From: Okeania sp. SIO2C9
GTDB taxonomy: Bacteria > Cyanobacteriota > Cyanobacteriia > Cyanobacteriales > Microcoleaceae
Direction: 5' to 3'
NCBI RefSeq assembly: GCF_010672455.1
Contig: NZ_JAAHGO010000001.1
Span: 175,595 to 239,594 of the forward strand
DNA: 64,000 nucleotides
Part shown: positions 1-64,000 of the stretch, one piece after another
How the letters are laid out: each line of letters opens with the position of its first letter
Numbering within the stretch: the first letter of the stretch is position 1
Position numbers and translations under genes: made by a program
The notes under the pieces: model-generated
The model's database searches: none
The model's input: the letters and a program-made list of their open reading frames with translations, nothing else
What the model was told of the DNA's origin: nothing

Positions 1-2
1 TA

Positions 3-155
3 TTACAGCGAAATTTGGAACGTCCTTGTTTAAATGAATTAATCGAACCTGACGATCTAAGAGCTACTTTGTGTTTGTTCGCTTTGTTTATGGCGATCGC
101 TACTTTATTTCCTTTAACTCCTGCTTTAGCTGGTCGTTTAGGGATAGGTGGTTAA
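3..155 (+). CDS. C-terminal end of an unidentified membrane protein (5' partial)
   Basis: An open frame enters from the left edge and stops at TAA 153-155, leaving 50 residues. The last 30 residues are hydrophobic (around LFALFMAIATLFPLTPALAG) and read as one transmembrane helix, followed by a short glycine-rich tail. The frame contains a HIP1 octamer (GCGATCGC), as other genes here do. The part present is too short to name a family. Confidence 0.6.
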   Translation, partial: LQRNLERPCLNELIEPDDLRATLCLFALFMAIATLFPLTPALAGRLGIGG

Positions 156-1338
156 GTTGAAGTCAGAAGTTAAAAGTTAAAAGTTAAACACAGGAGTCGG
201 CATTCCCATGGAGCCGAAACTTTGCCTGGTTCCGACCGCTTTCGACTAGCCTCTTTCAGAGGAACTAAAGCTTTTTCCTTCCGAATACTGCCTAAACATG
301 TCGCGCAGCGTGAACACCAGTTGTGCGGTAGCAAAACGTCGTCGCGGGGTCGAATCCGCATTTATAGAACCCATTTGGTATTTTTGCCTGGGATTAAGTT
401 TTTGAGTTACTAGTCGGGAGTGCAATAGAAGTAATATAGCAATGTGCGCTGGCATATTTACAAATTACAGGAGGTGTCCAATAGCTAAAATCTTATATTA
501 TCAGCTTTTTATCCCCCCCCTGTTGCCTGTTGCCTATTGCCTGCGCACAGCGCTATACAGGAAAAAGATTGAAAAATGCTTCCTTATTCCTCTACTTTTC
601 AGATTAAAATCAGATTTTTCCGGATCGATCTATACTTCCTTACTTAGTTTAGTGGAAAATTACCAACATTTTCATTGTTGGAAGCTCCTAAGAAATCGCG
701 CGCCAAAGGAATTTCGGTTGCATCCTCACAATTTTTGTGATATATTATAAAGTATAAGGGGTTGTTCGGCTATACCCATGACTTTTTATTCAACCAAAAG
801 ATAGTATAGTGAGCGCGATCGCGAATGTTGTAGAAAGGAAAATCAATGTAAAAGATACGCTTAGGGGATCTATAAATAAATGTCTGCGCCTTTATAACAA
901 AAATAGGAATAACTACCGCGTTCTCCTACAGATAAAGAGTGTGGAGACCCACCCCTAACCCCTGCCAAGAGGTAGGGTCAATTTATTGTCACGCTTAGAA
1001 AAATTGTATCCTTTGAAATTTCGTACATCTTCCTAGGATTAGTTAACTAAAAATATAGAGTCGCACATATTTTCCCCAGGCAAAAAATTAGCCCTGCTCC
1101 CAAGAGGGGAATATCTAGAAAGATTTGGTAATGGCGCTCGTGAAGAGAACATTTTTTGGTAGTCCTGCATACTAATGGTATACAAGGAACAAGGGAAGCT
1201 TGGCACGGGAGCAAGATGCTCACACTGCCGTACCTCGTAACAAAAATAATGCAATGCACGACCATGACAATGCACCACCACCCATTTTTTTATACGGAAT
1301 AAACCGATTTTATATCAAGTCCATAAGTTATACTTAAA
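156..1338. other. Gene-free 1.2 kb with scattered repeat debris
   Basis: No convincing coding frame is seen. The stretch holds a heptamer array (AAAGTTA, about 163-188), a segment related to one near 47.0 kb (AGGAGT..GCATTCCCATGG, about 192-215), a CACCCCTAACCCC motif (about 951) that recurs near 41.63 kb, and a GAGCAAGATGCTCAC inverted repeat (about 1208) like the one near 35.24 kb. Short open frames exist here but show no family motif or good ribosome site. Confidence 0.5.
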
Positions 1339-1423
1339 CGGAGAGGGTGGGATTCGAACCCACGGAAAGTCACCCTTCAACGAATTTCGAGTTCGCCGCA
1401 TTCGACCACTCTGCCACCTCTCC
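1339..1423 (-). tRNA. tRNA-Ser (anticodon CGA)
   Basis: Read on the minus strand, the acceptor stem GGAGAGG pairs with CCTCTCC and is followed by discriminator G. The anticodon loop CTCGAAA lies between GCGAA and TTCGT and gives anticodon CGA (codon UCG). A long variable arm and a GGTTCGAATCC T-arm fit class II serine tRNA. CCA is not encoded. A heptamer array (AAAGTCA) abuts the 5' side of the gene at about 1431-1470. Confidence 0.95.
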
Positions 1424-1803
1424 ATAAAAAGTCAAAAGTCAAAAGTCAAAATTTCAAAGTCAAAAATGATAATTAAATTTCGATCTTCAGAAAATACACA
1501 TTCTCATATTATATAGCTAATATGATTGATTTGTAAAAAATTCTTAATCTATAGCACTAGGCAAATAGGTTATATCAAATCCGCTATTATTCGGTATAAA
1601 AAAATGTTCCATCTTCACCCAAAGCCCAAATAATTCAGAATTCTCTTCTCTCCTGAATTCTGACTCCTGAATTCTAATTCACTATCTTAATTACACTAAT
1701 GCTACATATTAATTACACTAATACTACCGGATTTGATATGACGATGGCCGTTTTTCCTAGTTTTGGTGGAGTTACATTTTGGACATTTCAATTTGGAACA
1801 TTT

Positions 1804-1947
1804 ATATCATGTCCGGATAAGAGCGTGATAAAAAAACTTTCTCCTTCTCTTCTTCTTTCTTTCCTCTTGAATTCTGTTTGCGGAGCATTCCGTAGGAAAT
1901 TCTGACTCCTGAGTAATTTATTTATAACTGTTCAACCGGACATAATA
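1804..1947. repeat. TIR element, ATATCATGTCCGG family, copy 1
   Basis: The left end ATATCATGTCCGGATAA and the right end CCGGACATAATA are inverted copies. The interior shares GAGCGTGATAAAAAA and ACTGTTCAA with copy 2 at 2232. It also carries a GTTTGCGGAGCATTCCG mini-palindrome. There is no coding capacity, so it is MITE-like. Confidence 0.7.
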
Positions 1948-2231
1948 CTATCATTACTTTTCAGCAACACTCAATTTTGTAGTACAGTTTTTGAACTGTC
2001 TACTCCTACAATGTTATCTTGTCAATCTCAAAGCTTATTTCAGCGTTTTGAAAAAGCCAAAATCAGAGCGATCGCTTGTGTATCTGTACAGACTGTCACT
2101 CTACTATCGTGTTTATAAATTTATACACCTAGAATTATAAGAAATCAGCAAATAATTGTTGATAGAGGTGAAAATGTTATAACTAGAAAAGATGAGTCTG
2201 GTTAATGACAATTATGTTGAATTTTAGACTA

Positions 2232-2383
<152 letters not shown>

Positions 2384-2507
2384 AACTATTTGAATTTTGG
2401 ACAAATCACCTACTGATTTAAGCTTGAATTGAATGATTGTGTATTGTCATTAGCTACGTCCAGCTTTGCTTAACGAATAACTTTTAAGTTTCTTATGTAA
2501 AAGAACA

Positions 2508-3293
2508 ATGAAATCACAATTAATTAACAACAAAGAGCTATCATCTCAGCAAAAAAATGAGATGTATTTACTTCTTTCGACTCATTTTGTAGGAGTAAAA
2601 AGAGATGTTTTTGATGAAGATTTAGCAGAGAAAAATTGGATACTTCTTCTCAAAGATAAAAATTCTCATCAACTGCAAGGTTTTTCTACTTTATTAATTT
2701 ACAATACTGAATTTAAAGGAGAAACGATATCGGTTGTTTATTCGGGAGATACAATTGTAGACCCTTCCGCTTGGTCTAGTTCTGCACTATCTAAAGCTTG
2801 GATCGAGGCGATAGATTTATTGAGTCAAGAGTTTGCTTTAGGGAAATTGTATTGGTTGTTAATTTGTTCTGGATATAGAACTTATCGGTTTTTACCTGTG
2901 TTTTGGCAAGAATTTTATCCCAGATTCGAGCGGGAAACTCCAAAAGAAATTCAAGATTTAATCGATTTTTTGGCAGCTAAAAAATTTGGCAAAAATTACG
3001 ATCGAGAAACCGGAATAGTTCGCTTTCTTCATCCCCATCAACTGAAAGAAGGTTTAAAAGGAATACCTCCTGAACGATTGAATGACCCTCATATTAGCTT
3101 TTTTAACAACAAGAATCCTTGTCATATTAATGGCGATGAATTGGTTTGTTTGACTGAAATTTCTCTAGAGAATTTAACAAAAGCTGGAAAGAGAATGTGG
3201 AAAAATAAAAAGACATCTCTGAAAAAGAATAGATTTTTTGCAGTAGCAGGCAGCAGGCAACAGGCAACAGGCAACAAGGAAGAAAATTTATGA
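2508..3293 (+). CDS. GNAT-like (N-acyltransferase-like) protein, first gene of the oxidative cluster
   Basis: This 261-residue protein has the length and secondary-structure pattern of a cyanobacterial GNAT-like hypothetical protein: a central strand (GFSTLLIYNT), a VYSGDTIVDP segment and a helix with W/L-rich packing (KLYWLLICSGYRTYRFLP). A clear acetyl-CoA P-loop is not obvious, so acyl transfer is inferred. The first ~245 residues look native; the last ~14 (from AGSRQQATGNK) are translated from the GGCAACA repeat block that begins at about 3236, so the original C-terminus has been replaced or extended. It is the first of ten same-strand genes; the next starts 292 bp downstream across the repeat block. 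The ATG at 2508 has only a weak upstream site (AAGAACA). Confidence 0.55.
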   Translation: MKSQLINNKELSSQQKNEMYLLLSTHFVGVKRDVFDEDLAEKNWILLLKDKNSHQLQGFSTLLIYNTEFKGETISVVYSGDTIVDPSAWSSSALSKAWIEAIDLLSQEFALGKLYWLLICSGYRTYRFLPVFWQEFYPRFERETPKEIQDLIDFLAAKKFGKNYDRETGIVRFLHPHQLKEGLKGIPPERLNDPHISFFNNKNPCHINGDELVCLTEISLENLTKAGKRMWKNKKTSLKKNRFFAVAGSRQQATGNKEENL

Positions 3294-3516
3294 AATAAAG
3301 ACACAAAATAGGCAACAGGAAACAGGCAACAGGCAACAGGCAACAGGGAGGAAAATTTATGAAATAAAGACACAAAATAGGCAGCAGGCAACAGGCAACA
3401 GGCAACAGGCAACAGGGAAGAAAATTTATGAAATAAAGACACAAAATAGGCAGCAGGCAACAGGCAACAGGCAACAGGCAACAGGGAAGAAAATTTATGA
3501 AATAAAGACACAAAAC
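3236..3516. repeat. Four 69-bp tandem units containing GGCAACA heptamers
   Basis: The landmark AAATTTATGAAATAAAGACAC occurs at about 3284, 3353, 3422 and 3491, a strict 69-bp period. Each unit has a constant part (GGAAGAAAATTTATG..AAAATA) and a run of GGCAACA or GGCAGCA heptamers. Because 69 is a multiple of three, long cysteine/leucine-rich frames appear on the other strand; they are by-products of the repeat. The first unit supplies the stop codon of the GNAT-like gene. Confidence 0.9.
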
Positions 3517-3585
3517 ACGATCCATAAGTATAATTTCTGGAGATGTCTAAAGTAAAAATCAGAATTATTTGAGTAGTTTAAGCAG

Positions 3586-4599
3586 ATGAAAGAGCAATTG
3601 AAAGTTTTTAATAACTCCGATTGTTTTATTGAGGGATGGTATTGGGCAATTCCGGCAAAAGAGTTGGGAATTGGCAAGATAAAAGCAGTTAGTTTGTTGG
3701 GCAAAGAATTGGCGATTTTTCGTAACTTTGAAAAACAAGTTATTGCTGTTGATGCTTATTGTCCTCACATGGGGGCACATTTAGCAGAAGGAAAAGTGGA
3801 AGGAGAAGGGATAAGATGTTTTTTTCACAATTGGAAGTTTGATAATGAGGGTAAATGTATTGAAGTTCCTTGTTTAAATAAATCTTTACCTGTTAATTTA
3901 CAAATCCATCCTACAGCAGAAAAATACGGTATAATTTGGGTTTGGACAGGAAAAAAATCACCAAAATCTTTACCTTTTGTCCCAGAATTAGAAAAAGAAG
4001 AATGCGATATAATAGTCGCTAATAGCTTTATTAAAAATTGCCATCCCAACGTATTAACAATTAACGCGATCGACGCACATCATTTTAATACAGTTCACAA
4101 TTTACCTCTAGAAATAAATTTCGACAAAGAAGAGATCAATGAAAATGCGATTGCTTTTAACAATACTACTAGAGGAGGTGACGATTCTTTCTTAATTAAA
4201 CTGATTCGTCCTTTTTATCGCAACGAAGTTACTTATAAAATCTGTTACTGGTACGGTAGTACGGGTACTGTAACGATTGGCCCTGACTTCCTTCATTTTT
4301 ATATTATGTTTGCTTTGCGTGGGTTGGAGGGAGGGAAGACAGCAGGAAAAACAATCTTGATCGCTAAAAAACGTTTTGGGTTACTGGGATGGTTATTTAA
4401 TCGGATTGTACTTTGCTTAACTTGGTTGGTAGGAAATTATTTTGCTAAAGGGGATACACGGATTTTTCAAACCATTAAATTTAATTTACAAACTCCGACA
4501 CCAGCGGATCGAGCTATCGTTGATTTTATTAAACATACTGAAGCTCAACAAGCTTTAAGTTGGGGAAGTTGGGGAGAAGTTGATGGTTTCAACAATTAA
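3586..4599 (+). CDS. Rieske non-heme iron oxygenase 1
   Basis: This 337-residue oxygenase component would activate O2 at a mononuclear iron fed by a Rieske cluster. The Rieske motif is complete: C59-x-H61 (YCPHMG) and C78-x2-H81 (CFFHNW). The catalytic-domain ligands are seen at D165-x2-H168-x4-H173 (NAIDAHHFNTVH). The N-terminus (GWYWAIPAKEL) resembles the Rieske group that includes DAF-36/Neverland sterol desaturase, KshA and plant PAO-type enzymes. A hydrophobic stretch near 265-285 may associate with membrane. It is a paralogue of the Rieske gene at 7405. Reductase is not encoded nearby; the ferredoxin at 8546 is the likely electron donor. The substrate is unknown. The ATG has a weak ribosome site. 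Confidence 0.85.
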   Translation: MKEQLKVFNNSDCFIEGWYWAIPAKELGIGKIKAVSLLGKELAIFRNFEKQVIAVDAYCPHMGAHLAEGKVEGEGIRCFFHNWKFDNEGKCIEVPCLNKSLPVNLQIHPTAEKYGIIWVWTGKKSPKSLPFVPELEKEECDIIVANSFIKNCHPNVLTINAIDAHHFNTVHNLPLEINFDKEEINENAIAFNNTTRGGDDSFLIKLIRPFYRNEVTYKICYWYGSTGTVTIGPDFLHFYIMFALRGLEGGKTAGKTILIAKKRFGLLGWLFNRIVLCLTWLVGNYFAKGDTRIFQTIKFNLQTPTPADRAIVDFIKHTEAQQALSWGSWGEVDGFNN

Positions 4600-4641
4600 T
4601 AATTAATAATTAATAATTAATAATTAATAATTAATAATTAA
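4592..4641. repeat. TTAATAA heptamer array
   Basis: The sequence TTTCAACAATTAATAATTAATAA.. runs with period 7 immediately at and after the stop of the Rieske gene. TTCAACAATTAATAA is the outer end of the TTACCGAA..TTGTTGAA repeat family, so this is probably a fragment of that family. Confidence 0.7.
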
Positions 4642-4803
4642 TTAGTAAGATTTGACATGGGGACGCGGAGACGCGGGGACCTGGCGTGTCAGTGACACCC
4701 TATCTCGCTATCTCTGTGTCTCCGTGTGGGGAGTGTGGGAAGTACAGGATTTAAAAAATATGGGGTTGTAAATATTCTCTGACGACAATGAATTAGCCTT
4801 GCT

Positions 4804-5046
4804 TTCAACAATTAATAATGAATAATGAATAATGAATAATGAATAATTACCTCTCCTTGAAAAGAAGAGGATTGACTAATAATGAAAAATTTTCTTTATT
4901 ATCCCCTTACAGCGGTTTTCATTTGGGTAGACCACAGTAGGGACGTTCCATGGAACGTCCCTACAAGGTTTGATGTGTGAAGATGTGGTTCATCAATTTG
5001 AAAAGCGCTGTAAAAGGGGAGGCGCATACCCACAATTTTTCGGTAA
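4804..5046. repeat. TTACCGAA..TTGTTGAA family repeat (reverse copy), interrupted by an insertion
   Basis: Read on the minus strand it starts TTACCGAAAAATTGTGGGTATG and ends TTATTAATTGTTGAA, like the nearly identical pair at 53778 and 54821. Those copies read CCCCTTTTAAGGGG across the site that is split here by 4911-5010. The ATGAATA/ATTCATT heptamers lie at its left side. Confidence 0.85.
4911..5010. mobile_element. 100-bp MITE inserted in a repeat, TA target duplication
   Basis: The ends CAGCGGTTTTCA and TGAAAAGCGCTG are inverted repeats, flanked by TA on both sides (4909-4910 and 5011-5012). Removing the element plus one TA restores CCCCTTAAAAGGGG, exactly the uninterrupted sequence of the 53778 and 54821 copies (reverse complement). 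Inside is a perfect 28-bp palindrome, GTAGGGACGTTCCA and its complement, at 4937-4964. The element adds an in-frame ATG (4977) upstream of the diiron gene that is probably not its real start. Confidence 0.85.
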
Positions 5047-5054
5047 AGAGGGAA

Positions 5055-5966
5055 ATGAAAAAAAATAAGTTTATGATGAAAAAAAATATAGCTGGTTTTG
5101 ATTTATCTCAGACAAAATGCGCTAAACTTAAACGCATATTAGATTCTCGGTTAGATAAGGTGTTGGCGGAGCCTAGCGACAGCAGTAATCACATTTACTG
5201 GGATGCTGGTTATTTTAATTTAGACAATAGCACTGTTTTTCAAAATGCTACCCTCCAGCAAAAGAAAGACATTCTCAAAGTAGCTAGTCGAGAGTTGTTA
5301 GAAGAAGCTTATTTTATCGAAAAAGCTGGAATGGGTTATATGGCAAAAATGGTGCTATTGTCGGAGACTACAGAAGAAAGGATGCTTTATTCTCTATTTG
5401 CTGCCGATGAAACTACTCATTTAGCTAAGATTATGCCCTTTCTCGAACGCATCCCTCTAGATACGGACGATCTTTTTTTACAGTTATTGGGGGATGTCGT
5501 CGAAAGTGAGGATAAAAGTGTAATTTTATTTGTACTTCAGGTGGTTTTAGAAGGATGGGGTTTGAGTCACTATCGCAGTTTAGCAAAAGGTTGTGGCGAT
5601 CGAGATTTAAGTATTGTGTTTCGCAGTTTTTTGGATGATGAGTCTCGACATCATGCTACTGGGGTAACTTTATTTCAGCAACAACATCTTGATTTGAGTA
5701 GTAGAAGGGCGATATTAGAAATTCTAGCATCATTTTTAGAGATGATTCGGGTTGGTCCTCAAAGAGTCTTAAGTGCTGTTGAGATGGTTTTGGGGGATTT
5801 ATCTCGATCGCAAAAAATCAAGTTATTTGAGGAGTTGGATGCTGAAAGTCATAGCAGTAGTCGTTTGAGTATACTTCGTTCTTTAATTGGTCAGGAAGGA
5901 AGTGTATTTGTGACTGAATTGGAGGAAAAAGGATTATTTAGTGCTTATCAAAATAATTGGGTCTAA
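5055..5966 (+). CDS. Ferritin-like diiron protein 1
   Basis: This four-helix-bundle diiron protein has about 303 residues from the chosen start. The ligands can be followed in order: a glutamate in LEEAYFIEKAG, ExxH in ADETTHL, a glutamate in LEGWGLSHY, and ExxH in DDESRHHATG. That is the E, ExxH, E, ExxH pattern of ferritin-like oxidases/oxygenases. The frame is open back to ATG 4977, but codons 4977-5046 come from inserted repeat DNA; the ATG at 5055 follows AGAGGG directly, and ATGs at 5073 and 5076 are further options. It is likely an O2-dependent oxidase or oxygenase of the cluster. The substrate is unknown. Confidence 0.8.
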   Translation: MKKNKFMMKKNIAGFDLSQTKCAKLKRILDSRLDKVLAEPSDSSNHIYWDAGYFNLDNSTVFQNATLQQKKDILKVASRELLEEAYFIEKAGMGYMAKMVLLSETTEERMLYSLFAADETTHLAKIMPFLERIPLDTDDLFLQLLGDVVESEDKSVILFVLQVVLEGWGLSHYRSLAKGCGDRDLSIVFRSFLDDESRHHATGVTLFQQQHLDLSSRRAILEILASFLEMIRVGPQRVLSAVEMVLGDLSRSQKIKLFEELDAESHSSSRLSILRSLIGQEGSVFVTELEEKGLFSAYQNNWV

Positions 5967-6116
5967 AACCCCACCTAAGCAAAATGTTTTTGGAGACTTG
6001 CTCAAATCCCCGTTACAAAAACAACTTCTGACTGTGATGAAGTGTGTCTTACATTCTGTTTGCGTAGCATTTCCTCCAGAAAGGGGACCTCAGAATTACA
6101 CACTCGCTTCTGACTT

Positions 6117-6148
6117 CTGTAGGGGTGATTCGCGAATCACCCCTACAG
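6117..6148. repeat. Perfect 32-bp palindrome (REP-like)
   Basis: CTGTAGGGGTGATTCG is followed directly by its exact reverse complement. Related palindromes with GGGCGAAT..ATTCGCCC lie at 18649 and 18728. It sits between the two diiron genes and could act as a terminator or RNA-end structure, although no T-run follows. Confidence 0.8.
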
Positions 6149-6176
6149 ACTTCTGACTTCGTTATCCTGCTCATTT

Positions 6177-7418
6177 ATGCATTTTTTAGAATTTTGTGTT
6201 ATGAATAATATTTTCGAGGAAGTTAAGGATAATCGTTTGCCTTGCGATTCCTACGCAATGGGGAGTAAACACCCATTCTATCACAAGTTAAAAGTTAATT
6301 ATAAGCGCAATCGTAAACAGGATTGTACTGAATTGTTGGATGCTGTTGCTGCTGATTTTTGTTACCAAGATTGTCAAAATGAGTATTGGCATCCAGAAGA
6401 GTTTTCTTTACTTTATGGAACTCGTTTATGGCAGCAATCTAGTCCCAGTCAAAGGATTATTTTAAATCAGCTTTATTGGGTAGCTTATTATTCTCAAATT
6501 ATTTCGGCTGAAATTGCTACTATTTTTTTTAATCAGACTAGCGCTGCTGGGCTTTATGCTCAGGAAGATTTTCGTTTAGTTTGTGATACTTTAGATTTGG
6601 AGTCCAGTCAAGAAAGGGCGCATATTAATGCTTTTAAGATTATTTGTGAACGAGTAGAAGCTAGTTTATTTGGAAGGCGTATTTTTTCTTATCCGATGCG
6701 ATCGCCTTTTTCTGAAACTATGATTTTTGCCGATACTAATCGGTTAAAAAGTTGGTGGAAGAAGGTACAGTTACATTGTTTTGGTTTGCTTTCTTCTGAC
6801 AATACTTTTTTAGCTTGTCAGTATTTTACAGTTCGCGGACTGAGAACTTTAAATGGGAAAATAGTTCAGCATCAACTCAGTCGTTATTATCAAAATTATG
6901 TGGATAAAAATCAAGTACCGATTCCGAGCAAAATTTCTTATTATCATTTTCTTGATGAGAGTTTTCACTTTAATAGTTCGACTATTATCTCTCAAGATGT
7001 TATAAATTGTTTGCCAAAACCGACTAAATTTGAAAAAATGGTAGCTAATTTAGGAATAAGAGGTTGTCAAAAAGACCACTATCATTTTTCAGTAGCAATT
7101 AACGGGATTTTTTGGTACGATCCGGCACTATATTCAGCGATTTATCAAGTTCTTACAAGTAATATTTTTGGCATGGACTCTCGCGAAGCAAAAGAAATAA
7201 TGTTGGCTTGTTTTACAACAGAATCGGAAGGATTATATAGAAGTTATAATACCCATAAAGAAGCTGTCGAATCTTACAAGGTTTATATCGAATCTCTCGA
7301 TTATATCTGGCCGAGTAATCGAGAAATGTCTTTAATGAGTTCTAACTCTATAGATAAATATTTGGCAGTTCAAAAACGATTGTTTTCTAAATGGGAAAAA
7401 AACCATGAAAATCTTTAA
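6177..7418 (+). CDS. Ferritin-like diiron oxygenase candidate 2 (AurF-like)
   Basis: This protein has 413 residues. Helical segments carry possible diiron ligands: a glutamate in IISAEIATIFF, ExxH in SSQERAH, and ExxH in LDESFHFNS. The spacing and the long inserts recall AurF-type N-oxygenases and other large ferritin-like oxygenases more than the smaller protein encoded just upstream. The third-helix ligand is not certain (LSRYYQNYV region). A start at 6201 (MNNIFEE) is as likely as 6177, since neither has a strong ribosome site. Its last 14 bases overlap the start of the next Rieske gene, so the two are probably translationally coupled. Family membership is inferred from motif pattern only. 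Confidence 0.6.
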   Translation: MHFLEFCVMNNIFEEVKDNRLPCDSYAMGSKHPFYHKLKVNYKRNRKQDCTELLDAVAADFCYQDCQNEYWHPEEFSLLYGTRLWQQSSPSQRIILNQLYWVAYYSQIISAEIATIFFNQTSAAGLYAQEDFRLVCDTLDLESSQERAHINAFKIICERVEASLFGRRIFSYPMRSPFSETMIFADTNRLKSWWKKVQLHCFGLLSSDNTFLACQYFTVRGLRTLNGKIVQHQLSRYYQNYVDKNQVPIPSKISYYHFLDESFHFNSSTIISQDVINCLPKPTKFEKMVANLGIRGCQKDHYHFSVAINGIFWYDPALYSAIYQVLTSNIFGMDSREAKEIMLACFTTESEGLYRSYNTHKEAVESYKVYIESLDYIWPSNREMSLMSSNSIDKYLAVQKRLFSKWEKNHENL

Positions 7419-8463
7419 TAATTGGGATGTAGTTGCTAAAGGTTGGTATATTGCTTGTCCCAGTCAAGAAATACCTTTAAATAAGGCAAAATCTGTAGAA
7501 ATTTGCGGGCAAAAAATTGTTTTATTTCGTGGTGAAGATGGCAAAGTAAATGCAATAGAAGCTTATTGTCCCCATTTAGGAACGGATCTAGGAATTGGCA
7601 GAGTAGATGGAAATTATATTCGCTGTTTCTTTCACCATTGGGCGTTCGATGGCGCTGGTAATTGTCAAGATATTCCCTGTCAAAATACTATTCCTACTCG
7701 AGCTAAGTTACAAGCTTATGTTACTGATGAAAAATATGGCTTTATTTGGGTATATCCAGATAAAGAAGCTCCGGCAGGAGTAACAGAATTTGATGAATTA
7801 AAAGGTAAAAAATTATTATCAGTAGCAGACAAAGCATTTACGCGCAGTTGTCACCACCATATTTGTATGATGAACGGTATCGACTCACAACATCTACAAA
7901 CAGTCCATAAGATAAATATCGAAATGGATTTAAAATTGCAGCAAAATCGAAGGGGAAATATTATTGATTTTACTCTCAGTGGCAAATTTCCTAACCAGAC
8001 TTTTAGAGAGAAAATCGGACGGAAATTTTTAGGCGAAAATTACGAATATACGATGAGATATGCTGATGGTTGTATGGGACTTTTAACCATAATGAAAAAT
8101 GTGAAATTATTTCCTCAGTTACATATGATTTATGCTTATACTCCTCTCGATGGAAAGACTCGCATTCAACCTATTTATGTTACTGAAAAGCGCGGAGGTA
8201 TATGGGGAAATTTAGTTGCGAGATTCTTAATTTTTTGTACTCGACTTACTTATTATGCCTTACGAGATGAAGACGGACAAATTTACGATAATATTCGTTT
8301 TAATCCAAATATTTTGCTCGATATAGATACACCATTGGCAAAGTATATGGAATATGTGAATAAATTAGATATATCTCTCTGGAGTAAATTTAACCTTGAA
8401 GAAGGCAGAAGGCAGAAGGCAGAAGGCAGAAGGCAGAAGGGAAGGAATGAAATTAGAAGGTAA
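7405..8463 (+). CDS. Rieske non-heme iron oxygenase 2
   Basis: This 352-residue protein is similar to the Rieske protein at 3586. It has the Rieske cluster motif YCPHLG then CFFHHW, and iron ligands in NGIDSQHLQTVH (D-x2-H-x4-H). The conserved GWYIACP start and the Rieske-domain spacing match the DAF-36/KshA/PAO-like group. The final ~20 residues are a repeated heptapeptide (EGRRQKA) translated from a GGCAGAA heptamer array at 8401-8440, so the native C-terminus ended near FNLEE. The gene overlaps the upstream diiron gene by 14 bp, and a ferredoxin gene follows after 82 bp. Substrate unknown. Confidence 0.85.
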   Translation: MKIFNNWDVVAKGWYIACPSQEIPLNKAKSVEICGQKIVLFRGEDGKVNAIEAYCPHLGTDLGIGRVDGNYIRCFFHHWAFDGAGNCQDIPCQNTIPTRAKLQAYVTDEKYGFIWVYPDKEAPAGVTEFDELKGKKLLSVADKAFTRSCHHHICMMNGIDSQHLQTVHKINIEMDLKLQQNRRGNIIDFTLSGKFPNQTFREKIGRKFLGENYEYTMRYADGCMGLLTIMKNVKLFPQLHMIYAYTPLDGKTRIQPIYVTEKRGGIWGNLVARFLIFCTRLTYYALRDEDGQIYDNIRFNPNILLDIDTPLAKYMEYVNKLDISLWSKFNLEEGRRQKAEGRRQKGRNEIRR

Positions 8464-8545
8464 AAGGTTTTCGACAACTAATTATCCGGATTTGATATAA
8501 GGGAAAATAGCAAAATATTTCCGCTCAAACTGAAGGAGAATAAAA

Positions 8546-8917
8546 ATGAATCAAAATACTTACAATATCAGCTTTTCAGATACAAAATATCCAACTTTAG
8601 CCTTAGAAAGAGACTCCCAACTTTCCCAACATCTAACAGTACAAAATTCTCCCGTATTATTTGGATGTCGAACGGGTATTTGTGGAACTTGTTTAGTAGA
8701 AGTAGAAGGAGATATCCCACCACCAAATTCAGAAGAATTAGAAATACTAGAAATATTCTCACCCGGAAATAAACAAGCAAGACTAGCTTGTCAAATAAAA
8801 CTAACAAATAACATCAAAATCATTGAAGAAGGAAGAGGGAAGAAGGAAGAAGGAAGAAGGAAAGAAGTAAGGAAGGAAGGAAAGAAGGAAGAAAAAGTGG
8901 ATGGGGATAGTCTCTGA
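8546..8917 (+). CDS. 2Fe-2S plant-type ferredoxin
   Basis: This small electron carrier has the C-x4-C-x2-C cluster motif in FGCRTGICGTC and the fourth cysteine in ARLACQI. The native part is about 90 residues, normal for the family; the remaining ~30 residues (EEGRGKKEEGRRKE..) are highly charged and encoded by a purine-rich GGAAGAA-type repeat. A strong ribosome site (AAGGAG) sits 7 bases before ATG 8546. Placed between Rieske genes 2 and 3, it is the obvious electron donor for the oxygenases of this cluster; no dedicated reductase is present, so photosynthetic FNR may supply electrons (inference). Confidence 0.9.
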   Translation: MNQNTYNISFSDTKYPTLALERDSQLSQHLTVQNSPVLFGCRTGICGTCLVEVEGDIPPPNSEELEILEIFSPGNKQARLACQIKLTNNIKIIEEGRGKKEEGRRKEVRKEGKKEEKVDGDSL

Positions 8918-8997
8918 TCGGCCACTCCGCGTCTTATAACCCCAACCAATTTTAAACACTCCCATTGACGGTGGGATATTAAACCCAAAAGAAAAAT

Positions 8998-10014
8998 ATG
9001 AAATTTGAAGATTTTTGGTATATAGTTGCATTAAGCAAGCAACTTAGGAAAAATCAAGTATTAAGTCGAACAATATTAGGAGAATGGTTAGTAGTATTTC
9101 GTGACGAAGATGGTAAACCAGTTGTGTTGCGCGATCGCTGTATGCACAGAAATAATCGTTTATCTTGGGGTAAAGTAAATGCAGGTAAGATTCAATGTCC
9201 CTATCACGGTTGGGTGTACGATGGCACTGGTAAAGTTGTCTCTGTACCTGCAGAAGGGGATAATTTTAAACAATTAAACTGTCGTAGTGCAAAATCTTAT
9301 CAAACCAGAGAAGAAGACGACTATATTTACGTCAAACTTTCAGATAATAACGAGTTTAATCCTTTTCCCATGCCTTATTACCGTCAACCTGGTTGGGAAA
9401 CTGTACGAGTAATTAATCGCTTTCACAACAATATTACCAATTGCGCCGAAAATTTTATCGATATTCCTCACACTGTAACAGTACATCCGGGGATATTTCG
9501 CAACCCCCGGAAACAAAAATTAACGATGACTGTGGAGAGGAAAAACGGATCGGTATTTGTCGAATATCTACAAGAGACTAATAATTTAGGATGGTATGCC
9601 AAATTTCTTAATCCCAGTGGTGCAGAAATTCAACATACAGACAGTTTTCAAATGCCTAATATTACCAGTGTCGAATACAACTTGGGAAAAAATAGAAGGT
9701 TATTTATTACCAGTCAATCTATTCCCGAAACAGAGGACTCTACTTTAGTTTACACCGACGTTACCTATAACTACGGCATTTGGAATAAAATTGCTCGTCC
9801 TTTTGTATATTGGACTGCTCAATATATTATCAGTCAAGACGTGCAAATTTTGAACCTTCAGCAAGAAGTAATAAAAAAATACGGGACTAATTTTGCTAAT
9901 ACACCCGCAGATACTATTCACATTTTTGTCGAATCTATTATTGATAAAATTGCTATTGGAGAAGATCCTAGACAATTAGCAAATAAAGCAGTAAATGTAA
10001 ATTTTTGGGTTTGA
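8998..10014 (+). CDS. Rieske non-heme iron oxygenase 3 (VanA-type)
   Basis: This 338-residue protein is clearly different from the other two Rieske proteins. It starts FEDFWYIVA, has Rieske motif CMHRNN then CPYHGW, and carries the catalytic signature NCAENFIDIPHTVTVH (D-x2-H-x4-H), as in the vanillate-demethylase/PobA-like group of oxygenases. The length is typical and both ends look intact. It starts 80 bp after the ferredoxin and closes the tight part of the cluster. It is likely to hydroxylate, demethylate or desaturate an intermediate made by the neighbouring enzymes. Confidence 0.87.
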   Translation: MKFEDFWYIVALSKQLRKNQVLSRTILGEWLVVFRDEDGKPVVLRDRCMHRNNRLSWGKVNAGKIQCPYHGWVYDGTGKVVSVPAEGDNFKQLNCRSAKSYQTREEDDYIYVKLSDNNEFNPFPMPYYRQPGWETVRVINRFHNNITNCAENFIDIPHTVTVHPGIFRNPRKQKLTMTVERKNGSVFVEYLQETNNLGWYAKFLNPSGAEIQHTDSFQMPNITSVEYNLGKNRRLFITSQSIPETEDSTLVYTDVTYNYGIWNKIARPFVYWTAQYIISQDVQILNLQQEVIKKYGTNFANTPADTIHIFVESIIDKIAIGEDPRQLANKAVNVNFWV

Positions 10015-10171
10015 AGAAGAAGTCAGGAGTCAGGAGTCATATCAAATTCGGTTGAATACTTATCATATATTTGGGGGTGGGAAGTGTGGGGAGGGTGGGG
10101 AGTGTGGGGAAAAGGGGAGGTCGAGAGATTGAAGACTCCGAAAGTGTGGATAGAATTATAAACATAAATTT

Positions 10172-10310
10172 TTACCGAAAAATAAAGGTTTAAAGCCTCT
10201 CCTTTAAAGGAGAAACAAGAAAAACTTTTCCTTTGATTCAATCCTATCCGTTTTCAAGAAGAGGTAATTATTAATTATTAATTATTAATTATTAATTATT
10301 AATTATTGAA
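10172..10310. repeat. TTACCGAA..TTGAA family repeat
   Basis: It starts TTACCGAAAAATAAAGG, has a CTCTCCTTTAAAGGAGA hairpin and AAGAAGAGGTAATTA, and ends in a TTAATTA heptamer run with TTGAA. The same order of landmarks is found near 13975, 17554, 24739, 38986, 42289, 53778 and 54821. Confidence 0.75.
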
Positions 10311-10405
10311 GACTACCTCCTCTATAATTTCCATTTCTCCTGTCTCCTGTCTCCTGTTTCCTGTCTCCTACCACTCATACTTTATTCAGCAAACCCTATC
10401 TAAAA

Positions 10406-11122
10406 ATGATTGTTTTTATTACTTTTTGGGTTTTGACGATTTTAACTTTAACTCGTCAAGATGTATGGAAAACAAATTGGCAAGATTGGTTGCTAGATAT
10501 GACTGGATTATTATTTCAGGGTTTGGTCATACCAGTACTACAAATTACAGTAGTTTACCAAGGCTATAAATTTCTTCTCCCTCACTGGGAAAATAGTATA
10601 AATATTACTTCAGTCCCAGCTTTTATTCTCAGTTTTGTGTTAATAGATTATCTCTATTATTGGAACCATCGTCTATTACACAGTTCTTGGTTTTGGCATC
10701 TGCATAAAGTGCATCATACTGTCACTCAGAGAAATGTTTTTGGAACTTCTAGAAATACTCTATGGACGAGTTTTTTCATTATCTATCTTTGGGTACATTC
10801 CTTATTTATTTATCTACTAATAGATCCGAGTTGGTACATTTTAGGAGTTAGTCTTACTTCTGCTTTAGATTTATGGAGGCATAGCGAAATTGAACCGAAA
10901 TCTAACAATTTTCTCGCTCGCTTTTTATCTCCTTGGTTGATACTTCCTCAAGACCATGCTTGGCATCATAGTAATAATCCCCAAATAGGTAATTATGGTG
11001 CTAACTTAAAAATTTGGGACGTAATTCACAGGACTAATTTTACTAGCGATAAACCTCCTCAAAATCTGGGAATTACAACTCAACTTACTCTTAAACAAAA
11101 ATTATTTTTTCCTTTTAAATAG
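10406..11122 (+). CDS. Fatty acid hydroxylase / sterol desaturase family protein
   Basis: This 238-residue membrane diiron enzyme has the family's histidine boxes: HRLLH, HKVHH, WRHS and HAWHH, with three to four membrane spans around them (QGLVIPVLQITVV, VPAFILSFVLIDYL, FFIIYLWVHSLFIYLL). The closing GANLKIWDVIHRT resembles the family's conserved C-terminal IWD motif. It would hydroxylate or desaturate a lipid-like substrate, which fits a lipid-derived product of the cluster. A 391-bp gap with repeats separates it from Rieske gene 3, on the same strand. Confidence 0.85.
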   Translation: MIVFITFWVLTILTLTRQDVWKTNWQDWLLDMTGLLFQGLVIPVLQITVVYQGYKFLLPHWENSINITSVPAFILSFVLIDYLYYWNHRLLHSSWFWHLHKVHHTVTQRNVFGTSRNTLWTSFFIIYLWVHSLFIYLLIDPSWYILGVSLTSALDLWRHSEIEPKSNNFLARFLSPWLILPQDHAWHHSNNPQIGNYGANLKIWDVIHRTNFTSDKPPQNLGITTQLTLKQKLFFPFK

Positions 11123-11253
11123 CTATCAGCTTTTAGCATTCAGCATTCAGCATTCAGCATTCAGCTTTTTGACCTTGGGTTAAATCCCCAGCTTCTATAA
11201 GCCGGATAGTTTAATATCAAGTCTCATTAATTAGCCATAATAAATTAACTATC

Positions 11254-11373
11254 GGGTGCATCTCAATTTTGAATAGAGCCAAAAATTTATCGCTTTTAGG
11301 CAACAGGCAACAGCTCATCTGGCAACAGGGAATATATAGGAAAAAAGTATTTTTACAAATATGAGATGCACCC
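11254..11373. repeat. TIR element, GGGTGCATCTCA family, copy 1
   Basis: The ends GGGTGCATCTCA and TGAGATGCACCC are exact 12-bp inverted repeats around 96 bp with GGCAACAGGCAACAG heptamers. A second copy in the other orientation is at 57646. On its left it abuts a fragment (ATATCAAGTCTCATTAATTAG at ~11211) that also forms the left end of the element at 59272, so it probably landed in that older repeat. Confidence 0.85.
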
Positions 11374-11608
11374 TAGCTATCTTTAGTCATCTTTTAGATG
11401 ACTTCTGCTTTGAGCCAAGAAATTTATTTCTTGGCGGATGACATAGCTCGCCAAGGATTTCAATCCTTGGCTAATAGTTTAAGTCATCTTAAGATGACTC
11501 TTGAGGAGTGGTTAATCAGTGTTTGATATAAGAGGGATATCCCCTCTTAAACATAAAAAAATACTAATGCTGAGTGCTGAGTGATATTTCATTATTAATT
11601 ATTGAAAC

Positions 11609-12223
11609 ATGACTTTATTAAGTATCCTACTATCTTGGTTTCCCAGTATAATAATCTCCCTCGCAATCGGTTCCTTTATCTCGATTTGTTTCCATCCTAA
11701 TTTTTTGAATATATCTTGTCTAATTTTTATTCTTTACGGAATACCTCTAATTATCTATCGAATTCATAATCTTTTTTATCCCCTCGAAGCTGGAGTAACT
11801 TATTTATTAGACAAAAAATATTCACCTTGGTGGGGCAGTCATCAAATTCAAACAATATATATTGCCTTTCCATTTTTAGAAACATTATTACGTCTCATCC
11901 CCGGATTATTTTCAATTTGGTTACGACTTTGGGGCGCAAAAATTGGTAAAAATATTTATTGGACTCCGAAGTTAGAAATAGCCGATCGAGGATTAATTGA
12001 AATCGGCGATAATGTAATTTTTGGCTACGGAATAAGACTCTATTCTCACGTTATTAAACCTAAAAATAATAACCTAATGTTGTATGTCAAAAAAATTAAA
12101 ATAGGCAACAATGTCTTTATCGGAGCTGGTTGCCGTTTCGGCCCCGGTGTCAATATAAAAGATGAAACATTTATCCCCGTAACTACAGATTTATATCCCA
12201 ATAAAAATGCGAATATTAATTAA
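11609..12223 (+). CDS. Membrane-anchored left-handed beta-helix (hexapeptide) acyltransferase-like protein
   Basis: This protein has 204 residues. The N-terminal ~55 residues hold two hydrophobic helices (LLSILLSWFPSIIISLAIG; ISCLIFILYGIPLII). From about residue 110, hexapeptide-like turns appear (KIGKNIYWTPK, LIEIGDNVIFGYG, KIKIGNNVFIGAG, GPGVNIKD), typical of trimeric acyl/acetyltransferases. The catalytic histidine could be in RLYSHVI. The gene overlaps the GH3 gene by 17 bp, so the two are coupled, suggesting acyl transfer and acyl conjugation in one pathway branch. Acyltransferase activity is inferred from the fold. Confidence 0.7.
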   Translation: MTLLSILLSWFPSIIISLAIGSFISICFHPNFLNISCLIFILYGIPLIIYRIHNLFYPLEAGVTYLLDKKYSPWWGSHQIQTIYIAFPFLETLLRLIPGLFSIWLRLWGAKIGKNIYWTPKLEIADRGLIEIGDNVIFGYGIRLYSHVIKPKNNNLMLYVKKIKIGNNVFIGAGCRFGPGVNIKDETFIPVTTDLYPNKNANIN

Positions 12224-13691
12224 CTTATTAGCTAAAATATTAACCCCTACTGCCAACAAATTTGAGCAAAGTTTGTTAAATTCAGAAACAACACAAAAAG
12301 CAGTTCAAAAAGAAATATTCGATCGCTTTATAAATAGTGAATATGGCAAATATATCGGCATAAAATCTTTAGAAGACTGGCAAAATATCCCGGTTGTCAA
12401 CTACGAAGATATAAAACAATGGATCGAACCTGGTAAAAATAAATTATTAACCCCAGAAACAATCATATTTTACGAAAAAACATCGGGAAGTAGAAGTCAA
12501 GCCAAATTAATCCCTTATACAAAATCTTTACGAAAATCTTTTAATCAAATGTTTTGTATTTGGGCACAAGATTTGATTAAAAATGGTCCCAAATTTACTA
12601 CGGGAAAAATCTATTTCTGTATCTCCCCTCAATTAGAAGAAAATCAAGAAAATTTAGGATTAGAAGACGATTCAGAATATTTAGATTCTTGGTTGAGATT
12701 GTTTTTGAGTCCTTTTATAATCTTCTTGCCAAAAAGATTCAAAACAGTAGAACAATTTAAAGAAAAGCTCTGCCTTAAACTCCTAGAAACAGAAAAATTA
12801 GAAATAATATCAATTTGGAGTCCGAGTTTCTTAAAAATACATCTCGAATATATTCAAACCCATCAAAAAAGATTAGCAGAAAAATTAAAACATCGTATTT
12901 CAGAGAAACGTTATAAATTGTTACTGCGATCGCCAATTCCTTGGACAAAACTCTGGCCACAACTTAAACTAATATCCTGCTGGGATAATGCTTCCTCGAA
13001 GGAACAAGCAGATTATTTACGAGGATTATTTCCAGGAGTAATGGTACAAGGCAAAGGACTGCTAGCTACAGAAGTACCGATGACTGTACCCTTAATTAAA
13101 GCTTCTGGATGCGTACCATTATTAGATGAAGTATTTTTTGAGTTTGAAGGTAGGGATAAAAATATCTATCCACTGCATCAACTAGAGAAAGATAAAATAT
13201 ATTCCGTCATTATTTCCCAAAAAGGGGGATTATACAGATATCGGAGTGGCGATCGCGTATTAGTTACAAAATTTTACTTGAATACTCCTTGTCTAGAATT
13301 TATAGGTAGAGAAGAAAATACTAGCGATTTAGTGGGAGAGAAATTACATGAAGATTTTGTTGCAGAAGTAATTAGAAAGTTATCAATTACAAAAAGTTTT
13401 TTTAAGAGTCTAATTCCCATAAATAGTTCTCAACCCCATTATGTCTTAGTAGTCGATAGCCTTGACGAACCCCGATCGGAAATTGCTAAAAATTTAGACC
13501 AACTTTTAATGCAATCGTACCATTATCGTCAAGCTAGATTATATGGCCAATTATCACCAGCAAAAGTTGTAGTTTCTCCTGATATGCTAGAAAAAATTTT
13601 ACAACAAAAAATAGCCTGTGGAAAAAAATGGGGAGATATCAAACACGAAATTTTAATGACTACGGCCTATCTTTCAATAATGGATAATTGA
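12207..13691 (+). CDS. GH3-family acyl-amido synthetase (acyl-adenylating)
   Basis: This 494-residue member of the ANL-related GH3 family would adenylate a carboxylic acid and pass it to an amine or amino acid; plant members conjugate jasmonate or auxin. Visible motifs are the nucleotide-binding loop YEKTSGSRSQAKLIPYT (about residues 91-107), the middle motif GLLATEVPMTVPL, and YRYRSGDRVLV with the downstream LEFIGREENTSDLVGEKL, which corresponds to the family's YR..GD..V and F..R motifs. The length is normal for bacterial GH3 proteins. It overlaps the upstream acyltransferase-like gene and is the last gene of the cluster, which suggests that the pathway ends with a carboxylate being conjugated. 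Confidence 0.9.
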   Translation: MRILINLLAKILTPTANKFEQSLLNSETTQKAVQKEIFDRFINSEYGKYIGIKSLEDWQNIPVVNYEDIKQWIEPGKNKLLTPETIIFYEKTSGSRSQAKLIPYTKSLRKSFNQMFCIWAQDLIKNGPKFTTGKIYFCISPQLEENQENLGLEDDSEYLDSWLRLFLSPFIIFLPKRFKTVEQFKEKLCLKLLETEKLEIISIWSPSFLKIHLEYIQTHQKRLAEKLKHRISEKRYKLLLRSPIPWTKLWPQLKLISCWDNASSKEQADYLRGLFPGVMVQGKGLLATEVPMTVPLIKASGCVPLLDEVFFEFEGRDKNIYPLHQLEKDKIYSVIISQKGGLYRYRSGDRVLVTKFYLNTPCLEFIGREENTSDLVGEKLHEDFVAEVIRKLSITKSFFKSLIPINSSQPHYVLVVDSLDEPRSEIAKNLDQLLMQSYHYRQARLYGQLSPAKVVVSPDMLEKILQQKIACGKKWGDIKHEILMTTAYLSIMDN

Positions 13692-13694
13692 TAA

Positions 13695-13944
<250 letters not shown>

Positions 13945-13974
13945 TTACCTCTTCCTTTTAGGGAGAGGATTGAA

Positions 13975-14095
13975 TAAAAGAAAAATTTTTTCTCTCTTGG
14001 TCGATTGGATATGGCGCAGGTTTCCTCGCCATCACCCGACCGCTTGTTTCTCCTTTAAAGGAGAGGCTTTAAACCTTAATTCTTTGGTAATGTGT
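13975..14095. repeat. Fragment of the TTACCGAA family repeat (reverse)
   Basis: The stretch contains CTCTTGGTCGATTGGATATGGCGCAGG and CTCCTTTAAAGGAGAGGC, the internal landmarks of the copies at 17554, 42289 and 50800. The ends are not clear. Confidence 0.55.
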
Positions 14096-14175
14096 TCCTC
14101 GAGTATTTTCCTGCTTCATAAAACTGATATAAAACGTCACATAGCGTGACATTTTAATGTTTACTTCCTGCTTTC

Positions 14176-14337
14176 CTACGGAATGCTACGCAAACCACCG
14201 GAACTGTCGGCAGCAGGACCTCCACAGGCATTAACGGTCAAGCCGACCGCATCTGTTAAATTAATTGAGGCATTCAAGTCTCGGTCTAGAGTTTTTTGTT
14301 GATTATTTAATTTGAGTTTGGTTCTAATGGATTTCAT
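14176..14337 (-). pseudogene. TnpB (IS200/IS605 family) with a large internal deletion
   Basis: A 53-residue frame begins MKSIRTKLKLNNQQKT, the usual TnpB N-terminus, and passes without a break into LDRDLNASINL and GLTVNACG, the C-terminal end of TnpB with its RuvC-type D and the DxxxN segment. About 350 residues between them are gone, yet the reading frame is kept to TAG 14176-14178. The tail includes the GAATGCTACGCAAAC mini-repeat. A clear ATG is present, so a short peptide could still be made; no nuclease function is possible. Confidence 0.85.
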
Positions 14338-14460
14338 AGAGATTGAGGGCATACCATTTAAATAGGATGCTTAGATACGTATTATATCGTTATTCGTTGA
14401 TTAAGTCAATGCTCTTCTATCCTGGTCATATAGATCAACAGTCTGAAATTCTTATCTGTG

Positions 14461-14571
14461 CTAGTGCAGGATGGCGGAAATAACTGACCAGTTAAAAAAT
14501 CCTAAAACAATTACAAATTAATACTTTTAACTTTTGACTTTTGACTTTTAACTTCCGCGTAGTGGCACTAG
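14461..14571. repeat. TIR element, CTAGTGC..GCGGAA family, copy 1
   Basis: The left end CTAGTGCAGGATGGCGGAAATAA and the right end TTAACTTCCGCGTAGTGGCACTAG are imperfect inverted repeats. The interior holds a TTTTGAC/TTTTAAC heptamer run. A longer copy of the same family is at 55034. Confidence 0.75.
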
Positions 14572-14584
14572 CCTGCTCGTTCGA

Positions 14585-17038
14585 TCAAAGTAGAGAACTA
14601 TCAACCTTATCTGATTCTAAAGTAGTTTGAAAGCCCGTAGCAGGAGTCCATTGAATTGCACCATCACGACCAGTCCAAAATAGAAGAATATCATTTTCCT
14701 GGCAAAGTTCAACCATATCTGGATGGACAGAATCAGACGAAGCGATCGCTACTTTTGGCCGAATAATATTTAACAACTCTGGATTTAGTTTATTCCCAGA
14801 CCACCAAAGCACCTGAGTCTGCGGAAAACTTCTTGCCGATAGTAACCGACTCTGTTCGGGCAATTTCACATCTCCCAATAATAACCATTTTTGGCCATGA
14901 ATCAGAAATTCCACGATTGGGGTCTCAGAATTAATTAACTTCATCTGTATCGAACCCAATTCAACAGTTTGATTATTTACTAAAGTATAGTAATCAGCCC
15001 GACTAGCTCCCACAGCATCTAGCACAGGTTGGTTGTTAGTTTGATAATTCTTTTCATCATCAGCTTCCACATCATAAAATATCTTCACTCTCAAGGTATT
15101 CAAAATATCTGACCAACCACGACTCAAACCTTTTTGAGAATGAAGGGCAATAGACCAATTAATTCTATTAATACCTTGCTGGCGTAAAAATGGTAATACC
15201 ATAAACCTGGCCGTATTTTCACCTCCAGAATTAATCAAAGTTACTTTCCGTCCATCTTGAATCACAAACACTGGTTCCTCAGATGAATCAAGAATCGTAG
15301 CTTGAAACACAGAAGCTCGAGTATACCAAAGAGGAATAATAATGATGGCGATCGCCAAAATCACACCCCACTGCCAAGACTTTAGAGAAAACTTTTTCTT
15401 TTTTCTCTGATTCGCTTCTGGCGGTCTATTCCTCCACAACCATATACCACAAATCAACCCATAAAGCACAACCAATTGATAAATTGATATAGCACCCACC
15501 GCCACTTGATTTCCTGGCAACACGCTAAAAAAATTTACCACCTCTATTAAAACTCTGACTGGAAAATACAATATTCCAGCAATAAGACTACCTACATAAG
15601 GAGAAATCAAAGCCACGATGGCGCTGATAAAACCCCCCAGTGTAATCACCGCAACCAAAGGTGCAGTAATAACATTCACAAAAATAGTATAGGGAGATAC
15701 AACATGAAAAACATACAGTAATAGAGGTAAAGTCCAAATAGAAGCAGCGATCGGAATAGCAACTAGAGATGCAATACCAGAGGGCAACCAATCCAAATAT
15801 TTCATTAATGGTGGTGCTGTTACCAACAATCCGAAAGTTGCCAAGAAACTCAACTGAAATCCTAAATCCCAAATCCATAAGGGATTAATTAATAGTAGAA
15901 AAGTTGCAGCCACAACTAGAGAAGCTAATGGTTGAACTTGACGTTGGGAAACGATGCCAACCAAAGCAGCTAACCCCATAAATGCTGCTCGTAATACTGA
16001 AGGCGAAATACCTGCTAAACCAACGTAAATAATTAAAGTTAGGATGCCAAAGCTAAATCTTGCTCCGGGAGGCAATCTTTTAGTCAAAGTCAGCACCACA
16101 CCTAAAATTAACGAAATATGAAAACCTGATGCTGCTAATACATGAGCCAACCCTACTTTGACAAACTTGTCTCGTAATTGATAAGATAAATCTACAGCTC
16201 TACGTCCTAATACCATTGCACTCACAAGGGGACCCTCTGGTACTCCCAATGAACTCACATGAGAGCGAATAATTCGTTGGCGTATCCGACTTAATCCCCA
16301 AGTATTAGTCTTTTCTTGGTTAGTGATGGTGAGTTTATAACCTGTAATGCCAGCAAAAGCACCTTTTCTACCCAAGTAGGCACGAAAATCAAAACCTCCG
16401 GGATTAGTTGCTGGTGATGGTTTGTATAAAGAACCAGTAATTGCTACCGCTTCACCAGGATAGACACCTGTTGCATGTAATAGGGGAACTGTGACATAAA
16501 GTTTGCCTGTAACGTCTTGGTGTACATTGGCCGAACCATCAGTACCTACTATTTCACTAACTTGAGTGACATTTAGCCAAAGTTGTGCTTTTTCTGAGCG
16601 AGTCTTGCGGGAGAGAGAAAGCACTTTTCCACGAACAGTAACTACTTGTTGTTGGGAGTCACCATCAACGGGAATAATTTTACTGACATCATCTATTGAT
16701 GGTTGGGGTACTCGGACTGAAAAATAAATACTAGCAAGAAAAGCGATCGCTCCAGCGGTGATCCACAACCAATTGGAATTTAGCAGAGATTTTCTCGTTC
16801 TGTTTGGGAGTAAATCTGGAAACTGCCCATTTCTGAGTAAGTCTTCAGTATTAATTTTTTGCTGAGAAGTTGCTATGATTTTAGTAGACCTTCGTAAGTT
16901 TTGTCGATATCCTTGTTGTACGATAATTGCTAAGACTAACCCCACAGTTAGCATACCATATATACCCCAAGGAACAATGGTAGATACTAGCCCTAATATG
17001 TAAGCTAGACTGATGACGATCGCTACAGCTTGATTCAT
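14585..17038 (-). CDS. comEC: ComEC/Rec2-type DNA uptake channel
   Basis: This 817-residue polytopic inner-membrane protein would carry single-stranded DNA into the cell in natural transformation. The order is an N-terminal DUF4131-like region with a soluble OB-like part (about 70-250), a Competence domain with many membrane helices (about 260-545, including GLAHVLAASGFHISLI), and a C-terminal domain in the metallo-beta-lactamase position (about 565-817). The last domain lacks the expected HxHxDH metal motif; IALHSQKGLSRG stands in its place, so it is probably not an active nuclease. It is alone, facing away from the GH3 cluster. The ATG at 17038 is the natural start. Confidence 0.93.
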   Translation of the reverse strand: MNQAVAIVISLAYILGLVSTIVPWGIYGMLTVGLVLAIIVQQGYRQNLRRSTKIIATSQQKINTEDLLRNGQFPDLLPNRTRKSLLNSNWLWITAGAIAFLASIYFSVRVPQPSIDDVSKIIPVDGDSQQQVVTVRGKVLSLSRKTRSEKAQLWLNVTQVSEIVGTDGSANVHQDVTGKLYVTVPLLHATGVYPGEAVAITGSLYKPSPATNPGGFDFRAYLGRKGAFAGITGYKLTITNQEKTNTWGLSRIRQRIIRSHVSSLGVPEGPLVSAMVLGRRAVDLSYQLRDKFVKVGLAHVLAASGFHISLILGVVLTLTKRLPPGARFSFGILTLIIYVGLAGISPSVLRAAFMGLAALVGIVSQRQVQPLASLVVAATFLLLINPLWIWDLGFQLSFLATFGLLVTAPPLMKYLDWLPSGIASLVAIPIAASIWTLPLLLYVFHVVSPYTIFVNVITAPLVAVITLGGFISAIVALISPYVGSLIAGILYFPVRVLIEVVNFFSVLPGNQVAVGAISIYQLVVLYGLICGIWLWRNRPPEANQRKKKKFSLKSWQWGVILAIAIIIIPLWYTRASVFQATILDSSEEPVFVIQDGRKVTLINSGGENTARFMVLPFLRQQGINRINWSIALHSQKGLSRGWSDILNTLRVKIFYDVEADDEKNYQTNNQPVLDAVGASRADYYTLVNNQTVELGSIQMKLINSETPIVEFLIHGQKWLLLGDVKLPEQSRLLSARSFPQTQVLWWSGNKLNPELLNIIRPKVAIASSDSVHPDMVELCQENDILLFWTGRDGAIQWTPATGFQTTLESDKVDSSLL

Positions 17039-17143
17039 ATTTCATTGAAGAAGGTAGAAGGCAGAAGGTATAAGGCAGAAGGGAATATTGCTTATGGATA
17101 GTCAACTAAGGCCACTTCGTGTCTACAAACCCCACACAATTTT

Positions 17144-17259
17144 GGCGTTGCTGAATACTGGGATGATTTTGGCGCTCCACGGAGACACGGAGACAGGGAG
17201 ACACGGGGATTATGGTTTGTGCTCTGGTGACAAAATCATCCCGCAATTATGCAATGCCC
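17144..17259. mobile_element. 116-bp MITE with AATTTT target duplication
   Basis: The ends GGCGTTGCTGAATACTGGGA and TCCCGCAATTATGCAATGCCC are imperfect inverted repeats with an inner exact TGGGATGATTTTG-type arm. AATTTT flanks both sides (17138-17143 and 17260-17265). The surrounding repeat also exists without it at about 8921-8985, where ACCAATTTTAAAC is uninterrupted, giving the empty site. The interior carries GGAGACACGGAGACA repeats. Confidence 0.8.
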
Positions 17260-17367
17260 AATTTTAAGCACCTCCGTTGACGGTGGGGTATTAAACCCGC
17301 AAAAGAAAAGATCAAACTATTAAACCTAAATTTGAATTTGGCAAAATCTCAAATCCTTTTCAATTAA

Positions 17368-17464
17368 TAGACATCTCTAGAAAAGAGGGATTAGGCAGTA
17401 GAGAGAAAGAATTAATAATTTCTTTGTGAGAATTAATTTTATTTTTGATTTTTGGAGATGTCTA
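17368..17464. repeat. TIR element, TAGACATCTC family, copy 1
   Basis: A compact 97-bp element runs from TAGACATCTC to GGAGATGTCTA. It shares its ends with 21588-21745, 27603-27724 and 63043-63174. It is AT-rich inside, with AATTAATAATTTC and AGAATTAATTTTA. Confidence 0.8.
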
Positions 17465-17553
17465 ATAGTTAAGCGTTTCATCTCGAAATCACCATCCAAT
17501 AAAAATTATAGCCATACATTAGCAATGCTTTAGAAAGATTAGTTCTCTAGGAC

Positions 17554-17928
17554 TTACCGAATAATTAACTAATTAATAATTAAATAATTCGCGCCTTGAA
17601 GCCTCCCCTTGGATAGGGGAAAAAAGCGGTCGTTTGCGGAGCAGTCCGTTAGGATGGGATGGCGAGGAAACCTGCGCCATATCCAATCGACCAAGACAGC
17701 GGTCGTTTGCTTTTGCTTCGCAAAACTGGCGTAACGCAACGCTGACGCGAAACGCGACAGCGGAACGGAGTTCTCTCTTCGCAGCTTCCCCGTTGGGTGG
17801 GATGGCGCAGGAAACCTGCGCCATATCCAATCGACCAAGAAAAGAAATAATATTTCCTTATATTCAATCAAGAGCGGTTAAAACCCGAGGTAATTATCAA
17901 TTATCCATTATCAATTATCCATTAATGA
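17554..17928. repeat. TTACCGAA family repeat, long copy
   Basis: It starts TTACCGAATAATTAAC and includes AATTCGCGCCTTGAAGCCTCCCC, a duplicated GGCG..AGGAAACCTGCGCCATATCC segment (about 17660 and 17800) and ends in ATTATCC heptamers. Open frames up to 124 codons cross it but consist only of repeat sequence. The internal duplication explains its greater length. Confidence 0.75.
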
Positions 17929-18037
17929 AGCACTTCAAGGTATTTCCGTCATTGCGACCGATAGGGTTTGCGGAGCATTCCGGAACGGAAGGCAATCTCC
18001 AGTCCTAGTTTTTCGTACCTCATGCGTAAGTCCTAAT

Positions 18038-18514
18038 TTAGATAGCTAAACCAAGTCTTAGACCCAACACTGCATGAACAAACATGATACAAAGTGCAAT
18101 GCTACCAAGGTAAGCGTGAGTAGTACGTAATACAGCTTGATTTCCACCAAATTTTGTCAGGGAGATAAAACCATTTGTTGCTAGTAGGGATAATACTGCC
18201 GAACCAGTCCAAAAATGAGGACTTTCAAACATTTGCTGTTCCTGCATCACTAGAGATAATATTCCACCCGTATAACCTAATGCCATAAATAAAAACATAA
18301 ATGGTGCCATCTTACGGTGGTTAGAGGCACTTTCAACAGCTATGGCTTCATCAGTAACTACTCGTCTACGCCATCCAGTAAAACCTACAAAGCTACCCAT
18401 AACAAATACAACGATCGCCATCATTAATGGATGTCCCCAATGTACAATTGGTTCTGGTGTACCGAAATTGCGGAAGATGTCAGCTATTGGTTCTAAATAT
18501 TCTCTGATTTCCAT
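18038..18514 (-). CDS. DUF4079 family membrane protein
   Basis: This 158-residue cyanobacterial membrane protein starts at ATG 18514 (MEIREYLEP); a longer frame from 18553 would need a TTG start and is less likely. Four hydrophobic segments are visible: PLMMAIVVFVMGSFVGF, MAPFMFLFMALGYTGGIL, WTGSAVLSLLATNGFI and AYLGSIALCIMFVHAVLG. Histidines at the membrane borders (IVHWGHP, RTTHAYLG, MFVHAVLG) suggest possible haem or quinone contact, but this is unproven. The family is widespread in cyanobacteria and plastids and has no settled role. Confidence 0.8.
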   Translation of the reverse strand: MEIREYLEPIADIFRNFGTPEPIVHWGHPLMMAIVVFVMGSFVGFTGWRRRVVTDEAIAVESASNHRKMAPFMFLFMALGYTGGILSLVMQEQQMFESPHFWTGSAVLSLLATNGFISLTKFGGNQAVLRTTHAYLGSIALCIMFVHAVLGLRLGLAI

Positions 18515-18604
18515 TTCTTTCTCTCTGGTGGTAGTTTTTGCTTTCTTGTTCAAAGTTTAAGTTTATCAAAATAATTGGGTCTAATATTATGTCTCTTTGA
18601 ATAA

Positions 18605-18775
18605 CCACAACAGGACTTACGCAAATTCACCTTATAAAACGCCATTTGTAGGGGCGAATGGCATTCGCCCTCAAATGTTTTCGGAGGCTTGCTCAAATTC
18701 CCGTTACAAAAACAGCTTCTGACTTCTGTACGGGCGAATAGCCATTCGCCCCTACTGATTTCTGACTTTATTAAG
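18605..18775. repeat. Composite repeat: GGACTTACGCA end plus two GGGCGAAT palindromes
   Basis: CAGGACTTACGCA at 18611 matches the ends of the element at 29366. Palindromes GGGGCGAATGGCATTCGCCC (18652) and CGGGCGAATAGCCATTCGCCC (18731) are linked by GGCTTGCTCAAATTCCCGTTACAAAAAC, which also occurs at about 5995-6025 beside another palindrome. Confidence 0.65.
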
Positions 18776-19670
18776 CTGCTGCTTTAGCCTGACCTTCTGG
18801 GTTAGCTTTCAGCAATGGAAAGTTAAGACTTTCCCGTTGTTGTAAATAAAGTTGACCGACTTTGCGTGCTAGATTACGAATTCTGCCAATGTAACGAGTG
18901 CGTTCAGTGACAGAAATTACCCCTCTAGCATCAAGTAAGTTAAAACTATGAGAACATTTGAGAACGTAATCAAGACTAGGTAAAACTAATCCTTGTTTTG
19001 TTAGTTGTTCGGCTTCTTTTTCATAGAGACCAAAGAGGGTAAATAAAAACTCAGGATTAGATGCCTCAAAATTATAGGTACATTGTTCAATTTCTCCCTG
19101 AAGATAAACGTCTCCATAAGTTACCTTATCAGTCCAAGCTATTTTTGTAATCGCATCTACTTCTTGGAGATACATCGCAAGGCGTTCTAAACCATAAGTA
19201 ATTTCGATGCACACTGGTCGGCAATCAATACTACCACATTGTTGAAAGTAGGTAAACTGCGTAATTTCCATGCCATCAAGCCAAACCTCCCAACCTACTC
19301 CCCAAGCTCCTAGAGTAGGAGATTCCCAGTTGTCTTCTACGAAACGAATATCATGGTCTTCTGGGCGAATACCCAGAGCGCGGAGAGAGTCTAGGTAAAC
19401 ATCCTGAATGTTATTGGGAGAAGGCTTGATCAGAACTTGATATTGGTAGTAGTGCTGGAAGCGGTTGGGGTTTTCCCCATAACGCCCATCAGTAGGACGA
19501 CGACAGGGTTCTACATAAGCAACTGACCAAGGTTCAGGACCGATCGCCCGCAGAAATGTGTGGGGGTTCATTGTACCTGCTCCTTTTTCAGTATCATAAG
19601 GTAGAGCGATGAGACAACCGCGATCGCTCCAGAACTGATTTAAGGTGGCTATGACTGATTGGAAATTCAC
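18771..19670 (-). CDS. glyQ: Glycyl-tRNA synthetase alpha subunit
   Basis: This 299-residue catalytic subunit of the alpha2beta2 bacterial glycyl-tRNA synthetase charges tRNA-Gly in the cytosol. Family signatures are present from the start: [29 protein letters not shown], with [19 protein letters not shown] and [10 protein letters not shown] (class II motif regions), and the C-terminal helix [21 protein letters not shown]. The length is normal. The beta subunit (glyS) is not in the window, as is common when the two genes are separate in cyanobacteria. The stop lies against the repeat at 18605-18775. Confidence 0.97.
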
Positions 19671-19804
19671 AGACTTTTATTTGATTTTGAGTTTATTTGA
19701 AATCAGAGATTTTTCAACATCTTGGGAGCTAACACTTTTGTGATTTTCCCAATTCACACTTTTACATAACATAAAACAATTACCTTGTCAACTTCCATTA
19801 TTCC

Positions 19805-19980
19805 CAGGGCTGTTTCATTCTAAATTTTTGCACTTCTCTCAAAGCCTTATGGGGAGAAAGTTATAGGCTGTTATACTTCTTTGGGTGAAAAGTCAACTTT
19901 TAATCATAAATTAAAAGCCTCCATCCCCGTGTCTCCGTGTCTGGTGCGTCCCCGTGTCTATCGAGAATGAAACAGCCCTG
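19805..19980. repeat. TIR element with perfect 17-bp ends (CAGGGCTGTTTCATTCT)
   Basis: CAGGGCTGTTTCATTCT at 19805 and its exact reverse complement ending at 19980 bound 176 bp. The inside has GTGTCTCC/GTGTCC-type repeats near 19930-19960. It lies between glyQ and the P450 gene; no coding frame. Confidence 0.85.
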
Positions 19981-20014
19981 CATTATCCCTGTTCCCTGTT
20001 CCCTGGGCGAAAAA

Positions 20015-21367
20015 TTAACGTCGTACCTTACCTAAAGCGATCGTGACATCCACAAGCATATTCATTGCTACATCTTTACCAGGACAGATGCGTCCAGCAC
20101 TACGATCGCCTACAGAATGGAAACCCATGTGGAAAGGGCAAAGATTTTCTCGGTTGGCATCAAATTGATAGGTTGTCGGACCCCAAAAGCTCTCGTCTAA
20201 CAATCCTAAGCTCATAGGAATCAATATTTTTGTACCAGTAGGAAAAGTTCTATATCTGCCAGCTATTGTCACTGTAAAAGTATCGGTTGCTATTCTATGG
20301 GAGGCACTAACGGGTGCCCAGAGACGGGAACATTCTAGGAGATAGAGTCGCACAGACTCTCGGTTGTCTAGGTCGAGTTCATCCCAATAATGAGTAGGGT
20401 TAATTTCAGATGTATTTCTACCTTTGTAGGCGGGAAGAGGTCGATCGCCCATAGCAGTTTGACCAAGATGTAGAGGACCTTGTAAAGCGGCTATACTCAT
20501 AATAGATGTCATCAGTTTGGCTAATTCTCGTCTTGTCATGCCATTATACTGATCGCTCTGTTCGTTAAAGTTGGCTAATACAGGAGAATTTTCATATATG
20601 GTTGCTGCTTGCTCGATGGACTCTGAAATTTTTCCATGCCTAAATATGTTTAACTCCTCTAAGATAGTACTAACACCTGCAAAGTAGCGCAGTGTACCCT
20701 GGCGTGTATAGTGTAAATCTGTGAGGAAGTCCATTGTAGCTTGATCGTTAGGGTCTAACTGAAATAAAACATAGTGAAGATATTCAATCAGAAACCGTTT
20801 CCAACCCCGCTTATCCTCGCTAAAGAAAGCCCCACCAGGGCCGTGAGGCATATCTATATAATCTGCTGCTAACTTTTCAATAAGTTGTCTGGCGATCGCA
20901 TCTTGCTGACGTGCTATTGAGGAGTCATTGAGAATATAATCCTGTAAACATCTACGGAAAGCTTCATGGCTATTACTACCTGTTGCTTCTTGGTCTGAAA
21001 GTGCTAGTAGGAAAACATTTCTGCCACCTACATCTTGGTTAGGCAAATGATTTGCTTCTAGTACAGTAGTCCCTAAATGCCATGTTCGAGCTTGAGGAGA
21101 AGTCAATGCTGTTTCTATGGCTTCAAATTCTCCCATTACTACCTGGCCAGCACAACAAAAGTTTGGTCCTAAAACTAGGCGTTTCTGGTCTAGGTATGTA
21201 GGAATATTTGCTACTAAACCTTCTATGAAGATAATTATTGGCAGCAAGACTTTGCTAAAGATATTTTCTGGATGTTGAAGTGCCCAGATTTGAAAATTAT
21301 TCAGCCCAATATCTATCAATGATGCTGTATGGGTTGGTTGTTGTCTTGGCGGGGTGGTTGAAGTCAT
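20015..21367 (-). CDS. Cytochrome P450, possibly CYP74-like
   Basis: This haem-thiolate protein has about 450 residues from ATG 21367 (MTSTTPPRQQ); a frame extension to 21436 is open but less likely. The K-helix ExxR is in LLECSRLWAPV, the PxGT turn in FPTGTKILIPM, the meander in FWGPTTYQFDANR, and the haem ligand in GRICPGKDVA. The long insertion before the cysteine and the C-x-GKD form recall CYP74 enzymes, which rearrange lipid hydroperoxides without O2, but this sub-family call is tentative. A conserved I-helix AGxxT is not obvious, which would fit that idea. Divergently placed from the secreted VOC protein at 21898. No redox partner is adjacent. Confidence 0.75.
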   Translation of the reverse strand: MTSTTPPRQQPTHTASLIDIGLNNFQIWALQHPENIFSKVLLPIIIFIEGLVANIPTYLDQKRLVLGPNFCCAGQVVMGEFEAIETALTSPQARTWHLGTTVLEANHLPNQDVGGRNVFLLALSDQEATGSNSHEAFRRCLQDYILNDSSIARQQDAIARQLIEKLAADYIDMPHGPGGAFFSEDKRGWKRFLIEYLHYVLFQLDPNDQATMDFLTDLHYTRQGTLRYFAGVSTILEELNIFRHGKISESIEQAATIYENSPVLANFNEQSDQYNGMTRRELAKLMTSIMSIAALQGPLHLGQTAMGDRPLPAYKGRNTSEINPTHYWDELDLDNRESVRLYLLECSRLWAPVSASHRIATDTFTVTIAGRYRTFPTGTKILIPMSLGLLDESFWGPTTYQFDANRENLCPFHMGFHSVGDRSAGRICPGKDVAMNMLVDVTIALGKVRR

Positions 21368-21587
21368 ATTGTTTTTCTCTGTGGTTGTTGAAAAAATAGG
21401 GGCATAAGTAGTAATAATTAGTAAACAGTCTAGCATTTGATGCGAATTTTATAACCTACATTTCGCATCTCAAATACAGTACTTACGACTATATATGGCG
21501 CTACGCGCTAGGGAACAGGGAATAGTTGACTTTCAAAGGGTTTCAGCATTGGAAAATATCCTAACTTGAACGGGTAGTGCTATATAA

Positions 21588-21745
21588 TAGACATCTGTTG
21601 AAAAAGATGTAGACTTTTTGTAACAGTAGGGAACAAGGAAGATGTTTTTAGGAAAAAAATACGGAAAATGATTTTGTGAGTAACTTTTACAACCCTAGTT
21701 AGTTTTTAGTAAATAAAGGGCAAGTTGATTTTCCGGAGATGTTTA
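21588..21745. repeat. TIR element, TAGACATCT family, copy 2
   Basis: It runs from TAGACATCTGTTGAAAAAGATG to TTCCGGAGATGTTTA and matches the ends of the 17368 and 63043 copies with a few changes. It occupies the intergenic region between the divergent P450 and VOC genes, so it may contribute to or disrupt their promoters. Confidence 0.65.
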
Positions 21746-21897
21746 ATAGTTGTAGCGATCTTCACTGTCATCTTATGCGATTGCCTGACTATTAGACCAA
21801 CCACAAAATAGCTGCTGCTAGGCTCCGCCAACGCTTTCTTTTACAAAACTTTACAAAAAGTCTCTAACTTTTAGATATAGGATATAAATGTTCAGCT

Positions 21898-22491
21898 TTG
21901 CACACAAAAATGTGGGAGAACTATATGACACCAAATAATGGACCTCACTCAACTAAAGTGAACCACACAAAAGCTCACCGAAAGTTGATGACAGCTATTA
22001 TCGCTCTATTTGCTTTCACTTTTGTCCTATTTGGCTTTTCGGGGGTGACTTCCCCAGCGTTTGCTGGGCCTGGCGGAACCTATACAACAGGATGGTTGAT
22101 ACGGTTTAACGTTAGTAATGGAGGAGAGGCAGCTCAGTGGTATGAGGAAAAACTTGATATGATCGTCAATGATGAGAGTTCCGCATTCCCTTATTATGTG
22201 CAACTTTACTATGAAGATTTTCCTGAAACGCAAATTGGCCTGAGTCAGAGTACCCCTGTTCAATCTGGAAAAGCAACTGCTACGATCGCTGTAGATGATA
22301 TTGAGGAAGCGGTAGGTAACCTAGAGGAACAAGGGGTTGAAGTTGGGCCACTTTGCAACGCGGGGGACGGTTATACGGTACTCGCCTTCTTTTGCGATCC
22401 TGATGGCAATAATTTGGCTCTTCGTGAGGATGGTTTTCCGAATGATTTTGATGATTGTGGATCGCCTGTATGCAATAATTGCGACTACTAG
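21898..22491 (+). CDS. Exported VOC (glyoxalase/bleomycin-resistance fold) protein
   Basis: This protein has up to 197 residues; the start at 21925 (MTPNNGPH) is likely better than 21898. An N-terminal export signal is clear: a basic stretch (HRKLMT), a hydrophobic core (AIIALFAFTFVLFGFSGV) and an AFA cleavage site near residue 56. The mature part has a single VOC domain: GWLIRFNVSNGGEAAQWYEEKL, then VDDIEEAVGNLEEQGVEV and the closing FFCDPDGNNLALRE. The tail has three cysteines (CGSPVCNNC), unusual for the family. VOC proteins bind metals or small metabolites; the ligand here is unknown. Divergent from the P450. Confidence 0.8.
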   Translation: MHTKMWENYMTPNNGPHSTKVNHTKAHRKLMTAIIALFAFTFVLFGFSGVTSPAFAGPGGTYTTGWLIRFNVSNGGEAAQWYEEKLDMIVNDESSAFPYYVQLYYEDFPETQIGLSQSTPVQSGKATATIAVDDIEEAVGNLEEQGVEVGPLCNAGDGYTVLAFFCDPDGNNLALREDGFPNDFDDCGSPVCNNCDY

Positions 22492-22537
22492 GGATGTCGA
22501 TCATGAATTGCCCTGCAATTATTTCTGATTGACTGCT

Positions 22538-22582
22538 AATATCAAGTTCGGATAAATAGTTGATTGTCTGAACTTGGTATTA
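22538..22582. terminator. Inverted repeat between convergent genes
   Basis: TAATATCAAGTTCGGA pairs with TCTGAACTTGGTATTA around a 13-base loop. It lies 47 bp after the VOC stop and 31 bp before the end of the convergent HlyD-type gene. It has no T-run, so it may be a relic of the ATATCATGTCCGG repeats acting as an RNA-end hairpin. Confidence 0.5.
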
Positions 22583-22612
22583 GTAACCGCTAGGTGAAAA
22601 TCAAGTTGAAAA

Positions 22613-24565
22613 TCAAATCCCACTCCACTCCCTTAAAATTGGTAAAACAAAAGTAATAGGCGCTCTTTCTTCTACTTGTACTCGTGTTGTTGTGGTTGTA
22701 CCAGCGGTTAATTTTTGTTGAGGTCCTTTTGAAGAAGACCATTGATAACCACTAAAGGTATTGGAGTCCAATTTTAGTTGAGCGATCGCTTCAATTTTTC
22801 CTCCACTTTCGCCGATAATATTTTCTACTATTTCGGAATTTCCTACTACAAAGTTTGCACCTTCTTTTGTTACAGGAAAATCAGATACAGAAATAATTTT
22901 GCCGATAATTCCACCAAACCTTTCCCGTTTTACGGTATCAGGAGTGATTAAAATTTCCATTTCTGGTGTGATGCGTTTACCATCTGAAACAGCAAAATAA
23001 CTGACTGCTTGTAGTTCTCCTGATTTTCCTTTGATATTAATTTTACCTAGAGTTGTACCTGGATTAACAAATTGTCCGAGAGTTGTTTGAATTTCCAAAA
23101 TACATCCATCTACAGGACTAAGAATTTTACTATTATCAGCAATTTGTTTTTCTAATTGAGCAATTTCTCGTTTAACTTCTTCTATTTGATTTTTGCGTGT
23201 ATTAACTGCTTCTAAATTTTCTTGTTCTAAACGTTTTCTCTGAGTCTCTAAATCTTGTAAATCTGCTTTTATTTGAGTTATTGTATTCTGATTTTCTAAA
23301 AATTTTTGCTTTGTTTCTGTTTCTTGCAGTTTGAGTTCTTGTAACTGAGTTTTAATTTCATTAATTTTGTTGGTATTCTCTAAAAATTGTTCGTCTGTTT
23401 CGGTTATTTGTAAATCTAATTCTTGGATTTGGGTTTCAATTTCTCTAATAGTATTGAGGTTGTCTAAATATTGTTGATTAACTTCTGCTTCCTGCACTTT
23501 TAATTCTGCTAATTCAGTCTCAATTTCTTTGATATTATTGAGGTTTTGTGCATATTTTTCTATAGCTTCTGTTCGTTCTACTTCTAGTTGTTTTAGCTCT
23601 GCTTCTATTTCTGTAATATTTTGCAGATTTTGTTGATATTCTTGTTTGCTTTGCAGTAGAGTATCTTCAGAAATAGCTCCCTGTTCATATAAGTCTTGAC
23701 GTCTTTTTAGTCTCTCTTCAAAAGTAGGAGCTAACTCTCGTGCATCTTGTAAACGTTGCAGTAGACTTTCTCGTTTCTGTTGCAATGCTACTTCATTTTG
23801 ATTAAGCAAAATAGGGGTTAAAGCTTTGGTATTTTCTAACCTTTGTTCCAGGGCAACTTTTTGTTCAGTGAGTGCTGCTAGTTGTTTTTCTTGTAGCTCA
23901 GGAGTTAGTGCTTTAGCATCTTGTAAACGCTGTTGTAAGCTAGTTCGTTGTTTGGCGATCGCCTCTAATTTTTTCTCTTTTAATGCGGGAGTTACTGTTT
24001 CTAGGTCTGACAAACGTTTTTCTAAACTCTGACGTTGTTCTCGAATGGCATTTAAAGTATCGTTTTGTAGTATTGGCGCTATTGCCTGAGTATCTTTCAA
24101 GCGTTGTTCTAAACTGTTTTTTTTTCCTGCTAAAGCTTCTATTTCGAGTTGAGTTCGTTGATTTTGTAGTTGTTGGGTATCTTGAGCTTGAGATTCTAAT
24201 TGAGTTAGTTTATTCTGTTGTAATTCTAATTGTTTTTTAAGCTGAGATGGATCGATAGTTGCCAGTACATAATTTTTTTTTATGCACTGCCCATCTTGTA
24301 TATTTAAAGATTGTAATCTACCAGCGATCGCTGACTGAAATTCTATTACTTGTCGGGGGCGAATTAATACTCCTTTTCCACTAATAGTAATAGGTATTTT
24401 GCCGAAAATACTCCATAATAAACCCAGAATTACTAGACTACCTAATGTTGCTAAAGGTAGCCAATCTTTGAGAGTAACTACTTGCATTAATTGGTCTAGT
24501 CGTTCTGGGGAAGAAAGCCGTTCTAAAGATTCTTTACGGAATATACGGCGCTGTTTTTCAGACAT
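22613..24565 (-). CDS. HlyD-family membrane fusion protein, NHLP bacteriocin secretion type
   Basis: This 650-residue periplasmic adaptor resembles NHLP/NHLM-type secretion proteins. One membrane helix (LPLATLGSLVILGLLWSIFG, about 37-56) is followed by a half lipoyl domain (ISGKGVLIRPRQVIEFQSAIAGRLQSL), a very long coiled coil (about 110-490), the second half lipoyl (ILSPVDGCILEIQTTLGQFVNPGT) and a beta-barrel end. The coiled coil is built of repeats: about four ~35-residue copies with SLEQRL/ALTPEL motifs, then about five 28-residue copies with NxxxIxEIExxLxxL. No peptidase-ABC transporter or precursor peptide gene is adjacent, so it is an orphan adaptor in this window. Confidence 0.85.
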   Translation of the reverse strand: MSEKQRRIFRKESLERLSSPERLDQLMQVVTLKDWLPLATLGSLVILGLLWSIFGKIPITISGKGVLIRPRQVIEFQSAIAGRLQSLNIQDGQCIKKNYVLATIDPSQLKKQLELQQNKLTQLESQAQDTQQLQNQRTQLEIEALAGKKNSLEQRLKDTQAIAPILQNDTLNAIREQRQSLEKRLSDLETVTPALKEKKLEAIAKQRTSLQQRLQDAKALTPELQEKQLAALTEQKVALEQRLENTKALTPILLNQNEVALQQKRESLLQRLQDARELAPTFEERLKRRQDLYEQGAISEDTLLQSKQEYQQNLQNITEIEAELKQLEVERTEAIEKYAQNLNNIKEIETELAELKVQEAEVNQQYLDNLNTIREIETQIQELDLQITETDEQFLENTNKINEIKTQLQELKLQETETKQKFLENQNTITQIKADLQDLETQRKRLEQENLEAVNTRKNQIEEVKREIAQLEKQIADNSKILSPVDGCILEIQTTLGQFVNPGTTLGKINIKGKSGELQAVSYFAVSDGKRITPEMEILITPDTVKRERFGGIIGKIISVSDFPVTKEGANFVVGNSEIVENIIGESGGKIEAIAQLKLDSNTFSGYQWSSSKGPQQKLTAGTTTTTRVQVEERAPITFVLPILREWSGI

Positions 24566-24738
24566 TAATAACTGTATATGAACTTCCCATGACTTTTTTT
24601 TACATTAGCTCATACCAATGATAAAATAAACAATATTACAAATAATTTGAGTGAAGTAAAAACTTTACGCATGATGTCTCTTTTACTAAAAATTAAGTCT
24701 TACTTATTCCTTTTTGATAGATGTTTTATGCAACGTTA

Positions 24739-24850
24739 TTACCGAATAATTAAGATTTAAAACCTCTCCTTTAAAGGAGAAAAAAAAATTCCTACCGCGT
24801 CAATCCTCTTCTTTTCAAGGAGAGGTAATAATTAATTATTAATTGTTGAA
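24739..24850. repeat. TTACCGAA..TTGTTGAA family repeat, short copy
   Basis: The sequence TTACCGAATAATTAAGATTTAAAACCTCTCC, a TTTAAAGGAGA hairpin, CAATCCTCTTCTTTTCAAGGAGAGG and AATTGTTGAA occur in the standard order. This is the least decorated copy and a good reference for the family consensus. Confidence 0.75.
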
Positions 24851-24981
24851 CTACTCCCCTATTCAATAAAATTTAGCAAACATTTATCACTCTTGGCATT
24901 AGAAATTATACTATTTTAAAAAAAGAATGTTACGAATAGTAAGGGCGATCATGCATACTTTAAAGAAAATATTCTTTTGAC

Positions 24982-25100
24982 TAATAATATTATGTCCGGA
25001 TAATTACTGCTCAAAAAACTTTCTTCTTTTATTCCTCTTTTTTCTTGCTTCTTCCTTCTTTATTCCCTCCTGAATCCTGAGCGAAAAATTATTGTCAATA
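24982..25100. repeat. Partial ATATCATGTCCGG-type element and polypyrimidine tract
   Basis: TAATATTATGTCCGGATAATTACTG matches the left end of the elements at 1804 and 2232, followed by the same CTTCTTCTTT-rich interior and CTCCTGAATCCTGA. A right inverted end cannot be recognised. Confidence 0.5.
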
Positions 25101-25324
25101 GCCTCCTGTTTTGTTTTAAGGGGATAAAAAAAGAGAAGATTCCAGATTTAAAGTCTCCTTATTGCAGAAGTACTAATAACTGATAGTCGAAGACTATCCC
25201 CATTCCATTTTCCCTTCTGCCTTCTGCCTTCTGCCTTCTTCAACAAACTGATCTTATTCAAAAATTCCATCAGGAATAAGGGGAAACAAATACATCTTAA
25301 TGATGGATTTTTAATCAAATAAAA

Positions 25325-26011
25325 TCAACTTTTACCAATTAAATCTTGGCTTCTTAAAAGTGTTTCTGTCATGGTTGCCAATTTCTGCAAACTAGCTTCT
25401 AATTCATCAGCACGTTGTTGATGTTTTTTCTTACGCATTAAGGCTGCACGAGCTAAATCTTCCCGGTCTTGTTTTACCGCCGCCACTGCTACTTTTTGCC
25501 AGGTATTTATTTCTTGTTTAACTTGTTTATATTCTGGTTGAATATTTTCCCAAGCTATTTTTATATCCGCTAAAGCTTTGTTGACCAATTCGGCAGTATC
25601 TACGTCAGTTTTTACTCCTAAAATTGCTTGTTTAATTGGTTCTGATATTTGCTCAACATTAATGTGATAAAGCAGAGGAATAAAGTTTTTTACCTGTTGA
25701 CTGTGACTAACTCCAGTTATGCACCAAGTAGCAAAATGTTCGCAATTATTAAAAACAATATTATATTTTCTTTCTCCTAGTCTACTTTCTGCTCTTTGAA
25801 TGACTGTATCAGCAATATAACGAACTGGGTAACGTTTAACATAAACTTTTCTTCTATCAGTAAAATATTCTTTAGAAGTTCTTTCAATAGTTTCTGTTCC
25901 TTTGCGATAATGAATAACTGTTCCATCACCATAGTCAATGCCATGATGTTCGTAAACACCATCTATATTTAGAAACTCTCTAAGAGTATATATTTGCTCT
26001 CCTCTTGCCAT
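25325..26011 (-). CDS. LRAT / NlpC-P60-fold protein
   Basis: In this 228-residue protein the first ~115 residues form a lecithin-retinol-acyltransferase-like permuted papain domain: the histidine region VYEHHGIDYGDGTVIHY, the DTVIQRAESRLGERKYNIVFNN strand-helix, and the nucleophile in NNCEHFATWC. The rest (from about 140) is mostly helical and charged (KQEINTWQKVAVAAVKQDRE, ADELEASLQKLATMTETLL) and looks like a coiled coil. LRAT-fold enzymes act as acyltransferases or thiol hydrolases on lipids or peptides; the substrate is unknown. On the minus strand with the TspO-like gene upstream, 142 bp away. Confidence 0.8.
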   Translation of the reverse strand: MARGEQIYTLREFLNIDGVYEHHGIDYGDGTVIHYRKGTETIERTSKEYFTDRRKVYVKRYPVRYIADTVIQRAESRLGERKYNIVFNNCEHFATWCITGVSHSQQVKNFIPLLYHINVEQISEPIKQAILGVKTDVDTAELVNKALADIKIAWENIQPEYKQVKQEINTWQKVAVAAVKQDREDLARAALMRKKKHQQRADELEASLQKLATMTETLLRSQDLIGKS

Positions 26012-26039
26012 ATTATTTTTTCAAGTTTTACTTAATTTA

Positions 26040-26085
26040 ACTAGCTATCAGCTATTAGCTATTAGCTATTAGCTATTAGCTTAAA
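26040..26085. repeat. TAGCTAT/TATTAGC heptamer array
   Basis: AGCTATTAGCTATTAGC repeats with a 7-bp period between the LRAT-like and TspO-like genes. A GTTTGCGAAGCATTCCGTCAGGAAA mini-repeat follows at about 26112. Confidence 0.75.
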
Positions 26086-26153
26086 AAGGTAGTACATAGA
26101 TAATGGTATCTGTTTGCGAAGCATTCCGTCAGGAAACGCTTTTTAACCTAATT

Positions 26154-26936
26154 CTATTTTAATCTGATTGAGACAAGTTTTACACAAACTAAAACCACTA
26201 ACCCTAAAGCTAAAATTCCAGCAGTAACTGCAATTACTGGCATATCTAAATGACGAATTATAATAGCTACAAGTGCCCAAACAAATACTAAAGGATAAGC
26301 AATATCTTGCTTTTGTATATTAATAATTGCTGCAATAATTGCTCCAATTATTAACATAACTATTGTCCAAACTATTGCAACTTGCCCTATACTATTCCAA
26401 CCTAAGTAATGTAGGGCGCTTGCTATATTCACAATTGTTGCCACACTAATCCAAGCAAAATATATACTTATCGGATGATGAACTAACCATTTATCTTTTT
26501 TGGGCACTCTTTCATAACTAATTCCTAAACTTAGATATAAGCAAATTAAACAACCTAAAATTCCTAACATTGCCAAAACTGAAAAAGTAAATAATTGATA
26601 TTGAAATAAAAATACCCAGATAATTTGTGCCAGACTCGCACCTACTAAAAAATATCCACATCTCTGTAAAATCGGATTTTCTCTTTGTACTGGTAATACT
26701 TGATAAATTCCAAAACTAATTAAACCCAAATAAATTAATCCCCAAATTGCAAAAGCATAACTAGCCGGAATAATCAAAACATCCTCAAATACAGTGTTAG
26801 AAATTTCACCAATAGTTTTGCCACCAGGAGGAGCAAGATTAACATAAACATTCAGAAAAAAAGCAGCAATAATTCCTATTAAATTAGCCCACTGTCGAAT
26901 AATGTTTGAATTAAATTTGTTAGTATTAGTTTCCAT
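26154..26936 (-). CDS. TspO/MBR-family (tryptophan-rich sensory protein-like) membrane protein
   Basis: This 260-residue membrane protein has about seven hydrophobic helices (for example LIGIIAAFFLNVYVNL, ASYAFAIWGLIYLGLISFGIYQVL, YQLFTFSVLAMLGILGCLICLYLS). The segment PASYAFAIWGLIY corresponds to the conserved FAPVWTxLY region of TspO, and WISVATIVNIA fits the later helix. It is longer than the five-helix bacterial TspO (about 160 residues), as are several cyanobacterial relatives. Ligand binding (porphyrin-like) is known for the family only. Confidence 0.75.
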   Translation of the reverse strand: METNTNKFNSNIIRQWANLIGIIAAFFLNVYVNLAPPGGKTIGEISNTVFEDVLIIPASYAFAIWGLIYLGLISFGIYQVLPVQRENPILQRCGYFLVGASLAQIIWVFLFQYQLFTFSVLAMLGILGCLICLYLSLGISYERVPKKDKWLVHHPISIYFAWISVATIVNIASALHYLGWNSIGQVAIVWTIVMLIIGAIIAAIINIQKQDIAYPLVFVWALVAIIIRHLDMPVIAVTAGILALGLVVLVCVKLVSIRLK

Positions 26937-27078
26937 AATTGTCTTTACTCTTATTAATAAATCCGATTAAGCAAAATTATAACTTAGCCCGGAAGTTGTT
27001 ACCTCTACAACTCACCGGGCTACTTGATTTAAATAATTAGTTAATCTTAATCAAATTATAACATTTATATTTGTAGAA

Positions 27079-27456
27079 TTAATCTCTAATTACTTCTAGT
27101 CCACAAGCTTCTGCCAGTTGTTGTGCTATGCTCTTATATTTTCGAGGTGGAGTGTGAGTATCTAAATCTAAATTAAAACCTTCTATAACACGCTGAATTA
27201 ATTTTGAACGCCATATAGCTTCTATTTCATAATCAGAACTTAGACTGCCTTCAGATAATGCTAACCTCAATTTATCTAATATTTGAAATTGTCCCACTAA
27301 AATTGCTGCTTTAGTAACATCATTAGAATCAGTATCAAGAGCATCTAGTTGCCTACTAACTCGATTCCATTCACTATCAATTATCTCGGTCAAAACTGCA
27401 GCAAGTTTAGCATTACGTTGCTGTGTCAATATCTGAAATTCGTCGTTAGTCATCAT
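27079..27456 (-). CDS. Hypothetical helical protein, 125 residues
   Basis: This family is not recognised. It is a soluble, acidic, probably all-helical protein without a signal or membrane segment (starts MMTNDEFQILTQQRNAK; ends IAQQLAEACGLEVIRD). An ATG is preceded by TTAGGAGTTAATA, a good ribosome site, which supports it as a real gene. A hairpin (AGCCCGG..CCGGGCT) in the gap before the TspO-like gene, near 26985-27022, is on the downstream side of this gene. Confidence 0.6.
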   Translation of the reverse strand: MMTNDEFQILTQQRNAKLAAVLTEIIDSEWNRVSRQLDALDTDSNDVTKAAILVGQFQILDKLRLALSEGSLSSDYEIEAIWRSKLIQRVIEGFNLDLDTHTPPRKYKSIAQQLAEACGLEVIRD

Positions 27457-27602
27457 TATTAACTCCTAAATATATGATTATCGACTATCTAATTTTATAT
27501 ATCACATCTACACTGTTGACTCCCATGAATATAATCTTAAATTTTGAATAATTTATTTCCTATATGGCCTCTTGATTTTATTTCAGATAATCAGTTAATA
27601 AA

Positions 27603-27724
27603 TAGACATCTCGAGAAAAGAGGCAGTAGGGACGTTGTATGCAACGTCCCTACAGAGTAGGGGGAAATAATTGATAATTTATGGATAATAATTGATTTTA
27701 TTTTGGATTTTTACCAGATGTATT
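27603..27724. repeat. TIR element, TAGACATCTC family, copy 3
   Basis: It runs from TAGACATCTCGAGAAAAGAGG to a decayed CCAGATGTATTA. A near-perfect GTAGGGACGTT..AACGTCCCTAC palindrome (27626-27653) sits inside, the same palindrome as in the MITE at 4911. Confidence 0.7.
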
Positions 27725-28138
27725 ATTAATAAATAATGAATGGCTGATTTTTACATATTTCATAAATTGCTGATGATTAAGCTAATTTTTTTACAAAAGA
27801 AAAACAAGGTAAATTTTCAATACTATATGAACTATTTGTTATTCAAAAATGAAGATTTATTTACAGTTTTGTGGAACACTTAACCTCAATATCTACGAAA
27901 TTAAAAACAAAGGAATGTTCAAATTTTTGCACCAACTATTAAAAGCGAAAAAGACACAGTTAACATCAAACAGAAGTAGATAACAAAAGGAGGAAAAAAG
28001 ATTTAATTTTGACTTTTGCAATAGGTATAGTCAAGAATCAAGGTAGAAATAAACTTTCCTGAATTTTTCTGATCATGACTGATTAACCTGAATATGATAA
28101 TCTATCAGCAATAAAATTCTATTAAAGGAATCTAAATA

Positions 28139-29254
28139 ATGACAAAATTACGAGTAGGTTTATTATTTGGTGGTTGTTCCGGGGAACATGAAGTATCCCT
28201 TAATTCGGCAAAAGCGATCGCTAGTGCTTTAACTCAAGGTCAAAATACAGACAAATACGAATTGATGCCAATTTACATTCAAAAAGATGGTCGTTGGCAA
28301 GCAACTGATTTTTCTCAACAAGTTTTGGAGTCTGGCAACCTACCATCATTGCCGCTTATAGATGGAAATCAGAATGATAGTTCCGAGACTGAAACCACCT
28401 CCTCTCTTGCTTCTCAAACCTCGTCTTACCTCTGGCAAACTCCTCCTCAAGCAGCTCAGATAGATGTGTGGTTTCCAGTGCTTCACGGTCCCAATGGCGA
28501 AGATGGTACTATACAGGGTTTACTGAAGTTAATGCAGGTTCCATTTGTGGGGTCTGGGGTTTTGGGGTCCGCAATGGGTATGGATAAGATCGCGATGAAA
28601 ATGGCTTTTGCTCAAGCAGGTTTGCCCCAGGTAAAATATCAGGCAGTGACGCGATCGCAGATTTGGTCTAATCCTTGTGTGTTTCCCAAACTGTGCGATG
28701 ATATTGAGGCAGCTTTAGGATATCCCTGTTTTGTTAAACCTGCTAATTTAGGTTCGTCAGTGGGTATTGCTAAGGTGCGGTCGCGCTCGGAATTGGAAAC
28801 TGCTTTGGATAATGCTGCTAGTTATGACCGTCGCATTATTGTTGAAGCGGGTGTAGAAGCGAGAGAGTTGGAATGTGCGGTGCTGGGGAATGATTTGCCG
28901 AAAGCTTCTGTGGTGGGAGAGATTACTTTTGACAGTGATTTTTATGATTATGAAACTAAGTATACAGAAGGAAAAGCAGAGTTATTTATTCCAGCGCGAG
29001 TCAGTGAAGCGATCGCTGCTCAAATTCAAGAAATGGCAACTCAAGCATTTTTAGCTGTGGATGCTGCGGGTTTAGCTAGAGTAGATTTTTTCTATGTGGA
29101 GAAAACAGGGGAAATTTTTATTAATGAAATTAATACCATGCCTGGTTTTACTGCGACAAGTATGTATCCTATGCTTTGGAAAGCTAGTGGCATTCCTTTT
29201 TCTGAGTTAGTAGACTGTTTAATTCAGTTAGCTTTAGAAAGACATTCTCATTGA
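28139..29254 (+). CDS. ddl: D-alanine--D-alanine ligase
   Basis: This 371-residue ATP-grasp enzyme makes the D-Ala-D-Ala dipeptide for peptidoglycan in the cytosol. It starts with [20 protein letters not shown], the classical N-terminal signature, then has [16 protein letters not shown], the ATP-grasp region ([31 protein letters not shown]) and the metal/substrate motif [15 protein letters not shown]. The length is typical and an AAAGGAATC ribosome site precedes ATG 28139. The stop lies directly before a GGCAGAA heptamer array (29255-29290), but unlike in the oxidative cluster the array is not translated. Confidence 0.97.
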
Positions 29255-29365
29255 AGAAGGCAGAAGGCAGAAGGCAGGAGGCAGAAGGGAAAATTGCTTA
29301 TGGATAGTTAAAATTTTGATGTAGGTTGGGTAGAGCGACAGCGAAACCCAACATTTATCATTATT

Positions 29366-29465
29366 AGGACTTACGCAAAGAAACCCGGTTTCTACGAGAA
29401 ATCCTTGTTTTGAACAGTAAACGTATACGAGAAACCGGGTTTCTGGGTTCACCTGCGTAAGTCCT
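29366..29465. repeat. TIR element, AGGACTTACGCA family, 100 bp
   Basis: AGGACTTACGCA at the left and TGCGTAAGTCCT at the right are exact 12-bp inverted repeats; just inside, GAAACCCGGTTTCT and AGAAACCGGGTTTCT form a second inverted layer. It ends precisely where the recognisable part of the IS1 transposase begins. Single ends of the same family occur at 18022, 18611 and 31863. Confidence 0.85.
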
Positions 29466-30111
29466 GAGGAATTAGTCGTACAATGAATCTAGCCTACAAT
29501 ACAGTGGTTAGTTTGATCAGAGCAGCTTCTCAAAAAGGGCAAATGATTCATAATGCCCATGTACAGAATATAGAAACCTCACAAATCAGTAGTGACGAAT
29601 TTTGGTCATTTGTTCAAAAAAACAAAAACACTCTGAGATCAATGAATTGACACAAGGGGATTGTTGGATTGGGATGACTCAAGCATCATCAACGGGATTA
29701 ATTTTGGCCACTCGTGTCGGTAAACACACTGACCAGTTCATCACAGAATTAATCACCAATACAGAAGGGAAAACTAACTGTAAACAGTGGCATACTGATG
29801 ATTGGGGAGGGTATGAACGAGTTTTACCTCCAGAAGTCAAACATATTATCGGTAAAGACCAGACTCAACATAAGGAGCGAACTAATGGTATTGTCCGACA
29901 GCAGATAGGTCGCTGGCATCGCCGACAGAATAAATTTGGTAAGGTCTGGGAGCAGACAGAGATAACAGTTAGGTTAGCGATCGCCTACTTTAATTGGATC
30001 TGGGTTCATACTCGCAAGAACAATACTGCTGCCCAAAGGTCGGGGTTGACGATCGCTCCTTGGAAGTGGAATGATCTAATTACCTATCCCACACTTTGTT
30101 GATGCACTACC
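29466..30111 (+). mobile_element. 5'-truncated IS1-family element
   Basis: The transposase sequence is readable from GISRTMNLAYNTV just after 29465, but the N-terminal zinc-finger part and the left end are missing, cut off by the 100-bp repeat at 29366. An initial frame from ATG 29483 ends at TGA 29648-29650. The DDE part lies in the -1 frame to stop 30102: GDCWIGMTQAS, WHTDDWGGYERV, ERTNGIVRQQIGRWHRR, typical of IS1 InsB. At 29617-29623 the heptamer A AAA AAC is in the right phase for -1 slippage, as in IS1. GTTGATGCACTACC at 30098-30111 is the probable right end. Not able to transpose on its own. Confidence 0.8.
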
Positions 30112-30259
30112 GATTATTACTGGTGCGAGGGCAAGTTCATCTAAATAATTTGTCACCCCGTGAGGAAAAATACTTCTAACTTCTGACTTCTAACTTCCTT
30201 CCGTGTCAGGTATCAGTGAAGGAAAATTTTCCTTCTCCTGACTCCTGAGTTCTTCTCCG

Positions 30260-30868
30260 TTAGGCTTTTACCTTTCTAGTATTTCTTGTTCCAGCTAGCA
30301 TTAAACCGCTAAGTGCGATCAAACCTAATGTGAGGCTCGGTTCCGGGGTCGCTGCTACTACTGTAGTGTCTGTACCTGCCCCCGGGTTTGCGTTTATGGT
30401 TTCTTGAGAAATATAGACATGGCTCTCACCCGCTACAGCCGCATTCAATTCAATCCTATTATCGCTTGTAGCATAAAAATTCACATCAAAAAAGTTAACA
30501 TAGTCTACTACATCGCCCACATTCAGGGTATCTAAATCTATTTTGCCTAGGTCTAAATTATATGTAAAACTGCGGTAGTGGTATCTGTCTGGGTCATCTA
30601 CGTCCCCCAACTCGTATGTCGTGCCATCCCATACTAGAGTCATTTCCCCGTACAACTCATCAAAGGTAATCAGATTGTCTGTGTCATCAGTCGCATCTTC
30701 ACCACTCCACGTCAACGTCACGTCTCCTTGGGTAGTGGTAAATGTGGTGGTAAATGATGCTGCTTGGGCTGGGGCGAGAAAGAGGGAAAAGGCGGCTCCA
30801 AAGAAAACGGTCGTCGCGCCGAGAGCTGTCAGGATCTGCTTGCTTATGTTGCTGAAATTCATGTTCAT
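30260..30868 (-). CDS. PEP-CTERM sorting-signal exported protein
   Basis: This 202-residue protein runs from ATG 30868 (the frame upstream would need GTG). A signal peptide (about 1-37: ISKQILTALGATTVFFGAAF, cleaved near AQAAS) precedes an acidic, beta-rich domain (TFTTTQGDVTLTWSG, YHYRSFTYNLDLGKI). The C-terminus is a classical sorting tag: ATPEPS, a hydrophobic span (LTLGLIALSGLMLAG) and a basic tail (TRNTRKVKA). Such proteins are processed by exosortase and released to the surface or matrix. An AGG ribosome site lies 5 bases upstream of the ATG. Confidence 0.9.
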   Translation of the reverse strand: MNMNFSNISKQILTALGATTVFFGAAFSLFLAPAQAASFTTTFTTTQGDVTLTWSGEDATDDTDNLITFDELYGEMTLVWDGTTYELGDVDDPDRYHYRSFTYNLDLGKIDLDTLNVGDVVDYVNFFDVNFYATSDNRIELNAAVAGESHVYISQETINANPGAGTDTTVVAATPEPSLTLGLIALSGLMLAGTRNTRKVKA

Positions 30869-31093
30869 TGTACCTGTATGTGTGTGAAAAAAATGTAAAA
30901 AAAACACTTATAATAATTTTACCTTACATGATCGTACCCCCCCCAATTTTATATGTCAAGACGATTTAGCAAACTTCATTGAATTTTTAATAATTGCGTA
31001 AATATACTGAAAACAATGTAAAAAAAATTTTTTATAAATAAATTGGCAAAGCGAATTTGATATTATATGCCTATAATATTCTTACATCCATTT

Positions 31094-31900
31094 ATGACAG
31101 AAATTACTAAAACATCGTCATTTGACAGCCATTTAGAAGCTGTCAGAGGCCAAAGGGACATTTATCAGGAGATGTTAGACCACAAGCGATCGCCTCAGAC
31201 TAAACGTGCTTATGCTAGCGACATAAAAGATTTTTTCGGATTTTTTGATATGCAGCCAACTCCTGCAACTATTAAGGAGTTCCTAAGCTTAACCAAAGTA
31301 GAAGCAACTGCATTAGTTTTGAAGTGGAAAAACCATCTAGTAGAACGCGGTCTCAAGATGTCGTCAATCTCTCGTAAAGTAGGCAGCATAAAGGCTTTAG
31401 TTAAATTCAGCAATGATATAGTGGCTTGTGATTGGGTGTTGACTTCTGAAGCTTTGGTTTGCAGTAGGGGTATTCAAAAGTATAGAGATACCACAGGAGT
31501 CTCACCAGATTGGATTAATAAAATGTTGCTGCATCCAGACCGCTCAACCTTAATTGGCAAGAGAGATTACGCTATATTGCAGCTTCTATGGGGCAACGCT
31601 TTGAGACGTGCTGAAGTTGTCAGTATTAGTCTTGATGATTGGGATGGCGTTCGTGGTAACGATGCGGAGCATAATCGCTATTTATGGGTTATGGGTAAAG
31701 GCAGAGCTGACAAGGAACGAATAACCCTAAACCCTAATACTATTAATGCTTTGAAAGTGTGGCTAGATGCCAGGTTTAGATATGTTGGAGATACCAATAA
31801 GGCTATGTTTATCAGCCTAGATAGAGTGAATAAAGGTAATAGATTGAGAGACCAACATATACAGGACTTACGCACATACACTATATATAGCGTCTATTAA
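31094..31900 (+). pseudogene. Tyrosine recombinase (phage integrase family), C-terminally truncated
   Basis: An N-terminal SAM-like core-binding domain (about 10-130: SPQTKRAYASDIKDFFGFF) is followed by the start of the catalytic domain with the first arginine (GNALRRAEVVSIS) and the beta-hairpin lysine (MGKGRADKERI). The frame is then diverted at DQHIQ into GGACTTACGCACATACAC, the end of the AGGACTTACGCA repeat family, and stops at 31898-31900. The HxxR box and the catalytic tyrosine are therefore absent, so it cannot catalyse recombination. A start at 31067 is also possible. Confidence 0.85.
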
Positions 31901-32072
31901 TCTAGGCGATCGCTTGAAAAATTATAGGGATCGCCTGAACATCAAAATTATAATAACTAATACAAAGATACGCTAATATAATTTATTTTCGCTCTATTTA
32001 GATGTTGCTAATTGTAAATCATTTCCCCCGCTCCCCTACTCCCCTACTCCCCTACTCCTGAAAAAGACTTTT

Positions 32073-34514
32073 TCAGCAAGCCCTACTTAACCCCTCCAAC
32101 TTCGCCACTTCAAACCGAGTCTTCAACACAGAATCAGGATTCAAACTAATAGAATCAATCCCCAACTCTACCAACAACTGCGCAAACTCAGGATGATCGC
32201 TCGGCGCCTGACCACAAATACCAATCTTACGCCCACACTCATGAGCAATAGTAATCGCAATCTTAATCATTCGCCTCACAGCATCATGGCGTTCGTCAAA
32301 AATATCTGCTACTAATGCCGAATCTCGGTCTAAACCCAACACCAACTGAGTCAAATCATTCGACCCAATAGAAAATCCATCAAACACTTCAGCAAACTGT
32401 TCGATTAAAATCACATTACTCGGTAACTCACACATCACATAAACCTGCAAACCATTGTCACCCCTCTCCAAACCATACTTAGCCATCTCCTCTAAAACCT
32501 TCATTCCTTCTTGAGGTGTACGACAAAACGGAATCATCGGAATTACATTTGCCAATCCCATTTCATCCCGCACTCGCTTCAGCGCCAGACATTCCAAACC
32601 AAATGCTTCCCGATATTTAGGATGATAATAACGAGACGCACCCCGCCAACCAATCATCGGATTTTCTTCATCAGGTTCAAACTGTTTCCCTCCCAATAAA
32701 TTGGCATATTCATTACTCTTAAAATCGCTCATCCGCACAATCACAGGTTTCGGATAAAAAGCAGCAGCGATCGCTCCCATCCCATAAGCTAGGCGATCGA
32801 TAAAGAAATCTGCCTTATTTTCATATCCCATAGTCAAATCAGAAATTTGTGCCTTTTCCGCCTCATCTTCCACTTCATCAAAATGCAGCAATGCTAAAGG
32901 ATGCACCCCAATATGATTAGCAATTACAAACTCCAATCTAGCCAAACCCACACCATCAACAGGAAGTGCCGATAACCGAAAAGCTTCCTCTGGGTTGCCC
33001 ACATTCATCAAAATGCGAGTGCGAGTTTCTGGCAAATCATCCAATACTGTTTCCACAACCTCAAACGGGAGCAACCCATCATAAACTATCCCCACTTCTC
33101 CCTCAGCACAGTCAACAGTTATCGCCTGACTATTGTACAATAGTTTCGTAGCATTTTCGCAACCAACAATCGCCGGAATACCCATCTCCCGCGCAATAAT
33201 TGCAGCATGACAAGTACGACCACCTTGGTTAGTAACTATAGCGCTAGCCTTTTTCATAATGGGTTCCCAGTCGGGGTCAGTTTTGTTAGTTACTAACACC
33301 TCCCCTGGTTTAAATTCAGAAATGTTATGGGTATCCAGAATAACGCGCACTTTACCTTGACCGATCGCCTGACCCACAGCACGACCTGTTAACAACACTT
33401 TCCCTTTCTCCTGCAACTGATAACTACGCAGCATATTCTCAGATTTTTGAGATTGCACTGTTTCTGGTCGCGCCTGAACTATATATAAACTCTCGGTTAT
33501 GCCATCCTTTGCCCATTCAATATCCATCGGCGTATAACTACCGCGTACTTGGGAATAATGGTCTTCGATAATTATCGCCCAATGGGCAAGTTGCAGAATT
33601 TCATCATCACTTAGAGCAAACTTTTGTTGCTGTCGCTCTGGTACGGGTACGTTTTTAATCGAATTACCGCCATCATAAACCATTTTCAGAGCTTTAGTGC
33701 CCAGGCGTTTGTTGAGAATAGTACGGAAACCTTCCCGGAGAGTTGGTTTAAATACTAAGTATTCATCGGGGTTGACTGCGCCTTGTACGACATTTTCCCC
33801 TAAACCATAAGCTGCTGTGATTAGGGCAGCATTTTTGAACCCAGTTTCGGTATCTATAGAAAACATGACACCAGAGGTAGCAAGGTCAGAGCGCACCATT
33901 TTTTGCACCCCAACTGAGAGGGCAACATCGAAGTGGTCGAAACCGTTGATAGTGCGGTAGGAGATAGCACGGTCAGTGAATACTGATGCGAAACACTTAT
34001 GGGCTGCTTTAAGTACATTTTTGACCCCGTGAATATGGAGGTAAGTTTCCTGTTGTCCGGCAAAACTGGCATCTGGCAAGTCTTCGGCAGTAGCACTGGA
34101 GCGCACGGCAACATCTGTGTCTTGACCGTAGAGGTAACAAAGGGTTTCATAGCTGAGGGCGATCGCTTTTTCTAGTTCTGCTGGAAAGGGTGTATTCATT
34201 ATCAATGCTCGCGCCTTTTTGCCCCGTTGTTGCAAATTTTTCATATCTTCAACATCAAGGTCGGCAAATAGTAGACGCAGTTTTGCTTCTAAACCAGCAG
34301 ATTTGATGAAGTAACGATAGGCGTAAGCAGTGGTAGCGAAACCATTAGGAATATTGATGTTTTTGGGGGTAAGTTGTTGCATCATTTCTCCTAAAGATGC
34401 GTTTTTACCTCCTACTAAAGGAATGTCATTAATATTAACTTCATCAAACCACAATACTAAGCTTTTCTCTTTAGCAGTAAAAGTCTTATTTTGAATTGTT
34501 ACTGTTTTTAGCAT
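32073..34514 (-). CDS. ppsA: Phosphoenolpyruvate synthase
   Basis: This 813-residue cytosolic enzyme converts pyruvate and ATP to PEP, AMP and phosphate in gluconeogenic carbon flow. The N-terminal nucleotide-binding domain has GGKNASLGEM and VAVRSSATAEDLPDASFAGQQ; the swivelling phosphohistidine domain has GGRTCHAAIIAREMGIPA; the C-terminal PEP/pyruvate TIM barrel has RMSDFKSNEYA and the closing GICGQAPSDHPEF. The length fits the family. The stop is 70 bp from a small CTACTCCC array. It is alone on its strand. Confidence 0.96.
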   Translation of the reverse strand: MLKTVTIQNKTFTAKEKSLVLWFDEVNINDIPLVGGKNASLGEMMQQLTPKNINIPNGFATTAYAYRYFIKSAGLEAKLRLLFADLDVEDMKNLQQRGKKARALIMNTPFPAELEKAIALSYETLCYLYGQDTDVAVRSSATAEDLPDASFAGQQETYLHIHGVKNVLKAAHKCFASVFTDRAISYRTINGFDHFDVALSVGVQKMVRSDLATSGVMFSIDTETGFKNAALITAAYGLGENVVQGAVNPDEYLVFKPTLREGFRTILNKRLGTKALKMVYDGGNSIKNVPVPERQQQKFALSDDEILQLAHWAIIIEDHYSQVRGSYTPMDIEWAKDGITESLYIVQARPETVQSQKSENMLRSYQLQEKGKVLLTGRAVGQAIGQGKVRVILDTHNISEFKPGEVLVTNKTDPDWEPIMKKASAIVTNQGGRTCHAAIIAREMGIPAIVGCENATKLLYNSQAITVDCAEGEVGIVYDGLLPFEVVETVLDDLPETRTRILMNVGNPEEAFRLSALPVDGVGLARLEFVIANHIGVHPLALLHFDEVEDEAEKAQISDLTMGYENKADFFIDRLAYGMGAIAAAFYPKPVIVRMSDFKSNEYANLLGGKQFEPDEENPMIGWRGASRYYHPKYREAFGLECLALKRVRDEMGLANVIPMIPFCRTPQEGMKVLEEMAKYGLERGDNGLQVYVMCELPSNVILIEQFAEVFDGFSIGSNDLTQLVLGLDRDSALVADIFDERHDAVRRMIKIAITIAHECGRKIGICGQAPSDHPEFAQLLVELGIDSISLNPDSVLKTRFEVAKLEGLSRAC

Positions 34515-35392
34515 TGCTTTTATTTCTCCTAAAATTAAGCTGTTTCATCACGTCACGGTGCAGCTTGGATAGAATTTTGTCACAAATTTATATTCAAGGC
34601 AAATCACTATATTTTTGCCTTTTAAAAACTTTTATTGTTAACGATCAATAATATATATCACATTGATCCCTGATAATCATTTACTGATTTATAGTTGTTT
34701 ATTATCCATCTATATTATTAAAGGAATTCTGTTCAAATAATTTATTCCTCTATTAATATTTTAATTAAACTCTATGTGACCGACAACTTTTATGAGGTAT
34801 ACATCTTAGTTACCAAAAGTAAAAAAATGTTGATAGGAGTAGTGTAGAGGTACTTATTACAAAAGATTAAGCGCTTTAATAATTCTATAAAGGGGGTTTG
34901 ACTGCGACTCATCTGAGGCAGACACATTACTGAGGCTTATAATTAACCTTAAACAGGAATCAAATAACGATGGTTAATCCCTTTTTTTTAATACCAACTA
35001 TAGTTAAGTTAATATATAGCAGAAGGAAGAAGAAAGAAGGAAGAGGGAAGAAGGAAAAATATTGCTTTGTCTGAGTTTTAAGCTGTCGATCTGTCCTAAC
35101 CTTTCCTTCGACTGCTATATTAAGTTTCTTTGGCATTTTTACTTACATAAAAGGTATTAAATAACCTTTATATATCTGTAAAAATGTTGATTTTAATCTC
35201 AAAAATATAGCAACTGTCAGGTTAGTTAGAACAATTAGTGCGAGCATCTTGCTCGCGTTATAAATCATCATAATTAGGGCGAACGGGCAAGATGCCCATT
35301 CCACAAAACTATTAAAATTATCCAGCATTTATGCAACGAGGGAAAAAAGTAGAAAAATTCTCCCCATTCCCCTACTCCCCTACTCCTCCACT
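34515..35392. other. Gene-free spacer upstream of ppsA with one TIR element
   Basis: AT-rich and without a supported frame. It holds the TATAGCAG element at 35014-35121, a TAGTGCGAGCATCTTGCTCGC inverted repeat at about 35234-35256 and a CCCCTACTC array at about 35365-35390. The promoter of ppsA should lie in the left part, but no clear box is seen. Confidence 0.5.
35014..35121. repeat. TIR element, TATAGCAG family, reverse copy
   Basis: It runs from ATATAGCAGAAGGAAGAAG to CCTTCGACTGCTATAT. Read in reverse it has GAAGGAAAGGTTAGGACAGATCG.., AAACTCAGACAA.. and the CTTCTTCC run, in the order seen at 46200, 48380 and 54544. Confidence 0.75.
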
Positions 35393-37411
35393 CTAATTCG
35401 CTGCCGCCTCTGCTACAGTCGTAATTACTTCCTGGAATATCACCTCATCTTTACGAGGGTCCGCATGAGCAACTTTTACCTCTAGACGATCGCCCACATT
35501 GACAGACCGACCAAACCTCATCGCCAACTCTAACCCCAACTCTTCCAATAACACCAAGCCTAAATTAATTTCTTCTTTCAACCACCGAATTATCAATGCT
35601 TGCCAAACCTCATCAGAATTACGTCGCAAATATTCCAATCCCCAGTAACGGTTAGTAAATCTTTCCACACTAGAAGCTTCTTTGACAGCAGGAACTAAAC
35701 TCATTACTATTTCTTGCATCTGGTCTCGACTAAAAGGTAACTCCTCTCCTCGTAAATGAGCTTTAATTTGAAAGTGAGCCAATAGATCGCTATAACGCCG
35801 AATCGGAGAAGTAACCTGAACATAAGTTTCTAAGGCCAAACTAGCGTGACGAGCTGGTATAATCCCCATTTCACTTTTAGGCATACATCTACGCATGGCA
35901 CAAGAGCGAACTGGCCCAGCAGGCAATAATATTAGTTCGGCCTCTGGTGGAAGTTCCGGTTGAGGTTGACTGCGATAAGGAAGTGGAATATTATTTTCTT
36001 GACCATATTTTGCCCCAACCTCTCCTGCCATAATCATCATCTCTGCCACGAGCTGTCTTGATGGTGAATCATCCAATACCTCTACTTTTACTTCCTCACC
36101 CTCAACTTTAATCACTGACTCTGGCATATATATACTAATAGAGCCTTGTGACTGTCGCCACTGAAATCTTTGTTTAGCCAACTGATTGAGAACATGAATT
36201 TCTGGCTCTAGCTTAATCTGTAACTGTAACATTTCATCTACATCATCATAAGTCAGACGGTAGGTAGGTTTGATTAAGCTAGCGTGAATACTGTAGTCTA
36301 CAACTTCCCCACTTTCATCTAAAATAACGCCAAAACTCAAAGCACTACAAATTTGTCCCTGAATCAGACTCATTGGTCCTGTGGCCAACTCTGAGGGGAA
36401 CATGGGAATTATACCAGTGGGTAAATATAATGTAGTAGTTCTTCGCCTTGCGTCTAGGTCTAACTCATCACCAGGAGTAAGTAAGCGAGTCGGATCAGCA
36501 ATATGTACCCATATCTTTTGTCGGTCGTTTTCTAAAAATTCGATACTGAGGCCATCATCTATTTCTTTTGTGCTTTCATCGTCTATGGTATAGACCTTTA
36601 GATGAGTTAAATCCAAACGGTTTGTGTCTGGATCTGGCGGGGGAAATTGCAGGCAGCTTTGAGCCACTTCTAGTACCTTGGTAGAAAAATGTTTTGGAAT
36701 CTGACTACGTCGCAGAAATAGATTTTCATGTTCGCTCCATATACCTAGATCCATTAATAGTTTAAACGCTGCTTCTGGAGTTTCGGGTAATTCTAAGACT
36801 GCCAAGGTATCCATTGCCTGGGTACGATTAGAAGCTTCTTCTCCATAAGTCGCCAATTTTTCTATTACATCTAGGCGGTTATAATCGCTTGGTTGCCACT
36901 CTACCTCTTCTCCTGCTAGTCGGTTACGCACCCGGAGTAAAAAGTTTTCTAGTTCTTGTTGTTTTTGTTTTTGGACTTCTTGCTGATGTTTGATTTCTCC
37001 TACTTGAGCTATAGGTCGGGGTTCGTAGCGATCGCCTTTTTGCTTAAAGTAGAGTTTATCGTCTGATAGTAATATGTATGCTGCGTAACATTGGGCTGGT
37101 GTTTGTTCTGAAAATAGCAGTAAGGCCATTTCTTCTGGATTTACTGTTTCTGCTTCTTCTACCAGTAGTTCCCATGCTAATTCTATACTTGAAGGGTCTA
37201 TATAAGTTTCTACTTCCTGAAGAAATTTGGGAATTTCTGATGATTTGTAACTTTCTCCTGCTACTTCATAACTGATTTGCTTTGGAGGTATGCTGTGAGA
37301 TTGACCATTTGCTTCCACCACGACCCAGTTTTTTTTACCATCTGGACGTTCTGCTATGGCTAGTCGCCGTTCTCCATGCAATCTAAATTCAATTAATTTT
37401 CCCTTCTCCAC
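35393..37411 (-). CDS. RNase II / RNase R (RNB) family exoribonuclease
   Basis: This 672-residue protein would degrade RNA 3' to 5' in the cytosol. The RNB domain begins at about 265: TIDDESTKEIDDGLSIE (metal-binding aspartates), HIADPTRLLTPGDELDLDAR, and later SPIRRYSDLLAHFQIKAHL. The N-terminal ~200 residues are a cyanobacterium/plastid-type extension in place of canonical cold-shock domains, and a short S1-like end is at the C-terminus (VNVGDRLEVKVAHADPRKDEVIFQEV). It ends the operon RDD gene, rpmG, rpsR, rnb, 155 bp after rpsR, an order common in cyanobacteria. Confidence 0.9.
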   Translation of the reverse strand: MEKGKLIEFRLHGERRLAIAERPDGKKNWVVVEANGQSHSIPPKQISYEVAGESYKSSEIPKFLQEVETYIDPSSIELAWELLVEEAETVNPEEMALLLFSEQTPAQCYAAYILLSDDKLYFKQKGDRYEPRPIAQVGEIKHQQEVQKQKQQELENFLLRVRNRLAGEEVEWQPSDYNRLDVIEKLATYGEEASNRTQAMDTLAVLELPETPEAAFKLLMDLGIWSEHENLFLRRSQIPKHFSTKVLEVAQSCLQFPPPDPDTNRLDLTHLKVYTIDDESTKEIDDGLSIEFLENDRQKIWVHIADPTRLLTPGDELDLDARRRTTTLYLPTGIIPMFPSELATGPMSLIQGQICSALSFGVILDESGEVVDYSIHASLIKPTYRLTYDDVDEMLQLQIKLEPEIHVLNQLAKQRFQWRQSQGSISIYMPESVIKVEGEEVKVEVLDDSPSRQLVAEMMIMAGEVGAKYGQENNIPLPYRSQPQPELPPEAELILLPAGPVRSCAMRRCMPKSEMGIIPARHASLALETYVQVTSPIRRYSDLLAHFQIKAHLRGEELPFSRDQMQEIVMSLVPAVKEASSVERFTNRYWGLEYLRRNSDEVWQALIIRWLKEEINLGLVLLEELGLELAMRFGRSVNVGDRLEVKVAHADPRKDEVIFQEVITTVAEAAAN

Positions 37412-37566
37412 TTTTCCTTATTTATATATCCCTATAAATTTTCAATTGCCTTGGCTTGGGTTGTGGTTTTTGCTAGTTTAGTTTGAGATTTTTTGACTTT
37501 GGCTTTTTTCTTAATATTTAACTTTTTCAGATTTTTCCAAAATCTCAAATCTCAAACACTCTATCT

Positions 37567-37785
37567 TCAGGTTTCTCTATTAACGTAGGGTAATAAAGCT
37601 ACTAATCTAGCTCTTTTGATACTTTTCGTTAAATCTCTCTGCTGTTTTGAAGTTAAACCAGTTATTCTTCTTGGCAGAATTTTACCTCTTTCTGTAACAT
37701 ATTTCTTTAGTAGTTCCACATCTTTATAGTCGATTGGATCTCCTGGTTTAATTGGTGATACTCTTTTACGGAAGTAATTCGCCAT
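37567..37785 (-). CDS. rpsR: 30S ribosomal protein S18
   Basis: This 72-residue small-subunit protein contains [50 protein letters not shown], the S18 signature that contacts 16S RNA and S6. The length is typical of cyanobacteria. It is between rpmG (73 bp upstream) and the RNase gene, on the same strand. Confidence 0.97.
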
Positions 37786-37858
37786 TTCTAATTATTTGTT
37801 AGTTATTTTTGTTTACGTTTTAGTTATTTACTTACTATTTTTAATACTCACTGAATTT

Positions 37859-38047
37859 TTACTTAATTTCTTTGTGAACTGTATGTTTATTACAGTGAGT
37901 ACAGAATTTCTTCAATTCTAATCTTGAGGTTGTATTCCTGCGGTTTTTAGTTGTTGTATACCTAGACACACCTTGTGAACGTTTATTGGAATTTGTTCTA
38001 CACTCTGTGCATTCTAGTGTAATAACAATTCTGACTCCTTTAGCCAT
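37859..38047 (-). CDS. rpmG: 50S ribosomal protein L33
   Basis: This 62-residue large-subunit protein has two intact CxxC pairs (CTEC and CTHC), so it is the zinc-binding form. It starts [16 protein letters not shown] and has [22 protein letters not shown]. It is 33 bp downstream of the RDD gene and co-directional with rpsR. Confidence 0.97.
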
Positions 38048-38080
38048 TTTTCAGTTTCCATGAATGTTAGACACAAATTA

Positions 38081-38614
38081 CTATCTTCTCACATAGCGCT
38101 TGGCTTCGTCAACTAGCCACTTTACCTTAATATCTAGGGAGTAACCACGCATTGTCCCTACTACTATTGTCTGAGCTATTCTGTCATGGAAAGCTTGTTG
38201 ATACCTTTCAATATCTACTAAAGCTACTGTAAAGTCCAAAAATAAAGGCATTATTAGTAGTAAGACAGCAGCATTTCCTGATGTTAAATTACTAATTCCT
38301 AACATGGCCAATGCCCCAGACAATGCTAAAATTCCTTCTCGCTTTGATAACTCTAGGATACCTGGATTTCTTTGGTATCTAGTATCTAAAACTTTCATAT
38401 CTAGAGCATAGTGACCTATACTCTGACCATAGTTTTTATAGACCACTAGTACTCGTGTTATTATCCAAAGTACCATAAAAAATAAAATAAACGTGAACCA
38501 ATTATTGCTAATTATGGCACTCAAAAACCAAACTACTACAGCATCTATACTGAATGCTGCTACGCGACGGGATAGAGGTGCTTTTGGCAATTGGGGTATA
38601 ATATTGTCACTCAT
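38081..38614 (-). CDS. RDD family membrane protein
   Basis: This 177-residue protein has the RDD pattern: SRRVAAFSIDAVVVWFLSA (helix 1 with R and D), FTFILFFMVLWIITRVLVV (helix 2) and a third span LLLIMPLFLDFTVALVDIE with the D. The segment YNKNYGQSIGHYALDMKV-like (KNYGQSIGHYALDMKVLD) and FHDRIAQTIVV match the GxSxGK..LxVxD and DRxAxTxVV motifs of the family. It is the first gene of the rpmG-rpsR-rnb operon. RDD proteins may be ion or substrate transporters; the role here is unknown. Confidence 0.88.
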   Translation of the reverse strand: MSDNIIPQLPKAPLSRRVAAFSIDAVVVWFLSAIISNNWFTFILFFMVLWIITRVLVVYKNYGQSIGHYALDMKVLDTRYQRNPGILELSKREGILALSGALAMLGISNLTSGNAAVLLLIMPLFLDFTVALVDIERYQQAFHDRIAQTIVVGTMRGYSLDIKVKWLVDEAKRYVRR

Positions 38615-38985
38615 AAGATAGACCTTAATTATTTTTTGGTCTGGTTAGGAGAATATGTAACTGTTTTATTGGCTTTTGTTACTGTTCTATAATTTTATCA
38701 TGTTTTTTATTTGTCAATTTTTCCGGGTTTTTCAGATATGAAGCTAATATACATAAATTATTACTGGTAGCTATGGGTAGGACTAATCCGATCTGATGGC
38801 TAAGTTACTAAGTAGTTATTAACTTGAATATGAAATTCTATCTAATTCAATCACAATATTCACTACAATTGAGGAATTACTATGATTTTACATTTAAGAT
38901 AAAATGAGATTTTTGCTCTGGTCAATAATCAGTATAATTACTCCATAAATTCTCAAGTTTTGCTTTTAACTTTTAATTTTAAGTT

Positions 38986-39301
38986 TTACTGAAAAATTGA
39001 GCTTAAATCCTATTCTTTAAATGAGAAAACCGGTCGTTTTGCGCTTCGCACAACTACGTTAAAGCCTAGCCTCTTACAGAGTAGCTCAACCTCGCCGACA
39101 TGGAAAGCGCAGCATGAAAAATGGAACAAGCGGAGCTGCTCTACATTCTTAGGATCTACTTTCCCTAAAGTCCCGAAGGGAAGGCTATATCCAATCTACC
39201 AAGAGAAGAGAAAAAATTTCCTTAAGGGTCAATCCTCTTATTTTCAAGGAGAGGTAATAATTAATTATTAATTATTAATTATTAATTATTAATTGTTGAA
39301 G
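38986..39301. repeat. TTACCGAA family repeat, long copy
   Basis: It starts TTTACTGAAAAATTGAGC, has AAAACCGGTCGTTTTGCGCTTCGCA, ATATCCAATCTACCAAGAG, CAATCCTCTTATTTTCAAGGAGAGG and a TTAATTA heptamer array before TTGTTGAA. About 110 bp between the two halves are specific to this copy. Confidence 0.75.
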
Positions 39302-39935
39302 ATTTTTCTTGTAACCTGTTGTTTTGTTATTTTGTACAGTCACGACAGTGAAGATATTGAAGAAAGTTGTAGACGGTAGGTTAATATTTCAATTTAATGG
39401 GAATTCAACCCCAAAAATTGTTGACAACGCAGGTGAAATGTGGATATTTCTACCCAATTGTTTGTGCAAATATTACAAATAATAGATTTTAAGTAAACGT
39501 TTTTCATCTACAAGCTAAAACTTAAAACCTAAAACCTACTACCGACTACCGAAAAACTCATGGAAGTGTAGTAAAACAAAAATAATATCGGAACAAAAAA
39601 ATTAATAGTTAATGCTAATCTTGTTTTATACAAAATCCGCCTTAGTAAAAGGGTATTTTTGAAAGTTACAGCCATTGCTAAATCAAGGATTGGGAGATGA
39701 GAAAAATCTGCTTTTATCGCTGGATTTGGTATTATCTAAAAGGTGTTGCTCAATCAAGCTATGAAACTTAAATTTGGCAAAATATAAAATGATTTTCAGT
39801 TAATAGCTAGGCGTTTCGCTGCACGATATGTTTGCGCAGCATGACCTAGGAAAACGTAGTAGCGATGCTGAACATTATCGCCATTGAAGAAAAATCATAG
39901 CCACCCATCAGCAACGCCATCTAAAAAAAACACAA
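39302..39935. other. AT-rich spacer upstream of sdhB
   Basis: No supported frame. Small motifs seen are CTAAAACTTAAAACCTAAAACC (about 39511) and GCGCAGCATGACCTAGGAAA (about 39833), which resembles a segment at about 57970. Nothing else is recognised. Confidence 0.4.
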
Positions 39936-40079
39936 TTAGAGCTGATTTATAAAGTAAATATCAAGAGGCTGAATTCCTTGCAATACCAAAGGTTTTGGGA
40001 GTTACAACCAAACAATGCTTAAATCCCTGAGAGTTCGATTAAATCAGGGTTTTAACTAAGTTTACAAATCAGCTCTTAA
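39936..40079. repeat. TIR element, TTAGAGCTGATTTA family, copy 1
   Basis: TTAGAGCTGATTTATAAAG at the left and TTTACAAATCAGCTCTTAA at the right are inverted. The interior has CAAGAGGCTGAATTCC and CCCTGAGAGTT. A copy in the opposite orientation is at 59848. It lies 31 bp upstream of the sdhB start codon, so it must carry, or replace, the sdhB leader. Confidence 0.85.
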
Positions 40080-40110
40080 GCTAGTACAAAATATCTTGAA
40101 TTTATCATCA

Positions 40111-41148
40111 ATGAAAGTCAGTTTTAATATCGTTCGTCAACATCAAAATACTACTCCTAGAGTTCAAACTTACACCTTAGAAGTTGAACCAGGCAATACA
40201 ATTTTAGAATGCCTTAATCGGATTAAATGGGAGCAAGATGGTAGTTTAGCTTTTCGTAAAAATTGCCGTAATACTATCTGCGGTAGTTGTGGAATGAGAA
40301 TTAATGGTCGTTCAGCTTTAGCGTGTAAAGAAAATATTAGAAATGAAGTAGATAGAATACAACAAATAGCTAATAATAGTAATAATAATTATGCTAATAC
40401 TACTGAAAAATCTATTCCAGAAATAACTATTGCTCCTATGGGCAATATGCCAGTAATTAAAGATTTGGTAGTAGATATGAACAGTTTTTGGCAAAATCTA
40501 GAAGCAGTTGAACCTTATATCAGCACAAAAGCACGACAAATTCCAGAACGAGAATTTTTACAGACTCCCACTGAACGGGATAAACTAAATCAAACAGGTA
40601 ATTGTATTCTTTGTGGAGCCTGTTATTCTGAATGTAATGCTCGTGAAGTTAATCCAGATTTTGTTGGTCCACACGCTTTGGCCAAAGCTTATAGAATGGT
40701 TGCTGATTCTCGTGACAGTCAAATAGAGAAAAGATTAGAAGAATATAATCTTGACACAGCAGGAGTCTGGGGTTGTACCCGCTGTTATTATTGTAATTCT
40801 GTTTGTCCTATGGAAGTAGCACCTATGGATCAAATAGGTAAAATTAAACAAGAAATTCTTGATCGTCAAGATAAACAAGCTAGTCGATCTATTCGCCATC
40901 GAAAAGTATTAATTGATTTGGTTAAAGACGGGGGTTGGATTGATGAACGAAAATTTGGTATTCAGGTAGTGGGTAACTATTTTAGAGATATTCAAGGATT
41001 ATTTAGTTTGGGTCCATTAGGATTAAGAATGTTGGCAAAAGGTAAGTTTCCTTTGACTTTTGAACCTTCTGAGGGAACTGAAATTGTGCGATCGCTGATT
41101 GAATCAGTAAAAAAATTGGACAATAAATCTACTGGGATAATTCAGTAA
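40111..41148 (+). CDS. sdhB: Succinate dehydrogenase / fumarate reductase iron-sulfur subunit
   Basis: This 345-residue protein runs from ATG 40111 (the frame to 40096 would need TTG). The N-terminal 2Fe-2S domain has CRNTICGSCGMRINGRSALAC; the C-terminal domain has the 4Fe-4S motif CILCGACYSEC and the 3Fe-4S-type motif CTRCYYCNSVCP. It passes electrons from succinate to the quinone pool at the thylakoid/plasma membrane. It is longer than E. coli SdhB by about 100 residues, as in other cyanobacteria. The flavoprotein subunit is not in the window. Confidence 0.95.
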   Translation: MKVSFNIVRQHQNTTPRVQTYTLEVEPGNTILECLNRIKWEQDGSLAFRKNCRNTICGSCGMRINGRSALACKENIRNEVDRIQQIANNSNNNYANTTEKSIPEITIAPMGNMPVIKDLVVDMNSFWQNLEAVEPYISTKARQIPEREFLQTPTERDKLNQTGNCILCGACYSECNAREVNPDFVGPHALAKAYRMVADSRDSQIEKRLEEYNLDTAGVWGCTRCYYCNSVCPMEVAPMDQIGKIKQEILDRQDKQASRSIRHRKVLIDLVKDGGWIDERKFGIQVVGNYFRDIQGLFSLGPLGLRMLAKGKFPLTFEPSEGTEIVRSLIESVKKLDNKSTGIIQ

Positions 41149-41352
41149 TTTTATCCGTAATAAAAAATCTTTGGTGGTGGTGCATAGTAATGGTAAAAGT
41201 TAGGGGGAGCGATAATTTTTTCACAACCCATTCTCAAAATACTGTTGAATATCTGGGAGAATAAATGTTTGGGTAAATACCAAGTTTTGTTCTTCAAATA
41301 TTACTATGCAGGACTACCAAATCTTCAAAGCTAATAAAATTCTATCAATATT

Positions 41353-41553
41353 ATGTCTGAAAATTTGACTTCTCAATCCACATCAGAATCTGCTAAAAAA
41401 GTTGAAACTACCAAGTCTAATGAACCTGCTTTTGGTTGGAATACTTATGCAGAAAGAATCAATGGTAGGTTTGCTATGCTAGGATTTTTCATTTTGTTAT
41501 TACTGGAATTATTTACTCATCAAGATTTTTTTTCTTGGTTAGGTTTGCGGTAA
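41353..41553 (+). CDS. High-light-inducible protein (Hli/SCP, chlorophyll-binding one-helix protein)
   Basis: This 66-residue thylakoid protein has the chlorophyll a/b-binding motif AERINGRFAMLGFFILLLLE (ExxNGRxAMxGF) and a single membrane helix. Preceding residues FGWNTYAE are typical. The first ~28 residues are polar and serine/lysine-rich. Hli proteins protect photosystem assembly and bind chlorophyll and carotenoid. It is 204 bp after sdhB, probably its own unit. Confidence 0.93.
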   Translation: MSENLTSQSTSESAKKVETTKSNEPAFGWNTYAERINGRFAMLGFFILLLLELFTHQDFFSWLGLR

Positions 41554-41826
41554 AAAATAAAGTTTAATTAGGGTTTGCTGAAAAAGTATTTTTGTGGAGG
41601 GTAGGAGTCAGGATTTAGGATTCAACCCACCCCTAACCTCTCCGGTGGAGGGGAAGTCAGGAGTCAGAATGAATGCGAATTACAGAGAAGGCAGTCGAAA
41701 GAATTGTCGCTAAATTTTTCTGTCTTTGTCTGCTCAAAATGTGAGTATTTTGGGCGATTCGGAGCTAAAAGCTGACACTTTTTTTCGCAGCAAAAAGGCT
41801 AAAACCTTTATCTGTAAATGTTTTTA

Positions 41827-42081
41827 TCCCACATTCCGCACTTCAATTTTTAACATAAAAATTAGTATAAAATCCGTAGCTTGCTTAGGTATTTATACTA
41901 TATAAATTATCTTCATTTACCTCGATTGGGAGTCAAATTCTCAGTTAAATATTAAGCATAAATACTTGCAGTATTGATTACTCAATCACGGTAGCTATGA
42001 TTTTATTCTAAAATTCTGTCTCCTGTCTCCTGACTCCTGACTCCTGATTCGATACTACATTTTGTGGTGCGGAATGTGGGT
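41827..42081. repeat. TIR element with CCCACATTCCGCAC ends
   Basis: TCCCACATTCCGCAC at 41827 is the exact inverse of GTGCGGAATGTGGG ending at 42080. The right interior holds a CTCCTGA/CTCCTGT heptamer array (about 42018-42048). A single end (GGTGCGGAATGTGCAG) occurs at about 59335. A lone TTAGGGTTTGCTGA end lies upstream at about 41569. Confidence 0.8.
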
Positions 42082-42175
42082 TTTATAGTTAATCATCAAG
42101 TCCTAATTAATGCTAATAGCTAATCTTTAGAATGAGATTTAGCTATTAGCTATTAAATAGTCAAAAAATTAGTAT

Positions 42176-42235
42176 TTATAAATCTGATGCTTGACCTGAT
42201 TCAATTACTTGGAGATTATACTTTATCATGAATTA
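42176..42235 (-). pseudogene. Remnant of the 3' end of a duplicated PPC-domain gene
   Basis: On the minus strand YNLQVIESGQASDL and a stop (TAA at 42176-42178) match the last residues of the PPC gene at 42753 (YNLQVIESGHTSDL). Both are followed by similar hairpins (AGCTAAT..ATTAGCT near 42115-42168; GGCTAAT..ATTAGCC near 42692). Upstream the match fades into DNA with in-frame breaks. This is the tail of an older tandem copy. Confidence 0.75.
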
Positions 42236-42288
42236 TTACTGTTTTATCACTGGAATTTCTCTATCTATATTCTGATTCTGGTTGAGAT

Positions 42289-42505
42289 TTACCGAATAAT
42301 TAATAATTAATAATTAATAATTAATTATTAAATAATTCGCGCCTTGAAGCCTACTCTTTTAAGGGGAAAAAGCGGTGGAGGGATGGCTCCGAAACCTGCG
42401 CTATATCCAATCGACCAAGAGAAAAGAGAATATTCCCTATATTCAATCAAGAACGGTTTTAACCAGAGGTAATTATCCATTATCCATTATCCATTATCCA
42501 TTAAT
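42289..42505. repeat. TTACCGAA family repeat
   Basis: The landmarks TTACCGAATAATTAATAATT, AATTCGCGCCTTGAAGCC, GCGCTATATCCAATCGACCAAGAG, ATTCAATCAAGAACGG and an ATTATCC heptamer array appear in order. It lies between the PPC remnant and the intact PPC gene. Confidence 0.75.
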
Positions 42506-42691
42506 GAATGTCTATTTTATGCATCGCAAATTGCGATGCTTCTTGTTTCATAAATCGGCGATTATTGAAATTCCTCAACTCCCCAACTCCCCAACTTCCT
42601 CTACCATTACTATGCACCACTACCAGATTTTTTTATTAGGTTTGTACTAGGATAATTTAGTTTTATTTGTTTTATTTATTCACAGCTAAAT

Positions 42692-42736
42692 GTTAATGGC
42701 TAATCTTTAAATGGCATTTAGATATTAGCCATTAAC
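42692..42736 (-). terminator. Hairpin downstream of the PPC gene
   Basis: TTAATGGCTAAT and ATTAGCCATTAA are exact 12-base arms around TCTTTAAATGGCATTTAGAT, 17 bp past the stop. A counterpart hairpin follows the PPC remnant at about 42115-42168, so it belongs with the gene. A T-run is weak. Confidence 0.55.
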
Positions 42737-42752
42737 CATTAAATTTTTTCAA

Positions 42753-43577
42753 TTATAAATCTGATGTATGACCTGACTCAATTACTTGGAGATTATACTG
42801 ACCCCTACCTGTTTTATCGTAAGAATTAACTATTACACGATATTTACCTGTAACAGTTAGAGTAATTGTTAGTTGAGAATTTGTATTTTTTTGACTAACA
42901 TCATCATGTTCTCCCAGTAATTCACCAGTAGGACTAAATACTGCTAAATAAGTATCAAAGTCAGGACTTTCTAAGATTACAGTTACTACTTGACCTGTTG
43001 TTCCTTCAAAAGTATGTTCATCATAAATACTTTCATCAGATGGAAGTACTAAGTCTCCATCACTCAGTGTTCCTTCTAGCTGTAATATTTCTTTTCCAAC
43101 TTTTTGTTCTTGGGTAGAAGGAGTAGTTTCTTCTGGAGTTGGAGTAGTTTCTTCTGGAGTTGGAGTAGTTTCTTCTGGAGTTGGAGTAGTTTCTTCTGGA
43201 TTTGGAGTAGTTTCTTCTGGAGTTGGAGTAGTTTCTTCTGGATTTGGAGTAGTTTCTTCTGGAGTTGGAGTAGTTTCTTCTGGAGTTGGAGTAGTTTCTT
43301 CTGGAGTTGGAGTAGTTTCTTCTGGAGTTGGAGTAGTTTCTTCTGGAGTTGGGGTAGTTTCTTCTGGAGTTGGGGTAGTTTCTTCTGGAGTTGGAGTAGT
43401 TTCTTCTGGAGTTGGAGTAGTTTCTTCTGGAGTTGGGGTATCCTGAACTAAAATTTCATTAGCATAGCTAGAATTGATAACCACCGGATGAAATAGAAGG
43501 ACAGGGAAAAGTAAAGTTTTTCCCATAATACTTAGTAGACCAAAAGGAGCGATCGCCCAAAATCTTGCTTGACGCAT
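42753..43577 (-). CDS. Exported PPC-domain protein with PTPEETT repeats
   Basis: This protein has 274 residues. A signal/anchor segment (about 12-40, MGKTLLFPVLLFHPVVINSSYA) is followed by about 15 copies of the heptapeptide PTPEETT (two are PNPEETT; about residues 47-151), a stiff acidic linker encoded by 21-bp repeats. The last ~115 residues form one bacterial pre-peptidase C-terminal (PPC) domain: LEGTLSDGDLVLPSDES, DEHTFEGTTGQVVTVILES, DTYLAVFSPTGELLGEHDDV, KYRVIVNSYDKTG. PPC domains are beta-sandwiches on secreted proteases; here there is no protease domain. The neighbour at 44175 is a protease with the same domain. Confidence 0.85.
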   Translation of the reverse strand: MRQARFWAIAPFGLLSIMGKTLLFPVLLFHPVVINSSYANEILVQDTPTPEETTPTPEETTPTPEETTPTPEETTPTPEETTPTPEETTPTPEETTPTPEETTPTPEETTPNPEETTPTPEETTPNPEETTPTPEETTPTPEETTPTPEETTPSTQEQKVGKEILQLEGTLSDGDLVLPSDESIYDEHTFEGTTGQVVTVILESPDFDTYLAVFSPTGELLGEHDDVSQKNTNSQLTITLTVTGKYRVIVNSYDKTGRGQYNLQVIESGHTSDL

Positions 43578-44174
43578 TAATCACCTCAAATAAATATACT
43601 ACTTAAATTCTCCAACTAGTCTACTAGCATAGTGGGAAATAATCACGAATAATTATTAATTGAAAAAGTTTAGGGTAAATTTTAGTTAGTAGTTACAGAG
43701 TATCACTATAATCATCTTTTTTTTATTTTCAAACCAATACTTGTACTTAACTTATTAACTGTTTGATTTTGCTGTAATACAATTTGTTGCACTTCCTAGA
43801 AATTCATGTTTCCTATAAATAAATTTTTTGAGAAAATTGCTATTATCCGCTCATTATGACATTTTAAATCAATTTAATATTTCATATAAACAAAATACAC
43901 TCCCTTGATTCTCCTAACCTCTAGCTCATCTCTAAAAAAGGGGAGAATATGTGGCAAGAAGTTTTAGTATTTCATCTCAATACATCTTATTGGGTTTCCG
44001 TTCCTCAAACCTACTTATATCTACTAACTACTGTACTGGCAAACAACTATTTACTATGTAGGTGACTTTAAAAGTCAAAATTTTTTCATCCTCCTTTGTC
44101 GATCTTTCTGGTCAAAAATTTTTTTTAATCTTCATATCCCTATCTATAAATCAGTAGATAAAATTTCAGACAAT
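43578..44174. other. AT-rich spacer between the two PPC-domain genes
   Basis: No supported frame or repeat family was found. The right part (about 43910-44010, GAATATGTGGCAAGAAG..) has short open frames on both strands with no recognisable motif. Confidence 0.4.
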
Positions 44175-45356
44175 TTATCTATAGTAATTTATCCTTTCAC
44201 GCTCAAAGAAAGGTCTAATTCTGGGTGAAACAGACTCAATTTTCAACTGATATTCTCCTGACTCTCCCGCTTCATAAGAATTTGCTAATAACTTGTAAGT
44301 TCCATTTTCTGGTAGCGTAATCACAATTCTGGCATTTTTTTCTCCACCACTATCATCATCTTGAGCTAATTCTTGACCATTTGAACTTAATAAAATTAAG
44401 TAAGAATCTATTTTATTACTACTCATATCAATAGAAATCTTTTGACCTGCTAAACCTTCAAAAGCGTAAAGGTCATAATAACTATTGTCTACAGGTAATA
44501 CATTAGATTCACTGTCCAAATTGCCCTTTATTTCTATTAAACCATTAAGGTCTAATTTTTCAGCCTGCCTCTCATCAAACATTCCTGTTTGCTGTTGAGC
44601 TACTAAAGGCGCTCTTCCTTCTCGAACCGCTCTTAGAAACTCTGGGACTCTATCTATAGATATAGCAAAACCAATGCCAATATTACCCCCTAATTGACCA
44701 CGAGTAAATATAGCAGTATTGACACCAATAAGTTCTCCAGAACTATTCAATAGTGGTCCCCCGGAATTACCAGGGTTAATAGCTGCATCTGTTTGGATAA
44801 ATCCTCTTTCTCGGTCTATACGACTAACTATCCCTACAGTAAGAGTACCTTGAAATCTGCCAAAAGGATTTCCGATTGCAAAAGCTCGCTGACCTACCTT
44901 TGTAGAACCTGGACGAGCTATTCTAATAGTGGGAAGGTTTCTTTCGCCTCGAATTTTGAGAACTGCTAAGTCTAAATCTTCTTCACCAAAACCTATGACA
45001 TCTGCTGTAACTTTTCTACCATCTGCTAAGGTAATTTTGACCACACCGCCTTGAGATACGACATGAGCATTTGTTAATACCATTCCGTCGGGACTGATAA
45101 TGGCACCACTACCATTAGTTTTATCTGTATCTATGGAAACTACTGCTTGACTAGCTTGTTCATAAACACGAATATTAGTTTGTTCTTCTAGACTCAGAGA
45201 AAGTAGCGTTTCTTTTCGGTTTTTATTCAGGGGTCTGGGAATTGTATCCAATTTTATTTGAGCCTTGACTGGAGGAAAATTACTTAAATTTACACCAACT
45301 GCTACTACTACTATAAGTATTCTTAATGTGGTTTTTGACAAAAATTGGGCATTCAT
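44175..45356 (-). CDS. Exported trypsin-like serine protease (HtrA type) with a PPC domain
   Basis: This protein has 393 residues. A signal peptide (about 1-33, TLRILIVVVAVGVNLSNFPPVKAQ) precedes a Do-like protease domain with the catalytic triad in order: His in LTNAHVV, Asp in EEDLDLAVLKI, Ser in NPGNSGGPLL. The PDZ domain usual in HtrA/Deg proteins is missing; a PPC domain stands there instead (about 280-385: LIEIKGNLDSESNVLPVDNS.., YLILLSSNGQELAQDDDSG, GTYKLLANSYEAGESGEYQLKIES). It would act in the periplasm or outside the cell. Same strand as the PPC protein at 42753. Confidence 0.9.
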   Translation of the reverse strand: MNAQFLSKTTLRILIVVVAVGVNLSNFPPVKAQIKLDTIPRPLNKNRKETLLSLSLEEQTNIRVYEQASQAVVSIDTDKTNGSGAIISPDGMVLTNAHVVSQGGVVKITLADGRKVTADVIGFGEEDLDLAVLKIRGERNLPTIRIARPGSTKVGQRAFAIGNPFGRFQGTLTVGIVSRIDRERGFIQTDAAINPGNSGGPLLNSSGELIGVNTAIFTRGQLGGNIGIGFAISIDRVPEFLRAVREGRAPLVAQQQTGMFDERQAEKLDLNGLIEIKGNLDSESNVLPVDNSYYDLYAFEGLAGQKISIDMSSNKIDSYLILLSSNGQELAQDDDSGGEKNARIVITLPENGTYKLLANSYEAGESGEYQLKIESVSPRIRPFFERERINYYR

Positions 45357-45732
45357 TGTTGCTTGTCAAGTCTAGTTTATATTTAATATTATTACGCAGT
45401 AATTTTTTGAAAAATAGAGTTAGGAGTTGAGTAGCCAATAGACAGAATTAATGAGTGAGTTATTCAGCAGTTGCCACTAACTAAAGACCACCCAATATTA
45501 ATATTTGGTGAGGGTGTATAACTTATTTATTTATCCTCATTCTATGTGAAAAAATCAATTCTGAATTCTTTAAATCGCAAACTAAATTTATCGTCTACCT
45601 GTTTCCTGAATTATTTATTAATAAAATTTTTATTCAATTGATAATTAATTCCATAGATTAGAATCAGCTACCTATTAAGACATTTTAAAAGTTATACCAA
45701 TCCCTAAAAATAATGCTTCTTTTATAGAAAAC

Positions 45733-45891
45733 TTCAGTTATTAAGTAATAAGTAAGGTTTAGTAATGTTTTTAGCAATTATTTGTATGAAGTAAAGATAT
45801 CTTATTCTTGATTGACCTAGGACTTGGGAACGTTGCATGTAACGTCCCTACTAATCCCTGCTCTCAAGAAGATGTAGCAAAAATGCGTGAG
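45733..45891. repeat. Dispersed repeat (AACTTCAGTTATTAAGTAATAAG..), copy 1
   Basis: It shares TTCAGTTATTAAGTAATAAGTAAGG, GCAATTATTTGTATGAAGTAAAG and ATGTAGCAAAAATGCGT with 57387-57525. This copy has a GGGAACGTTGCATGTAACGTCCC palindrome in the middle that the other lacks, so the palindrome was probably inserted. Confidence 0.7.
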
Positions 45892-46199
45892 ATTTGGCAT
45901 TATTTTGTCTCTATAAATTTTAGCGTGGAAACAATGTAATATTAAAACTATTATCATTTTTATTGTAGCTCTTAGATTAGCGTTGCTGAGTGGTAATGAT
46001 TTTTAGATTAAGTATCAACGAAAAACATAAGTTTTTCAATTTTACCTTCAGCTACTTACTATTACATTTGAGCAACTTTCTCAGATTAAGTACCTAGTCA
46101 TAAATAAAATTAACTTTGAAGAGGAGGAGTCCCATAGGAGAATTGTCATATGTGCGAGGTACAGGAGTAAAAATTTGGCCGGGGTTGGGAAAAATTTAC

Positions 46200-46442
46200 T
46201 ATAGCAGTGGAAGGAAAGGTTAGGATATATCAAAAGCTTAAAACTCAGACAACGTCAGATTTTTCCAACTTCAGTCCTCTCCTAGATAACTAAATCGCCT
46301 AGATAACTAAATCGCCTAGATAACTAAATCGCCTAGATAACTAAATCGCCTAGATAACTAAATCGCCTAGATAACTAAATCGCCTAGATAACTAAATCGC
46401 CTAGATAACTAAGGGCCTTCTTCCTTCTTCCTTCTGCTATAT
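46200..46442. repeat. TIR element, TATAGCAG family, with internal 17-bp array
   Basis: It runs from TATAGCAGTGGAAGGAAAGG to CTTCCTTCTGCTATAT. It has ATATCAAAAGCTTAAAACTCAGACAAC as in the copies at 48380 and 54544, but is about 240 bp because of the tandem array at 46281-46411. Confidence 0.8.
46281..46411. repeat. 17-bp tandem array, eight units
   Basis: The unit CTAGATAACTAAATCGC repeats eight times, seven virtually identical. There are no spacers, so it is not a CRISPR. The unit carries stop codons and a CTAG. It stands where the other TATAGCAG elements only have CTTCC-type DNA. Confidence 0.95.
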
Positions 46443-47375
46443 CAGTTATTTTAGGTTTCATTTGGCCGACTTACTTATTCTAATAATTATTAGCACTAGA
46501 CTGAAAAGTTATGGTAGATTAAATTTATCTCTTCTTTAACTATTGTATTGGGAATTGGCTTTCAAGTATTCTAGGCATTAGCTTCGCGCAAGCTTTGTAG
46601 ATAAAGTTATTAATAATTATAGCAATAGCACTTTTCACTTGAGTGAAACATATAACTTTTACCATTAGACATCTGGTGGGAACTAAGTTTTTGCCCATGC
46701 ATGTATGATCAGGGTTTGAGATTAATTATCACCACAGGTCTATGAGAAGAGGTTCGTTCTAATTTTAGGCTAAAGTCTATGTACTTTGTATTTTTTACTA
46801 AATTGAAAACTGCTAAAATTTCTATAGTTGTAGAGCAAATTAAACAAGAAATTTAATCAATTAGGGCTTCATTTTACCACAGCAAAGTATTGGGGTTATA
46901 GTTCACTGAAAATGGATAGAGGAGTTCATAACATTTGAACAGTTTGAACTATTGTTTATAAACTAATAGAAAATTAGTAATAAGCCAAGAATCATTTAGA
47001 TTCTATATTTCCTCACAGGAGTGCGCATTCCCTCTCTTGGTCAGCATTCCCATGGCTAGGATACCTCGCCGGGTTCCTTCAGCTTGCATCTGTCGCACCC
47101 CACGGGTTTGCAACGCTTTTCCCTTTGAAAAAAATTTGATATATGGCTTGAATACAAAACAGCTTATTAATGAGTAAATTAGGAATTTTGTGGTGAAGCT
47201 TTGATGATAATTTTTTAGATTCAGCAAAAATTTATTTTATACATTTTATACAGAAGTATTGATATTCAGCTACTAAATAAATAATAGAATGGGCGGGGAA
47301 AAATGGGATTTTTTTATTTACTCTAAAAAGACAAATTATCCCCACCTAATATTCCTACTTCTATTATAAATTTAT

Positions 47376-48257
47376 TTAACCATTAACATCACTATCAACA
47401 GAGTCCATAGGAGTATACTCTACATAATTTTCTGATGTTGCTTCTCCATCAGTAGATGATGCTTCTGGTGGACGACGTTTTCTAGTTCTAGAGGATATTT
47501 CTTCCGAGTAGCTTGTTTCAGGAGTAGGACGACGAGTACGGTTATTAGATGCTCTTTCTTCAGTACTAGAAGTCTCCCAGCTATCTCGACTACGAGGGCG
47601 AGGTAGTCTATCTTCTGGCCTATTAGCATCACCAAAATTACCGCGACTGCGAGAAGTAGGTCTCTTATCTTCTAAATCTACAGAGTTTTCCCAATATTCA
47701 GAAGACGATCTAGTAGAATAATCTTCTGAACGAGGACTACGTTTGCGTAATCTTGGGTTTGTTTCTCCTGGTCTATCATAACTACTTCTACGATTGGGAG
47801 GACGACGACGGTAGTCATCCTCAAAATTATCTTGCCTAGAAGAACGATAATCTTGAGTACCTCTGATACGACGGTTAGCAGGATATTCTTCATAAGGTTC
47901 TAGTTCATCTAAGTCTGTTTCTGCATAACCATAAACAGGACTTACCGATCTTTCTTCATCTACAATAGGAGTACGTTCCCTAGCTTGCTTAGTTGTAAGA
48001 CCTCTCATTCTGATAGATTCTGCTGCAAAAAATATGGCACTACCAGTTAACAAAAACTGACCGAAAGCTAAAATAGGGTCTAGTCTCCAGCCTTGGAATA
48101 TAAGAATACCTCCACATAGTAAGCCAATGGCGGCAAAGAAAATATCGTGGTCTCTAGCTAGCTTTGGACGCCATGTGCGGAGGAAGTATAGTCCTGCTCC
48201 TGCTACGGCCAGGATTATTCCTAGCAAACTACTCCAATTTAATCCTAAGTTGACCAT
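47376..48257 (-). CDS. ycf66: Ycf66 family protein
   Basis: In this 293-residue protein the first ~100 residues are the Ycf66 core: a start LNWSSLLGIILAVAGAGLYFLRTWRPKLARDHDI and two further spans (FFAAIGLLCGGILIFQGW, ILAFGQFLLTGSAIFFAAESIRMRG). The remaining ~190 residues are a low-complexity, hydrophilic tail rich in R, S, E, P and Y (for example RRPPNRRSSYDRPGE, SYSEEISSRTRKRRPP), probably disordered and cytoplasmic. Ycf66 is conserved in cyanobacteria and some plastids; its function is not known. It is co-directional with psbX, 486 bp upstream. Confidence 0.88.
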   Translation of the reverse strand: MVNLGLNWSSLLGIILAVAGAGLYFLRTWRPKLARDHDIFFAAIGLLCGGILIFQGWRLDPILAFGQFLLTGSAIFFAAESIRMRGLTTKQARERTPIVDEERSVSPVYGYAETDLDELEPYEEYPANRRIRGTQDYRSSRQDNFEDDYRRRPPNRRSSYDRPGETNPRLRKRSPRSEDYSTRSSSEYWENSVDLEDKRPTSRSRGNFGDANRPEDRLPRPRSRDSWETSSTEERASNNRTRRPTPETSYSEEISSRTRKRRPPEASSTDGEATSENYVEYTPMDSVDSDVNG

Positions 48258-48379
48258 TCTAAATCTCCTAAGTAAGTCATAAATTAGTAATTCAAGTTTA
48301 AAATTTCTACCCTGACTTGGTATCTGGACTTGAAGTTACTTGGTAGAATAAAGCTTATTTAATATTTAGTTGGATATTG

Positions 48380-48465
48380 TATAGCAGTCGCCATTACTAT
48401 ATTTGACATATCAAAAGCTAAAAACTCAGACAACGCCAGATTTTTCCTTTTGCCTTCTGCTATAT
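48380..48465. repeat. TIR element, TATAGCAG family, short copy between psbX and ycf66
   Basis: It runs from TATAGCAGTCGCCATTAC to TGCCTTCTGCTATA. It has ATATCAAAAGCTAAAAACTCAGACAACGCCAG in common with the copies at 46200 and 54544. At 86 bp it is the shortest of the four copies. Confidence 0.8.
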
Positions 48466-48743
48466 CATCAATTTAACAAAGAAAAACCTCAGCTTGTTAG
48501 GTTTGGACAATTATATCACTGTCTTCCCTATTCTATAGTCTGAGGCTTTAACTTTGTCTTTGCAAAAAAAAATTAGGTGAAACTTAAACCTAAAATAGTT
48601 TGCTTTTCGGCTCTTCACATAACTGTTAAGTTATTGCAGAAAAAAGTTTATTCCTAAGAAGAATTCATGATTTTTAGACTTCTAGGAAATGGTATTCTGA
48701 CTTAACTTTTGCTCCAAAAAGAAAAATGTCTAGTATCTAGGGT

Positions 48744-48863
48744 CTAGGAACGAGTAACTTTATCCTTTTGGCTGACGAATATCAGAAAAATTGTAGCAGG
48801 AATAACTACAATTAGAGTTCCCGCCAGTAGACTTAATAAGAAGTTTGATAAAGAAGGAGTCAT
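48744..48863 (-). CDS. psbX: Photosystem II reaction centre protein X
   Basis: This 39-residue thylakoid protein starts [22 protein letters not shown] and continues [16 protein letters not shown], giving the single membrane helix and basic stromal tail of PsbX. PsbX binds near cytochrome b559 and affects QB-site quinone turnover. It was found by translating the minus strand between ycf66 and ycf19; the position upstream of ycf66 is typical of cyanobacteria. ATG at 48861-48863, stop at 48744-48746. Confidence 0.93.
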
Positions 48864-49068
48864 GGATTATTGCCCTTTGCCACAAAATTTGATTTACTTT
48901 ATTTTAGATATTATAGCGGTTTGCGATTTTTTTCAGTACAAATTTTGGTAGTAGTAAATTAAGTGGGGATGGAGAGCGCGAGTCTTCAACCTTGAGATAA
49001 TTTGAAATACAATTCAAGTAACTTAAAGCTAATTTTTAATTGACAAAATTTCATTTTTTTATTGTCTT

Positions 49069-49353
49069 ATGGACTATTTGACATTAGCTAATTGGACTCT
49101 AGGTATTGCCCTGGGGTTAATGACTTTCTTATTTATCTTCCGAATTGTTCTTACATGGTATCCCCAGGTAAATATCAATCAACTTCCGTTTAATTTGATT
49201 TTTTGGCCGACAGAACCATTTTTAGCCCCCACTAGGAAAATTGTGCCTCCTCTAGGTGGAGTAGATATTAGTCCGATTATTTGGGTAGGGATTTTCAGCT
49301 TATTACGAGAGTTGCTTTTGGGCCAGCAAGGTTTATTGAGAATGATGCTGTAG
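49069..49353 (+). CDS. ycf19: YggT family membrane protein (Ycf19)
   Basis: This 94-residue protein has two membrane helices: LANWTLGIALGLMTFLFIFRIVLTWYP and, after PFNLIFWPTEPFLAPTRKIVPPLGGVDISPIIWVGIFSLLRELL, the second. The WPTEPFLAPTRKIVPPLGGVD-type loop is the family signature. YggT/Ycf19 proteins are linked to thylakoid nucleoid distribution and photosystem or cytochrome assembly. It converges with accC, 13 bp apart. Confidence 0.92.
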   Translation: MDYLTLANWTLGIALGLMTFLFIFRIVLTWYPQVNINQLPFNLIFWPTEPFLAPTRKIVPPLGGVDISPIIWVGIFSLLRELLLGQQGLLRMML

Positions 49354-49366
49354 CTAATAATAAAAA

Positions 49367-50725
49367 TTATTTACTACTATCAGGCTTCATCACGGTTTCA
49401 ACAAAGTTTGTATATACTTGCCCTTCCAGAAATTCTGGAGTCTCTAAAATTCTTTGATGAAAGCTTATAGTTGTGGGAATTCCTGTCACAGCACATTCCC
49501 TTAGAGCACGTTTCATCCTCTGGATAGCAGTAGGACGGTCTTGTCCCCAAACTATTAGTTTACCAATCAAAGAATCATAGTAAGGTGGAATCTCATAGTC
49601 TGTGTAAACATGAGAGTCCATCCTCACTCCTAAACCTCCCGGTGGTAAATAACCACTAATGCGACCAGGATGGGGGCGAAAATTATGGTCTGGGTCTTCA
49701 GCGTTAATTCGGCATTCTATTGCATGGCCATTAAAAGTAACCTGCTTTTGGGTTAGTCGCAGTTTCTCTCCTTGGGCAATTCTAATTTGCTCGGCAATTA
49801 AGTCAAGTCCTGTAATTAGTTCTGTGACTGGATGTTCTACTTGAATCCTAGTATTCATTTCCATGAAGTAGAATTCACCAGACTGGTCTAGGAGAAATTC
49901 CACAGTGCCAGCACCTATATAATTGATGGACTTGGCTGCTTTTACTGCAGCTTCTCCCATTTTCTGACGTAGTTTAGGACTTAATGCTGGACTGGGAGCT
50001 TCTTCTAGTAACTTTTGATGGCGACGCTGAATAGAACAGTCTCTCTCTCCCAGGTGAATCACGTTTCCGTGACTATCGGCCAGGATTTGAAATTCAATGT
50101 GACGCGGACGTTCAATGAATTTTTCTATGTAGACTCCAGAGTTGCCAAAGGCTGCTTCTGCTTCTCCTTGAGCTGCCTGAAGCAGTTTTAATAGTTCGTT
50201 TTCTTGGCGAACCAGTCTCATTCCTCGTCCTCCACCTCCGGCAGTGGCTTTGATCATCAGGGGAACGCCGATTTTTTTGGCGATCGCTTCTGCTTCTTTT
50301 TCGTCTGTGAGAAGACCATCACTTCCTGGAACTGTGGGAACTCCGGCTTTTTGCATGGTTTCTTTGGCTGTAGATTTGTCTCCCATTGCCCTAATCCCTT
50401 CTGGTGATGGGCCAATAAAAGCAATGTCGTGGTCAGCACAGATTTCTGCAAATCGGGCATTTTCTGCTAGGAAGCCATAGCCTGGATGGATGGCAGAGGC
50501 GTCCCTAGTTAGGGCTGCTGAGATAATATTGGGAATGTTGAGATAGCTTTTGCTGCTGGTTGGTTCACCAATGCAAACTGCTTCGTCCGCCAGTTGCACA
50601 TGGAGAGCATGGCGGTCTATTGTTGAGTGGACGGCTATGGTGGCTATGCCCATTTCTTCGCAGGTGCGGAGAATGCGTAGGGCTATTTCGCCTCGGTTGG
50701 CTATTAGGATTTTAGAGAACCGCAT
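49367..50725 (-). CDS. accC: Biotin carboxylase subunit of acetyl-CoA carboxylase
   Basis: This 452-residue cytosolic enzyme carboxylates the biotin on BCCP in the first step of fatty acid synthesis. Motifs in order: [32 protein letters not shown], the ATP-grasp glycine loop [41 protein letters not shown], and [15 protein letters not shown]. The length is normal. The start codon is next to a CAGTTAT heptamer array (50727-50768), which occupies its 5' leader. Confidence 0.97.
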
Positions 50726-50726
50726 T

Positions 50727-50768
50727 TCAGTTATCAGTTATCAGTTATCAGTTATCAGTTATCAGTAA
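50727..50768. repeat. CAGTTAT heptamer array
   Basis: TCAGTTATCAGTTATCAGTTATCAG repeats with a 7-bp period directly upstream of the accC start codon. The accC ribosome site would fall inside or beside it. Confidence 0.85.
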
Positions 50769-50799
50769 CTCTGGCTAAAGCCAAAGGGTTGAAATACTG

Positions 50800-50935
50800 A
50801 AGTTTATTTTCTCTTGGTCGATTGGATATGGTTAGGACACCCATCCATCCCACCCAACGGGTGCGCTCCGCTAACGACCGCTTTTTTATCCCTTTGAAAG
50901 GGGGAAGCTATTGACCTTATTTTTTGTCATAAGCG
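50800..50935. repeat. TTACCGAA family repeat fragment (reverse)
   Basis: TTTTCTCTTGGTCGATTGGATATGG, ACGACCGCTTTTTTATCCC and TTTGAAAGGGGGAAGC repeat the landmarks of the copies at 13975, 17554 and 42289 in reverse. The ends have decayed. Confidence 0.6.
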
Positions 50936-51140
50936 ATTGGGAGTCAATGACCCTTTGCACATTCTTAACTGTGACTAAATTTTAGAGGAGGGATAATGTC
51001 CTAACCAACCCAACGGCTACTACATTAAAAAGATTTTAGAAAATTTCTTGTAGACATTCCAGAATTTTATGTTATTATTGTATATTGTTAGCTAAAATTC
51101 CATAATTTTCTGGAAGTTTGGTTGATAGATGCTAACTAGA

Positions 51141-51221
51141 GCGGATGTGGCGGAATTGGTATACGCGCACGTTTGAGGGGCGTGTGGCTTTGCCTTGCGA
51201 GTTCGAGTCTCGCCATCCGCA
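51141..51221 (+). tRNA. tRNA-Leu (anticodon GAG)
   Basis: Acceptor GCGGATG pairs with CATCCGC, discriminator A; the D-arm starts TGGCGGAATTGG; anticodon stem CACGT/GCGTG encloses the loop TTGAGGG with anticodon GAG (codons CUU/CUC). A variable arm (GTGGCTTTGCCTTGC) and T-arm GAGTTCGAGTCTC fit class II leucine tRNA. CCA is not encoded. Confidence 0.95.
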
Positions 51222-51232
51222 TTGGAGAATAG

Positions 51233-51271
51233 TCAGGGGTTGTTAGTTTAACCTCTGATTTTCTCTTTTTT
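51233..51271 (+). terminator. Rho-independent-like terminator after tRNA-Leu
   Basis: The arms CAGGGGTT and AACCTCTG pair around GTTAGTTT and are followed by ATTTTCTCTTTTTT. It begins 12 bases after the tRNA end and fits a factor-independent stop for it. Confidence 0.8.
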
Positions 51272-51309
51272 GGACTCAGGAATTAATTTTAGATATGGAG
51301 AATTAAAAC

Positions 51310-52640
51310 TATAGCGCTATATCTTTAGTGCTATAGCTTTAATGTTTTAGCTGGAGAAATACCTCAAGGTGTCTTTTTGGCATGAGGCGATCGCCTAGAA
51401 AGTTTTTCTGGCTAGATAATCGAAAATTCTTCTAGTCAGGACTAAGGGATTTTTCCGACAAAACCACTATATGTACCATAGTGCTATAGTTTTTATCTAC
51501 TGTATATAGTGCTTTGACCTAAGTCCTGTCTAGTAAATAACTATAGTGCTATAGCTTTAATGTTTGAGATTGAGAAATACCTCAAGGTGTCTTTTTGGAA
51601 TGAGGCGATCGCCTAGCAAATTTTTGTGGCTAGATAATGGAAAATTCTTTTAGTCAGGACTAAGGGATTTTTCCGACAAAACCACTATACATACCATAGT
51701 GCTATAGTTTTTATTTACTATATATAGTGCCTTGACCTATTCTTGGTAGCGTTCAGAATGATTATGTGGGGAGTGGAAGTATCTTAAACTCAAACGTTAT
51801 AGTTTTTTCATAGCAGTCGCTCACATTTTGTGAGCCTCCAATTATTGTGGGTGAAGGGGAGATTTATTGCTCCCCACTTACCTCAGTCTCCATTTTTTGG
51901 TGGCGTTCAGAATGATTCCGTGGGGAGTGGAAGTATCTTAAACTCAAACGTTATAGTTTTCTCATAGCAGTCGTTCACATTTTGTGAGCCTCCAATTATT
52001 GTGGGTGAAGGGGAGATTTATTGCTCCCCACTTACCTCAGTCTCCATTTTTTGGTGGCGTTCAGAATGATTCCGTGGGGAGTGGAAGTATCTTAAACTCA
52101 AACGTTATAGTTTTCTCATGGCAGTCGTTCACATTTTGTGAGCTTCCAATTATTGTGGGTGAAGGGGAGATTTATTGCTCCCCACTTACCTCAGTCTCCA
52201 TTTTTTGGTGGCGTTCAGAATGATTCCGTGGGGAGTGGAAGTATCTTAAACTCAAACGTTATAGTTTTCTCATGGCAGTCATTCACATTTTGTGAGCTTT
52301 CAATCAAAAACTATAGTGCTATAGCTGTTCTAATGTTTGAGCTGTAGAAATGCCTGAAGGTGTTTTTTTGGGAAGAGGCGATCGCCTAGAAAATTTTTCT
52401 GGCTAGATAATCGAAAAATCTTCCAGTCAGGACTAAGGGATTTTTCCGATAAAACAACTATATGTACCATAGTGCTATAGTTTTTATCTACTATATATAG
52501 TGCTTTGACCTAAGTCCTGTCTAGTGAATAACTATAGTGCTATAGCTGTTCTAATGTTTGAGCTGGAGAAATACCTCAAGGTGTGTTTTTGGGATGGGGC
52601 GATCGCCTAGAAAATTTTTCTGGCCAGATAATTGGAAAAT
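51310..52640. repeat. Compound array: ~220-bp units flanking a 154-bp tandem
   Basis: About four ~217-221-bp units start at AGTGCTATAGC (about 51328, 51545, 52315, 52536). Each has CTATAGTGCTATAG, ACCTCAAGGTGT, AGGCGATCGCCTAG, GGCTAGATAAT and, in the first three, CTAGTCAGGACTAAGG..CCTAAGTCCTGTCTAG inverted ends about 100 bp apart (for example 51432-51533 and 52431-52523). The second unit is cut at about 51742 and the fourth at about 52640. The 154-bp array sits between units two and three. No protein frame is kept. Confidence 0.9.
51745..52303. repeat. 154-bp tandem repeat, about 3.6 units
   Basis: TGGCGTTCAGAATGATTCCG (TAGCGTTCAG in the first) starts at 51747, 51901, 52055 and 52209, exactly 154 bp apart. 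Each full unit holds two potential hairpins, TCACATTTTGTGA and GGGGAGATTTATTGCTCCCC, and GTGGGGAGTGGAAG. Units two to four are almost identical, so duplication is recent. 154 is not a multiple of three, so the repeat is not a protein repeat. Confidence 0.95.
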
Positions 52641-52717
52641 CTTTGAAATATACTCCGCAGCAAATACGACGAACTATCTAAAAGCAAAAAAGTAAAGTTT
52701 TAGATGTGATGAAGTGC

Positions 52718-53597
52718 TTATTTTGGAGGAGTAGTCCATTCACAATCAAAAGTCTTATCTAGTAATTTCTTTAAGCTAATTACTTTAATGCTTTGGTTAT
52801 GAATTTCACCTGTTTGACTTTCAACATCAACTATTTCATAACCAATATTATTTAATTCTTCAGTTAAAGATACATATCCAAAATAGCCATAAGCATCTTT
52901 AATTAGTTCCCGCTCTTCTGGTATGGAGATATGCTAACAAACTATAAAATTGGTCACAATAAAAGGATGATTATATTCATCTGTCGGTGAAGGTGAAAAA
53001 GTGTGTTTATATTCTAGTCCTCTGTGAACTGTGTCTTTTAAGCTCTTTTCTTTTAATTGAGTAGTAAAAAAAATCTTGATTTAATTTTTTAAGTATATTT
53101 TTTGTTTGAGATTTTGCTGTAGGAAAAAGTTCAGTTAAAATATTCCAAGGTTGATCGTCAAACTGAGAATAAATATTAAAAGACTCATTAATATTTTTTT
53201 GTGGATTATCTATTGATATATATCTCCACCAAGGTTCATCTGAACATTTAGTAATAACAGTAATTTTTTTAGATGCAAAACAAAGTTTAGAACCTTGACA
53301 TTTATACCCTATAGACTCTCCTTGAATTTTTGTGGATTTTCCGATTGAGAAAAAAGCTACATAAGGAGTAATACCATTAATTTCTTCTGTTTCACTTAAA
53401 CTAATGCCATTATCAAAATATATAAATCCTTTTTCTTGTAAAAGTGGGTATATTTGAATGTTAGAAGCATTGGCATCATAAGAATTAGAGATTAATTCAC
53501 GAATAACTTCACATGGATCTTTGCGGTTAATAGAAGGTTCAGAAAGAATATGATTATAAGAAATAACAGGATATTTTGGTTGTCTGACTTCTAACAT
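52718..53597 (-). pseudogene. GHKL-type ATPase-domain gene, broken by a frameshift and a stop
   Basis: The first ~170 residues form a Hsp90/histidine-kinase-like ATP-binding domain: EVIRELISNSYDANASNIQI (N box with E and N), YFDNGISLSE (DNG, G1 box) and STKIQGESIGYKCQGSK (G2-like). At an A8 run (53066-53073 on the plus strand) the frame shifts; in the next frame DFFTTQLKEKSLKDTVHRGLEYKH continues, hits a TAG near 52935, then reads EERELIKDAYGYFGYV.. to TAA at 52718. The original gene covered the whole span. Similar ATPase domains occur in several defence and DNA-repair proteins, but nothing here assigns a role. Confidence 0.75.
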
Positions 53598-53777
53598 ATT
53601 AATTTGTATTGATTGACTATTCTAATAATATATTGGTTAAGTATAAATTAGGATATTAGGAAAAAATTATGGCTGTAGAAAACTACTATATTCCTGTTGT
53701 TGATTTAGGATTATTTTTACTATAGTAGGGAACAGAGAACAGGGAACAGGGAACAGCAGGAAAAACATTTCTATGTC

Positions 53778-53910
53778 TTACCGAAAAATTGTGGGTATGC
53801 GCCTCCCCTTTTAAGGGGATAATAAAAAAAAGTTTCATTATTAGTCAATCCTCTTCTTTTCAAGGAGAGGTAATTACTCATTATTCATTATTCATTATTA
53901 ATTGTTGAAG
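53778..53910. repeat. TTACCGAA..TTGTTGAA family repeat, reference copy A
   Basis: It starts TTACCGAAAAATTGTGGG, has CCCCTTTTAAGGGG (the site interrupted at 4911), AGTCAATCCTCTTC and TTTCAAGGAGAGG, then ATTATTC heptamers and ATTGTTGAAG. It is nearly identical to 54821-54952, so one is a recent duplicate. Confidence 0.9.
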
Positions 53911-54543
53911 CTTCATCATCAGTCTATGTCAAACACCAACTCGTTCGTGTGTTATAAAACCAAACTCATTTCTAAGTTGCGTAGAATAATATTTTAATCA
54001 GGGTTGACTGTAGATCGAGATAGACAAGTTAATAAATTTCATAATTCTGTGCAGCTTTACATAAAATTGGTATAACATTCAATACCTAATACCTGAGACG
54101 TCACACCTCACACCTCACACCAATTTGAAAAAAGAATGCTACAAAAAAAGGCTGAAAATTATGCCTAAAAAGAACTTGTCTAATCCTATATATAAGTCAC
54201 CTATTTCGATTGTTTTTCGTTTTTTCCCGATCTGTTTATTCCAACTTCGGTCTTCCTTCTTACAACTTCGGTGCTGATACTATTTGTAACAAACACTTAT
54301 CATGCTTGGCATAATACCTAACACCTAATTCTGTGCAGCTTCACATCAAATTGGTATAAGGGACTTCTAAGTGAAAAATATCCCATTGCACTGAATTTAG
54401 GAGAACAACAAGTAGAGAATAAAGGGAGTCCAAGAGTTGGATAATTTATTTTTTGCTATTCCCTAACAGGATTATCTGTTAATTGTATTTCTAGTAAAAA
54501 TACGGGCAATTTTGTTTCTGTAATTTATTTTGAGACAATTTAT

Positions 54544-54652
54544 TATAGTAGTCGAAGGAAAGGGCGCGGACATATCAAAAGCTTAAAACTCAGGCAACGC
54601 AAGATTTTTCCTTTTTCCAACTTCAGTCCTTCCTTCTTCCTTCTGCTGTAAT
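54544..54652. repeat. TIR element, TATAGCAG family, diverged copy
   Basis: It runs from TATAGTAGTCGAAGGAAAGG to CTTCCTTCTGCTGTA. It has ACATATCAAAAGCTTAAAACTCAGGCAACG in common with 46200. Both ends have one change from the consensus. Confidence 0.7.
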
Positions 54653-54820
54653 ACTAGAAATTGCTCCCTAATATCTCAAACAAAAATCAGCGGTCGCTAT
54701 TCTACATAAGTTAAAAAAACTATCGCCTAATCATAGTTAAATCTGGTGTAAATTTTGATTTTTCCAATAGGGTTCAGTTAATAATTTTTAGGATAAACCT
54801 GTGGCATAAAAAGCATATTT

Positions 54821-54952
54821 TTACCGAAAAATTGTGGGTATGCGCCTCCCCTTTTAAGGGGATAATAAAAAAAAGTTTCATTATTAGTCAATCCTCTTCT
54901 TTTCCAGGAGAGGTAATTATTCATTATTCATTATTCATTATTAATTGTTGAA
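54821..54952. repeat. TTACCGAA..TTGTTGAA family repeat, reference copy B
   Basis: It differs from copy A (53778) by only a few bases (for example TTTCCAGG for TTTCAAGG). It gives a second empty site for the insertion at 4911. Confidence 0.9.
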
Positions 54953-55033
54953 CTTGCTTATCAGATTAATTGTTGTTTTATCTAAACTGTATTGATTTAT
55001 ATTCAACCCAATTATGTAACTTTTTTTATGTAC

Positions 55034-55241
55034 CTAATGTAGGATGGCGGAAATAACTGACCAGTTACAAAATCCTAAAACAATTACAAATCAAAAATGA
55101 TTGACTTTCAGATGTGCGTCTTACATTCTGGAGGTGATGTGTGCGGAACCATTTCCGCACTTTAAAAGCGCCGTAGGAGACCTCGCCAATTAGTACTCGC
55201 TTTTAAATGCATGACTTTTAACTTCCGGGTAGCGACACTAA
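55034..55241. repeat. TIR element, CTAGTGC..GCGGAA family, long copy
   Basis: Left CTAATGTAGGATGGCGGAAATAACTGACC and right TTTTAACTTCCGGGTAGCGACACTAA match 14461-14571. An extra ~95 bp inside (GTGTGCGGAACCATTTCCGCAC hairpin and GCGCCGTAGGAGACC) replaces the heptamer run. Confidence 0.7.
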
Positions 55242-55311
55242 TTGATTTTATCTACTATCAGTCCACAACCTAAAACCTAACACCTAACACCTAATACCTT
55301 ATTTATGGATT

Positions 55312-56952
55312 CTAACTATACAATTTAGTTTCCAATTCTTGCAAAATTTGCTTTTTATCCTGACTACCTTTTAAGATTCCAAAAATATCTAATTTATGCT
55401 CTAATTTTCTTTCTCTACTATCGCCAATTACCCAACTAACTTGATTAATAGCATTCATAATTCCACTATAAGCAACTGCTCCAGAAAAATTTCCCTCCTC
55501 AGTAATTCCTAATTTAATTTTCTCCTGATTACTCATTTCCAATGTAGAGGCGATCGCTACTAAACCAACAGCTCCAATTAAAGCTTTTCCTCCTTTTAAT
55601 ACTTTTACTCCTGCTAATACTCCAACACCACCACTCACCACCGCATCATCTGCTTCTTCGATTAACATTCCTTTCTGAATGGCAATATTCCCGAAACTAT
55701 TTGTAGTTTTTGCTGGATTTTCTGCCTGTTTGACAAACTGTTCTACTTTCTTGAATTTGTTAAAAACTGAGTAAAATTCTTCTCGTTCTAGTCTTTCTAA
55801 TTCTATTTCTATTTCAAAATATCTTTCTCTTAAAAGTTGATAGACAATTTTGCATATTCTCGGAATTTTTCCCTGCATAATTATCCCATCTAAACTTTCT
55901 GAAATCAAATTATCTGCCACTTTTGCACCTTCTTTAATCTGCTGATAGAAGGATAAATATTTCCGACGCTGATTATCATTTATTTCTGGGCTATTGTAAA
56001 TTAAATCTACAATTAACATATCTATTCTTAACCCAGTTGATGTGGCACTTGCCAATAAATATTTATCTTTCAGCTCAGAGGCGATCGCTGAATTTAAAAT
56101 CATCGCATTTAACTGTTGAAAATTTTCTAATTTAGGCAAAGGATCTTCTGCTTTAATATATTGATAAATACTCTTAATTTGATATTTTTCAGTTTCACTT
56201 AAATTGGCAAATTCTAAAACTTCTTCTACACTTTTATCAATACCTATCCACCGGGAATTTTCACTAGCAATTGTATAGCGTAAACCAATCAAAGAATCTA
56301 TATTTGAAGAGTTAACAATAAAATCCAATAGATTGAGTGCTGCTAAATCATAAACATATAAACCAGTATTAATTCTGTTATAAGCTTCTAAACACCTAGT
56401 TTTACTTCTTTCATAAATTGATGAATGAATTATCAAATTATTCATCCGACGGTCTAGATTTAATTCGGGATTATAAAAAGTATGTAAAACTAGAAAGGCG
56501 TCATTTCCTTGTAAACCGCATTTTTTTAATCGTAAAGTAGAGCCTTCAGTACTATTGGTGCGAATTTTCACGTTATAGCTTTTACCTGATTTAAGAGTAA
56601 CTTTTTGAGTACCTCCCTGACTCGCAACCTGATAAGCAACAAAGATATGATATATTTCTTCTTGTTCTAAATCATTTTCTATTTCTGGCGATGATTCAGA
56701 AGATGATTCAGAATTAGTTTTTTGTTTTCCCAAAACATATTCTTTAGCAGTTTCTCTCAAATAATTACCAACATCTGATGTTTTATTACCGATCATTTCT
56801 TCTATTTCTGAAGCTTTACTTTTAGCAGTTTCGGAAGCTTTTTCACTGATTGACTGCCCGGCTTTAGATACTTTTTTACCAAGATTTTCTCTAACTGTTG
56901 ATGCCTTGTTAGTCATTGATTTCCATAAGGATGATGGTTGTTTTTTATTCAT
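55312..56952 (-). CDS. Unknown 546-residue protein with a DnaJ-C-like segment
   Basis: No known family is recognised as a whole. Residues 1-80 are lysine/alanine/serine-rich amphipathic helix (KASTVRENLGKKVSKAGQSISEKASETAK), like LEA or apolipoprotein-type sequence. An acidic serine linker (80-100) leads to 108-160, which reads like the peptide-binding beta domain of DnaJ: GGTQKVTLKSGKSYNVKIRTNSTEGSTLRLKKCGLQGNDAFLVLHT is partly conserved (short pieces: GKSYNVKI, STLRLKKCGLQGND, FLVLHT). The middle is helical. At about 437-469 a glycine-rich hydrophobic stretch (SGGVGVLAGVKVLKGG) could insert into a membrane. A solitary gene between repeats. Confidence 0.65.
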   Translation of the reverse strand: MNKKQPSSLWKSMTNKASTVRENLGKKVSKAGQSISEKASETAKSKASEIEEMIGNKTSDVGNYLRETAKEYVLGKQKTNSESSSESSPEIENDLEQEEIYHIFVAYQVASQGGTQKVTLKSGKSYNVKIRTNSTEGSTLRLKKCGLQGNDAFLVLHTFYNPELNLDRRMNNLIIHSSIYERSKTRCLEAYNRINTGLYVYDLAALNLLDFIVNSSNIDSLIGLRYTIASENSRWIGIDKSVEEVLEFANLSETEKYQIKSIYQYIKAEDPLPKLENFQQLNAMILNSAIASELKDKYLLASATSTGLRIDMLIVDLIYNSPEINDNQRRKYLSFYQQIKEGAKVADNLISESLDGIIMQGKIPRICKIVYQLLRERYFEIEIELERLEREEFYSVFNKFKKVEQFVKQAENPAKTTNSFGNIAIQKGMLIEEADDAVVSGGVGVLAGVKVLKGGKALIGAVGLVAIASTLEMSNQEKIKLGITEEGNFSGAVAYSGIMNAINQVSWVIGDSRERKLEHKLDIFGILKGSQDKKQILQELETKLYS

Positions 56953-57386
56953 AATTTTGATTATTTATAAATTATCTCTCTTGTCTCATACTTAATATCT
57001 GAGCAACTAATAGTACAGGGTTCAGTACTAAGTTATACTCAAAGAATATGTAACATTTTAGGATTTAATCGCTGTCAGTCTTTTTTTCTTATACCAAATT
57101 TAGACCTAGTCATACCAATTATTAAAAATTATCCTATACTTATGTGAAGTAAGCATTCAGTGGTCAGCCATCAGCTAGCCTCCTCCGGAGGAACTGCGTT
57201 AACAGCTATTGATTTCAATTTAGGATAGAAGCTTGATTAATTGTCTTACTATAAAAGTTGTCTTCCTTGCCCTTAAAGTCAGTCGTTAATTTAAACACTG
57301 TCCTTAAGAAGAGAGTCTTGTTGCTGATAGCTGACAGCTAATAGCTGTTTGCGCAGCATTCCGCAGGAAATGCTTACTATGTGACA

Positions 57387-57525
57387 CTTCAGTTATTAAG
57401 TAATAAGTAAGGTTCAGTAATGTTTTGAGCAATTATTTGTATGAAGTAAAGATATATTATTCGTTATTTACCTACTCCCTACTCTAAAAAATATGTAGCA
57501 AAAATGCGTTAAATTTGGTATTACT
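57387..57525. repeat. Dispersed repeat (CTTCAGTTATTAAGTAATAAG..), copy 2
   Basis: Partner of 45733-45891 with the same landmark order. It lacks the GGGAACGTT palindrome. It follows a GTTTGCGCAGCATTCCGCAGGAAATGC mini-repeat at about 57349. Confidence 0.7.
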
Positions 57526-57645
57526 TACATCTTAATCTGTGTTTTATATCTATAGTAGAAAATTTTATCTCTTGCAGATGTTATAAATATTAATTTTTTT
57601 TTATCTTTTTTCATAGACTTATCTTTTAATATTCCCTGTTATTTT

Positions 57646-57797
57646 GGGTGCATCTCATATTTGCAAAAATACTTTTTTCCTATATATTCCCTATTCCCTA
57701 TTCCCTATTCCCTGTTGCTTTCCGGAGCTGTTGCTTTCCGGAGCTGTTGCCTAAAAGCGATAAATTTTTGGCTTTATTAATGCATTGAGATGCACCC
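57646..57797. repeat. TIR element, GGGTGCATCTCA family, copy 2
   Basis: It runs from GGGTGCATCTCATATTTGC to GCATTGAGATGCACCC. It is in the opposite orientation to 11254-11373 and shares AAAATACTTTTTTCCTATATATTCCC and CCTAAAAGCGATAAATTTTTGGC. Inside are ATTCCCT heptamers (four) and a duplicated GTTGCTTTCCGGAGCT. Confidence 0.85.
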
Positions 57798-58146
57798 GTT
57801 ATTTTATGAAGTTGTTACCTTATAGACAAATTTTTATGAAATTGGTATTAGCGCTATATTTTATTCATATACCCAGTAATTTAATTTTTGTTTACTAATA
57901 GTATGAAATATAGCAAAAATATTTCTTGAACTTTAACTTGCTTGACTTGTTTTACAGCATGATATGAATGTGCAGCATTATCTAGGAAAGGAAGAAACAA
58001 AAAGCCAATACTAGAAAGTTTTTATCTTCCATTAATACTTCTTAAAGGAATGGCTTGAAGTCCCCCATAAAAGATTTAGAGGCAGTTTAAATACTCCTCT
58101 AAATTGATCTACCTCTACCAAAAGACTTTCCATACGCAAACCCTAA

Positions 58147-58390
58147 TTAGGGCTTGCTGATTAAATCTAAAAGCATTGATATATAAAGATATTAGCCAAG
58201 GCGTGTACTAAAAAAGTGCAAGGTTTTTGCTCCCTTAAGCTGAAAATGTAAGGATTTTGAGCAGACAAGAGAAAAATCTCAGAACAATTGTTCCAACTAC
58301 ATCCTCTGCAATTCCTCATTCCTCCTGAATTCAGAATTCTGACTTCTGACTCCTACCCTCACCCATAAGACTTCCATAAGCAAACCCTAA
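58147..58390. repeat. TIR element, TTAGGGTTTGCTGA family, copy 2
   Basis: It runs from TTAGGGCTTGCTGATTAAATC to CTTCCATAAGCAAACCCTAA. Another right end of the family (GACTTTCCATACGCAAACCCTAA) ends at 58146, directly abutting, so two copies lie head to tail, the left one incomplete. The interior has GACTTCTGACTCCT. Confidence 0.8.
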
Positions 58391-58469
58391 TTATTTTGAT
58401 GCTAGTAGAAAGAATTGAGTCGGGACGCTATGATCGAAATAACTAAGTTAAGTTTTGTAAAGAAAAAAA

Positions 58470-59096
58470 TTGACTGCTATTTCACCCAAAAATCCTATTA
58501 TACAACCCAAGCCTTGGTACTCCCTAGCTCCCTTATGGCAAGGAGGAGAAGAAGTAGTTCGCCAAGGTCTACCCCATTCCCAACTTTCACCTGCATGGCA
58601 AATATTACTACTTGGAGATGGCTCTCCCACTCGTCACTTGCAACTTTTGACAACTGAACCCACAGAAGTTGATGTAATTGATATGTGTCCCATTGGCATG
58701 AATCTTGATAATGCCCCTGACTTAATTCATGTTGTACCTGGCCCTAGACTGCGACGACAGGTATGGTTGAGAACAACTTCAGGACAAAGGCTAGCTTATG
58801 CTGCTTCCTGGTGGGAAGCGAGTCATGTGGATGAGTATTTGCAAAATCGGTCTTTGCCTATCTGGGCTAGTTTAGCTCGTTTGCGGACTGAATTATATCG
58901 AGATGTCCAGGGAATTTATTATGGTCATTCTAGAGAATTAGAGTTAGCTTTTGGCGAGTTAGGACCATTTTGGGGGCGACATTACCTATTTTGGCATCAT
59001 GGCCAACCACTGACATTAATTTATGAAGTGTTTTCACCTTATCTTAAGAAATATTTGGGACAAACAAACGTGACGGATACAGATTCTCAAAAGTAA
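58470..59096 (+). CDS. Chorismate lyase family protein (Ycf21 type)
   Basis: This 208-residue enzyme family forms 4-hydroxybenzoate from chorismate, the ring precursor of plastoquinone in cyanobacteria. It includes WQILLLGDGSPTRHLQLLT, DVIDMCPIGMNLDNAPDLIHVVPGPRLRRQVWLRT and YAASWWEASHVDEYL with later FGELGPFWGRHYLFWHHGQPLTLIYEVFSP (read in short pieces), the family's substrate-binding arginines and glutamate being in LRRQVWLR and YEVFSP. Translation must start at TTG 58470: an in-frame TAA lies at 58458-58460 and the next ATG is too far in. Solitary gene. Confidence 0.85.
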   Translation: MTAISPKNPIIQPKPWYSLAPLWQGGEEVVRQGLPHSQLSPAWQILLLGDGSPTRHLQLLTTEPTEVDVIDMCPIGMNLDNAPDLIHVVPGPRLRRQVWLRTTSGQRLAYAASWWEASHVDEYLQNRSLPIWASLARLRTELYRDVQGIYYGHSRELELAFGELGPFWGRHYLFWHHGQPLTLIYEVFSPYLKKYLGQTNVTDTDSQK

Positions 59097-59271
59097 TAGT
59101 TGTTAATTTTTTGATCGCCATAAATATTAAGAATCGACAAATTTTGGATGAATTTAGATGTACAAATAGGATCATCTATTTCTACTTATTTCTGAAGTTT
59201 AGCTTTGACTTTGAAAGCGTAACTCCTCCGTAGGAGGCACTCATAAATTATTATGGTTCGACCTTAATCTG

Positions 59272-59419
59272 ATATCAAGTCTCATTAATTAGCCATAATA
59301 AAAATGTTCTTCTTTTGAGAGAGAATATTTTTTCGGTGCGGAATGTGCAGAAAACAAATTTTCCCTTGTTCCCTACTCCCTAAATTTTTCCGAAGTGGTT
59401 ATTCAAACAGACATGATAC
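59272..59419. repeat. TIR element, ATATCAAGTCTC..AGACATGATAC ends
   Basis: It starts ATATCAAGTCTCATTAATTAGCC (also at 11211, where it is cut) and ends GTGGTTATTCAAACAGACATGATAC. The ends resemble those of the ATATCATGTCCGG family. The interior has GGTGCGGAATGTGCAG, an end of the element at 41827, suggesting a nested, decayed insertion. Confidence 0.6.
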
Positions 59420-59421
59420 TA

Positions 59422-60362
59422 GACTTTGTCAGATAGTATAAAAAAACCGGGCATGAGAAGTTTTGTTCAAAATTTTTTTTAATTCACACTCTAAAAGTCT
59501 GGGTTTTAGGTCAGGGATTTTTCGATAAAGTTGCAAAAATTTGATCAAATAGTTCTGTTTTGTATCAAGTAGGAGCGTTAAAGATGAATTGAAAAATAGT
59601 GGTGTGTCAAAAGAATTTTAACGGATGATAAACTATCAAAAATTTTGATTGATCGGCTTTTCAATTTTGAAATACCCATCATTTTTATTTTGACGGAGCA
59701 ATATAATTAATAAACAGATTTGGTATATAGTCATTTCAGTTTAGATTGAGACGATAGTTTCTTACTGTGAAAGAGTTTCAGCTAAAAAAGTGTCTCATCC
59801 TTAAGTTAAACAACTATAAATTATGATGCTTATGCGCTAAATATTACTTTAGAGCTGATTCCTAAACTTAGTTGAAACTCTTATGTAATCTAACTCTCAG
59901 GGATTCAGGCATTACTGAACTATAACTTTCAAAGCCCAAGTATAGTAAGGAACTTAGCCTCTTAATATTTACTTTATAAATCAGCTCTTAAACTTAGACA
60001 CCCACACGATAATCTTGAAAAAGGTGTGGGTATCTCATACAAAAAGTTTTTATTATTCAGTAATCAATCATCAAAGATTATCACAGTTTGCCATTAAACG
60101 AATTGTAATTACAGTAAGTAGTCAGTAATTAGAATATCGGTAGTATAGGACTACAATTATCATTAATTGTTAGGTCTTTGACTGTTTTTCATATTATTTT
60201 TTTTGCTACATCATTTAATTGAAGATATATTCAGTATTTATCCTCTGGTTTCCTACTATCTTAACCACAATTGAGACCGGCAAAAATGAATAACATTACT
60301 CACTATTTTGTGAATACCAAAATTCTACTTAAGCTATACACAAACCACTGTATTTCACCATT
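59422..60362. other. Gene-free 0.9 kb upstream of chorismate lyase's far side and downstream of purF
   Basis: No frame is supported. Apart from the TTAGAGCTGATT element (59848-59992) only AT-rich DNA is seen. Confidence 0.4.
59848..59992. repeat. TIR element, TTAGAGCTGATTTA family, copy 2
   Basis: It runs from TTTAGAGCTGATTCC to TTTATAAATCAGCTCTTA; opposite orientation to 39936-40079 and similar across the full length (CTCTCAGGGATT, GCCTCTTAATATTTACTTTAT). About 145 bp, no frame. Confidence 0.85.
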
Positions 60363-61844
60363 TTAAACTTGGACAGGATTTTCTAGAACAAGTTTAGAAC
60401 GCTTCAATTTGTCTGGCAAAGGAATAGGATAGTCACCAGTAAAACAGGCAGAACAAAAAGTCTTAGGATCTTCATCCGTTGTTCTTAACATCCCCTCCCA
60501 ACTCAAGTATGCCAGAGAATCAACACCTATTTGTTCAGCAATTTCTGCAACTGATTTTGTTGCTCCAATTAATTGCTCCTGGTTATCTGTATCGATGCCA
60601 TAAAAACAGGGATGAGTAACTGGTGGAGAAGAAATTCTCATGTGAACTTCTGTTGCGCCAGAATCTCGCAAAGCTTTAACGATTTTTTTACTGGTGTTGC
60701 CACGCACAATGGAATCGTCAACCATAATAATTCGCTTACCTTCTAGTACATCTTTGAGAGGGTTAAGTTTCATTCGGATACCTGATTCTCTCATGTGTTG
60801 AGTGGGCTGAATAAAGGTACGGCCAACATAGCGATTTTTAATTAATCCCTCAGCATAGGGAATACCTGATTCTTGAGAAAAACCTATAGCTGCTGGAATA
60901 CCAGAATCAGGAACACCTATTACCATATCTGCCTCTACTAAAGATTCCCTTGCTAACTGGCGTCCTATTTTCAGTCTGTAGCTGTATAAACTACCACCTT
61001 CCATTATACTGTCAGGGCGGGCAAAGTAAATCATTTCAAAAATACATAGCTTCCTTTGTGGTTTCTGATTCCAATGGAAGGAAGCCATACCTTCTTCTGT
61101 AATCCAAACTAACTCTCCAGGTTCAACATCTCGAAGATATTCTGCACCAATAATATCTAAAGCACAGGTTTCTGAGGCAAGGACATATCTTTTTGGGTTG
61201 ATATCTTCTAAAGTACCAATCACAAGGGGCCGTACTCCGTGGGGGTCGCGTACTCCCATCAGACCTTCTGGAGTACCAATGGTTAAACTGAAAGCTCCTT
61301 GACACAAATGAAAAGCACTAATAGCAGCTTCTAGCCAGCTTTTACCACTTTTAACTTCTGTGGCGATCGCTAATGCAATCATTTCTGAATCTGTAGTGCT
61401 CTTAAAGTTACATCCACGGTTGATTAGTTCTTTTTTTAATTCTTGTGTATTGACAAGATTACCATTATGTGCGATTGCTAAAGGTCCAAGAGGGGTCTCA
61501 ACAAGAGCAGGTTGAGCATTAATAATCTGACTAGAGCCTGTAGTAGAGTAACGAGTATGACCAATTCCTATATTACCAGTCAACTGCTGTAAGATATACT
61601 CATTAAATACTTGAGATACTAGCCCCATTCCTTTATGTATGTAAACTCGATCGTCTTGAAAAGTAGCAATTCCTGCAGACTCTTGACCTCGATGCTGTAG
61701 TGCATATAAGCCAAAATAGGTGAGTTTAGTTACATCTTCTTCTGGGGCATAAATTCCGAAAACGCCACAAGCTTCTTCTGGTTTATCTATCTCAAGATAA
61801 TTTTCTAAATTTTTCTCAGTAGTTGAAGGGTAGTTGTCAGTCAT
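60363..61844 (-). CDS. purF: Amidophosphoribosyltransferase
   Basis: This 493-residue enzyme makes phosphoribosylamine from PRPP and glutamine, the first step of purine synthesis, in the cytosol. A propeptide of about 25 residues precedes the catalytic cysteine in EEACGVFG. The glutaminase domain has HRGQESAGI, GIGHTRYSTTGSS and AHNGNLVN; the PRTase domain has VIGVPDSGIPAAIGF and the PRPP loop IIMVDDSIVRGNTSKK. Cysteines in the C-terminal part (HPCFYGID, FCSACFTGDYP) fit the iron-sulfur type. Length normal. Confidence 0.97.
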   Translation of the reverse strand: MTDNYPSTTEKNLENYLEIDKPEEACGVFGIYAPEEDVTKLTYFGLYALQHRGQESAGIATFQDDRVYIHKGMGLVSQVFNEYILQQLTGNIGIGHTRYSTTGSSQIINAQPALVETPLGPLAIAHNGNLVNTQELKKELINRGCNFKSTTDSEMIALAIATEVKSGKSWLEAAISAFHLCQGAFSLTIGTPEGLMGVRDPHGVRPLVIGTLEDINPKRYVLASETCALDIIGAEYLRDVEPGELVWITEEGMASFHWNQKPQRKLCIFEMIYFARPDSIMEGGSLYSYRLKIGRQLARESLVEADMVIGVPDSGIPAAIGFSQESGIPYAEGLIKNRYVGRTFIQPTQHMRESGIRMKLNPLKDVLEGKRIIMVDDSIVRGNTSKKIVKALRDSGATEVHMRISSPPVTHPCFYGIDTDNQEQLIGATKSVAEIAEQIGVDSLAYLSWEGMLRTTDEDPKTFCSACFTGDYPIPLPDKLKRSKLVLENPVQV

Positions 61845-62394
61845 GGTTATATTTTAACTCCTTATCAGGATTATTAGTTTTTATAACTATTTTCAAAGTG
61901 GTAAATTATCTGGTCTAAGGATAGACTAGGAAAAAGTTAACCTCATCTTAAACTATAGTAACTAATTTTGTGAAGTATTGTAAACTAAATCGGTAAAATA
62001 TTAAGCTCATCAAGGCGATCGATAACTTATCAAACCCTTCGATTTACAAAATTACTAGGAATGATGGTGGCATTATACTGGAGCTTGCTTAAGGCAAAAA
62101 AGTTTTCCTAGAGTTATTTAGTAATAATTGTTGCATCAAACAATTTCGCAAAAAGGTAAGGAAGAAAAAAGAATAAAAATCATGATAGAGATTAGGTAGG
62201 AAATATGATGATCAGCCTCTTAGTAGGTATAAATTTCCAAATTCCTTTTTATAGTATTATTTTTGATAATTGGTATTAATGTTGGTAAAATCTGTTTAGT
62301 AGGAATGAATCGCCGTTTCAGGTTTAATGTATTATGTCCAGTTAAATACTTAAGTTAAGTCATTTAGAAATATGTATTTTTAAACAAATATCCT
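61845..62394. other. AT-rich spacer between divergent purF and the CNB gene
   Basis: No frame, no RNA gene and no repeat of the families listed. It must hold the promoters of purF and of the cyclic-nucleotide-binding gene, which diverge here. Confidence 0.45.
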
Positions 62395-62931
62395 ATGAGT
62401 AAAGTGTTAGCTATTTTAGGGGAATTGAGCAATCATGACATTGATTGGATGATTGCTAATGGTAGTAAGGAAAAAATTACTACTAACACTATATTAATCC
62501 ATGAAGGTCAACCAATTGATGCTCTTTATATTGTACTTGATGGCACAATGAAAGCTTATGTAGCTGGTGTTGGAAATCAAGAAATAGGTATTATTACTTC
62601 TGGTGAAATTTTGGGAGAGATGTCTTTTGTAGATGGTCGATTACCATCTGCTACTGTAAAGGCGATAGAAAATACTTTAATTCTGTCTATCTCTAAACAA
62701 AAATTAAATGAAAAATTAGAGCAAGATGTATTATTTTCTCTCAGATTTTATCGAGCAATTACTAAGTTTTTATCGAATCGATTACGCGGTACTGTAACCC
62801 GCTTTAGTGAACATAAAGATTTACTTTATCAAGATAGTTATGGGAATAATAATACTGAAATATTAGTAGACAATAGTGCGGTAGCTAAGTCTAGATTTGA
62901 AGCATTAATGGAGCGTCTCAAGAGTAGTTAA
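62395..62931 (+). CDS. Cyclic-nucleotide-binding-domain protein without an effector domain
   Basis: This protein has 178 residues. One Crp-like cNMP domain fills about 5-130: ILIHEGQPIDALYIVLDGTMKAYV, GIITSGEILGEMSFVDGRLPSATVKA and a following helix. In the phosphate-binding cassette the usual GE..L....RxA reads GEMSFVDGRLPSAT, where serine replaces the arginine that binds the phosphate, so cAMP/cGMP binding is doubtful. There is no helix-turn-helix or enzyme domain; the C-terminal ~45 residues are helical. A small ligand- or redox-sensing partner protein is possible (inference). Confidence 0.85.
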   Translation: MSKVLAILGELSNHDIDWMIANGSKEKITTNTILIHEGQPIDALYIVLDGTMKAYVAGVGNQEIGIITSGEILGEMSFVDGRLPSATVKAIENTLILSISKQKLNEKLEQDVLFSLRFYRAITKFLSNRLRGTVTRFSEHKDLLYQDSYGNNNTEILVDNSAVAKSRFEALMERLKSS

Positions 62932-63042
62932 AGAAGCACCTCAGCGGTCAGCTTTTCCTGCGGAATGCGGAGCTAACAGCAATCAGCAGATTTTTTTTGA
63001 GACGCCCTCGTTTGCGGAGCATTAATGACCCTCTTTCTTCAT

Positions 63043-63174
63043 TAGACATCTCCAATAATAAAAAATAAATTAATTATCCCACTCTGATTCATTAATTCTT
63101 TCCCCCTACTCCCTACTCCCTACTCCCTACTCCCTACTCCCTACTCCCTACTCCCTTTTTTCTGGAAATGTCTA
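63043..63174. repeat. TIR element, TAGACATCTCC family, copy 4
   Basis: It runs from TAGACATCTCCAATAATAAAAAAT to TTTCTGGAAATGTCTA. The centre is an eight-unit CCCTACT heptamer array (about 63106-63156). It is 33 bp upstream of the ribD start. Confidence 0.85.
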
Positions 63175-63207
63175 TTTAATTTGTACTTTGAAGCTAAAAA
63201 TTTGAAG

Positions 63208-64000
63208 ATGTCAGAATTTGATCGAGGTGAAAATCAACAAAAATTCGATCGGGTAATCATGGGTTATTGTCTAGAGTTGGCCCAACAAGCTTTAGGTAAA
63301 ACTGCCCCTAATCCCATGGTAGGTTGTGCGATCGCTCAAAATGGCCAAATTATAGGAACAGGGTTTCATCCTGGTGCAGGTCATCCTCATGCAGAAGTTT
63401 TTGCTCTCAAGGAGGCAGGTGAAAAAGCAAAAGGAGCTACTGTCTATGTGAGTTTAGAACCATGTAATCACTATGGACGCACGCCACCTTGTACGGAAGC
63501 TTTAATTGCAGCAGGTGTGGCAAAGGTTGTGGTTGGAATGATCGATCCAAATCCTTTGGTTGCAGGTAGTGGTATTGCAAAATTACGAGAAGCTGGTATT
63601 CAAGTGGTGGTTGGAGTGTTAGAAGCTGAATGTCGTCAACTAAATGAAGCTTTTATTCACCGAATACTCCACCAAAAACCTTTTGGAATTTTGAAATATG
63701 CCATGACTCTTGATGGCAAAATTGCTACTACTACAGGTCATAGTGCATGGGTTACATCACCGGTAGCGCGGAGTGAAGTACATAAGTTACGGGTTGCTTG
63801 TGATGCGGTGATTATTGGAGGGAATACGGTGCGTCGAGATAATCCACTTTTGACGAGTCGCGGCAGTAAAGTTGATAATCCTTTGCGGGTGGTTATGAGT
63901 CGCAGTCTAGATTTGCCTACAGAGGCTAATTTATGGAATGTTGATGAAGCTAATACTTTAGTGTTTACGGAGGTAGAGTCTAATCGAGAATTTCAGCAAT
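63208..64000 (+). CDS. ribD: Riboflavin biosynthesis protein RibD (3' partial)
   Basis: This bifunctional pyrimidine deaminase/reductase carries out the two steps of riboflavin synthesis after GTP cyclohydrolase II. The deaminase domain has the zinc site HAEVFAL and PCNHYGRTPPC; NPMVGCAIAQNG matches the start of the family. The reductase domain begins with KYAMTLDGKIATTTGHS and RVACDAVIIGGNTVRRDNPLLTSR. The first 264 residues are present; the gene runs off the right edge. ATG 63208 follows TTTGAAGA; the frame upstream carries the TAGACATCTCC element. Confidence 0.95.
   Translation, partial: MSEFDRGENQQKFDRVIMGYCLELAQQALGKTAPNPMVGCAIAQNGQIIGTGFHPGAGHPHAEVFALKEAGEKAKGATVYVSLEPCNHYGRTPPCTEALIAAGVAKVVVGMIDPNPLVAGSGIAKLREAGIQVVVGVLEAECRQLNEAFIHRILHQKPFGILKYAMTLDGKIATTTGHSAWVTSPVARSEVHKLRVACDAVIIGGNTVRRDNPLLTSRGSKVDNPLRVVMSRSLDLPTEANLWNVDEANTLVFTEVESNREFQQ

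Follow-up and report, generated by a model that had tools for sequence, protein, structure and literature searches.

A conserved ten-gene cluster with a CylC-type diiron protein and a GH3 synthetase in Okeania sp. SIO2C9

A run of ten neighbouring genes in the cyanobacterium Okeania sp. SIO2C9 raises the question of whether they form a single biosynthetic unit and, if so, what it might make. The window analysed is a stretch of 64,000 nucleotides, in which the ten open reading frames (g1–g10) are all on the + strand at positions 2508–13691. A check of the window's open reading frames agrees with the original prediction in the positions and in the overlaps of 14 bp between g4 and g5 (7405–7418) and 17 bp between g9 and g10 (12207–12223), and Pfam searches bear out its statement that none of the ten genes codes for a PKS, NRPS or terpene cyclase. 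Genes for a carrier protein or FAAL are likewise absent from the cluster. Scans for promoters and terminators gave values close to those expected by chance: 61 (mean 47.1, sd 7.6) and 9 (9.2), respectively.

The genes are kept together in related genomes, as had been supposed. All ten lie within approximately 21 kb in 21 of 52 named loci, these loci having been found via GH3, and the gene order is identical in 20 of the 21 complete loci if g5 is disregarded. Close relatives of the GH3 gene (E ≤ 2.9e-78) and of g4 (at least 57% identity) are present in the identical 21 genomes of 386 from the phylum, unlinked copies included; the cut-offs were placed at visible gaps after seeing the data, and the genomes counted are phylogenetically non-independent. 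The two genes are 27 kb apart in genome G027 and farther apart or on other contigs in G076, G093 and G125, and 16 of 16 searchable genomes (17 queried) from the 20 named loci without g4 have g4 elsewhere. Genes g1, g2, g3, g7, g8 and g9 are each found in all 21 genomes with the pair, and g5 in 19; the g1 matches in G229 (40%) and G038 (32%) are weak. Among 12 genomes without the pair, selected non-randomly, g8 is found in none, g9 in one and g1 in three, and of nine genomes lacking the pair, four have g2-like proteins (54–61%); g3 is present in three genomes outside the 21. Weaker GH3 proteins, without a g4 of the type described below, occur in 12 further genomes, among them G199 (36%), which has g1. 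The GH3 gene is an all-or-none partner of the cluster, and genomes in which the genes are scattered still retain the set; both observations are new here. Values of dN/dS are 0.04–0.29 across all 56 gene-by-pair comparisons, and these low values together with the synteny argue that the cluster is not a chance assembly. The ten genes are a real unit that is intact, conserved across genomes, inherited together and subject to purifying selection, and the metal, Rieske and nucleotide motifs of the cluster enzymes are intact, with one change, in g4.

The cluster is distributed among scattered cyanobacteria and one Myxococcales MAG (a myxobacterial draft genome), the latter copy being new here. In Synechocystis PCC 6803, sll0266 and sll0225 are candidates for the g4 and GH3 genes; mentions of them in the literature are scattered, one of them reporting sll0266 as down under iron depletion. 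Spread by plasmids was considered and rejected, as the plasmid records are without cluster-type genes, with CylC-like proteins at only 27–28% (four records) and GH3 proteins at only 27–32% (six records). In a tree from eight concatenated protein alignments the position of the window has weak support (64–69). Between g6 and g7 the loci compared carry different inserts, one being a gene for a PIN-domain protein, and some clusters gain Mpo1-like and deacylase-like genes; a PDB profile search with the Mpo1-like protein gave zero matches.

The first gene, g1 (2508–3293, 261 aa), codes for an acyltransferase-like protein with a GNAT fold in the predicted structure (pLDDT 88.7) and zero matches in a Pfam search, and its final ~20 residues fall within a heptamer repeat. 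The hexapeptide acyltransferase-like g9 (11609–12223) has a hexapeptide match of 26.5 bits against a Pfam cut-off of 27, and its N-terminal half appears hydrophobic by eye. There are three Rieske proteins, Rieske oxygenases A (g2, 3586–4599; Rieske and mononuclear-iron motifs) and B (g5, 7405–8463; with a C-terminal tail derived from a heptamer repeat at 8400–8440), both identified by Pfam, and the VanA-type g7 (8998–10014), with Rieske and VanA_C domains. The [2Fe-2S] ferredoxin g6 (8546–8917) has a Fer2 domain and a tail from a repeat at 8825–8893, and is assigned to the Fed6 type on gene order. Gene g8 (10406–11122) codes for a membrane protein of the FA_hydroxylase or 'sterol desaturase' family (PF04116, 85.8 bits) with its His boxes kept. 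A saxitoxin-type cluster was rejected, SxtDIOX and SxtT being only among the nearest solved Rieske proteins.

The best curated match of the Rieske proteins is SdmA, a 4beta-methylsterol monooxygenase, and among solved proteins g2 comes closest to 3-ketosteroid 9alpha-hydroxylase, resemblances that would fit genes for degrading or detoxifying an environmental hydrophobic compound, either sterol-like or aromatic. We regard this as very unlikely, since the curated matches are far under their cut-offs, no uptake, ring-cleavage or beta-oxidation family is found among the ten genes by Pfam, and an ATP-using amide synthetase suits synthesis better.

The two diiron proteins are of different kinds. The true start of g3 (4977–5966) is probably near 5076 and not at the GTG at 4977, because relatives begin there, residues 1–47 are modelled at pLDDT <50, and the sequence ahead of 5076 matches another region of the genome that is full of stop codons. 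The g3 protein is ferritin-like, with a weak Ferritin_2 match (Pfam, E 0.006), weak matches only in a PDB profile search, and weak Foldseek matches (best E 2.4e-3), among them AurF, PaaC and aldehyde-deformylating oxygenase. Its putative ligand set (E110, E145xxH148, E192, E222xxH225) is invariant in 21 sequences.

Gene g4 (6177–7418) has a weak Pfam AurF match (20.8 against 29.6 bits, E 2.5e-4), and assignment as an AurF N-oxygenase was rejected; by its motifs and tree position it is a CylC-type diiron protein, not an N-oxygenase. It carries LESSQERAH and HFLDESFH, corresponding to the published ExxQExxH and HxxDExxH motifs (PMC12101540, PMC12871659), has a single match in its own genome and zero matches in a PDB profile search, and is approximately 27–37% identical to the E-type CylC-like proteins fetched. 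At residue 231 (codon 6867–6869, + strand) it has glutamine, at the site of a glutamate kept in the other fetched CylC-like proteins: Gln is present in 24 of 24 of these 'Q-type' sequences and Glu in 20 of 20 others, and the Myxococcales copy also carries the change. In a tree of the fetched sequences the Q-type proteins form a clade with 100/100 support, whose stem is long, at 1.78 changes per column, and a PriA-type locus (L123) falls inside it. That the CylC-like enzymes of this pathway are a distinct clade, with Gln replacing the Glu that NocO needs for chlorination, is new here, as judged from these alignments and the tree.

What g4 does can be read in two ways. It may be an ordinary CylC-type chlorinase in which Gln231 is tolerated, the product being a chlorinated fatty amide; we give this considerable weight, if somewhat less than an even chance. 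The remaining eight of nine published active-site residues are intact in all 24 Q-type sequences, and g4 passes both motifs used for annotation. In the NocO study, the E252A variant is reported to be inactive, so that the Glu is required for chlorination, yet still iron-bound, so that E252 is probably no ligand, and Gln is noted at this position in a small subset of proteins (PMC12101540). Against chlorination stand that loss of activity, the long Q-type stem, and the lack of FAAL and ACP, which are both present in 15 of 19 fetched E-type loci (L104–L122). On the other reading, the CylC clade gave rise in g4 to a diiron C-H oxygenase or desaturase and not to a halogenase, and all the cluster oxygenases would insert oxygen or unsaturation. 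This too is a serious candidate, falling a little short of an even probability. The clade-specific Glu-to-Gln change speaks for it, as do the residues after the HxxDExxH box, which read HFNxS in all 24 Q-type proteins and HTxxS in all 20 others; retention of the ExxQExxH glutamine, which one preprint calls halogenase-specific, speaks against it.

The last gene, g10 (12207–13691), codes for a GH3-family acyl-acid amido synthetase with N, M and C domain matches of 97.4, 56.3 and 42.9 bits (Pfam cut-off 23.6), and its best solved relative is JAR1. Its nucleotide motifs are TSGSRSQAK, ATE and YRSGD; strict forms of the motif patterns match 52, 69 and 59 of 71 relatives. By family, its predicted role is acyl activation and amide synthesis. 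At two loci (L092, L096) distant GH3 genes have a relative of g1 and a gene for a fatty acid desaturase as neighbours. The bacterial GH3 enzyme OlsH produces N-acyl ornithine (PMC12493201), and belongs to the same family as g10, for which the joining of an acyl acid to an amine is likewise predicted. This precedent raises the prospect that the product is a phosphorus-free, ornithine-lipid-like amino membrane lipid made under nutrient stress and not a secreted natural product, and in one paper ssl2559 (fed6) is induced by phosphorus limitation, more weakly in a phoB mutant. We think such a product improbable: g10 is not an OlsH orthologue (14 bits against the NCBIfam equivalog cut-off of 620), the OlsI- and OlsG-like neighbours of the OlsH system (PMC12493201) are absent among the ten genes by Pfam, and the ssl2559 induction was ascribed by its authors to the upstream operon.

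On balance we lean towards the ten genes being one biosynthetic pathway, whose product would be an N-acyl amino compound or aminolipid that is oxidised and possibly chlorinated. The substrate would be a long acyl chain, free or amide-bound (the cluster has neither a carrier protein nor a FAAL), and would be functionalised by the g8 hydroxylase/desaturase, the Rieske oxygenases g2, g5 and g7, and the diiron proteins g3 and g4, through hydroxylation, desaturation or chlorination, with electrons supplied by ferredoxin g6. Gene g4 may perform C-H chlorination or, given Gln231, another C-H oxidation; g10 would adenylate the carboxylate and couple it to an amine such as an amino acid, not necessarily as the last step, and g1 and g9 might add further acyl groups. 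Oxidation of a hydrophobic scaffold, proposed earlier, is still the best reading, the sterol or carotenoid part of that proposal reflecting weak family resemblance only, and the accompanying idea of conjugation by GH3 is plausible and gains strong support from co-occurrence. More tentatively, and with doubt outweighing confidence, the Q-type proteins may be a distinct diiron class functionalising C-H bonds of acyl chains that are free or amide-bound and need no carrier protein. Together with GH3 as the acyl-activating enzyme, they would then make N-acyl amino lipids of an as yet unseen class, oxidised at several positions and perhaps chlorinated, in scattered cyanobacteria, probably Synechocystis, and at least one myxobacterium. 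Synechocystis-type genomes apparently carry the set in dispersed form, and fx6 (ssl2559) is reported to have been completely deleted in Synechocystis (PMC8887894), which makes the product and the halogenase question testable in a tractable laboratory strain; that deletion also contradicts an earlier claim that fed6 is essential.

The cluster was at first called undescribed. We found no product or characterisation of it in the literature, and no characterised cluster with the same set; its composition fits a published orphan class, however, and its gene order without GH3 has also appeared. The CylC/NocO diiron halogenases (PMC12101540) share the QExxH and HxxDExxH active site with g4 but have Glu where g4 has Gln and FAAL/ACP partners that this cluster does not, and the active-site difference sharply separates the class from known halogenases.

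As described in the main text of the 2021 survey by Eusebio et al. (PMC8406957), the 'Rieske-containing' CylC gene clusters (n=36) are mainly from Nostocales and Oscillatoriales, are orphan as to product, and have two to four Rieske proteins (three here), a single CylC homologue (here g4) and, in most, a sterol-desaturase-family protein (here g8); like the window cluster they are without a carrier protein, and their CylC homologues lie in a Rieske/PriA clade apart from the PKS type, as does g4. Fatty-acid substrates were inferred there also, and substrate activation was reported absent nearby; the terms GH3, auxin, amido and hexapeptide are absent from its main text. Unlike in that account, GH3 is a constant partner here, and this orphan class gains its missing substrate-activating enzyme and a fuller parts list.

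The main text of a review on Synechocystis from 2014 (PMC4284462) lists 'cluster f', around fed6, as hypothetical, Rieske, two hypotheticals, fed6, Rieske (pobA), sterol desaturase and hypothetical, which is the order of g1–g4 and g6–g9, with Rieske oxygenase B additionally inside in the window; GH3 and a halogenase go unmentioned in that main text, and no pathway proposal was found there. The 'PriA-containing' Synechocystis CylC clusters (PMC8406957) resemble locus L130 of G076, whose desaturase we judge by eye to be DesD. At this locus a PriA-like open reading frame (also by eye) and a CHASE/GGDEF protein gene are followed by g4-g3-g2-g1, and the remaining tested genes, GH3 included, are present elsewhere in the same genome.

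The ten plus-strand genes at 2508–13691 encode a GNAT-fold protein (g1), RieskeA (g2), a ferritin-like diiron protein (g3), a CylC-clade diiron protein (g4), RieskeB (g5), a ferredoxin (g6; Fed6-type by its position in the cluster), a VanA-type Rieske protein (g7), an FA_hydroxylase/sterol desaturase family protein (g8), a hexapeptide protein (g9) and a GH3 protein (g10). The cluster is real, and the original prediction that its genes would be kept together in other genomes is borne out: a GH3 scan of genome contigs returned 52 loci, of which 21 carry all ten genes, seven carry nine, two carry eight, 13 carry two to seven, and nine carry GH3 alone, as counted within the fetched flanks, which are often cut by contig ends. 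Ten of the 21 complete loci are fully colinear with the window, rising to 20 when g5 is ignored. Among the 20 GH3 loci without g4, 17 were queried, and a g4 orthologue lies elsewhere in the genome in all 16 searchable genomes (59–73% identity). Across as many as 31 loci, nine of the genes show correlated pairwise distances (r 0.83–0.98, to which the hosts' common ancestry contributes), and dN/dS values of cluster genes are in the purifying range (0.04–0.29 across 56 comparisons).

GH3 matches (E<=1e-10) occur in 33 of 386 genomes of the phylum, and g4 matches, in the same genome set, also in 33. At E<=2.9e-78 for GH3 and at least 57% identity for g4, cuts chosen after the data were seen at visible gaps (next values 5.2e-68 and 35%), the two genes select an identical 21 genomes, here called pair genomes; the remaining 12 GH3-positive genomes have a weaker GH3 and no g4 of the type with Gln231 (Q-type). 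Gene g3 is present in 24 of the 386, namely the 21 pair genomes plus G058, G091 and G174. Six further genes were searched in the pair genomes and in chosen, non-random pair-less genomes (nine for g7 and g2, 12 for g1, g8, g9 and g5). All 21 pair genomes contain g7 (top match elsewhere 36%), g2 (with 54–61% relatives also in pair-less G199, G101, G382 and G167), g1 (additionally in G199, G062 and G058, with weak matches in G229, 40%, and G038, 32%), g8 (versus 0/12 pair-less genomes) and g9 (split over two contigs in G038, versus 1/12, G058); g5 at 48% or more is found in 19. The co-occurrence of the pair is not a matter of proximity alone, because cluster genes are far apart or on separate contigs in G076, G093 and G125, and 27 kb separate GH3 from g4 in G027. 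The obligate GH3 of the pathway and the complete sets with dispersed genes are new, testable features.

G058 has a cluster remnant (L125:5126–7488), in which g9, g3 with two stops and g1 adjoin, and GH3 and g4 are absent. RieskeA paralogues (~60%) are seen in two cluster-less genomes (L128, L129), with no further cluster gene found within ~7 kb. Only two (G000, G255) of 12 sampled genomes with the window's family label carry the cluster, and RieskeB lies inside it in the window, as in Calothrix, and outside in Planktothrix; placement and sparse distribution hint at transfer of the window cluster, with tree placement being weak. The set also reaches a second phylum: in a Myxococcales MAG, one contig carries RieskeB, g8, g7, g6, g4 (Gln231 retained), g3, an SDR, g1 and RieskeA at 31–60% identity, and a second carries g9 and GH3; these genes may derive from misbinning.

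CylC-type dimetal-carboxylate halogenases are similar to AurF (PMC8406957). Nine active-site residues are listed for CylC/NocO enzymes, Ala at any of which abolishes chlorination by NocO, and a small subset has Gln in place of Glu at NocO E252 (AurF E196); the accessible text of that paper does not mention Rieske (PMC12101540). In an alignment of 24 cluster-type g4 and 20 other full-length CylC-like proteins (44 rows, two partial proteins excluded), g4 residues E112, Q145, E146, H149, H257, D260, E261 and H264 are kept in all rows. The residue at the E252 place, Gln231 in g4 and three residues after a Lys invariant in 44/44, is Gln in 24/24 cluster-type rows versus Glu in 20/20 others (E-type), and the tree separates the two with 100/100 support, the stem measuring 1.78 changes per column. 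The Gln clade is a new, testable feature, and the published subset with Gln appears to correspond to the clade of this pathway. FAAL-like and ACP-like proteins are both near in 15 of 19 fetched E-type loci (L104–L122, the L062 E-type paralogue not counted), confirmed by Pfam in L104; only ACP is present in L115, which lies at a contig end, and neither in L110–L112. In L110:1850–5303 the E-type protein has a PfaD/nitronate-monooxygenase protein on one side and a 2Fe-2S ferredoxin on the other; L111 and L112 hold second CylC-like proteins, also E-type, of G076 and G093, that in L111 beside ABC transporter genes.

Rieske motifs are kept in 35/35 relatives of g2, 44/44 of g7 and 20/22 of g5, and the His boxes of g8 in 48/48; diiron ligands are present in g3, and GH3 domains and motifs in g10. 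A bacterial GH3, OlsH, makes N-acyl ornithine (PMC12493201). Amidohydro_3 and Mpo1-like genes adjoin RieskeB in Microseira, Planktothrix and Microcystis-labelled loci, some of which also have GT2 and SnoaL genes. The amidohydrolase (at least 65% identity) was found in 11 of the 21 pair genomes (one partial) and was absent from the window's genome in this search; N-acyl-D-glutamate deacylase and D-aminoacylase are among its closest relatives of solved structure, and Mpo1 is named in Pfam for 2-hydroxy-palmitate oxidation. In L092 and L096 a more distant GH3, a GNAT relative of g1 and a fatty acid desaturase occur together as a smaller set. These sets and the accessory genes point to acyl chains and amides; step order, substrate, amine partner and halogenation are what we infer for the pathway and stay putative. 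A VanA-type Rieske protein lies near the L092 set, and GNAT, GH3 and hexapeptide genes are together in L094 and L095, from other parts of the phylum, flanked in L094 by radical SAM and amidohydrolase genes.

Heptanucleotide short tandem repeats occupy spacers at 3245–3515, 4594–4642, 8400–8440, 8825–8893 and 10265–10307, and such repeats encode the C-terminal tails of g5 and g6. A 69-bp unit, repeated 3.9 times, runs across the end of g1 and across minus-strand ORFs at 3122–3525 that look spurious. Elsewhere, a minus-strand 473-aa ORF (20015–21436) ending in a CPGKD-like motif looks, by eye, haem-thiolate or peroxidase-like.

The order of g1–g4 and g6–g9 matches that of 'cluster f' as drawn around fed6, a gene called essential in Synechocystis PCC 6803 (PMC4284462); contrary to this, complete deletion of fed6 (ssl2559) has been reported (PMC8887894), and ssl2559 is induced under phosphorus limitation and linked to an upstream operon under PhoB (PMC11126600). 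Eusebio et al. counted 95 CylC clusters (PMC8406957). Their 'Rieske-containing' class comprises 36 clusters in which a single CylC homologue is accompanied by two to four Rieske proteins and mostly also by a member of the sterol desaturase family; none has a known product. A related class of five, termed 'PriA-containing', is from Synechocystis. In the accessible text they saw no substrate-activating enzyme nearby; GH3 is such an enzyme by family membership. A description including GH3 was not found in the open-licence papers searched. The cluster had been predicted to be undescribed; its kind was already sighted as an orphan class, and the obligate GH3, the Gln clade and the dispersed complete sets are new. 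In G076, the stretch g4-g3-g2-g1 adjoins a fatty acid desaturase and, ahead of g4, a CHASE/GGDEF protein and a PriA-like ORF (by eye); GH3 is at a separate place beside the ORF that is Ycf4 in sister locus L088, and g5, g7, g8 and g9 also lie outside the g4-g3-g2-g1 stretch; the PriA type is the present pathway in dispersed form.
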